Assembly (NCBI GenBank): GCA_003284565.1
Contig: QBXO01000018.1
Coordinates: forward strand, 1 to 36,656
Direction: 5' to 3'
Origin: SAR116 cluster bacterium AG-321-K23
GTDB lineage: Bacteria > Pseudomonadota > Alphaproteobacteria > Puniceispirillales > Marisalimonadaceae
DNA length: 36,656 bases
The position numbers and the translations under genes were made by a program. This document shows positions 1 through 36,656 of this stretch, piece after piece (position 1 is the stretch's first letter; each line of letters begins with the position of its first letter). The notes under the pieces were generated by a model, which had not been told where the DNA came from, did no database searches, and saw nothing but the letters and a program-made list of their open reading frames with translations.

Positions 1-1
1 G

Positions 2-781
2 TGGGAAAATTTAATAACTAGTTTATCGTTATTAAGAATTGAAGAATTAAAAACCAATGATCCTTTTAGACACGCTCAACTGAACTTACTCCTCCCAGAA
101 CAAAATAAAAGTGAAGATGAAGACGATGGTTATGGAACAAAAATTACATTAAAAAAAGAAGATGGAACAATTTACTCGTCAGTCCTTTTTGGGATGGTAG
201 ATAGAAGTGTAGGTGGAATAAGTGGAGGTCAATTTGCAAGATTTCCAAGTGAGGATCAGACTTATCTTCTTAAAGGCGCAATTAGAATGCCCACAACAAA
301 GTCAGATTGGTTTGAAAGTTTACTTTTATCTATTAAAAAAAATGATGTTCAGAAAGTTAGCTTAAATAATAAAAATGGGATAATTGAAATTGTATCTAAA
401 GACGACAAATTAAATCTAACAATCCCTGAAAATGTAAAATTTGATATTGATGATACACAACTAAGTGATGCAAGAGATATAATCAATAGCTTTTATTTTT
501 ATGATGTTAAAAAAGCTTTAAAAAAATATCCAGAAAACTTACCTAAATTGTCATTTAAAATTAAAGACGGATTAGTCATAACAATTTCTTCAATTAATTC
601 TGATGAAAGTGGAGAGAGTTGGGTGTTAATTAGTGCAATGTCAAATGATAGTAAATCAAAAAAATTAGCCAATGAAATCAATCAAAAAACTAGGGATTAT
701 GAGTTTCTAGCAAACATAATTACTAGCGATATTTTGAGATGGAAACTTCAAGATCTTGTCATAAAAGATAAAAAATCTTAA
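2..781 (+). CDS. DUF4340-domain protein, 3' part (5' end outside window)
   Basis: The reading frame is open from base 2, so this is the C-terminal 259 codons of a longer gene. The first internal ATG (194) is not a credible start, because the upstream codons continue the same domain. The layout fits the DUF4340 family: a short acidic stretch, a strand reading KITLKKEDGTIYSSVLFG, a glycine-rich turn (GGISGGQFARFP), then 'TYLL', a W-containing 'DWF' segment and alternating 'V.L....G...I' strands. Members of this family are usually periplasmic or membrane-anchored partners encoded next to GldG-like ABC-type transport genes. That context would lie left of the window and cannot be seen, and the N-terminal membrane anchor is also missing. 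The stop TAA overlaps the stop of the convergent acyl-CoA dehydrogenase gene. The family call is from pattern recognition and is moderately sure. The biological role is unknown. Confidence 0.65.
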   Translation, partial: WENLITSLSLLRIEELKTNDPFRHAQLNLLLPEQNKSEDEDDGYGTKITLKKEDGTIYSSVLFGMVDRSVGGISGGQFARFPSEDQTYLLKGAIRMPTTKSDWFESLLLSIKKNDVQKVSLNNKNGIIEIVSKDDKLNLTIPENVKFDIDDTQLSDARDIINSFYFYDVKKALKKYPENLPKLSFKIKDGLVITISSINSDESGESWVLISAMSNDSKSKKLANEINQKTRDYEFLANIITSDILRWKLQDLVIKDKKS

Positions 782-1968
782 TAAGATCTCGGCATTCCTA
801 ATACATGCTCAGCTAAATATGATAAAATTAAATTTGTTGATATTGGAGCTACTTGATACAACCTAGCTTCTCTAAACTTTCTTTCTACGTCATATTCCTC
901 TGCGAAGCCAAATCCTCCGTGAGTTTGCACACACGCTTCAGCAGCTGCCCACGATGCGTCCGCAGCAAGCAGCTTAGCTGTGTTAGCCTCTTCACCTATA
1001 GGCTTCCCAGCTTCATAGAGTCTTGCTGCATGATAGACCATTAGTTCTGCTGCTTTCATTTGCGCATAAGCTCTTGCAATTGGAAACTGAATACCTTGAT
1101 TTTGTCCAATTGCTCTTCCAAAAATATTTCTGTCATTAGCATAACTTGTCGATTTATGAGTAAACCATTTGGCATCACCAATACACTCTGCAGCTATTAA
1201 AATTCTTTCTGCGTTCATTCCAGATAAAATATATCTAAAGCCTTTGTTTTCTTCACCAATAAGATTTGAAGCTGGTATTCTTAAATTATCAAAAAACACT
1301 TCAGTAGTAGAGTGGTTCATCATTGTCCTAATTGGCCTAATTGTAAGTCCATTACCTTTAGCTTTTCTCATATCCAAAAGGAAAACTGATAAACCTTCTG
1401 TTTTCTTTTTAACTTGATTTAAAGGGGTTGTTCTTGCTAATAACAACATCAAATCCGAGTGTTCAGCTCTACTTGTCCAAATTTTTTGACCATTAATTAC
1501 AAAATCGTCTCCATCACGAACAGCAACAGTACGCAAACTTGTTGTATCCGTGCCACTTGTTGGCTCTGTTACACCAAAGGCTTGTAATCTGAGAGAACCG
1601 TCTGCAATTTTTGGCAAGTATTCTTGTTTTTGTTCAGGTGACCCGTGTCTAAGAACAGTCCCCATTGTGTACATTTGTGCATGACAGGCTGCAGCATTAC
1701 ATCCTTGGTGATGAATTTCTTCCAAAATCACAGATGCAGCTACCATACCTAAGCCAACACCTCCATACTCTTCAGGTATAAGAGCACCTAAAAAACCAGC
1801 ATCAGTTAATGCCTTAACAAATTCTGTTGGGTAGGCCTGTTCTCTGTCAAGTTTTCGCCAATATTCACCCGGGTAATCTCCACAGAGTTTTGCTACAGAT
1901 TCTCTAACATCTTTAATCATAGCATCATTGCTATCAGCTTTTTCTACTTGGATGGTAGTGTCTGGCAT
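778..1968 (-). CDS. Acyl-CoA dehydrogenase family flavoprotein
   Basis: A 396-residue protein of usual length for an FAD-dependent acyl-CoA dehydrogenase, which introduces an alpha-beta double bond into an acyl-CoA and passes electrons to ETF. The N-terminal helical part (about 10-125), the central beta domain with the FAD-contact motifs FGVTEPTSGTD (131-141) and KIWTS (162-166), and the C-terminal helical domain with QTHGGFGFAEEY (348-359) are all present. The usual catalytic Glu near the C terminus (YEGT in medium-chain enzymes) is replaced by YQVAPIST (371-378). A Glu is found instead at 254 in GMNAER, where isovaleryl- and long-chain acyl-CoA dehydrogenases carry their base. A branched-chain or long-chain-like substrate is therefore possible but not proven. 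The ATG at 1968 is preceded by GAGG at seven bases. It stands alone, divergent from the VOC gene. Confidence 0.9.
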   Translation of the reverse strand: MPDTTIQVEKADSNDAMIKDVRESVAKLCGDYPGEYWRKLDREQAYPTEFVKALTDAGFLGALIPEEYGGVGLGMVAASVILEEIHHQGCNAAACHAQMYTMGTVLRHGSPEQKQEYLPKIADGSLRLQAFGVTEPTSGTDTTSLRTVAVRDGDDFVINGQKIWTSRAEHSDLMLLLARTTPLNQVKKKTEGLSVFLLDMRKAKGNGLTIRPIRTMMNHSTTEVFFDNLRIPASNLIGEENKGFRYILSGMNAERILIAAECIGDAKWFTHKSTSYANDRNIFGRAIGQNQGIQFPIARAYAQMKAAELMVYHAARLYEAGKPIGEEANTAKLLAADASWAAAEACVQTHGGFGFAEEYDVERKFREARLYQVAPISTNLILSYLAEHVLGMPRSY

Positions 1969-2037
1969 TTTTGATCCTCATTAAACTATTTTTGTTGAAG
2001 TATATATATATTAATTTATTTTAATATTACTAGCTAA

Positions 2038-2065
2038 TTTTTATTAATTAATTGCATATTATAAT
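2038..2065 (+). promoter_or_regulatory. Candidate sigma70-type promoter for the VOC-MFS pair
   Basis: A perfect TATAAT lies at 2060-2065, 33 bases before the VOC start codon. The best -35 candidate is the weak TTTTTA at 2038-2043 with a 16-base spacer. In DNA this A+T-rich, TATAAT occurs by chance, so the support is its position in the divergent intergenic region (1969-2098) in front of a two-gene unit. Confidence 0.35.
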
Positions 2066-2098
2066 CAGTAAAATCAATTAATACTTTGGAGATTATGA

Positions 2099-2515
2099 AT
2101 GAAGTTGGAATTTCACCATATTAACTTTGTATCTAAGGATGTGGATAAGATGGACAAATTTTATAAAAAAATTTTAAATATGAAAGGTATTCCATTAGAA
2201 AACTTTCCTAGAACAGAAGAAACTGACAACAGTGGGTATAGTGGAAAAATAAATTTTGTAACTGAGGGTAAAATAGAAATGCATCTCGCAGAAAGAGACC
2301 TAAATGTTGCCTTTAAAAATAATCACACAATTAATCCCGTTGATAAAGGACATATAGCGTTTAGAACTGACGACATTGAAACATTTATAAAAATTTTAAA
2401 AAGAGAAAAAATTCCATTCTCTGATTACGGTACCACTTTTGCTAAAGAATGGCATCAGGTTTTTTTTCAAGATCCAGAAGGAAATGTAGTTGAAGTTCAT
2501 CAGAAAATTTCTTAG
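2099..2515 (+). CDS. VOC-fold (glyoxalase/bleomycin-resistance/fosfomycin-resistance-type) protein
   Basis: A 138-residue single vicinal-oxygen-chelate protein with two beta-alpha-beta-beta-beta modules. Module one starts with FHHINFVSKDVDKMDKFYKK, the typical first strand and helix. Module two starts with GHIAFRTDDIETF (84-96) and ends with the family signature DPEGNVVEVHQ (125-135). H7, H85 and E132 fall where VOC enzymes place metal ligands; E60 or H62 could supply the other. The substrate cannot be told: glutathione adducts, fosfomycin-like compounds and ring-cleavage substrates are all family options. The ATG at 2099 is chosen because GGAG lies seven bases upstream (2088-2091); the earlier ATG at 2095 is out of frame. 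An MFS exporter follows after eight bases, so the two are probably co-transcribed. Confidence 0.85.
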   Translation: MKLEFHHINFVSKDVDKMDKFYKKILNMKGIPLENFPRTEETDNSGYSGKINFVTEGKIEMHLAERDLNVAFKNNHTINPVDKGHIAFRTDDIETFIKILKREKIPFSDYGTTFAKEWHQVFFQDPEGNVVEVHQKIS

Positions 2516-2523
2516 CGAATTTT

Positions 2524-3756
2524 ATGATTAGAGAGTGCTTTAAAAATCCTGATTTTAGAGTTCTATGGGGTGCCGGGTGCATGACAGGCATAGCACGAGC
2601 TATGGAATTTTTAGCTTTAAGCTTATATGCACTTCAAGAGTTAGGTCTCCCATATTTGGTTACAATAATTTTTGCAGCCAGAATGTTGCCAATGAGTTTG
2701 TTCGGTATAATAATAGGCACTATTTCTGAAAGAATATCTCCACTATTATTAATTAAAGTAATTTATTCTTTTTCAAATATTTTCACGCTCATAAGTGTAA
2801 TATTAGTTTTTACTAATCACTTTAGTGTAATTTTTGCATTTATTCTTGCTTTTATAAATGGAATTACCTGGGTTGTAGATCTTGCTGTCAGAAGACGTGT
2901 GTTAGCCGATAATATTAAAAAAAATCTTTTAAGTACTTCACTGGCTATGGAAACTCTCTCAAATAACGCCACAAGACTAATAGGCCCTCTTTTTGCTGGT
3001 TCCCTTTACGCTTTTGTCGGTCTCACTGGAATTTTTAGCCTTCAATTGGCTATGTATATTTTAGCACTAATATTGATAGTAATTTTTGAAAAAAATAGTA
3101 AAAATTTTAAAAAAAATTTGAAACAAGAGCTTACACCAATTATCAAAGAGCATTGGGCACATGGTCTTCTTAGTGAAATTTTAAAAACTGGCAAAAAAGC
3201 ATATAATTTAGTTAGTTTAAGGTTCGTTCTAGTTATAACTCTCATCTTTAACATTTTTGGTTTTCCCTTAGTTTCGTTAATACCAGTTTTAGGACGCGAA
3301 AAGCTAATGTTGTCTGAAGTTAATATTGGAATTTTAGCTTCCTCAGAAGGTTTGGGAGCTCTAATAGGAGCCTTACTTATTGGTAATATCTCACCTCAAA
3401 AAAATCTTTCTTTGATTTTTATTACGGGAGTTGGAGGTTTCTTTTTAGGTATGTTTATATTTTCTTACTCTCCTAGCCTATTAATAGCTTTTGTAAGCTT
3501 AACATTTGGAGGTATATTTTTATCGGGTTTTAGTACGATGCAGGGGGCCCTTGTTTATCAAGCATCAACTTCCTCGAGAGGAAATAACTTTGGCATATTA
3601 GTAACATGCATTGGTACTGCACCTTTAGGATTAATGAATCTATCTTGGATAATCACACAAACCCCAGTTGATGAAACACTGAGGATTAACGTGTTTATAG
3701 GGTTTTTATTGCTAATCGTTGCCGGTATTTATTTTTTAATAAAGAATAAACATTGA
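2524..3756 (+). CDS. MFS transporter (EntS/MFS_3-like)
   Basis: A 410-residue inner-membrane protein made of about 10-12 hydrophobic segments, with an IIGTISERIS loop (62-71) that resembles MFS motif A between helices 2 and 3. A hydrophilic central loop (about 188-228, lysine-rich) separates two six-helix halves. The overall pattern, with an N terminus reading 'NPDFRVLWGAGCM', resembles the enterobactin-exporter-like MFS_3 branch, so proton-driven export of a small molecule is likely. The substrate is unknown. It starts eight bases after the VOC gene with no clear Shine-Dalgarno sequence, which suggests translational coupling. Its TGA stop abuts the htpG stop on the other strand with no base between them, leaving no room for a terminator. 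Confidence 0.85.
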   Translation: MIRECFKNPDFRVLWGAGCMTGIARAMEFLALSLYALQELGLPYLVTIIFAARMLPMSLFGIIIGTISERISPLLLIKVIYSFSNIFTLISVILVFTNHFSVIFAFILAFINGITWVVDLAVRRRVLADNIKKNLLSTSLAMETLSNNATRLIGPLFAGSLYAFVGLTGIFSLQLAMYILALILIVIFEKNSKNFKKNLKQELTPIIKEHWAHGLLSEILKTGKKAYNLVSLRFVLVITLIFNIFGFPLVSLIPVLGREKLMLSEVNIGILASSEGLGALIGALLIGNISPQKNLSLIFITGVGGFFLGMFIFSYSPSLLIAFVSLTFGGIFLSGFSTMQGALVYQASTSSRGNNFGILVTCIGTAPLGLMNLSWIITQTPVDETLRINVFIGFLLLIVAGIYFLIKNKH

Positions 3757-5655
3757 TTAATTTGGAATAGCTTTTAATAAAAATTGATTCATTATTTTGC
3801 TAAATTGGGCTGGATCAGCAGGCATTTTACCTTCCATTAGTCTTGCTTGTTCGAATAAAAGTGTTCCTGCATCACTTACTAATTCATTATTATCTTTTTT
3901 ACTTAAGAGTGATTTCATGTTTTTTATTAGAGAATGGTCTCCATTAATTTCTAGTATTCTTGGAGCTCCTTTATAGTTAGAGTCTCTTTGGGCCATCAAA
4001 TGTTCCATAGCTATGTCCATATCACCCTCATCAGCAACCAAACAAACTGGACTATCTGTCAATTTTGAGGATAATCTTATGTCTTTTACTTGATCCCCTA
4101 ATACAACCTTTAACTGAGCAATCAGATCAACAAATTCTTTATCTTGTTTTTCTTTATTTTCTTTTTTGTCTTTATCTTTATTTTTACTTTTTTCATCTAA
4201 TTCGTCTAGGTTGATTTTTCCTTGTGTAATTGAAGTAAACTTATTTTCTTTAAAGGAGCCGACCATTGGCAACCAGAATTGATCAATAGCATCAGTCATT
4301 ATCAACACAGGTACATTCTTTGATTTAAAACCTTCTAAATGTGGACTAGCTAGAGCTTGGGCGCTTGTCTCTGCTGAGATGTAGTAAATATCTTTTTGAT
4401 TTTCTGGCATTTTTTCTAAATATTGTGACAATGAAATTGGGTCTTCACTCTCATTAGTCGTAAATCTACACAAATCTAATAATGCTTCCTTTCTTTCGGC
4501 GTCCTCATATAAACCTTCTTTTAGAACAGCTCCATATTCCTTCCAGAAATTCTTATAACCATCCAAATCTTTTTCACTTACTTTTTTAAGTTCTCTTAAA
4601 ATTTTACCTACTAAAGATTTGCTAATTTTGGCAACCGCTGGATTGTTTTGAAGCATTTCTCTACTTACATTCAAATCTATATCTTGTGTATCAACTAGAC
4701 CCTTAATAAATCTAAGATAACTAGGGATTAATGCGTCACATTTATCAGTTATGAAAACTCTATTGATATATAGTTTTAAAGATGACTTTCTATCAGGATT
4801 AAATAAATCAAAAGGTCTAGTAGAAGGTATGCATATAAGATTTGTATAACTTATTGTACCTTCTGTATTATTATGCATTGTTAAGAGTGGCTTTCCAAAA
4901 CCTGCACCTATGTGAGAGAAAAATTCTTGATATTGTTCGTCTTTGATTTCTTTAGAAGGACGAGTCCAAAGGGCAGAGGCTTCATTTAATGTTTTAAGCT
5001 CAGCGTCTTTTTTATCTATTTGATTTAATTTGACAGGATAAGAAATGTGATCAGAATATTTTCTTACGACAAATTGAAGTCTAGTTTCATCTAAAAATTC
5101 TTTAGCATCTTTTTTTAATCTTAATAAAATGGATGTACCAGATTTTTCTTTCTCCGACTTTTCTAAATTAAAACCATTTTTACCATCAGAAGACCATTTC
5201 CAAGCTTCACTATCACCAACTTTTCTTGATAAAACTTCAACACTATCAGCCACCATAAAAGATGCGTAAAAGCCAACACCAAATTGACCAATCATTGACA
5301 TGTCAGCTTGTTTATCTTTAGTGTTTTTAGAAATTTGTTCTAAAAAGGCTTTTGTTCCTGATCTAGCTATAGTTCCCAAAGATGACTTAAGATCTTCTTC
5401 ATTCATTCCGATACCATTATCAGAAATTGTTAGAGTTTTTTCTTTATTATTAACTTCGATAACTATTTCAGCTGTCTCTGATGAATCAGCAATTTTTTTA
5501 TCTGTTAAACCAAGGTATTTTCTTTTGTCTAGCGCATCTGAAGAGTTTGAAATCAACTCACGTAAAAAAATTTCTCTTTCTGAATATAATGAATTGATGA
5601 CAATGTCTAAGATTTTACCCGTATCAGCTTCGAATTTATTATTCATATTAGTCAT
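3757..5655 (-). CDS. htpG: Hsp90-family molecular chaperone HtpG
   Basis: A 632-residue cytosolic ATP-dependent chaperone of full family length. The N-terminal GHKL ATPase domain shows the Hsp90 signature SLYSEREIFLRELISNSSDA (22-41, with the catalytic Glu and ATP-contacting Asn), the adenine pocket DNGIGM (79-84) and the lid/gamma-phosphate motif GQFGVGFYASFMVAD (123-137). The middle domain has NRVFITD and the conserved DLNVSREMLQ loop. A very lysine/glutamate/aspartate-rich stretch lies near residue 485, before the C-terminal dimerisation domain. Of the two N-terminal Met codons, the ATG at 5655 is chosen because AGGG lies seven bases upstream. A sigma32-like promoter lies 34-62 bases upstream. 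It is monocistronic and convergent with the MFS gene. Confidence 0.97.
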   Translation of the reverse strand: MTNMNNKFEADTGKILDIVINSLYSEREIFLRELISNSSDALDKRKYLGLTDKKIADSSETAEIVIEVNNKEKTLTISDNGIGMNEEDLKSSLGTIARSGTKAFLEQISKNTKDKQADMSMIGQFGVGFYASFMVADSVEVLSRKVGDSEAWKWSSDGKNGFNLEKSEKEKSGTSILLRLKKDAKEFLDETRLQFVVRKYSDHISYPVKLNQIDKKDAELKTLNEASALWTRPSKEIKDEQYQEFFSHIGAGFGKPLLTMHNNTEGTISYTNLICIPSTRPFDLFNPDRKSSLKLYINRVFITDKCDALIPSYLRFIKGLVDTQDIDLNVSREMLQNNPAVAKISKSLVGKILRELKKVSEKDLDGYKNFWKEYGAVLKEGLYEDAERKEALLDLCRFTTNESEDPISLSQYLEKMPENQKDIYYISAETSAQALASPHLEGFKSKNVPVLIMTDAIDQFWLPMVGSFKENKFTSITQGKINLDELDEKSKNKDKDKKENKEKQDKEFVDLIAQLKVVLGDQVKDIRLSSKLTDSPVCLVADEGDMDIAMEHLMAQRDSNYKGAPRILEINGDHSLIKNMKSLLSKKDNNELVSDAGTLLFEQARLMEGKMPADPAQFSKIMNQFLLKAIPN

Positions 5656-5688
5656 AGAATTACCCTGATTATTATTAATTAATAATGT

Positions 5689-5717
5689 AAATTGGTAATT
5701 TGAAATGTTTTTTCAAG
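5689..5717 (-). promoter_or_regulatory. Sigma32 (RpoH)-type heat-shock promoter of htpG
   Basis: On the minus strand CTTGAAA (5717-5711) is followed after 15 bases by CCAATTT (5695-5689). The E. coli sigma32 consensus is CTTGAAA, 11-16 bases, CCCATNT, so the -35 is perfect and the -10 has one mismatch. It would give a short leader of roughly 25-30 bases before the htpG ATG at 5655. The location before a heat-shock chaperone supports the call. No transcript data are available here. Confidence 0.6.
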
Positions 5718-5814
5718 GGTAAAAATTATATTTTTATATATAAAAAAAAATTTCATTTATTTCTGAAAATTTATAATATGAAGATATTTTTGGATTTTAT
5801 ATCATAATTGATAA

Positions 5815-6591
5815 TTAGTGATCATAATCTGAGTTTTCTTGGTCTAAAATAAACTTTATTTCTCTTAAAAACGCTGTACCTGCAGGATTTGGATATTCTT
5901 CACTTTCTAATTCTTGAGCAGTTTTTTCAGCTACAACGTCATCTAATATACTTAATTTTTTCCCTGTCTGAAGAGCTTTAATGTACATTTTAGCCGCTCT
6001 TTCAAAATAAAATAATCTATTAAAAGTCTCTGCAACATTTTGTCCAAAGATTAATATTCCGTGATTGCCCATTATAAAAGTATGTTTTTTGGGGTCGGAA
6101 AGTAAATTTGCACATCTTTTACCTTCTTCTTCAAAAGCCAAGCCTCCATAATTTTTATCTGCTACCTGTCTGTTAAAAAACATAGACGCAACTTGATTTA
6201 TTGGAGGTAAAATACAGTCTTGTAAAGAAGCTAAAGTGGTTGCGTATATCGAATGAACATGCATTATACATTTTGCGTGTGTACATAATTTATGAATTGC
6301 CCCATGTAATCCCCATGCTGTGGCATCAGGTGGATTTTTATTTGAAAGTACTGACTTGTCATCTACATCTAATAATAGCAAATCAGATGCCCTAATTCTT
6401 GAAAAATGCCACATATTGGGGTTCATTAGAAATTCAGTACCATCAGAATTTACCGCAAGACTAAAATGGTTTGCTACAGCTTCGTGCAAATTACATCTTT
6501 CGGCCCATCTAAATGCAGCAGCTAAATCTTTTCTTTCTTCAATATAGTTGTTGTTTGATAAGTAATTTTCTCTATGTTGAATTTCATCCAT
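5815..6591 (-). CDS. Class II aldolase/adducin-domain protein
   Basis: A 258-residue protein of the aldolase_II fold. The metal-binding pair HVHS (H111, H113) and the third His in MGNHGIL (H177) are in the expected order and spacing, and NHFS (41-44) matches the phosphate/substrate loop. In L-fuculose-phosphate aldolase a Glu about six residues before the conserved His (SETPMH) acts as acid/base. Here the corresponding stretch reads TAWGLH (91-96), with Ala in that place. This is common in adducin-like members, so a classical aldol cleavage is not assured. The reaction and substrate are therefore left open. It is flanked by htpG (same strand, 159-base gap) and a divergent SMR transporter, with no pathway partners nearby. 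Confidence 0.8.
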   Translation of the reverse strand: MDEIQHRENYLSNNNYIEERKDLAAAFRWAERCNLHEAVANHFSLAVNSDGTEFLMNPNMWHFSRIRASDLLLLDVDDKSVLSNKNPPDATAWGLHGAIHKLCTHAKCIMHVHSIYATTLASLQDCILPPINQVASMFFNRQVADKNYGGLAFEEEGKRCANLLSDPKKHTFIMGNHGILIFGQNVAETFNRLFYFERAAKMYIKALQTGKKLSILDDVVAEKTAQELESEEYPNPAGTAFLREIKFILDQENSDYDH

Positions 6592-6673
6592 TTTTTACAG
6601 CTATAAAATAATTTTTTTATATTGTAATTAAAAAAGCCAAATTGTACAAACTAAAGTAAAAATAAGGATAAAA

Positions 6674-7003
6674 ATGGGATACTTATACCTTTTTATAGCT
6701 ATTGTTGGTGAGGTAATAGCCACTACTTATCTCAAAAGTACCAACAATTTTACAGAGTTTTTACCCACAACCTATGTTGTAATAGGTTATGGGACAGCTT
6801 TCTATTTCATGATGCTAGCAATGAAAACTATTCCTATCGCCATTACATATTCAATTTGGGCAGGCATAGGTATTTCTGCAATTACAATTTTAGGCGCCTT
6901 AAAATATAAAGAGATACCAGATATGTTAGCTATTTTAGGACTTTTACTAATAATTCTCGGAGTAATAATATTGGTTTTTTTTAGTAAGATGAGTGCCAGT
7001 TAA
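6674..7003 (+). CDS. Small multidrug resistance (SMR) family transporter, EmrE/Qac type
   Basis: A 109-residue, four-helix inner-membrane protein of normal SMR length. Glu13 in VGEVIATTYLK matches the essential proton/drug-coupling Glu14 of EmrE. TYSIWAGIGI (58-67) matches the Tyr60 and Trp63 region of the third helix. The fourth helix (about 83-104) is a plain dimerisation helix. Such proteins act as antiparallel dimers and exchange protons for lipophilic cations, quaternary ammonium compounds, or compatible solutes in some members. The ATG at 6674 is preceded by AAGGAT at four bases. It is divergent from the aldolase-like gene, and its stop shares the bases TTAA (7000-7003) with the lpd stop on the other strand. 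The true substrate cannot be read from sequence. Confidence 0.9.
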   Translation: MGYLYLFIAIVGEVIATTYLKSTNNFTEFLPTTYVVIGYGTAFYFMMLAMKTIPIAITYSIWAGIGISAITILGALKYKEIPDMLAILGLLLIILGVIILVFFSKMSAS

Positions 7004-8412
7004 AAATGTATTGCTTTAGAGTAGGTTGCTAATGCAGCTTCTTTAATTGCCTCGTTAACAGTAGGATGGCCGTGACATATTCTAGCTACATCCTCTGATG
7101 ATGCACCAAATCCCATAGCAATGGATAATTCATGAATTACAGTTCCTGCCTCATGACCAATCATGTGAGCCCCCAATATTTTATCTGTGGATTTGTCAGA
7201 AAGTATCTTCACCATACCATCAGTATGACTAATAGCTTTGGCTCTACTATTTGCCATTAATGGAAATGTCCCTTTATTATAAGAAATTCCAGCTGCTTTT
7301 AATTCTTCTTCTGTTTTACCAATTACTGCCACTTCAGGTGCAGTATATATAATTCCTGGAACAAGATTGTAGTCAACATGACCTGCTTCACCATTCATTA
7401 TCTCAACGGCAGCTACACCATCTTCTTCAGCTTTGTGAGCTAACATTGGACCCTTGATCACATCTCCAATTGCATAAATATTTGAAATTGAAGTTTGAAA
7501 ATTTTCGTTTGTTTCTATAAAACCATGTTCGTCTATTTTCAAATTTAATTTATCTAAACCTAAGCCATTAGTATTTGGTTTTCTCCCAACAGATACTAAT
7601 GCGACATCGGCAATTAAATCGCTAATATTGTTATTATTAACATCTTTAATTGTAAGTGATACTCTATCTTTATCTATCAATGCTTTTTCAACCGAACTGC
7701 CCAGTCTGAATTTTACTCCTTGTTTTTGAAGTATTTTCATAAAATTATTAGCTATTTCGTCATCAATCCCGGGTAAAATTCTGGGTAGATATTCTACTAC
7801 CTCGACTTCTGCTCCCAGCCTTCTCCATACAGTACCCATTTCGAGACCAATTATTCCAGCACCAATGACAACCATCTTTTGAGGAACCTTATCCAACTCT
7901 AAAGCACCTGTTGATGTTACAATCTTCTTCTCATCTACATCTATATTAGGAAGATTTGCAGGTTCAGATCCTGTTGCAATAATTATTTTTTCTGCATTGA
8001 TTATTTCAATTTTTTCGTCATTCATAACTTCAATCTCATTTGGAGATATAATTTTTGCAGTCCCAATATATTTAAAAACCTTATTTTTTTTGAACAGGAA
8101 ATCTATTCCTTTTGTAAGCTCGTCTACGATACCTAGTTTCTTTTTAAGTAATTTTGGTAAGTCAAGGCTTACATCTTTATATCTAATGCCCCATTCCTCA
8201 TTTCCACTAGATTTGATTGAATTTTCATATTGTTCTGAAGCGTGTAACAATGCTTTAGATGGGATACATCCTACATTCAAACAAGTACCACCTAGAGTTT
8301 TTCGTTTTTCTATACATGCTACTTTCATACCTTTTTGAGCTGCAACTATAGCAGCAACATAGCCTCCAGGACCTGAGCCAATTACAACAAGATCAAAATT
8401 TTTATCAGACAT
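7000..8412 (-). CDS. lpd: Dihydrolipoyl dehydrogenase (E3)
   Basis: A 470-residue flavoprotein that reoxidises the dihydrolipoyl arm of SucB and reduces NAD. The FAD motif GSGPGGYVAA (12-21), the redox disulfide GGTCLNVGCIPSKAL (C44, C49), the NAD-binding GAGIIGLEMG (183-192), the second FAD motif YAIGDVIKGPMLAHKAEEDG and the C-terminal His-Glu pair in HGHPTVNEAIKEA (H449, E454) are all intact. It follows sucB after 19 bases, with AAGGTG before the ATG, and is the last gene of the mdh-sucCD-sucAB-lpd cluster. It is therefore most likely the E3 of the 2-oxoglutarate complex, though E3 can be shared with pyruvate dehydrogenase. It has no N-terminal lipoyl domain. Confidence 0.97.
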   Translation of the reverse strand: MSDKNFDLVVIGSGPGGYVAAIVAAQKGMKVACIEKRKTLGGTCLNVGCIPSKALLHASEQYENSIKSSGNEEWGIRYKDVSLDLPKLLKKKLGIVDELTKGIDFLFKKNKVFKYIGTAKIISPNEIEVMNDEKIEIINAEKIIIATGSEPANLPNIDVDEKKIVTSTGALELDKVPQKMVVIGAGIIGLEMGTVWRRLGAEVEVVEYLPRILPGIDDEIANNFMKILQKQGVKFRLGSSVEKALIDKDRVSLTIKDVNNNNISDLIADVALVSVGRKPNTNGLGLDKLNLKIDEHGFIETNENFQTSISNIYAIGDVIKGPMLAHKAEEDGVAAVEIMNGEAGHVDYNLVPGIIYTAPEVAVIGKTEEELKAAGISYNKGTFPLMANSRAKAISHTDGMVKILSDKSTDKILGAHMIGHEAGTVIHELSIAMGFGASSEDVARICHGHPTVNEAIKEAALATYSKAIHF

Positions 8413-8431
8413 TTAACACCTTCAATTTATA

Positions 8432-9715
8432 TTAAGCGCCTACAACAAGACGTCTCGGTTCTTCTATTATCTCTTTAATCCTAACTAGAAAGGATACTGC
8501 TTCTCGTCCGTCAATTATTCTATGATCATATGAAAGTGCCAGGTACATCATTGGCCTAATCTCGATGTTATCTCCTATTGCCACTGGTCTTTTTTGAATT
8601 TTGTGCATTCCTAAAATACCTGATTGGGGTGGATTTAAAATTGGTGAAGACATTAATGATCCGTAAACCCCACCATTTGAAATAGTAAAAGTACCACCAG
8701 CCATATCAGACATTGCTAAATTACCTTCTTTAGCTTTTTGACCAAACTCAGCAATTGTTGCTTCAGTCTCACCAAAGGACATTTTGTCTGCATTTTTTAG
8801 AACAGGAACAACCAAACCTTGAGATGTTCCTACAGCCACACCTATATTATAATAATTCTTATAAATAATATCATTACCATCTATTTCTGCATTAACGGCT
8901 GGGAATTGATTTAAAGCGTCAATTGAAGCTTTAACAAAAAAACTCATATATCCGAGTCTAACACCATTCTTCTTTTCAAAACTCTCTTGATAATTTTTTC
9001 GCATTTCTATTAGCGCTGACATGTCAACTTCATTATATGTTGTTAACATTGCCGCGGTGTTCTGGGCTTCTTTTAATCTCCTAGCAATAGCTTGACGAAG
9101 ACGAGACATCGGAATTCTCTCTTCAAGATTAGCATTATCTTCATTTCGAGTGTTTTTAATTACTTGGTCACTAGATTTGGTTTCAAGTTTGTTCGTAGTT
9201 GGTGTTTCTTTTTCTACATCTTTAACTTTAACTTCCTCAAAAACTTCTTCTTTTTTATCCTGCTTTGCTCCAGCAATTATTGTTCCTAACAAAGCTCCAA
9301 CTTCCACTGTATCTCCCTCTGAAACAACGGTGTTTTCTAGTATTCCTGAAGTAGAAGCAGGAACTTCTAATGTTACCTTATCTGTTTCTAATTCTACTAT
9401 CGGGTCATCTACTTCAACATAGTCACCTTGTTTTTTTATCCACTTAGATACAGTTGCCTCAACAACAGACTCCCCTAAAACTGGAACTAAGACATCCATA
9501 CAATTTTCCTTTCCTTTAAGAATATTATTATTGGGATTAGAAACTTTTTCATTTAATTTAGTATTATTTATTAAGTTTAAGTGAAGAAGGACATCCCCTT
9601 TTGTTACTCTACCATCAACACCTGTACCACTTATAGTATTAATATCTAATTTTTTTTCTTCAATTAACTTTGCTGCAGAAGGCATTGCAAGCTTTTGGGT
9701 ATTTTTATTGCTCAT
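8432..9715 (-). CDS. sucB: Dihydrolipoyllysine succinyltransferase (E2o) with permuted domain order
   Basis: The 427-residue core of 2-oxoglutarate dehydrogenase, which transfers succinyl groups from lipoyl-lysine to CoA. The order of domains is unusual. A peripheral subunit-binding domain (about 9-46, [13 protein letters not shown] then [15 protein letters not shown]) comes first. A linker (47-72) follows, then the lipoyl domain (73-149, lipoylated K113 in [10 protein letters not shown]), a charged linker (150-200) without any second binding domain, and the acyltransferase domain (201-427, H398 and D402 in DHRIIDG). Canonical E2o runs lipoyl, binding domain, catalytic. The ATG at 9715 is eight bases after the sucA stop and has only a weak Shine-Dalgarno sequence. 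M73 (ATG at 9499) has a strong one, so a 355-residue form lacking the binding domain is possible. The enzyme identity is certain; the use of two starts is inference. Confidence 0.95.
9497..9518 (-). promoter_or_regulatory. Internal ribosome binding site and ATG within sucB
   Basis: On the minus strand AAAGGAAAGG (about 9517-9508) is followed after eight bases by an in-frame ATG (9499-9497), codon 73 of sucB. This codon is the first residue of the lipoyl domain ([11 protein letters not shown]), exactly where a conventional E2o would begin. The site is stronger than that of the annotated start. Translation here would yield a lipoyl-catalytic protein without the E3-binding domain. Confidence 0.55.
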
Positions 9716-9723
9716 TAAATGAT

Positions 9724-12618
9724 TTACTCTGCTGCATGTCTGCTAGCTTTCTTTGCGGTAAATTGAAGAGCATCACTAACTAAATCATTTTGCTCTTTGT
9801 TGTGTCTAGAAAAAGATCCTGTTGCAGGAGAAGCAGCTTCTGATCTTCCAGCATAAATTGGCCTTGAGAATTTTGCTTTAATGTCAATTAGAACTTGTTC
9901 AATTCTTCTGTCTACAAAAAACCATGCACCCATATTTTTAGGCTCTTCTTGACACCAGACAACTTCAGCATTCGGTGATTTTGACAACATTTCTTTTAAT
10001 GTTTTCGAAGGAAAAGGATAAATTTGTTCTAGTCTAAGTATTCGAATATTATTAATTTTTCTTTTGTCTCTTTCTTCTAATAAATTATAAAAGACTTTAC
10101 CTGAACAAATTACTACTCTTTTTATTTCACTGTCTTTAAGCTCTATATTTGGGTCTCTAATTACTCTTCTAAAAGCAGTTTGCTCTGACATGTCTGACAA
10201 ACTAGATACACACATTTTATGTCTTAATAAACTCTTTGGGGTCATTATTATTAGAGGTTTTCGAAAATCTCGTTTTAGTTGCCTTCGCAACGCATGAAAA
10301 TAGTTTGCAGGTGTGCTACAATTTAATACCTGCATATTATCTTCACCACAGAGCTGCAAATATCTTTCTAATCTGGCTGATGAGTGTTCCGGTCCTTGAC
10401 CTTCGTATCCATGTGGTAAAAGCATAACCAAACCTGACATTCTCAACCATTTTGCTTCACCGCTTGAGATAAATTGGTCAACTATTACTTGAGCACCGTT
10501 GGCAAAATCCCCAAATTGTGCCTCCCACATGACTAAGGCAGTTGGTTCAGTTAAAGAAAAACCGTATTCAAATCCGAGGACGGAAGCTTCTGACAAAGGT
10601 GAATCAATTACTTCAAATGTTTCTTGTTTATCTTTTATGTTATTTAGTGGGGTGTATCTATTTTCAGAAATTTGATCTATAAAGACAGAGTGTCTTTGAG
10701 AAAAAGTTCCTCTACGACTATCCTGACCCGACAGTCTTACTGGATGACCCTCTAAAAGCAGTGAGCCAAACGCTAGATGTTCTGCAGTAGACCAGTCAAT
10801 TCCTTGTCCACTCTCAATAGCTTTTTTCCTAGCATCAATAACTCTTAATAATTTTTTATTGATATGAAAGCCTTCAGGAACAGTGGTAATTGCCTTTCCA
10901 ATTTCTTTTAGCATTTCTGTTGAAACAGAAGTCTCACCTCTTCTTGCGTCACCATGAGCAGTTCTAAGGTTTGACCATTGCCCTTCTAACCAGTCAGCCT
11001 TATTGGGTTTGTAACTTGATCCAGCTATAAATTCTTTTTCTAAAAATTTATTATGGTTATCGACTTCGTCTTTGGCATCCTTTTGACTTATTATTCCCTG
11101 ATTAATAAGCTTTTGAGCATAAATTTTACTTATACTATCGTGAGAGCCTATTGTTTTATACATTAATGGTTGAGTAAATGCTGGCTCATCACCCTCATTG
11201 TGTCCATAGCGTCTATAACTTATAATATCCAACACTACGTCACATGCAAATTTCTGCCTGAATTCAGTTGCAATTCTAGAAGCATGAACAACAGCTTCTG
11301 GATCATCTCCATTAATATGCATTATAGGAGCCATTACCATTTTTGCTACATCAGTACAATAAGGACTTGAGCGAGAATAATTAGGGCTAGTAGTGAATCC
11401 AATTTGATTATTTACAACTATATGTATTGTCCCTCCAGTCCTGTATCCTCTAAGTCCAGAAAAATCAAAAGTTTCAGCGACTATACCTTGACCTGCAAAT
11501 GCAGCATCACCGTGCAGAACAATTCCTAATACAGACAGTCTATCATTAGTATCATTATGTTGATTTTGTTTTGCTCTTACTCTACCTATTACAACTGGAG
11601 CAACAACTTCTAGATGTGAAGGGTTGGCTTGCAAAGACAGGTGAACTGTTTTTCCATCAAACTCTCTATCAGCTGAAGCACCCATATGATATTTAACGTC
11701 TCCAGAACCTCCAGCATCTTCTGGATTTGCCTGGTTACCTAAAAATTCAGAAATAATCGCTCGAAAAGGTTTGTTTAAAATATTGTATAAAAGGTTTAGT
11801 CTTCCTCTGTGAGCCATAGCTATGACAACTTCTTTCATTCCTAATTGACTGCCGCGTTTCAATATTTGCTCTATTGCTGGTACCACTGACTCGGAACCAT
11901 CTAGCCCAAACCTTTTAGTTCCTGCATATTTTTTATGAAGAAATTGTTCGAATGTTTCTGCACCAACTAAACGTTCGTAAATAGCCTTTTTACCTCTTTT
12001 AGTAAATTCAGTAGCATTACGAATAGACTCAATTCTTTCTTGTATCCATGCTTTTTGAGCTGGATCCTGAACATGCATAAATTCAATTCCTATGGATCCA
12101 CAATAGGTTTCTTTAACTATTTCCATAATTTGTCTAAGAGTGGCTGACTCCATACCAAGGACATAGTCTATAAATATAGGTCTATCCCAGTCATCATCAG
12201 TAAATCCATAGGTCTTAGGATCTAGTTCAGGATGAATATTCTGTTCTTGTAAATTGAGGGGATCTAAGTTAGCTAAAAGATGTCCATTTATCCTGTATGC
12301 TCTAATAAGCATAATGGCTCTAATAGAGTCAGTTGTTGCCGCTCTTAAATCTGTAGCAGATAAATTTCCTTTTCCTGCTATTCCTCGAGCAACTGCTTTT
12401 ACACTCTCAACAGTATCAACGGCTCCAATAACCTTAGTATTTTTTTTTGCCCAACTAGGTCCTTCATCTAATAATTTGTCGTCTGCGTTTGTTTTAAACC
12501 ACAAATCCCATTCCTTTGGAACTGAATTTGAGTTTTCTTTCCATTCTTTGTACAAATCATTTATGAAGGTAGCATTGGCACCAGAAAGAAAGCTTTGATC
12601 AGAGCTTTGGTCGTTCAT
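9724..12618 (-). CDS. sucA: 2-oxoglutarate dehydrogenase E1 component
   Basis: A 964-residue thiamine-diphosphate enzyme that decarboxylates 2-oxoglutarate and succinylates the lipoyl arm of SucB. The N-terminal segment [17 protein letters not shown] (10-26) is the typical E1o extension involved in E2 contact. Active-site and cofactor stretches are intact: AHRGRLN (269-275), KYHMGAS (309-315), [10 protein letters not shown] (330-339), [10 protein letters not shown] (369-378, the ThDP/Mg region) and [10 protein letters not shown] (403-412). The transketolase-like pyrimidine domain and C-terminal domain follow ([13 protein letters not shown], then [20 protein letters not shown]). Length and architecture are normal. 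It is not fused to E2, unlike the actinobacterial form. AAAGGA lies nine bases before the ATG at 12618. It sits 69 bases after sucD and eight bases before sucB. Confidence 0.98.
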
Positions 12619-12687
12619 GGTTTATAGTCCTTTTAAAGTGTAATATGCTTCAAATACAATAAACAAAAACTTAACAATTAAATCAAG

Positions 12688-13569
12688 TTATTTCCATTCT
12701 TCCATTGCTTTTACAACAGCTTCACCCAAACCAGATGGTGATTCTGACATGATAAAACCACAGTCACTCATTACTTTAACTTTCGCATCTGCACCTCCAC
12801 TTCCACCACTAACTATTGCGCCAGCATGGCCCATTGTCCTTCCCGGAGGAGCAGTTTTTCCTGCAATAAAACCTGCAATTGGTTTTTTAATTTTATGATT
12901 TTTATAGAAATTTGCTGCTTCTTCTTCAGCATTACCACCAATTTCACCAATCATCAATATTGCCTCTGTTTGCTCGTCATTAAGAAACATATCTAAGCAA
13001 TCTATGAAATTTGTTCCATTAATTGGATCGCCACCAATGCCAATACATGTTGATTGACCTAAACTAGCCGCCGTTGTTTGCGCAACAGCCTCATAAGTTA
13101 ATGTCCCAGATCTAGAAACAATTCCTATTTTACCCGGAGTATGAATATGTCCTGGCATAATTCCAATTTTACACTGACCAGGAGTGATTACGCCTGGGCA
13201 GTTAGGGCCTATAAGTCTAGAATTTGACTGGTTCAAAAATTGCTTAACTTTGATCATGTCTTGGACTGGTATACCTTCTGTAATACATATTATTAGAGGT
13301 ATGTTCGATTCTATCGCCTCTAATATTGAGTCAGCTGCAAAAGGAGGAGGGACATATATGACCGTTGCATCAGGATTAACTTCTTTAACACACTCATGAA
13401 CAGTATTAAAAACTGGAAGATTTAAATGTTTAGATCCACCCTTACCTGGAGTAACACCTCCAACCATTCTAGTCCCGTATGCGATGGCTTGCTCTGAATG
13501 AAAAGTTCCTTGACCTCCTGTGAAACCCTGGCAAATAACTTTTGTATCTTTGTTTATTAATACAGACAT
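12688..13569 (-). CDS. sucD: Succinyl-CoA synthetase alpha subunit
   Basis: The 293-residue CoA-binding subunit of succinyl-CoA synthetase, which makes ATP or GTP from succinyl-CoA. The N-terminal CoA-binding Rossmann domain shows [15 protein letters not shown] (14-28) and [10 protein letters not shown] (36-45). The phosphohistidine loop is [13 protein letters not shown], with H248 as the phosphorylated residue. The motif GPNCPGV (121-127) is also conserved. The Shine-Dalgarno sequence AGGAGA lies inside the last codons of sucC, and the ATG at 13569 follows the sucC stop by four bases, so the two subunits are translationally coupled. Confidence 0.98.
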
Positions 13570-13573
13570 CTAG

Positions 13574-14740
13574 TTAATCTCCTTTAACAGCTCTCACAAT
13601 TTTCATTGCAGCATCATCTAGGTCATCCGCAGGAATGATTTTTAACCCAGAATCTCTAAGAATTTGTTTTCCTTCTTCTACATTTGTACCAGCCAATCTT
13701 ACAACTAACGGTTTGGATAATGAGAGTTTTTTAGCAGCAGCGACTACTCCACTAGCAATAATATCACAGCGCATTATACCTCCAAAAATATTTACTAAAA
13801 TACCTTCCACAGATGAATCAGATAAAATGATTTTAAAAGCTTCAGTAACTTTTTCTTTAGTGGCACTTCCTCCTACATCTAAAAAGTTTGCTGGGGACGC
13901 ACCTTTAAGTTTAATGATATCCATTGTTGCCATGGCAAGACCCGCACCATTCACTAAACAACCTATTGTTCCATCAAGTTTTATATAAGCTAAATCAAAT
14001 TTACTGGCTAATATTTCAGCGGGATCCTCTTCAGTTTCGTCTCTTAATGATATTATATCAGAGTGCTTGAATAAGGCATTATTATCAAAAGACATTTTTG
14101 CATCAAGGGCAATTAAACTATTTTCAGAAGTTAATACAAGTGGATTAATTTCTAATAAACTAGCATCTTTTTCAGTAAAGAGTTTATATAGTTGGTTAAA
14201 AAATTTTCCTGCTTGTTTAAAACTAGAGCCTTTTAATTTAAATTCATTAGCAATTAATCTTGAATGAAAGGGTTGAAAGCCAATTGTTGGATCTATATTA
14301 AAAGATAATATTTTTTCAGGAGTTTCTTTTGCCACTTGTTCAATGTCCATGCCACCCTCAGTGGATGCTATAATTGAAACTCTACTAGTGACTCTGTCTA
14401 CAACCATGGAAAAATAATATTCAGCATTTATATCACATCCATCTTCAATGTAGAGCCTCTGCACTAATTTGCCCTCAGAGCCTGTTTGATGAGTAATTAA
14501 GTTTTTTCCTAATATGATTTCAGCTGCATTTTTTACTTCATCTAAACTTTTAACAACTTTAACTCCACCAGCTTTTCCTCTTCCACCTGCGTGTATTTGG
14601 GCTTTGACAACAAAAATTGGGCCTGGTAATTTTTCAGCTGCTTTTACAGCTTCGTCAGTTGTGAATGCAACGTATCCAGAGGGTGTAGGAATATCATATT
14701 GTCTTAATAACTCTTTGGCTTGGTGTTCATGAATATCCAA
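13574..14740 (-). CDS. sucC: Succinyl-CoA synthetase beta subunit
   Basis: A 388-residue ATP-grasp subunit that partners SucD. The N terminus [18 protein letters not shown] is the family hallmark, followed by the nucleotide-binding [14 protein letters not shown] (48-61). The C-terminal flavodoxin-like part contains [15 protein letters not shown], which contacts the phosphohistidine. The start codon is TTG (14740), chosen because the family signature begins exactly there and AAAGG lies eight bases upstream; no ATG is available. It is separated by 24 bases from mdh upstream and by four from sucD downstream. Whether ADP or GDP is preferred cannot be decided by eye. Confidence 0.98.
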
Positions 14741-14764
14741 AACTTTAACCTTTCTAAACTGAGC

Positions 14765-15727
<963 letters not shown>

Positions 15728-15783
15728 CTATTAATTATTTAATTGGGTTAATCTATTAATTTAAATCATTATTTTTGTTTAAT

Positions 15784-15812
15784 CTTTTAGACTTTTTTTT
15801 TATTTGTATCAA
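15784..15812 (-). promoter_or_regulatory. Candidate sigma70-type promoter for the mdh-suc-lpd cluster
   Basis: On the minus strand TTGATA (15812-15807; five of six consensus bases) is followed after 17 bases by TAAAAG (15789-15784; four of six). It lies about 65 bases upstream of the mdh ATG, in the only sizeable gap (118 bases) between the sdh/zapE block and the mdh block. The A+T background makes chance matches common, so this is a moderate call. Confidence 0.35.
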
Positions 15813-15836
15813 GGTTAGAATAAAAGTTATTAACTC

Positions 15837-16907
15837 TTAAAGTTGTGACATCTCAGTTATTCTTGATATCGTTCTTTGGAACTCAAACTTCCAGTGTTCA
15901 CCTGTATATATTTCAGAAAAATCTGCATTAGCTGTTGCAATCAGAAAACATTCTTTATCATAAAGAGCATCTATTAACCAAATAAATCTTCTAGTTTCAT
16001 TTCGAAGGTTATCGTTTAAATTTGGAATGTTATCAATAATAATACCTTTATATCTAAGAGCTATTTCAATATAATCGGAAGCAGCTAATGGTTTGTTACA
16101 TAAATCATCAAAACTGATTCTGGCAACACCAGCTGCAACTTCTGGAATATTTATCTGTCTTCCAGACACTTCAAGATTTTCAGATACTATTTTAAAACCT
16201 TTTGAGAAAGTTTTAAAAATTTCATTAATTTTTTCTTTGTTTTTTTTATTATCGGGATTTAACCAATATTTTTGGTCACTTAGAGATCTTTTTCTCCAAT
16301 CTTCACCCTCTGGAATTTTAACAACGTTAGTTTTAAGTTTTAAATTTTTTATAAATGGTAAAATTCTGTCTCTATGCAATCCATCTGTATATAAACCGTC
16401 AGGAGGTTGGTTTGATGTCGCAACTAATATTGTACCCTGTTCAAACATAACTTCGAATAATCTGGACAAAATCATTGCATCAGCAATATCTTTAACCTCC
16501 ATTTCATCAAAGCATAATAATTTTGCGTTTTTAGCTAGATCTTGTCCAACTAAAAGGACTGTATCTTTATTTTTTTCAATTTTTCTTTTTTCAAGTATTC
16601 TTTGATGAACTTCTTTCATAAAATCATGAAAGTGTAGACGTCTCTTATCTTTTATTTGGACTTGATGGAAAAATAAGTCCATCATCATTGATTTACCTCT
16701 ACCTACACCACCATAAAGATAAATGCCTATTATTTCGTTAGATTTTTTTTTAGAAAAAAATTTATATAAGATATTATCTTTTTTAAAATTTTTTATCTTG
16801 GCAAGTAAATCATCAAGATATTTAGAGACATAAATTTGTCCCTCATCAAAAGTTATTGACTTTTCCGAAGCTATTAAACAAAGTGACTTTTCTTCTTTTA
16901 TTGCCAA
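15837..16907 (-). CDS. zapE: Cell-division-associated ATPase ZapE (AFG1 family)
   Basis: A 356-residue AAA-type P-loop ATPase of the AFG1/ZapE family, linked in E. coli to late Z-ring constriction and in mitochondria to protein quality control. Walker A is GGVGRGKS (66-73), followed by the family signature MMMDLFF. Walker B is LLCFDEMEV (130-138), followed by VATSNQPPDGLYTDGLHRDR, the family's sensor segment. The only usable start is TTG at 16907; the nearby ATG GTT is out of frame and the first in-frame ATG lies inside the P-loop region. The Shine-Dalgarno sequence is weak. The gene follows sdhB by 29 bases, and its place beside mdh/sdh is common in Alphaproteobacteria. Confidence 0.93.
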   Translation of the reverse strand: MAIKEEKSLCLIASEKSITFDEGQIYVSKYLDDLLAKIKNFKKDNILYKFFSKKKSNEIIGIYLYGGVGRGKSMMMDLFFHQVQIKDKRRLHFHDFMKEVHQRILEKRKIEKNKDTVLLVGQDLAKNAKLLCFDEMEVKDIADAMILSRLFEVMFEQGTILVATSNQPPDGLYTDGLHRDRILPFIKNLKLKTNVVKIPEGEDWRKRSLSDQKYWLNPDNKKNKEKINEIFKTFSKGFKIVSENLEVSGRQINIPEVAAGVARISFDDLCNKPLAASDYIEIALRYKGIIIDNIPNLNDNLRNETRRFIWLIDALYDKECFLIATANADFSEIYTGEHWKFEFQRTISRITEMSQL

Positions 16908-16936
16908 ACCATTAACCGCACTGTTAAGCTTTAAAA

Positions 16937-17716
16937 TTATTTTCTTTCAAGTTGAAGTTTTTTAATTTCACCTATAGCTTTAGCAGGATTTAGTCCTTTT
17001 GGACAAGTTTTAGTACAATTCATTATTGTGTGGCAACGATATAGTTTAAAGGAATCTTCTAACTCTTCCAATCTTTGGTCAGTGTTTTCGTCTCTACTGT
17101 CTGCTATCCACCTATATGCTTGTAATAAAACAGCAGGACCAAGATATTTGTCTCCATTCCACCAGTAAGAGGGGCATGACGTAGAACAAGAAAAACATAA
17201 TACACATTCCCAAAGCCCGTCTATCTTCTCTCTTTGCTCTGGAGATTGTTTTCTTGATTTTCCGTCTTCAGGCTTAGTTTTACTTTGAAGCCACGGTTTC
17301 ACTGATGTTAACTGTTCATATGCTTTAGATAAATCTGGAACCAAATCTTTTACCACATCCATATGAGGAAGGGGATATATGTTAATATCGCCTTTTACAT
17401 CTTCAATTGATTTCAAGCATGCAAGTGTATTGGTTCCATCAATATTCATTGAACATGAACCACATATACCTTCTCTACAAGAACGTCTAAAAGTTAAGCT
17501 AGAATCAATTTCTTGTTTTATCTTTATAAGAGCATCTAAAACCATGGGACCACATTGATCTAAGTCAATGGTGTAAGTGTCAATCCTAGGATTTTCGTCA
17601 TCATCAGGAGACCATCTGTAGACATTGACCTTCCTAGGGTTTGCGACTTCAGTATCAAGATTATATTCTTTACCTTTAACAATTTTAGAGTGTTTTGGAA
17701 GTGCAAATTCTGCCAA
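16937..17716 (-). CDS. sdhB: Succinate dehydrogenase iron-sulfur subunit
   Basis: The 259-residue electron-transfer subunit of complex II. The [2Fe-2S] ligands are C80, C85, C88 and C100 (CREGICGSC, then NTLAC). The second domain has the [4Fe-4S] motif [12 protein letters not shown] (C171, C174, C177) and the [3Fe-4S] motif [17 protein letters not shown]. The Trp pair in SYWWNGD (183-189) lies at the ubiquinone site of complex II. The length is typical. It lies 16 bases after sdhA and precedes zapE by 29 bases, completing the order sdhC-sdhD-sdhA-sdhB. Confidence 0.98.
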
Positions 17717-17732
17717 CTATTTCTCCTATAAC

Positions 17733-19523
17733 TTAGTAAACTCTGGCAGCAGGTGGTACAGTTGCAACTTCATTAGTTAAAGTATTTAAATGTACATCTC
17801 TGTAATCTAGCTTAGTTTTATTTTTATCATTGAGCCACATTATTGTATGTTTCATCCAGTTTTTATCATCCCTTTCAGGAAAATCTTCATGTGAATGTGC
17901 ACCCCTTGATTCTTTTCTCTGATCAGCTGATTTCATTGTCACAATTGCCTGTTGCATTAAGTTTTCTAATTCTAAAGCCTCAACAAGATCTGTGTTAAAA
18001 ATCATTGATCTATCTTTTATACCTATATTATCTATCCCCTTTGAGATAGTATCAACTTTTTTTACGCCTTCTGACATTGAATTGTTAGACCTAAATACCG
18101 CTGCATGTTTTTGCATAGCGTTCTGCATGGAGTTTCTTATCTCACCAACAGAAGTATCACCTTTAGAAAATCTAATCTTATCAAGCCTTGCTATGATTTT
18201 ATCAGTAACATATTTAGGAAGCGGGGCATGAGAGCTACCTTTTTCAACTGTTTTTAATGCTCTTTGAGCAGCTGCTCTACCAAAAACCACTATGTCTAGT
18301 AAAGAATTAGTGCCTAATCTATTAGCTCCGTGAACAGAAACACAAGCAGCTTCTCCAATAGCCATTAAGCCAGAAACTACAGAGTTTTGGTCGTCGCCTC
18401 TTCTTGTAACTACTTCTCCATTATAATTTGTTGGTATTCCACCCATATTATAATGAACAGTTGGTAAAACTGGAATTGGCTCTTTAGTCACATCAACCCC
18501 ACAGAAAATTTTTGCTGTCTCGCTTATGCCAGGTAGCCTCATATGTAAAGTAGCAGGATCAATATGCTCTAAATGCATGAATATGTGGTCTTTATTAGCC
18601 CCTACTCCTCTTCCTTCATTTATTTCGATCGTCATTGATCTAGAAACTACATCTCTACTAGCAAGGTCTTTAGCGGTTGGAGCATATCTTTCCATAAACC
18701 TTTCACCTTCAGAATTTGTAAGGTAACCGCCTTCACCACGTGACCCTTCAGTTATAAGGACACCTGCACCGTATACTCCAGTAGGATGAAATTGAACAAA
18801 TTCCATATCTTGGAGAGGCAAGCCAGCTCTTAAAACCATAGCATTTCCATCACCTGTACAGGTATGAGCAGAAGTACAAGAAAAATAAACTCTTCCATAC
18901 CCGCCTGTTGCTAATACCGTTTGATGACCTCTAAACCTATGAATTTTACCATCATCCATACACAGAGCTAACACACCGACACACTTGCCATTATCGTCCA
19001 TCAATAAATCTAAAGCTATATATTCAATGAAAAATTCTGCCTGATACTTCAAACATTGTTGGTAAAGCGTATGTAAAATAGCATGTCCAGTTCTATCAGC
19101 TGCAGCACAAGCTCTTCTTGCCATCTTTTTTCCATAGTCCAATGTATGACCGCCAAAAGGTCTTTGGTATACTTCACCATCCTCAGTTCTAGAAAATGGA
19201 ACTCCAAAGTTTTCTAATTCCGTCACAGACGGAATAGCTTCTTTACACATATATTCAATTGCATCTTGGTCTCCAAGCCAGTCAGAACCCTTAACTGTGT
19301 CATACATGTGGAATTGCCAGCTATCGTTTTCACCCATATTGTTTAATGCGGCACCAATTCCCCCTTGAGCTGCAACTGTATGGCTTCTCGTAGGAAAAAC
19401 TTTAGTTATACAAGCTGTTTTAAGACCTCCAGACACCATTCCTAGTGTTGCTCTTAATCCTGCACCACCTGCACCAACAACCACAACATCATGCTCGTGG
19501 TCTATAATTTCATAATCCGACAT
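17733..19523 (-). CDS. sdhA: Succinate dehydrogenase flavoprotein subunit
   Basis: A 596-residue subunit that oxidises succinate to fumarate. The FAD Rossmann motif is [11 protein letters not shown] (15-25). The covalent FAD attachment His is H48 in [11 protein letters not shown]. The substrate/capping region shows [17 protein letters not shown] and GSRGEGGYL, and [13 protein letters not shown] precedes the C-terminal helical domain. The C terminus ends in VPPAARVY, as in other alphaproteobacterial enzymes. Length and motifs are normal. It is flanked by sdhD (16-base gap) and sdhB (16-base gap) in one operon. Confidence 0.98.
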
Positions 19524-19539
19524 TAATTGACTTTCTTTA

Positions 19540-19881
19540 TTATAAATAAATCTTTAATACGCACAATATTGATAGGACGCCTAAAAGAACTGATAATAGT
19601 TTTATAAGTATTAAAGAAGCAATTTTCAACCCCTCATGATGAACATAATCCTCGATGACCACTTGTAAACCTGATGACGCATGAAAATAGAGAGTACCAA
19701 ATAAAAGAATTAATCCTGTAGCGTTGAATGGACTCTGCAACCAATTAATAGAACTATCATAACCTTTCAAAATAGTTAACATTAATGACGTTACAAACCA
19801 TAACACAAGAGGTATCATTGCAATGGCAGATATTCTTTGTAATTTCCAGTGAGTAATTCCTGGTGTTTTTATAGTTTTCAT
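19540..19881 (-). CDS. sdhD: Succinate dehydrogenase membrane anchor subunit D
   Basis: A 113-residue protein with three hydrophobic segments (about 16-36, 50-68 and 84-112). [19 protein letters not shown] is typical of SdhD, with the Arg and Ser at the quinone site. [18 protein letters not shown] contains the likely haem b ligand His and the conserved DYVH. It anchors SdhAB to the inner membrane with SdhC. It starts 42 bases after sdhC and ends 16 bases before sdhA. The sequence is more diverged than SdhA/B, as usual for this subunit, and the operon position settles the identity. Confidence 0.93.
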
Positions 19882-19923
19882 TAATTCAACCTATTTGGTT
19901 ACCAATTATTGTCATTTAAGTAT

Positions 19924-20310
19924 CTATATAAGCTTTATGTAGATTATTAACCAGGTTAGCGCTGTTAAAAACAATGATGAGAAAACAACAATACCCCCCG
20001 ATATGTAAGCTTGTTTCAAACTATAACCATATCCAGCATCCCAAAACAAATGTCTTATGCCATTAGAAAGATGATAGAAAAGTCCAAATGTAAAACCAAG
20101 TAATATGATGTGGCTAAACCAATGATTAATAATTTGTGAATACATGAGATATGTATCTCTACCTAGAGTTAATGCTATAATCCAGGAAACCAAAATAATA
20201 CTGCCCATTGATAATACAACACCTGTACCTCTATGAAGAATTGACAAAATAGAGGTCAATTGTGGTTTATAGATTTGAAGATGTGGTGAAAGTGGTCTTT
20301 GCCTGCTCAT
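19924..20310 (-). CDS. sdhC: Succinate dehydrogenase cytochrome b556 subunit C
   Basis: A 128-residue membrane subunit with three transmembrane helices. The N-terminal signature RPLSPHLQIYKPQLTSILSI (4-23), followed by the HRGTG motif, is diagnostic, as is the haem-ligand region HLSNGIRHLFWDAGYG. It forms the quinone site and binds haem b with SdhD. It is the first gene of the sdhCDAB order. A 73-base gap separates it from the upstream permease gene and holds a 10-base direct repeat (20359-20380), which may mark its promoter region. Confidence 0.96.
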   Translation of the reverse strand: MSRQRPLSPHLQIYKPQLTSILSILHRGTGVVLSMGSIILVSWIIALTLGRDTYLMYSQIINHWFSHIILLGFTFGLFYHLSNGIRHLFWDAGYGYSLKQAYISGGIVVFSSLFLTALTWLIIYIKLI

Positions 20311-20358
20311 CAGATTACTCGTCAGTTTATTTACGATATAAATGTAATAACAACTATC

Positions 20359-20380
20359 TAAAATTCAATTTAAAATTCAA
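20359..20380. repeat. Tandem direct repeat upstream of sdhC
   Basis: TAAAATTCAA occurs twice (20359-20368 and 20371-20380) with two bases between, a 12-base period. On the minus strand each copy reads TTGAATTTTA. It lies 49-70 bases before the sdhC start and just after the stop of the permease gene. It could be paired -35-like boxes or a two-site operator, but the low complexity makes chance possible. Confidence 0.4.
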
Positions 20381-20383
20381 AAA

Positions 20384-21307
20384 CTAAAAGTTTTTTTGAA
20401 AAATTATAATTAAAATTGATATGCCTAGGAGTATTATACCAAATAATTCCGTTTTCTTTAATCTTTCTCTGAAAAATAACAACGAAATCAATATTGAAAA
20501 TATTAATTCAATTTGTCCAACTGCTCTAACCTCTGCTGCAGTTGTTAATCCAAATGCCACAAACCAACCAAAAGTTGCACCTGTGCCACATAATCCAGCA
20601 GGCAAACTAGGTTTCCAATATTTAATTACAGCTAATAATTCATTTCTTTTAACGAAAAAAAGATATACTCCAACTAATATTGTCTGAAAAACTATAGCAA
20701 TAAATGAAACAAACAATGATCTATCAAGAAGGGGTCCATCAATAGAAATAATAGACATCCTGAAAGTAACTACTGATCCAGCAAGTAAAAGTCCAGACAA
20801 CAGTCCTATTAATGTTCCCATAGAAGAAACTGATGATATAAGGAGTTTAATTGTATCTATTATGTTGTCAGCCTTTTTTGCATAAGATAAAAAAAGTACA
20901 GATAGAACACCAAGTGTTATACCTGTTACAAGTGGAAATGAAAAAATTACATTAAGTATAATAACTTCTAAAAAAGCTATCAATATTACCTCCGTTTTAG
21001 AAAAAGCTATACCTGCTGCAAAACTTTTGTGGGAAAAAACCTTCATTAAAACATATGTAAAAAGAATTTGGAAAATTGATCCCAAAAAACACAAAAAAAT
21101 AGAATAAAAAGATAAATCTGGAATTGAATTTCCAGATATATTGATCCATATAAACCATATCAAAGAAGTAAAAGGTAAAGCATAGCAAAATCTTATGTAG
21201 GCTGCGCCATAATCTCCAAGCAGTGGTATCATATTTTTTTGAAAAGCCGATCTAGCAGTCTGACATCCTGCCGCAAAGATAGCAGCAAAAATCCATAGAT
21301 ATTCCAT
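20384..21307 (-). CDS. DMT-superfamily (EamA-like) permease
   Basis: A 307-residue integral membrane protein with about ten hydrophobic segments arranged as two five-helix halves, as in drug/metabolite transporters. The N terminus begins straight into helix one (MEYLWIFAAIFAAG). The last helix ends in a short basic tail (FQKNF). ATAEVRAVGQIELIFSILISL-type sequence in the second half (about 261-281) is typical of the EamA repeat. The substrate cannot be assigned; amino acids or other small metabolites are possible. It follows asd by 33 bases with no visible Shine-Dalgarno sequence, and its start codon abuts a 10-bp inverted repeat (21309-21344). It shares no evident function with asd or sdh. 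Confidence 0.85.
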   Translation of the reverse strand: MEYLWIFAAIFAAGCQTARSAFQKNMIPLLGDYGAAYIRFCYALPFTSLIWFIWINISGNSIPDLSFYSIFLCFLGSIFQILFTYVLMKVFSHKSFAAGIAFSKTEVILIAFLEVIILNVIFSFPLVTGITLGVLSVLFLSYAKKADNIIDTIKLLISSVSSMGTLIGLLSGLLLAGSVVTFRMSIISIDGPLLDRSLFVSFIAIVFQTILVGVYLFFVKRNELLAVIKYWKPSLPAGLCGTGATFGWFVAFGLTTAAEVRAVGQIELIFSILISLLFFRERLKKTELFGIILLGISILIIIFQKNF

Positions 21308-21308
21308 A

Positions 21309-21344
21309 TTAATGATTTCGAAAAGATGAATTATAAATCATTAA
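21309..21344 (-). promoter_or_regulatory. Inverted repeat (mRNA hairpin) between asd and the permease start
   Basis: TTAATGATTT (21309-21318) and AAATCATTAA (21335-21344) are perfect 10-base inverted copies separated by 16 bases. In the minus-strand mRNA the stem begins over the asd stop codon and ends one base before the permease ATG (21307). There is no following U-tract, so it is not a typical terminator. It could limit ribosome access to the permease start. The stem is A/U-rich and would be weak. Confidence 0.4.
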
Positions 21345-22369
21345 AGAACACCCCCCTTAAGTTTCTTGCTTGCTAATAATTCAGCTATCTGGACTGTATT
21401 TAGCGCTGCACCTTTTCTTAAATTATCTCCGACACACCAAAAAGCAATGCCATTTTTAACTGATGGATCATTTCTAATTCTACTAACATAAACATCATCT
21501 TCACCCGCCACTTCTTCAGGTGTTACATACCCTTCATCAGCTCTATGATCTACGACTGTCACACCATTAGCATTTCTTAATAAGCTTCTAACATTTTTTT
21601 CATCAACATGTTTTTTGCATTCAATAAAAACTGCCTCACTATGACCAATGAATACAGGAACTCTTACGCAATGAGCTACCAAATCAATATTAGGGTCTAA
21701 TATTTTTTTAGTCTCAACTCTCATTTTCCATTCTTCTTTTGTAAATCCATCATCCATAAATGTATCAATATGAGGGATAACATTAAAGGCAATTTTTTTT
21801 GTAAATTGTTCTGGCTTTGCTTGATCATGAACAAACACACCCTTTGTTTGGTTAAACAATTCATCCATTGCTGGTTTTCCAGCTCCTGATACAGCTTGGT
21901 ATGTTGAAACAACAACTCTTGATATTTCATATTTTTCATGAATTGGCTTTAAAGCAACTACTAGCTGAATAGTTGAACAATTAGGATTAGCAATTATATT
22001 TTTGCTTTTATAACCATTAATCGCTTCAGGATTAACTTCAGGTACAATAAGTGGAACTTTGTCATCCATCCTAAAACAAGATGAATTATCAATAACAATA
22101 CAACCTTTAACTCCTGCTATAGGACCAAATTTTTTGGCTATATCTGAGCCAGCTGAGAAAAGACCTATATCTGCTTTTTTAAAGTCAAAATCGTCAACGG
22201 CGCCGACTTTCAATATTTTATCGTCACCAAAAGAAACTTCTTTACCTACAGAAGATCTTGAAGCCAGAGCATAAATATTTTTAACTGGAAATTTTCTTTC
22301 AAACAATGTTTGAAGCATCTCTCGACCAACGGCACCAGTAGCACCTACAACCGCAACATTATAAGACAT
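21341..22369 (-). CDS. asd: Aspartate-semialdehyde dehydrogenase
   Basis: A 342-residue enzyme that reduces aspartyl phosphate to aspartate semialdehyde, the branch point to lysine/diaminopimelate, threonine and methionine. The NADP motif GATGAVGREML (9-19) and SRSSVGK (38-44), the catalytic Cys in NPNCST (C131) and the active-site His region VRVPVFIGHSEA are intact. The ATG at 22369 abuts the leuB stop directly, and there is no close Shine-Dalgarno sequence (GAGG is about 14 bases away). Translational coupling to leuB is therefore likely. leuB-asd adjacency is frequent in Proteobacteria. Confidence 0.97.
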   Translation of the reverse strand: MSYNVAVVGATGAVGREMLQTLFERKFPVKNIYALASRSSVGKEVSFGDDKILKVGAVDDFDFKKADIGLFSAGSDIAKKFGPIAGVKGCIVIDNSSCFRMDDKVPLIVPEVNPEAINGYKSKNIIANPNCSTIQLVVALKPIHEKYEISRVVVSTYQAVSGAGKPAMDELFNQTKGVFVHDQAKPEQFTKKIAFNVIPHIDTFMDDGFTKEEWKMRVETKKILDPNIDLVAHCVRVPVFIGHSEAVFIECKKHVDEKNVRSLLRNANGVTVVDHRADEGYVTPEEVAGEDDVYVSRIRNDPSVKNGIAFWCVGDNLRKGAALNTVQIAELLASKKLKGGVL

Positions 22370-23485
22370 TTATTTTGTTAATTCCTCTAACTCGTTGATG
22401 ACTGAGTCCATCATCCCTTTGGTCCCAACTTTCACTCTTCCTGAAGCCATTATATCTTGTGTTCTTGGTCCAGCATCTAAAGCTCTTGAAACTGCCTCAT
22501 CAATTAAATCTGCATCTTGTTTCATATCAAAGGAATACCGAAATAACATTGACAAACTTAGAAGTTCAGCTAATGGATTTGCTAGCTCTTTTCCAGCAAT
22601 GTCAGGAGCAGAACCATGCACTGGCTCATACATAGCATGTCTCTTGCCAGTATTTGTATCTACCGATCCTAGACTTGCAGAAGGAAGCATCCCAAGTGAA
22701 CCTGTTAACATTGCTGCGCAATCAGACAAAATATCACCAAATAAATTATCAGTTACAATAACGTCAAATTGCTTTGGATCTCTTACGAGTTGCATAGCGC
22801 AATTATCAGCATACATATGGTTAATTTTTATATCAGAACCTTCTTTCTCATGAAGATTAGCCATTACCTCTCTCCACAAAACACCTGACATCATTACATT
22901 AGCTTTTTCTACAGACGTAACTTTCCCATTTCTGGCCCTAGCCATATCAAAGGCAACCCTACCAATTCTTTCAATCTCTGGGGTGGTATACAAATTAGTA
23001 TCAAAACCTTTTTTAATTTTGGTGTCTATTTCCTCTATTCCGCGAGGTTCAGCAAAATAAATACCTCCCGTTAACTCTCTTAATATTAAAATATCTAGAC
23101 CAGAAATTATATCAGATTTAAGAGAAGAAGCATCGACCAGGGCCGGAAAAACCATTGCAGGCCTTAAATTGGCAAATAAATCCATTTCTTTTCTTAATCT
23201 TAGAAGACCGTTTTCAGGTCTTTTTTCAAAATCAACTCCATCGTACTTTGGACTTCCTACAGCACCAAATAATATTGCATCTGCATCAATTGCATCTGCT
23301 AATGTTTCATCTGAAAGAGGTGTACCGTATTTATCAAAAGAAGCACCTCCTACCAAACCTTCTTTAATGTTAAAACTAATACTTTTATTTTTTGCAAACC
23401 AGTCAACAACTCTTAAAGTTTCTTTTACAACTTCAGGTCCAACTCCGTCTCCAGGTAGCACCATTAATGTACGATTAGATGACAT
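22370..23485 (-). CDS. leuB: 3-isopropylmalate dehydrogenase
   Basis: A 371-residue NAD-dependent decarboxylating dehydrogenase, third committed step of leucine synthesis. The N-terminal LPGDGVGPEVV (10-20), the substrate-binding RLRKEMDLFANLRP, the metal-binding TDNLFGDILSD and the NAD loop PVHGSAPDIAGK followed by NPLA are present. These separate it from isocitrate dehydrogenase. It follows leuD by 20 bases and abuts asd. The ATG at 23485 fits the family N terminus. Confidence 0.97.
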   Translation of the reverse strand: MSSNRTLMVLPGDGVGPEVVKETLRVVDWFAKNKSISFNIKEGLVGGASFDKYGTPLSDETLADAIDADAILFGAVGSPKYDGVDFEKRPENGLLRLRKEMDLFANLRPAMVFPALVDASSLKSDIISGLDILILRELTGGIYFAEPRGIEEIDTKIKKGFDTNLYTTPEIERIGRVAFDMARARNGKVTSVEKANVMMSGVLWREVMANLHEKEGSDIKINHMYADNCAMQLVRDPKQFDVIVTDNLFGDILSDCAAMLTGSLGMLPSASLGSVDTNTGKRHAMYEPVHGSAPDIAGKELANPLAELLSLSMLFRYSFDMKQDADLIDEAVSRALDAGPRTQDIMASGRVKVGTKGMMDSVINELEELTK

Positions 23486-23505
23486 CTTATAAACTCACTA
23501 TTTAA

Positions 23506-24111
23506 TTATAACCACGGTCTTTCATTAGACATTTTGGTTTCAAATTCTTTAATATCACTAGATTTTTGCATTGTTATGCCTATATCATCTAAACCCTCAA
23601 GTAAGCATTTTTTTCTAAAAGGGTCTATTTCGAATTTAATAACTGCTCCATTGGGCCTTCTTATTTCTTGTGATGGAAGGTCAATTTCTATTTCAGGATT
23701 TTCTGTATCTTTTGAGTCTGCTAACAAAGCTTCTCTTTCGTCAGGTGAAACTATAATTGGCAAAAGACCATTTTTGAAAGAATTATTATAAAAAATATCA
23801 GCGAAAGATGTTGAAATAATACATTTTATCCCAAAATCAGATAAAGCCCAAGGTGCATGCTCTCTACTTGAACCACATCCAAAGTTATCTCCCGCAATTA
23901 AAATATTACTATTTCTATATGGTTTTTTATTTAAAATAAACTCTTCTTTTTCAGAACCATCATCATTGAATCTCATCTCATCAAATAGATGTTTTCCTAA
24001 GCCTGTTCTTTCAATTGTTTTTAAAAATTGTTTTGGAATGATTTTGTCAGTGTCTACATTTATAAAATTAAATGGAGCGGCTATACCTTTAAGATTTATA
24101 AATTTTTCCAT
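23506..24111 (-). CDS. leuD: 3-isopropylmalate dehydratase small subunit
   Basis: A 201-residue swivel-domain subunit of isopropylmalate isomerase. The N-terminal segment with [15 protein letters not shown] and the catalytic-loop motif [17 protein letters not shown] are typical. It pairs with LeuC, encoded 17 bases upstream, to isomerise 2-isopropylmalate to 3-isopropylmalate. GAGG lies seven bases before the ATG at 24111. Confidence 0.97.
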
Positions 24112-24128
24112 AGTTAAACCTCAAAAAA

Positions 24129-25532
24129 CTATATAATTGAATTACAATCGGTTAATTTACCAGTTATTGCAGATGCAGCAGCTATTTCAGGACTAACTAG
24201 ATGGGTTCTACCACCTTTTCCTTGTCTACCTTCAAAATTACGATTGGATGTACTTGCGCATCTTTCACCAGGTTGAAGTTTATCTTCATTCATAGCTAAG
24301 CACATTGAACATCCAGGCTCTCTCCATTCAAAGCCAGCCTGGGTAAACAATAAATTAAGACCCTCTTCTTCAGCTTGACTTTTCACCAAACCAGAACCTG
24401 GAACAACCATAGCTCTAATTCCTTTTTTAACTTTTTTACCATCGATAACTTTTGCAGCTGACCTTAAATCTTCTATTCTAGAATTTGTACATGATCCAAT
24501 GAATACCGTGTTTATTTCAACATCAGATATTTTTTGACCACCTTCTAATCCCATATAGTCAAGTGATCTTTGAACTTTAGCTTTTGCATCCTCATCTTTA
24601 ATCTTAGAAGGATCCGGTATATATCCATCAATTGGAACAACATCTTCTGGACTAGTCCCCCATGTTACAGTTGGTTTAATTTTATTAGCATCAATGGTAA
24701 TTTTCTTGTCATAAAATGCATCTTTATCCGAAGGCAATGATTGCCACCACTTCAGAGCTAAGTCCCAATCTTTACCTTTTGGAGACATTGGTTTGTCTAT
24801 TAAATAATCAAATGTTACTTTATCAGGTGCTATCATTCCTGCTCTTGCGCCTGCTTCTATTGACATATTGCAAACTGTCATACGACCTTCCATGGAAAGT
24901 TTTTCTATAGCTTTTCCAGAATATTCTATAACATGGCCAGTACCACCAGCAGTGCCTATCTCTCCAATAATTGCAAGAACTAAATCTTTAGGAGATACAC
25001 CTGATTGAAGCTCACCTTCTACATTAATAAGCATATTTTTAGCTGGCTTTTGGATTAAAGTTTGTGTTGCTAAAACATGTTCAACTTCTGATGTACCAAT
25101 GCCAAATGCCAAGGCTCCAAATGCACCGTGTGTTGCAGTATGGCTATCGCCACAAACAATTGTCATTCCAGGTTGAGTAAAACCTTGTTCTGGTCCTATT
25201 ACATGAACAATTCCCTGTCTTTTATCCATCATGTTAAAATATGGCACACCAAAATCTTCAACATTTTTATCTAATGCTTCAACTTGGATTCTGGATTCTT
25301 CTTCTTGAATTCCTTCTGTTCTATCAGTTGTTGGAACGTTATGATCAGCCACAGCTAATGTTCTGTTAGGAGAGTTTACAACTCTGCCAGACATTCTTAA
25401 CCCTTCAAACGCTTGTGGGCTTGTAACTTCATGAACTAAATGTCTATCAATATATATTAATGATGCTCCATCTTCTTGTGTGCTTATGAGATGGTAATCC
25501 CAAATTTTATCAAAAAGTGTTTTGGGCTTCAT
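24129..25532 (-). CDS. leuC: 3-isopropylmalate dehydratase large subunit
   Basis: A 467-residue aconitase-family subunit carrying the [4Fe-4S] cluster. The N terminus [12 protein letters not shown] and the motifs [30 protein letters not shown] (in two stretches from about residue 129), the cluster Cys in GSCTNSR and the cluster pair in EPGCSMC are intact. GGAG lies seven bases before the ATG at 25532. The 67-base gap to rplS contains no leader peptide or recognisable riboswitch. It shows only a six-base hairpin directly after rplS, so leu expression may depend on the ribosomal-protein transcript or on an unseen promoter. Confidence 0.98.
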
Positions 25533-25599
25533 TTATAAACTCCATTAAGTTGAAGATAAAAGTATAACATATGATTAATTAAATAAAGTTAATGAACTT

Positions 25600-26031
25600 T
25601 TATGTAGTTGTATCTTCGGCAACTTCCTCAGCAGTAGGTTTTTCAACTTGAGCTTTTGTATCTCTTTTTGAAACCTGAATTTTTTCGACAATTCGAGCTG
25701 ATTTTCCTCTTCTGTCTCTAAGATAATATAATTTAGCTCTTCTTACTTTACCTTTTTTAAGAACAGTAATTCCGGCAATTTTAGGAGAAAATATTGGAAA
25801 AATTCTTTCAACACCCTCACCGTATGAAATTTTTCTAACAGTAAAACTTTCGTTCAACCCACCCCCACTTCGAGCTATACATAATCCTTCAAATGCTTGA
25901 ATTCTCTCTTTATCACCTTCGACAATTTTTACATCAACTTTAATCGTATCACCTGCACTAAAATCAGGTATAGATCTTTCTGCAATAATCTTGTCCATCT
26001 GGTCTTTTTGAATTTTATCAATAACATTCAT
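25600..26031 (-). CDS. rplS: 50S ribosomal protein L19
   Basis: A large-subunit protein at the interface with the 30S subunit. The family start [11 protein letters not shown] is at 26031, with AGGG seven bases upstream. A longer frame from 26058 adds nine residues without a Shine-Dalgarno sequence and is not preferred, so the protein has 143 residues. The conserved DTIKVDVKI...RIQAFEG core, [18 protein letters not shown] and [13 protein letters not shown]-type segment (here [18 protein letters not shown]) are intact. A roughly 25-residue tail rich in Glu, Ala and Thr follows the core. It is the last gene of the rpsP-rimM-trmD-rplS cluster. Confidence 0.97.
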
Positions 26032-26083
26032 CTGTCTACCCTTTCGTGAAATACTCATAGCAAATTAATAAATATTTTTCTAG

Positions 26084-26770
26084 TTAAGATTTAATATATT
26101 TTAACCATAAATCTGGTCTCCTAAATTTGGTGAGTTTTTCAGACATCTTTAACTTCCACAATTGGATTTCTTTGTGATTTCCAGATAATAATACATCTGG
26201 AACTTTCATATCATTCCATACTCTTGGATGAGTATATAATGGATATTCTAACAAATGTCTTTCAAAACTTTCATCCATCAATCCTGCAGCATTACCAACA
26301 ACATCAGGAATAAGCCTTACTGTTGCATCCATGATTAATTGTGCACCTATTTCACCACCAGATAAAACAAAATCTCCAACACTTATTTCTTCTATTTCAT
26401 TATATATTAAAAATCTTTCATCTACACCTTCATATCTTCCACAGATGAAAACAGCACCCTTTTCTTTTGACAATTTCTTAGCGAATTCTTGATCAAATTT
26501 TTTTCCTCTTGGTGAAAGATAAATTCTTCGACCTTTTTCTTGGGAAACAGACTTTAAGGCTTTATCTAAAACTTCTGGATTAATAACCATTCCCGGTCCA
26601 CCACCAAAAGGAGCTTCATCAACTTTTCCACTTTTATCATTTGAAAAATGCCTAATATTTACAGTTTTTAATGACCACAAATTATTTTTAAGAGCCTTAC
26701 CAGCTATTGAAAATTCCAAGGTGCCTGGAAACATTTCTGGGAATAATGTCAAAACCGTTGCATTCCACAC
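26084..26770 (-). CDS. trmD: tRNA (guanine-37-N1)-methyltransferase
   Basis: A SPOUT methyltransferase that makes m1G37 in tRNAs reading CNN codons and prevents +1 frameshifts. The start is GTG at 26770, giving MWNATVLTLFPEMFPG, the family N terminus. GGAG lies seven bases upstream, whereas the longer frame from 26788 has no support. The protein has 228 residues. GGGPGMV, CGRYEGVDERF and SVGDFVLSGGEIGAQ form the trefoil-knot S-adenosylmethionine site, and RLIPDVVGNA follows. It lies 14 bases after rimM and 52 before rplS. Confidence 0.97.
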   Translation of the reverse strand: MWNATVLTLFPEMFPGTLEFSIAGKALKNNLWSLKTVNIRHFSNDKSGKVDEAPFGGGPGMVINPEVLDKALKSVSQEKGRRIYLSPRGKKFDQEFAKKLSKEKGAVFICGRYEGVDERFLIYNEIEEISVGDFVLSGGEIGAQLIMDATVRLIPDVVGNAAGLMDESFERHLLEYPLYTHPRVWNDMKVPDVLLSGNHKEIQLWKLKMSEKLTKFRRPDLWLKYIKS

Positions 26771-26784
26771 AAAGAAACTCCATT

Positions 26785-27294
26785 TCAATTTTTAATAAAA
26801 TCTATATCTAAATCTAAGATTATTTGTTTAGCTTTATAGTCAATTTCTTTCAGGAAAGATTTTCCCATTGGTAAATAAAAAGTTTTTTTATTTTTTTTTA
26901 CCTCAGCTAATAAACCAGCTCCAAAATCCTCCAAAGATATGACTTTACCAAAGTTTTCTCTATTTAAATTATATACTTCAAAACCTAACAAGTCAGAGTG
27001 GTAAAATTCGTCATCAGTTAGGATTGGGAGGCTTTCTCTTAATACAAATAACTTTAATCCTTTAAGACTCTCCGCGTCGCTTCTGGTTAGAACATTTTCA
27101 ATTTTGCAAACAAATATTTGTTTAGATTTTCTAACAAAATTTAATTTTATTGGATCATAAGAAGTTTCAATAAAAATTTCTTTGAAAGAAAAAATACTTT
27201 CTGGAATTTCTGTAAAACTTTTAAGCTTCACTTCTCCTTTAATACCATGAACCCCAACAAAGGAACCTATTTCAATTAAGTTTTTCTTAGACAA
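26785..27294 (-). CDS. rimM: 16S rRNA processing protein RimM
   Basis: A 169-residue 30S maturation factor that binds S19 and the 16S 3' domain. The N-terminal beta-barrel motif GSFVGVHGIKGEVKLKS (11-27) and the PRC-barrel part from about residue 90 (YHSDLLGFEVYN, then a C-terminal DLDI stretch) are typical. The start is TTG at 27294, six bases after the rpsP stop. No ATG or GTG offers a better start, and the Shine-Dalgarno sequence is weak, so initiation probably depends on ribosomes finishing rpsP. The start is less certain than the gene. Confidence 0.95.
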   Translation of the reverse strand: MSKKNLIEIGSFVGVHGIKGEVKLKSFTEIPESIFSFKEIFIETSYDPIKLNFVRKSKQIFVCKIENVLTRSDAESLKGLKLFVLRESLPILTDDEFYHSDLLGFEVYNLNRENFGKVISLEDFGAGLLAEVKKNKKTFYLPMGKSFLKEIDYKAKQIILDLDIDFIKN

Positions 27295-27300
27295 ATTATT

Positions 27301-27789
27301 CTATTCTTTTTTATCCTCTTCAGTTTTAGTCTCTTCTACAGCTGCTTTCTCCACTGGAGCTTCTGCTGCAGGTTCCTCTTCTACAACTGCTTCCTCTACT
27401 GGAGCTTCTGCCGCAGGTGCCTCTTCTACAGCTGCTTCCTCTGGCGGAGCTGCTGATTTTTCTGAAGCTTCTGCTTCTCTTTCTTGTCTTTTCTTACCAG
27501 GAGCACTTTTAATTGGTTGATCCCTTATAACTGGTGCTTTTACTAAACCGTCTGATGAGAGCATTTTTGCAACTCTTAATGTTGGCTGAGCACCTTTTGA
27601 TAACCAGTATTTTGCTCTTTCAACATCAAGAATTAATCTTTCGGCATGATCTTTAGCAACCATTGGATTATATGAGCCTAATCGTTCAATAAACTTTCCA
27701 TCTCTTGGTGACAATGATTCTGCAACTACTATTTTGTAAAAAGGTCTCTTTTTTGCTCCACCTCTAGACAATCTTATTTTTAAAGCCAT
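27301..27789 (-). CDS. rpsP: 30S ribosomal protein S16 with long acidic/Ala tail
   Basis: The first about 80 residues are a normal S16 ([20 protein letters not shown], then [11 protein letters not shown]-type sequence and a [12 protein letters not shown] segment). A C-terminal extension of about 75 residues follows, rich in Ala, Glu, Pro and Val, giving 162 residues in total. Extended tails on S16 are known in Alphaproteobacteria. The tail is encoded by a 45-bp tandem repeat (15-residue units such as [15 protein letters not shown]). It is likely disordered. GGAAAG precedes the ATG at 27789. It follows ffh by 37 bases. Confidence 0.97.
27331..27455. repeat. 45-bp coding tandem repeat in the rpsP tail
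   Basis: Two full 45-base units (27341-27385 and 27386-27430) match at 40 of 45 positions. A partial third copy runs to about 27455 and a 10-base lead-in starts at 27331. The period is a multiple of three, so unit gain or loss would keep the frame and change the tail by 15 residues. The repeat encodes the alternating Ala/Glu/Pro segment. Confidence 0.85.
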
Positions 27790-27826
27790 TTTCTTTCCTT
27801 ATAATATAAGTTATTGTTTAATAAAT

Positions 27827-29347
27827 TTATCTTCTTTTTTTGGACGGCTTTCCACCTAAACCTGGTAAACCCATGCCTCCAAATCGATTTGCCATATTAC
27901 CCAGATTAGGCATGTTACCACCCATCATTTTTTGTAATTCAGCCATCTTATTTGCATCCATAACTGAATTTTGACCATTCCCTAATTCAGGGTTTGAGTT
28001 TCCACCTCCAAGTGAGGACATCATGTTTTTTAAGCCTCCAAGACCACCCATTTTACCCATTTTTTTCATCATACGGGCCATGTCTTGTTGTTGTTTCACA
28101 AGCCTATTTACATCAGAGACAGCAGTTCCTGATCCTGAAGCAATTCTTTTTCTTCGAGAGGCGTTTAATAAAGAAACATTTACTCTCTCTTTTTTTGTCA
28201 TCGAGTATATTATAGCTTCTTGTTTTGAGATTGCTTTATCATTGAAATTATTAGCAGCCATTTGTTTTTGGAGCTTACCTATACCTGGAAGCATGGACAT
28301 TATTCCACCTAAACCTCCCATTTTTTTTAACTGTCCAATTTGTTTCAACATATCATTCATGTCAAAGCTGCCCTCTGACATTCTTTTCATCATTTGTGCA
28401 GCATCTTCTTCTGCGATAGTCTCTGCAGCTTTTTCAACAAGTGAGACAACATCACCCATATCTAAAATTCTTCCAGCCGCTCTATCTGGATGAAACGGTT
28501 CTAGTCCATCTAATTTTTCAGAAACACCAACAAATTTTATAGGGCATCCAGTTACCGATCTCATTGATAGTGCGGCACCACCTCTTGCATCACCATCAGA
28601 TCGCGTTAAAATAACGCCTGATATTTTAATTAACTCTGAAAAAGCTTTTGCTGTCTGTACAGCGTCCTGACCAGTCATTGCATCGGCAACTAATAAAGTT
28701 TCGGATGGGTTTGATAATTTAAAAACCTCTTTTGCCTCAGACATCATAGCTGTATCAAGCGTCGTTCTACCTGCTGTATCAAGTATCAAAACATCTATGG
28801 CTTGAACTTTGGATGCAGCCATAGCTCTTTTTGCTATTTTTTCTGGACTTTCTCCATCAATTTCTGGAAGCACCAAGACATCTGCTTGTTCACCTAATAT
28901 TCTTAGCTGTTCTCTTGCAGCAGGCCTGTAAATATCAAGAGATGCAAGCATAACTTTTTTTCTTTTTTTAGATTTTAAATGAAAAGCCAACTTACCTGCA
29001 GTAGTCGTTTTACCTGAACCTTGAAGACCAACTAACAATATAACTGCAGGAGGAGCATGATCAATTAATAACTCTGATCCTACAGAGCCAAGGACTTCTA
29101 TTAAAACGTCATTGACAATTTTTATAACCTGCTGACCAGGTGTAACAGATCTTAGAACCTCTTCACCAACTGCTCTAACTTTAACTTTGTCAATAAATTC
29201 TCTAACGACTGACAAAGCAACATCAGCTTCTAATAGCGCTGTTCGGACCTCTTGAAGAGCTTTTTCAACATCATTTTCAGACAGAGCTCCTCTTTTAGTA
29301 AGACCTTTAAAAACATTTCCAAGTTTATCAGTTAAGTTTTCAAACAT
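27827..29347 (-). CDS. ffh: Signal recognition particle protein Ffh
   Basis: The SRP GTPase that binds 4.5S RNA and signal peptides. The start ATG at 29347 gives MFENLTDKLGNVFKGL, the family N terminus; the frame extends to a TTG at 29377 that adds ten unlikely residues. The protein has 506 residues. The N domain is followed by the G domain with GLQGSGKTTTAGKLA (about 107-121), DTAGRT, TRSDGDARGGAALS and the GEKLDGLEPF-like region (here SEKLDGLEPFHPDR). The methionine-rich M domain includes the SGSG-type RNA-binding segment (RIASGSGTAVSDVN). The C terminus is Gly/Met-rich and ends in KPSKKRR. Its leader holds a GC-rich hairpin at 29377-29413. Confidence 0.98.
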   Translation of the reverse strand: MFENLTDKLGNVFKGLTKRGALSENDVEKALQEVRTALLEADVALSVVREFIDKVKVRAVGEEVLRSVTPGQQVIKIVNDVLIEVLGSVGSELLIDHAPPAVILLVGLQGSGKTTTAGKLAFHLKSKKRKKVMLASLDIYRPAAREQLRILGEQADVLVLPEIDGESPEKIAKRAMAASKVQAIDVLILDTAGRTTLDTAMMSEAKEVFKLSNPSETLLVADAMTGQDAVQTAKAFSELIKISGVILTRSDGDARGGAALSMRSVTGCPIKFVGVSEKLDGLEPFHPDRAAGRILDMGDVVSLVEKAAETIAEEDAAQMMKRMSEGSFDMNDMLKQIGQLKKMGGLGGIMSMLPGIGKLQKQMAANNFNDKAISKQEAIIYSMTKKERVNVSLLNASRRKRIASGSGTAVSDVNRLVKQQQDMARMMKKMGKMGGLGGLKNMMSSLGGGNSNPELGNGQNSVMDANKMAELQKMMGGNMPNLGNMANRFGGMGLPGLGGKPSKKRR

Positions 29348-29376
29348 TTTAAAACCAATTACATTCCATAACCACA

Positions 29377-29413
29377 AAAGCGCCCGTGCTTGAAACTCAA
29401 GGACGCGCGTTTA
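29377..29413 (-). ncRNA. GC-rich hairpin in the ffh leader (candidate ffh cis-regulatory RNA)
   Basis: On the minus strand an imperfect stem of AAA, CGC, TGC and CTTG blocks pairs around the five-base loop AGTTT, with single mismatches and a bulge, and is followed by TTTTG. It is the only markedly GC-rich spot in the intergenic DNA of this window. It ends about 30 bases before the ffh ATG. A comparative study of Candidatus Pelagibacter ubique (Meyer and colleagues, 2009, from memory) described a candidate cis-regulatory RNA preceding the SRP protein gene, which this may be. The alternative is an intrinsic terminator for the ftsY transcript; the U-tract is short, so that is less convincing but open. 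Confidence 0.55.
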
Positions 29414-29487
29414 AGGGATATAATTAATAATTTTTAATCTCAATATAGAATCTTATCAATCAAGTCAAGCTTATCTGATAGAAATTG

Positions 29488-30420
29488 CTAATCCAAACCG
29501 GCTAATGCCTTTGAAAAAGAGGAAGCTTCAAAAATTTGAAGGTCATCTAATCCTTCACCAACACCAACTGCATGAATAGGAATTTTATATTTTTCTGCTA
29601 AAGACACTACAACCCCTCCTTTTGCACTTCCATCTAACTTTGTAATTATCATACCTGTTAAACCAATGGATTCATCAAAGCTTTTTAATTGAGAATGAGC
29701 ATTTTGTCCTACTGTTCCATCCAGAATTACAACTTTTTGATGTGGAGCGTCTTGATCTAATTTTGATACAACTCTACAGGTTTTTGTCAATTCTTCCATT
29801 AAATCTTTTTTATTTTGCAATCTTCCAGCTGTGTCGATTATAACAATGTCTATATCATCTTTTTTTGCCAATTCAAAAGCTCGAAAAGCTACAGCAGCAG
29901 CGTCTCCTCCTTCTTCTCCAGAGACAACTTGTGCGCCAACTCTTTTTCCCCAAGTCTTCAACTGTTCTACAGCAGCTGCTCTAAAGGTGTCTGATGCAGC
30001 TAACACAACAGATTTTTTTTCAAGCCTGAATTTTTCTGCTATTTTGGCAGCAGTCGTTGTTTTTCCAGAACCATTCACTCCTGCTAGAAGCAAAACATGT
30101 GGTTTGGACTTTACTTTTTCATAAAGATTTTCTTCACGAGGTAGTAAAATTTTTTCAATTTCTTCCGCTAAAGTTTTTGCAATTTGTGTCTTTTCTATTT
30201 CTTTATTTTTATTTAATTCGAATTTTTGATCTTTAATTTTTTTTGTAATTATACTAGCAGATTCTACGCCAAGGTCAGCTAATATTAATTGATCTTCGAT
30301 ATCGTCAAGTGTTTCCTTGTCAATTGTTTTTTTCCCGGTTAAAGAAGCAATCGCACCCTCAACTTTAGATGCTGATTTGCTCAATCCAGACTTTAATTTT
30401 TTAAACCAATTTAATGCCAT
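29488..30420 (-). CDS. ftsY: Signal recognition particle receptor FtsY
   Basis: The 310-residue SRP receptor GTPase that docks ribosome-SRP complexes at the inner membrane. It is an NG-domain protein with almost no acidic A domain; the N terminus MALNWFKKLKSGLSKSASK is a short amphipathic, lysine-rich helix that probably serves as the lipid anchor. GVNGSGKTTTAAKIAEK, DTFRAAAVEQL, DTAGRLQNKKDLMEEL and TKLDGSAKGG are the GTPase motifs. It follows mtaB by 26 bases and precedes ffh by 140, placing the two SRP GTPases side by side. Confidence 0.98.
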   Translation of the reverse strand: MALNWFKKLKSGLSKSASKVEGAIASLTGKKTIDKETLDDIEDQLILADLGVESASIITKKIKDQKFELNKNKEIEKTQIAKTLAEEIEKILLPREENLYEKVKSKPHVLLLAGVNGSGKTTTAAKIAEKFRLEKKSVVLAASDTFRAAAVEQLKTWGKRVGAQVVSGEEGGDAAAVAFRAFELAKKDDIDIVIIDTAGRLQNKKDLMEELTKTCRVVSKLDQDAPHQKVVILDGTVGQNAHSQLKSFDESIGLTGMIITKLDGSAKGGVVVSLAEKYKIPIHAVGVGEGLDDLQIFEASSFSKALAGLD

Positions 30421-30446
30421 TGAATTTAATTCTTTTTTTATCTATT

Positions 30447-31739
30447 TCAATTTCCAATAGTTCCAAGCAATCCTTCAGGATCAATTTCTAAAATTTTTGT
30501 AGAAACAATTGTGCTCGCTTCAACATTTTCTTTTAATTTAATTTTTGAAAAATTTGTAGCGTGACCAACTGAATTATTTTCAATTAAAACCTTTTGCGTT
30601 GTTCCTATTTGAGTTAATAAAAACTTATTATGTTGTACCTTTGCTAAATCTCTAAGTTCTTTTCCTCTTTTTTGTATAACTTTTTTTGGGACCTGTGGCA
30701 TATTTGATGCTGGAGTGTTTTTCCTATTTGAGTATGGAAATACATGAATGTATGTAATATCAGCTTCTCTTATTAGTTGCATACTGTTTTGATGAGCTTT
30801 TTCGTCTTCGGTAGGGAAGCCAGCTATAAAATCACCTCCAAAAACAATATCACTTCTTCTTCTTTTGGCTTCTTTAACAAAATTAATTACGTCTCTATAA
30901 AGATGTCTTCTTTTCATTCTTTTCAAAATTATATCATCACCGTGTTGTATAGATAAGTGAATGTGAGGCATTAGTCTTTTTTCATGTTCAAATGCATCCA
31001 TCAAATCAAAATCAACTTCAGCTGGATCTATAGATGATAGTCTCAATCTTAGCAAATTTGGGATATTTTTTAAAATTTTTTTTACTAACAATCCTAAACT
31101 TGGTCTCCCAAAAATATCAATACCCCAAGAGGTTAAATCTACACCAGTAAGAACAATTTCTTTAACACCATTTTTTAATAAAGAATTAATGGAGTTAATA
31201 ACATTTTGAGTTGAAACTGATCTACTTGGACCCCTTCCAAATGGAATAATACAAAATGTACACCTATGGTCACAACCATTTTGAACTTGAACAAAACCAC
31301 GTGTATGTTTGTTAAAAGATTCAACCAAATGCTCAGATGTACTTTTAACCTGCATTATATCCTGTACAAACGTATTTTGATTATTATGAAATTTATCTTC
31401 TGGTACAAATTTCTCCCAAAAATTTTCATCAAGCTTTTCTTTGTTTCCTATTACAAAGTCCACTTCTGGGATAATACTCCATCTTTTAGGATCTATTTGA
31501 GCAGCACAACCTGTAACCAAGATTTTAGCATCTGGTCTATTTTTTTTTGATGATCTTATTGCCTGCCTAGCTTGACGTTCTGCCTCACTGGTTACAGCAC
31601 ACGTATTAAATATTATTAAATCACTTTGACCGTTCTTACTAGCAAGGTCACTAATAACCTGACTTTCCCAGATATTAAGCCTGCATCCAAAAGTCTTAAT
31701 ATCAGGTAAAGAGTTCTTGTTTTTTGACGAGATTTTCAA
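30447..31739 (-). CDS. mtaB: tRNA t6A37 methylthiotransferase MtaB
   Basis: A 430-residue radical-SAM methylthiotransferase that converts t6A37 to ms2t6A in ANN-decoding tRNAs. The N-terminal UPF0004 domain has cluster ligands C19 (TFGCRLN), C47 (NTCAVT) and C78 (VTGCAAQ). The radical-SAM motif CDHRCTFC (C156, C160, C163) is followed by IIPFGRGPSRS, which fits MtaB better than MiaB or RimO. A TRAM-like C-terminal segment follows about residue 360. The start is TTG at 31739, directly after the dapF TAA, with AGGTGA overlapping the end of dapF. The dapF-mtaB-ftsY order is common in Alphaproteobacteria. Confidence 0.94.
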   Translation of the reverse strand: MKISSKNKNSLPDIKTFGCRLNIWESQVISDLASKNGQSDLIIFNTCAVTSEAERQARQAIRSSKKNRPDAKILVTGCAAQIDPKRWSIIPEVDFVIGNKEKLDENFWEKFVPEDKFHNNQNTFVQDIMQVKSTSEHLVESFNKHTRGFVQVQNGCDHRCTFCIIPFGRGPSRSVSTQNVINSINSLLKNGVKEIVLTGVDLTSWGIDIFGRPSLGLLVKKILKNIPNLLRLRLSSIDPAEVDFDLMDAFEHEKRLMPHIHLSIQHGDDIILKRMKRRHLYRDVINFVKEAKRRRSDIVFGGDFIAGFPTEDEKAHQNSMQLIREADITYIHVFPYSNRKNTPASNMPQVPKKVIQKRGKELRDLAKVQHNKFLLTQIGTTQKVLIENNSVGHATNFSKIKLKENVEASTIVSTKILEIDPEGLLGTIGN

Positions 31740-32552
31740 TTATTCACCTATAAATCCTTCAAACACTTTTTCAGTATCACCAGAAAGTGTTACTGATCCA
31801 TTATCAAGCCACTTTATAAATAAATTTCCGCCGTCTAAAACAATTTTGTTTTCTTTAGCACTTTTGTCTAATGAAGAAGCTGCTACTAATGTTGCACATG
31901 CTCCAGATCCACATGCCGAGGTAATCCCTACTCCTCTTTCCCAAACTCTCATTCTTAAAGATTTATCCTCTAAAACAGATACAAACTCAATATTTGCAAA
32001 TTCAGGAAAAATGGAATGTTTTTCTAAATGAGGACCAATAGAGTTTATGTTCAAATTCTCAAGTTCATCTAAATCATTTATAAAAATAACTGCATGTGGA
32101 TTTCCCATGGACAAACAGAAGGCTACAAAGTCACCTAATATGACATTTTTTGTATCTTGTTCTTTTGACAATGGTATTTCATCCCACCTAAATTTTGGCA
32201 CACCCATATTTACAGTAACTGAATCCCCAGTTTTAGAACAAAACAAGTCATTACTAGCACTTTTAATAGTTAAAGAATTTAGGTCATTTTTTTTCATTAG
32301 ATAATCGGCCACGCATCTTGTACCATTACCACAAGCTCCGGTTTCCGAACCATCAGAGTTATACATTTTAATTTTAAAATTTTCAGGGAGGTTTGTGTTT
32401 TCAATAATCAAAACTTGATCACACCCAATTCCTATGCGTCTATTACTTATTTTATTAATAAATCTTGAATCATGAATGATAGAATTCTTAATATTATCAA
32501 AAATAACAAAATCGTTACCTAAACCATGCATTTTTAAAAATGGTATTCTCAA
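31740..32552 (-). CDS. dapF: Diaminopimelate epimerase
   Basis: A 270-residue cofactor-independent epimerase making meso-diaminopimelate for lysine and peptidoglycan. The N terminus FLKMHGLGNDFVIFD (5-19) is the family signature. The two catalytic Cys lie in GACGNGTRC (C74) and GSGACATLVAA. The start is TTG at 32552, with AAGG eight bases upstream; MRIPFLKMHG aligns with the usual N terminus. It abuts mtaB and follows xthA by 17 bases. Confidence 0.97.
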   Translation of the reverse strand: MRIPFLKMHGLGNDFVIFDNIKNSIIHDSRFINKISNRRIGIGCDQVLIIENTNLPENFKIKMYNSDGSETGACGNGTRCVADYLMKKNDLNSLTIKSASNDLFCSKTGDSVTVNMGVPKFRWDEIPLSKEQDTKNVILGDFVAFCLSMGNPHAVIFINDLDELENLNINSIGPHLEKHSIFPEFANIEFVSVLEDKSLRMRVWERGVGITSACGSGACATLVAASSLDKSAKENKIVLDGGNLFIKWLDNGSVTLSGDTEKVFEGFIGE

Positions 32553-32569
32553 AATCTAAACCTTAAATT

Positions 32570-33361
32570 TTATTTTAATATATCAATATCAACTATAATC
32601 GGCACATGATCAGATGGTTTCTCCCATGACCTAGCATCCTTATAAATAACACCTGATTTTACTAATGAAAATAAATTTTTTGATATCCAAAAGTGATCAA
32701 GCCTTCTTCCTCTATTTGAAATTTCCCAATTTCTATTTCGATAAGACCACCAAGAATAAAGTTTTTCATTATGTGGAACAAATTCCCTCATTATATCTAC
32801 CCAATCTCCAGTCTTAATTATATCTATTAAAGTTTCTGTTTCTATTGATGTATGTGAAACCACATTAAGTAGTTGTTTATGTGACCACACATCATGTTCT
32901 AAAGGAGCAATATTTAGATCACCAACTAAAATTTTATTTGTTTTTGTTTCCGATAAAAAATAATTTTTCATTTCATTAATGAAGGAAATTTTATGCTCAA
33001 ACTTTGGATTGTTTAAAATATCTGGTTCATCTCCACCTGCAGGTACATAAAAATTATGAAGTTTAATATTATTATTTATTTTTACATAAATGTGACGAGA
33101 ATCATCTTTTTTACACCAATTGACGTATCCAGTGTCTGTAAATTTAAATTTTGATACAATAGCAACTCCATTATAGGATTTTTCACCTCTGTAATATTGG
33201 TGCATCATACCTACTTTTGTAAAATCTTCACTTGGGAATTTATCATCAGTAGTTTTTGTTTCCTGTAGACACATAACATCTATATTCTGTTCTTTTATAA
33301 AACGCACAACATGATTTATACGAAGTCTTACGGAGTTTATGTTCCAAGTTGCTATTCTCAT
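32570..33361 (-). CDS. xthA: Exodeoxyribonuclease III (AP endonuclease)
   Basis: A 263-residue EEP-family DNA-repair nuclease acting on abasic sites and 3' blocked ends. MRIATWNINSVRLR (N-terminal catalytic Asn), CLQETK (metal Glu), YNGVAIVSK, the central GDLNIAP (catalytic Asp/Asn), GRRLDHFWIS and the final SDHVPI (catalytic Asp-His) are all present. The ATG at 33361 is preferred over the TTG one codon upstream because AGGA lies five bases before it. It sits 15 bases after rfbD and 17 before dapF. Confidence 0.96.
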   Translation of the reverse strand: MRIATWNINSVRLRINHVVRFIKEQNIDVMCLQETKTTDDKFPSEDFTKVGMMHQYYRGEKSYNGVAIVSKFKFTDTGYVNWCKKDDSRHIYVKINNNIKLHNFYVPAGGDEPDILNNPKFEHKISFINEMKNYFLSETKTNKILVGDLNIAPLEHDVWSHKQLLNVVSHTSIETETLIDIIKTGDWVDIMREFVPHNEKLYSWWSYRNRNWEISNRGRRLDHFWISKNLFSLVKSGVIYKDARSWEKPSDHVPIIVDIDILK

Positions 33362-33376
33362 CAAAATCCTATTATT

Positions 33377-34258
33377 TTAACTATTATTATTATAAAAATC
33401 ATCAAAACTATCTTCCCAAAAAGGAAGTTTTATACCAAATACTCTAAGAATTTTACTGTTGTCTAATCTAGAGTTTAATGGTCTATTAGCAACAGTTTCA
33501 TAATTAACAGAATTTACTGGTATTATTTTTTCTGATGGATTATAACCCATTTTAATCGCTATTTTACATGCAAACCCATACCAAGAAGTTACACCAGTAT
33601 TTGATAAATTATAGATACCCCAAATTTTTTTATTTACTTTATATCCCAATTTGATTTCATTTAATAATTCAAGAATTGTTAATAAACCATCTATAAAATC
33701 ATTTGCCAGCGTTGGTGAACCTATTTGATCATTTACTACCTTAATGCTATTTTCAGTTTTGATAAGTTTAGAAATTGTTGTAAAAAAGTTATTTCTATAA
33801 TTACTATAAAGCCATGAAGTTCTCAAAATAATAAATTTTTGACAATTTTCTTTTATAAGTTTTTCACCAAGTGCTTTACTTTTACCGTAGACATTAATTG
33901 GATTAATATTACTTTCTTCGTTAAGAAATTTGTTATTTGAAGTATTATAAACATAGTCAGTAGAAATGTGAAAAAATACTGAATTAATTTTATTTGCACA
34001 AGAAGAGATAATGGATGGAGCAATTGAATTTATTTGAAATGCTAATTTTGGTTTTTTTTCAGATCCATCAACGTCTGTAAAAGCGGCAAAATTTAAAATA
34101 ACATTTGGTTTATAATAATAAATGAATTTTTGAATTGCATCTTCTGTAGTTAAATCTACCTCATTTCTCAAAGGTGCTATTATCTCAAATTTTTTTGGTA
34201 CACTCTCTAGAAAAACACTTCCCATTTGCCCAGATGATCCAAACACTAAAATTTTCAT
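33377..34258 (-). CDS. rfbD: dTDP-4-dehydrorhamnose reductase
   Basis: A 293-residue short-chain-dehydrogenase-type enzyme, last step of dTDP-L-rhamnose synthesis. The NAD(P) motif is FGSSGQMG (7-14). NFAAFTDVDGSEKKP, HISTDYVY and the catalytic YGKSKALGE (Tyr-x3-Lys) are conserved, and LRTSWLYS follows. The start overlaps the rfbC stop in an ATGA (34255-34258), so the pair is translationally coupled. Codon use looks even more A+T-rich than in the TCA genes, judged by eye. Confidence 0.95.
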   Translation of the reverse strand: MKILVFGSSGQMGSVFLESVPKKFEIIAPLRNEVDLTTEDAIQKFIYYYKPNVILNFAAFTDVDGSEKKPKLAFQINSIAPSIISSCANKINSVFFHISTDYVYNTSNNKFLNEESNINPINVYGKSKALGEKLIKENCQKFIILRTSWLYSNYRNNFFTTISKLIKTENSIKVVNDQIGSPTLANDFIDGLLTILELLNEIKLGYKVNKKIWGIYNLSNTGVTSWYGFACKIAIKMGYNPSEKIIPVNSVNYETVANRPLNSRLDNSKILRVFGIKLPFWEDSFDDFYNNNS

Positions 34259-34800
34259 TTAAAATATTCTGCGTTCTTAAACTGTATCCCATTTAAGTCA
34301 TTCTGGGATAAAATAGGTTTGCCTTCAATATTCCAATCAATGGATAAATCTTTATCGTTCCAAATAATACAACGCTCATATTCTGGATACCAATATTGTG
34401 TGGTTTTGTATACAAAATCTGCCGTGGTACTTAAAACATAAAATCCATGTGCACACCCAGCTGGCACCCATAATAGTTTTTTATTATTTGATGAAAGCTC
34501 TACACCATACCATTTTTTGAAAGTTGGGGAAAACTTCCTTAAATCTATTATTACATCATAAACGACTCCATTTGTAACTTTTACTAACTTACCTTGTGGT
34601 TTTTTAATTTGATAATGCAATCCTCTTAATACATTTTTTTTTGAATGTGACCAATTTTCCTGAACAAATTTTATCTTCTCGTTTAATTTTTTATTAAAAT
34701 TATTTTGATTCCAAACTTCTGAAAAAAAACCCCTATTATCATTAAAAATCTTATTTTTAATTAAGAAAGCTCCAAATATTGAAGTCTTTTCCATATACAT
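34255..34800 (-). CDS. rfbC: dTDP-4-dehydrorhamnose 3,5-epimerase
   Basis: A cupin epimerase of the dTDP-L-rhamnose pathway. The start ATG at 34800 (181 residues) is preferred, because GAGG lies six bases upstream; a frame from a TTG at 34812 exists but has no Shine-Dalgarno sequence. Family motifs are DNRGFFSEVWNQNNF, the catalytic GLHYQ (His), KLVKVTNGVVYDVIIDLR and VPAGCAHGFYVLS. It begins eight bases after rfbA and its stop overlaps rfbD by four bases. Confidence 0.96.
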   Translation of the reverse strand: MYMEKTSIFGAFLIKNKIFNDNRGFFSEVWNQNNFNKKLNEKIKFVQENWSHSKKNVLRGLHYQIKKPQGKLVKVTNGVVYDVIIDLRKFSPTFKKWYGVELSSNNKKLLWVPAGCAHGFYVLSTTADFVYKTTQYWYPEYERCIIWNDKDLSIDWNIEGKPILSQNDLNGIQFKNAEYFK

Positions 34801-34808
34801 ACGATTCC

Positions 34809-35681
34809 TCAATCATTAATTAGTTTTAATAAATATTTTCCATAATTGTTTGTTTTTAACTTTATAGCCAATTCTTTTAATTTTTGGTCGCATATCCATC
34901 CATTTTTCCAAGCGATTTCTTCTGGTGATGAAACTATAATGCCTTGTCGATTTTCTATAGTTTTGATGAAATGTGACGCCTCTAATAACGTATCATTAGT
35001 ACCAGCATCTAACCATGTATCACTTTCATTCAAAAAACAAACATCTAATTTATTCAATTTCAAATAAATATTATTTAAATCTGTTATTTCTAATTCACCT
35101 CTTTTTGAAGGCCTAAGTGATCTAGCAATCTCAACCACATTTTTGTCATAAAAATATAACCCAGTAACTGCATAATTACTTTTTGGATTAGAAGGTTTCT
35201 CTTCAATTGAAATAATTTGTTTTCGTTTATTAAAATTTACAATTCCATATTGCTGTGGATTCGTAACGGGATATGCAAAAATTGTTGATGTTTCAAAATT
35301 TTTTGAAGCCGCTTTTATCTTTGATGAAAGATTATAACCGTAAAATAAATTATCGCCTAAAATTAGTATAGATGATGAATTTTTAATAAATTCTTCAGCA
35401 ATTAAAAATGATTCAGCAATACCTTTTGGCTTTTTTTGTATTTTAAATTTTATTTTTATACCCCATTGACTTCCATTTCTAAGCAAAAATTTATATCTAT
35501 CTTCTTCAAATGGTGTGGTAATTAATAATATTTCTTTGACGCCGATGCTCATTAAAGTACAAAGCGGGTAATAAACCATGGGTTTATTATAAATTGGTAA
35601 TAATTGTTTTGATATAGCCAATGTTGCAGGATATAATCTAGTTCCTAATCCACCGCTTAAAATAATGCCTTTTCTACTCAT
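34809..35681 (-). CDS. rfbA: Glucose-1-phosphate thymidylyltransferase
   Basis: A 290-residue nucleotidyltransferase making dTDP-glucose from dTTP and glucose 1-phosphate. GIILSGGLGTRLYPATLAIS (5-24) is the nucleotide loop. KQLLPIYNKPMVYYPL, LGDNLFYG (metal Asp) and SIEEKPSNPKSNYAVTGLYF-type segments fit RmlA. GELEITDLNN and TWLDAGTNDTLLEAS complete the core. The ATG at 35681 overlaps the rfbB stop in an ATGA, showing coupling in the order rfbB-rfbA-rfbC-rfbD. Confidence 0.97.
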   Translation of the reverse strand: MSRKGIILSGGLGTRLYPATLAISKQLLPIYNKPMVYYPLCTLMSIGVKEILLITTPFEEDRYKFLLRNGSQWGIKIKFKIQKKPKGIAESFLIAEEFIKNSSSILILGDNLFYGYNLSSKIKAASKNFETSTIFAYPVTNPQQYGIVNFNKRKQIISIEEKPSNPKSNYAVTGLYFYDKNVVEIARSLRPSKRGELEITDLNNIYLKLNKLDVCFLNESDTWLDAGTNDTLLEASHFIKTIENRQGIIVSSPEEIAWKNGWICDQKLKELAIKLKTNNYGKYLLKLIND

Positions 35682-36656
35682 AATTTTTTCAAACTTCCAA
35701 ATTTATTTACATACCACTCGATAGTAGAATGTATTGAATGATCAAAAGATTCTGATATGTTCCAATCTAGACTGCTTTTTAATTTACTTGAATCTATTGA
35801 ATATCTTACATCATGACCAGGTCTATCTTTCACATGATTTATTAAACGTTCATATGATCCGTTGCGATGAGGACACATTTTGTCTAGTTTACTACATATT
35901 AATTTAGCTAAAGAAATATTAGAAACTTCATTATTAGAGCCAATGTTATAAGTTTCGCCTACTCTACCCCTTTCGAGGATTTTAATTATAGCGTTACAAT
36001 GATCTTTTACAAATATCCAATCTCTAATATTTTTTCCAGTACCATAAATGGGTATTTTTTCCCAATTTAAAGAATTTTTTATTATTTTAGGAATTAACTT
36101 TTCCTCATTTTGATATGGTCCAAAATTATTAGAACAATGTGTTGTAATTGAGGGTACATTATATGATTTAAAAAATGATCTAACTAGATGATCTGCAGCA
36201 GCTTTTGAGGCAGAATATGGACTATTAGGCTTAAATGGTGAATTTTCAGTAGAAGAAATTGAAGAAAGCTTTAATGATCCAAAAACTTCGTCCGTAGAAA
36301 TGTTTATAAAAACAAAGTTCTTTTTTTCTCTAGTTCTTAATGTTTCATAATAACTTTTGACAACATTCAATAAGGAAAACGTACCTAAAATGTTTGTTGT
36401 AATAAAACTTTTTGGATTCTCAATAGAATTATCAACGTGAGTTTCTGCTGCGAAGTTAATAATTGATATTGGTTTATGCTTAAATATTTCTTTTGTTAAT
36501 TTATTTATATCTATTATATCACCTTTTACGAATTTGAATCTACGATCTTTTGCTAAAGATTTAAAATTATCTTTATTTCCTGCGTATGTTAATTTATCAT
36601 ACACAATTAAATTTTCATCTTTTTCATCTAGATAATTAAATACAAAATTTGTTCCA
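35678..36656 (-). CDS. rfbB: dTDP-glucose 4,6-dehydratase (N-terminal end outside window)
   Basis: The frame stays open to the right edge, so the gene is cut. A GTG at 36604 is not the start: the upstream codons continue the family sequence (GTNFVFNYLDEKDENLIVYD), which is the region just after the missing GGAGFIG dinucleotide loop. About 325 residues are visible. NFAAETHVDNSIENP, STDEVFGSL, the catalytic YSASKAAADHLV (Tyr-x3-Lys) and NNFGPYQNEEKLIPK identify RmlB. RDWIFVKDHC and RPGHDVRYSID follow. It catalyses the second step of dTDP-rhamnose synthesis and is probably first or early in an operon that continues beyond the window. Confidence 0.96.
   Translation of the reverse strand, partial: GTNFVFNYLDEKDENLIVYDKLTYAGNKDNFKSLAKDRRFKFVKGDIIDINKLTKEIFKHKPISIINFAAETHVDNSIENPKSFITTNILGTFSLLNVVKSYYETLRTREKKNFVFINISTDEVFGSLKLSSISSTENSPFKPNSPYSASKAAADHLVRSFFKSYNVPSITTHCSNNFGPYQNEEKLIPKIIKNSLNWEKIPIYGTGKNIRDWIFVKDHCNAIIKILERGRVGETYNIGSNNEVSNISLAKLICSKLDKMCPHRNGSYERLINHVKDRPGHDVRYSIDSSKLKSSLDWNISESFDHSIHSTIEWYVNKFGSLKKL

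Follow-up and report, generated by a model that had tools for sequence, protein, structure and literature searches.

The window, the whole stretch of DNA analyzed here, consists of 36,656 nucleotides of contig QBXO01000018.1 from SAR116 cluster bacterium AG-321-K23; SAR116 is the order Puniceispirillales. The window carries sucA, sucB and lpd on the minus strand in the order sucA-sucB-lpd, which is the typical gene order. Upstream on the same strand, Pfam matches point to a pair of CoA-ligase genes of the sucD/sucC type, one gene of the malate dehydrogenase type and one for an AFG1-type ATPase, as well as four genes with succinate dehydrogenase-type domains. The AFG1-type ATPase gene (PF03969, 15837-16907 (-)) has the succinate dehydrogenase-type genes of this citric-acid-cycle cluster on one side and the malate dehydrogenase-type gene on the other. 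A small multidrug resistance-type transporter gene (PF00893, 6674-7003 (+)) is convergent with lpd, and the ends of the two genes overlap by 4 bases. The features of the locus are as follows, PSBD standing for the peripheral subunit-binding (E3-binding) domain and SD for a Shine-Dalgarno site.

9724..12618 (-): sucA (E1o), upstream; its stop codon is 8 nt before the long-form ATG
8432..9715 (-): long sucB/E2o open reading frame, 427 aa, PSBD - lipoyl - catalytic; ATG at 9715, stop at 8432
9587..9691 (-): PSBD, residues 9-43; Pfam PF02817 (45.5 bits), 2eq7_C and profile typing
9500..9577 (-): PSBD-lipoyl linker, residues 47-72, fast-changing apart from the SD; residues 51-70 predicted low-confidence/disordered
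9508..9513 (-): internal SD, GAAAGG, 8 nt ahead of the Met73 codon; duplex of -10.3 kcal/mol with CCUCCUUUCU, from the 16S tail in two genomes of the genus
8432..9499 (-): putative short E2o, Met73-427, 355 aa, lipoyl and catalytic domains without PSBD, stop included
9278..9493 (-): lipoyl domain, residues 75-146, with lipoyl-Lys K113 (codon 9377-9379); Pfam PF00364
9125..9268 (-): lipoyl-catalytic linker, residues 150-197, without PSBD; residues 153-192 predicted low-confidence/disordered
8444..9124 (-): succinyltransferase catalytic domain, residues 198-424, with the motif SYDHRIIDG; Pfam PF00198
7000..8412 (-): lpd (E3, dihydrolipoyl dehydrogenase), downstream, the expected partner of the PSBD; TIGR01350, 553.1 bits

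Domain order of the sucB open reading frame

The open reading frame at 8432..9715 matches two SucB equivalog models of NCBIfam above their cut-offs, PRK05704 with 559.4 bits (cut-off 449) and TIGR01347 with 510.7 bits (cut-off 378.65). Pfam places E3_binding at residues 9-43 (E-value = 8.4e-12, 45.5 bits against a cut-off of 23.7), Biotin_lipoyl at 75-146 (E-value = 1.2e-18) and 2-oxoacid_dh at 198-424 (E-value = 1.3e-83). The lipoyl-PSBD-catalytic layout is treated as general for E2 chains. Here the PSBD precedes the lipoyl domain and none is found in residues 147-197. A sequence-only reading of the same DNA had proposed this permutation; its residue numbers for the binding domain, the lipoyl domain with K113 and the acyltransferase are correct by Pfam, and the order that it named for a Pfam check, E3_binding, then Biotin_lipoyl, then 2-oxoacid_dh, was obtained. 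Its statement that the linker at 150-200 holds no second binding domain also stands, as Pfam and an unfiltered PSBD profile are both negative there. With that profile no second PSBD above 5 bits was found in any E2 protein scanned, and a second PSBD hidden in the linker is thereby rejected.

The lipoyl residue K113 lies within the motif ETDKV and is invariant in a 19-row alignment, as are S395, Y396, D397, H398, R399, D402 and G403; SYDHRxxDG is the catalytic motif. PF02817 has a single match in the window's own genome, which is 68.75% complete, such that other E2 genes may be absent from it. A PSBD consists of a pair of parallel helices with a loop between them. In an AlphaFold2 model of the full-length chain, which is weak overall (mean pLDDT only 56.3), the PSBD region displays helices at 12-20 and 39-52 with pLDDT of 68-76 per block (residues 11-50), and confidence is low in both linkers (51-70 and 153-192). 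A second model, of residues 1-150 alone, is weaker than the full-length one, with a pLDDT of 40.9. Foldseek with the full-length model gave E2 catalytic domains and full E2 models among the 50 matches listed and is uninformative for the PSBD alone. The open reading frame is confirmed as SucB/E2o with a genuine domain permutation.

The PSBD is of the E2o type. Its closest solved relative by sequence is the E2o PSBD 2eq7_C (E-value = 4.8e-6). Profiles were built from the PSBDs of 10 SAR116 E2o, 67 other E2o-type and 7 E2p sequences, and all 49 permuted PSBDs score higher with an E2o profile than with the E2p profile; the window PSBD gives 46.2 and 57.9 bits with the E2o profiles against 15.5 with E2p. 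The PSBD dN (0.04-0.28) is below dS (0.40-1.17) in 12 of 12 pairs, and by this measure the domain is under constraint as a protein. It is expected to bind Lpd (E3). In a sub-clade, L019 to L026, the PSBD loop carries Asn for Gly, such that the DGR of the window is replaced by DNR or NNR.

Distribution and source of the permuted gene

The full-length permuted protein is found in 26 of 37 genomes of the window's genus, its own included, and in one other (G032) it is cut by a contig end. No full-length E2o was found in 10 of the 37 (G003, G013, G018-G021, G024, G027, G029 and G033). These genomes, among them G013 at 90% completeness, are probably incomplete, but real loss is possible.

A search of 136 genomes of the order shows matches that run from the PSBD into the lipoyl domain with no internal stop in 39 of 58 genomes of one family, many of which are incomplete. 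Four genera are represented: the window's genus (28 of 40) and three others (1 of 3, 1 of 2 and 9 of 13). Among the matches listed, which extend to E-values far weaker than any spanning match and in which the spanning ones rank top, none of the 78 genomes from other families of the order shows a spanning match, and the examples read from three sister families are canonical. Eighty named loci were also examined. Ten SAR116-titled records (L047-L056, with isolate names AG-... and some titled MAG) are permuted; of the other 70, the 66 readable by the ORF filter are all canonical, and 4 were not captured. L070, also SAR116, has the canonical layout. No spanning match beyond the window's own was found in 385 genomes of the class (E-value of 1e-7 or better) or in 398 genomes of the phylum (1e-9 or better), thresholds at which a diverged permuted sequence could escape.

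Three matches from the wider searches were rejected as further permutations. G371 has the farthest-reaching stop-free match (residues 11-81), yet is canonical when read, and G211 and G120, whose matches reach far or look odd, are canonical when read as well. The match in G239 from the class search (residues 33-103) crosses five stops.

A midpoint-rooted E2o tree, built on the lipoyl and catalytic parts of 115 distinct proteins (353 columns), places the 39 permuted proteins and the contig-cut L141 in one clade with a support of 0.971. Closest to this clade, with a support of 0.875, come Pelagibacteraceae-titled sequences and L066, and only then the SAR116 loci L031 and L032. Ten loci adjoin the clade, L060, L063, L064, L066, L080, L089-L091, L095 and L099, nine of them Pelagibacteraceae-titled and one titled TMED25. 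The placement on the Pelagibacteraceae side may be an effect of AT-rich composition or of gene transfer.

Two alternatives concern the origin of the arrangement. The genome of the window is fragmented (88 contigs), which would favor an assembly or chimera artefact, and the sequence-only reading had looked to related genomes for a canonical order that would reveal one. The order is consistent in related genomes: family genomes of four genera carry the permuted order, rather than the canonical one only, and the ten named SAR116 records carry it as well. An artefact is thereby excluded and its likelihood is practically nil. In the other alternative, the source of the PSBD, or of the gene as a whole, is E2p or a horizontally transferred E2o, in place of a move within a SAR116 sucB. 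The best profile in 49 of 49 cases is that of other alphaproteobacterial E2o and not that of SAR116 E2o, although the former draws on a larger number of sequences, two SAR116 duplicates among them, and the tree neighbours noted above point the same way, with AT-rich composition as a possible cause. Against this, an E2p donor is rejected by the preference of all 49 PSBDs for an E2o profile, and 37 residues are too few for placing a donor. As all 49 PSBDs are of the E2o type, it is more probable that an E2o PSBD was reused than that one was captured from E2p, and we regard an outside source as quite improbable. The earlier suggestion that internal relocation is likelier than capture from another protein thus holds with respect to E2p, and on 37 residues a source in the same gene is a possibility.

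A conserved start signal and probable second start at Met73

Met73 is at the beginning of the lipoyl domain, the point where canonical sucB genes start. The GAAAGG ahead of it is complementary to the 16S tail CACCTCCTTTCT found in two genomes of the genus (L127 and L128), although the mature 3′ end may differ. The duplex energy of -10.3 kcal/mol is below that of all 36 gene starts tested in the window, the best of which gives -9.1 kcal/mol; these are mechanical first starts, some perhaps wrong, from 46 open reading frames of which 10 overlapping ones were left out. It is also the lowest of the 261 in-frame internal ATGs, and with all frames counted, 3 of 761 internal ATGs reach -10.3 kcal/mol, Met73 included. 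The SD of the long-form start in the window gives -2.4 kcal/mol. In 50 loci that are permuted or cut by a contig end, the SD of Met73 ranges from -7.6 to -11.9 kcal/mol, and in 49 of 49 loci it is the strongest among the in-frame ATGs after the PSBD start. The SD of the long start ranges from -0.7 to -6.1 kcal/mol in the loci computed (L130 and L132-L141 were left out), where in four loci the codon used is a TTG directly before the ATG. Predicted RNA folding of 12 loci showed no clear difference between the two starts and gave no sign of greater accessibility at the internal one.

The spacer between sucA and sucB differs in the two layouts. In 12 canonical loci, which include two duplicate pairs, 23-78 nt separate the sucA stop from the sucB ATG, and the SD gives -4.9 to -12.3 kcal/mol. 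In the permuted loci shown, 224-243 nt separate the sucA stop from the old sucB start, with the PSBD and linker in frame and the SD in place. As the spacer is filled by the PSBD and linker and the SD is retained, the PSBD is located ahead of the SD of the old sucB start. The long start is 8 nt after the sucA stop in five of the six loci shown from the window's genus (10 nt in L142) and 11-13 nt after it in the other genera, a short distance that would suit coupled re-initiation. The SD of Met73 and the filling of the sucA-sucB spacer by the PSBD were overlooked in the sequence-only reading.

The bases of the internal SD show little change. AAGG followed by 8 nt and ATG is found in 34 of 34 distinct linkers. 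The Lys codon of the SD is AAG in 33 of these and AGG (Arg) in the remaining one, and the following codon specifies E, V, G or D, yet its first base is always G. Lys codons in 18 genes of the window are AAA 525 times and AAG 100 times. Outside this site, 12 Lys columns of the gene are conserved, two of which are fixed as AAA and none as AAG. Columns with an invariant residue show a mean of 4.4 third-base changes, with none in 13 of 172. For the linker of 35 sequences, 2 changes are inferred in the six SD bases against a mean of 21.7 per six-base window, the lowest of 76 windows. The Met73 column is preceded by an SD-like 4-mer in 49 of 49 loci, and at nine other conserved Met columns the counts out of 49 are 0, 9, 0, 1, 0, 0, 0, 0 and 1. 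In L142 (G066) the sequence before the lipoyl Met reads AAA AAA AGG GAT GGA ATA ATG, with Arg AGG replacing Lys AAG; AAGG, the 8 nt and ATG are kept, as if the bases rather than the residue were selected.

The linker dN is at least 0.9 of dS in nine of the 12 pairs and some 0.6 of it in the other three, in a comparison made ungapped from the lipoyl Met that is rough between genera and may inflate dN there. By this measure the linker is not wholly free of constraint. When synonymous codons were shuffled within single sequences, a fraction of 0.0085 to 0.29 of the shuffles matched or exceeded the observed SD strength, a weak result because the residues at the site already favor an SD. The counts for linkers, Lys columns, dN/dS and Met columns took in only loci with an open frame and with Met where the lipoyl domain begins, and these two traits are not independent evidence there. 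The PSBD-typing scan, which has no Met requirement, also gives 49 permuted loci and therefore no locus was lost through the requirement. The case for an internal start rests on conservation of the SD over a small number of deep lineages, about six, and on this comparison the SD is conserved beyond the constraint on the protein.

Two other readings of the SD have to be weighed. The sequence-only reading described an otherwise normal complex with the binding domain at the far tip of the arm. In a plain permutation of this sort, only the long chain is made, each E2o carries the PSBD at its arm tip, and the SD is a scar left from the former sucB start or a pause site for folding of the PSBD. Canonical relatives have their SD at the same place, such that a relic is conceivable, SD sites within Caulobacter genes accompany pausing according to the accessible part of PMC4117421, and the synonymous shuffle is weak for single sequences. 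But a relic in a fast-changing linker would be expected to decay, and the near absence of change in the SD bases amid that linker counts against one, while a pause site would have no need of the exact 8-nt spacing to the ATG seen in 34 of 34 linkers. With a start and SD at Met73 that are under base-level constraint throughout the family, a normal complex with a PSBD on the tip of each chain is not supported, and we consider this reading rather unlikely. In the opposite reading, only the short chain is made in quantity, and the PSBD segment ahead of it is of minor importance or a vestige. The SD of the long start is indeed weak and the internal one strong. However, the PSBD dN is well below dS in all pairs, no stop is present in any of the 39 spanning matches, this PSBD is the sole one found in the permuted E2o, and the long start stays near the sucA stop, as would suit coupled re-initiation. 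Such a reading is very improbable.

A proposed mixed E2o core and its known counterparts

The old sucB start and its SD are conserved base by base, and therefore this gene probably gives rise to a second chain that lacks the PSBD. Comparison of the layouts would suggest the following course, in which the order of the steps is conjectural. In an ancestor of one family of the SAR116 order, an E2o-type PSBD-coding stretch would have arrived between sucA and sucB, ahead of the SD and start that sucB already had, with the frame then opening into sucB, and the PSBD between the lipoyl and catalytic domains would have gone. Translation from ATG 9715, with its weak SD 8 nt past the sucA stop, would give a PSBD-lipoyl-catalytic chain, and translation from Met73, with its strong conserved SD, would give a lipoyl-catalytic chain without PSBD. 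Both chains retain the assembly and catalytic domain and therefore should co-assemble in one core, where only the long chain would dock Lpd. Only a fraction of the core would then bear E3-docking arms, and its size would depend on how frequent coupled re-initiation after sucA is relative to independent initiation.

We think it likely that a PSBD came to stand between sucA and the SD of sucB and that one gene yields a long PSBD-bearing and a short PSBD-less E2o in a mixed core. With somewhat less assurance, we lean to the view that the mixed 2-oxoglutarate dehydrogenase core made from one gene is also the reason for the permutation, which would exist so that translation sets the number of E3 docking arms; the PSBD would be in front because in no other position could a second start take it in or leave it out.

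The permutation itself means that a marine bacterial family departs from the general E2 layout in a core enzyme of the citric-acid cycle. If the second start is used, domain order would be tied to gene expression, with one gene yielding chains with and without the docking domain, and a simple test would be offered of how many E3 docking sites are needed per 2-oxoglutarate dehydrogenase core and of whether it matters where on the arm the PSBD is. Among the papers listed in a literature search that covered few subscription papers, none dealt with an E2 that has its PSBD first or with an E2 gene that has a second start.

The canonical bacterial E2o (SucB; TIGR01347 / PRK05704) shares with the window's E2o the catalytic domain, the lipoyl domain with K113, a single PSBD and the sucA-sucB-lpd gene order. 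It differs in that its PSBD lies between the lipoyl and catalytic domains, whereas in the window's E2o the PSBD comes first and a conserved in-frame second start follows. The order lipoyl-PSBD-catalytic is given as the E2 layout in the accessible parts of PMC9974300 and PMC10156792. Internal starts are reported for Caulobacter, also an alphaproteobacterium, with 75 in-frame isoforms, and SD sites inside genes can pause ribosomes (PMC4117421, accessible part). As in those cases, two isoforms would come from one gene here. Unlike the Caulobacter cases as described in that part, the start here would split off an entire domain for partner docking, and four genera have kept its signal.

According to the accessible part of PMC10156792, E3BP recruits E3 to the pyruvate dehydrogenase complex at a ratio of one PSBD to each E3 dimer. 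In the mammalian and fungal complex a subset of chains docks E3, such that recruitment is decoupled from core size, a likeness that would extend to the locus described here; from the conserved second start, the long chain could be a sub-stoichiometric E3 recruiter similar to E3BP. E3BP, as presented in the same part, is the product of a separate gene (PMC10156792), whereas here the same gene would serve by way of a second start, in the 2-oxoglutarate complex and with the catalytic motif kept. No separate E2 paralogue of the E3BP / protein X kind is involved, as the long chain is the sucB open reading frame itself. Eukaryotic E2o lacks a PSBD, and MRPS36/KGD4 is proposed to recruit E3 (PMC9974300, accessible part). 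The putative short chain would have the same layout as that E2o, with E3 docking carried by something else in both. MRPS36/KGD4 is, by that part of PMC9974300, a separate adaptor without prokaryotic orthologues, whereas the docking element here would be a PSBD that the E2o gene itself supplies on its longer product. A mixed core of this kind would be the counterpart, from a single gene, of both E3BP and the E2o without PSBD in eukaryotes, and, if true, a bacterial route to what eukaryotes achieved with separate genes (E3BP, MRPS36).
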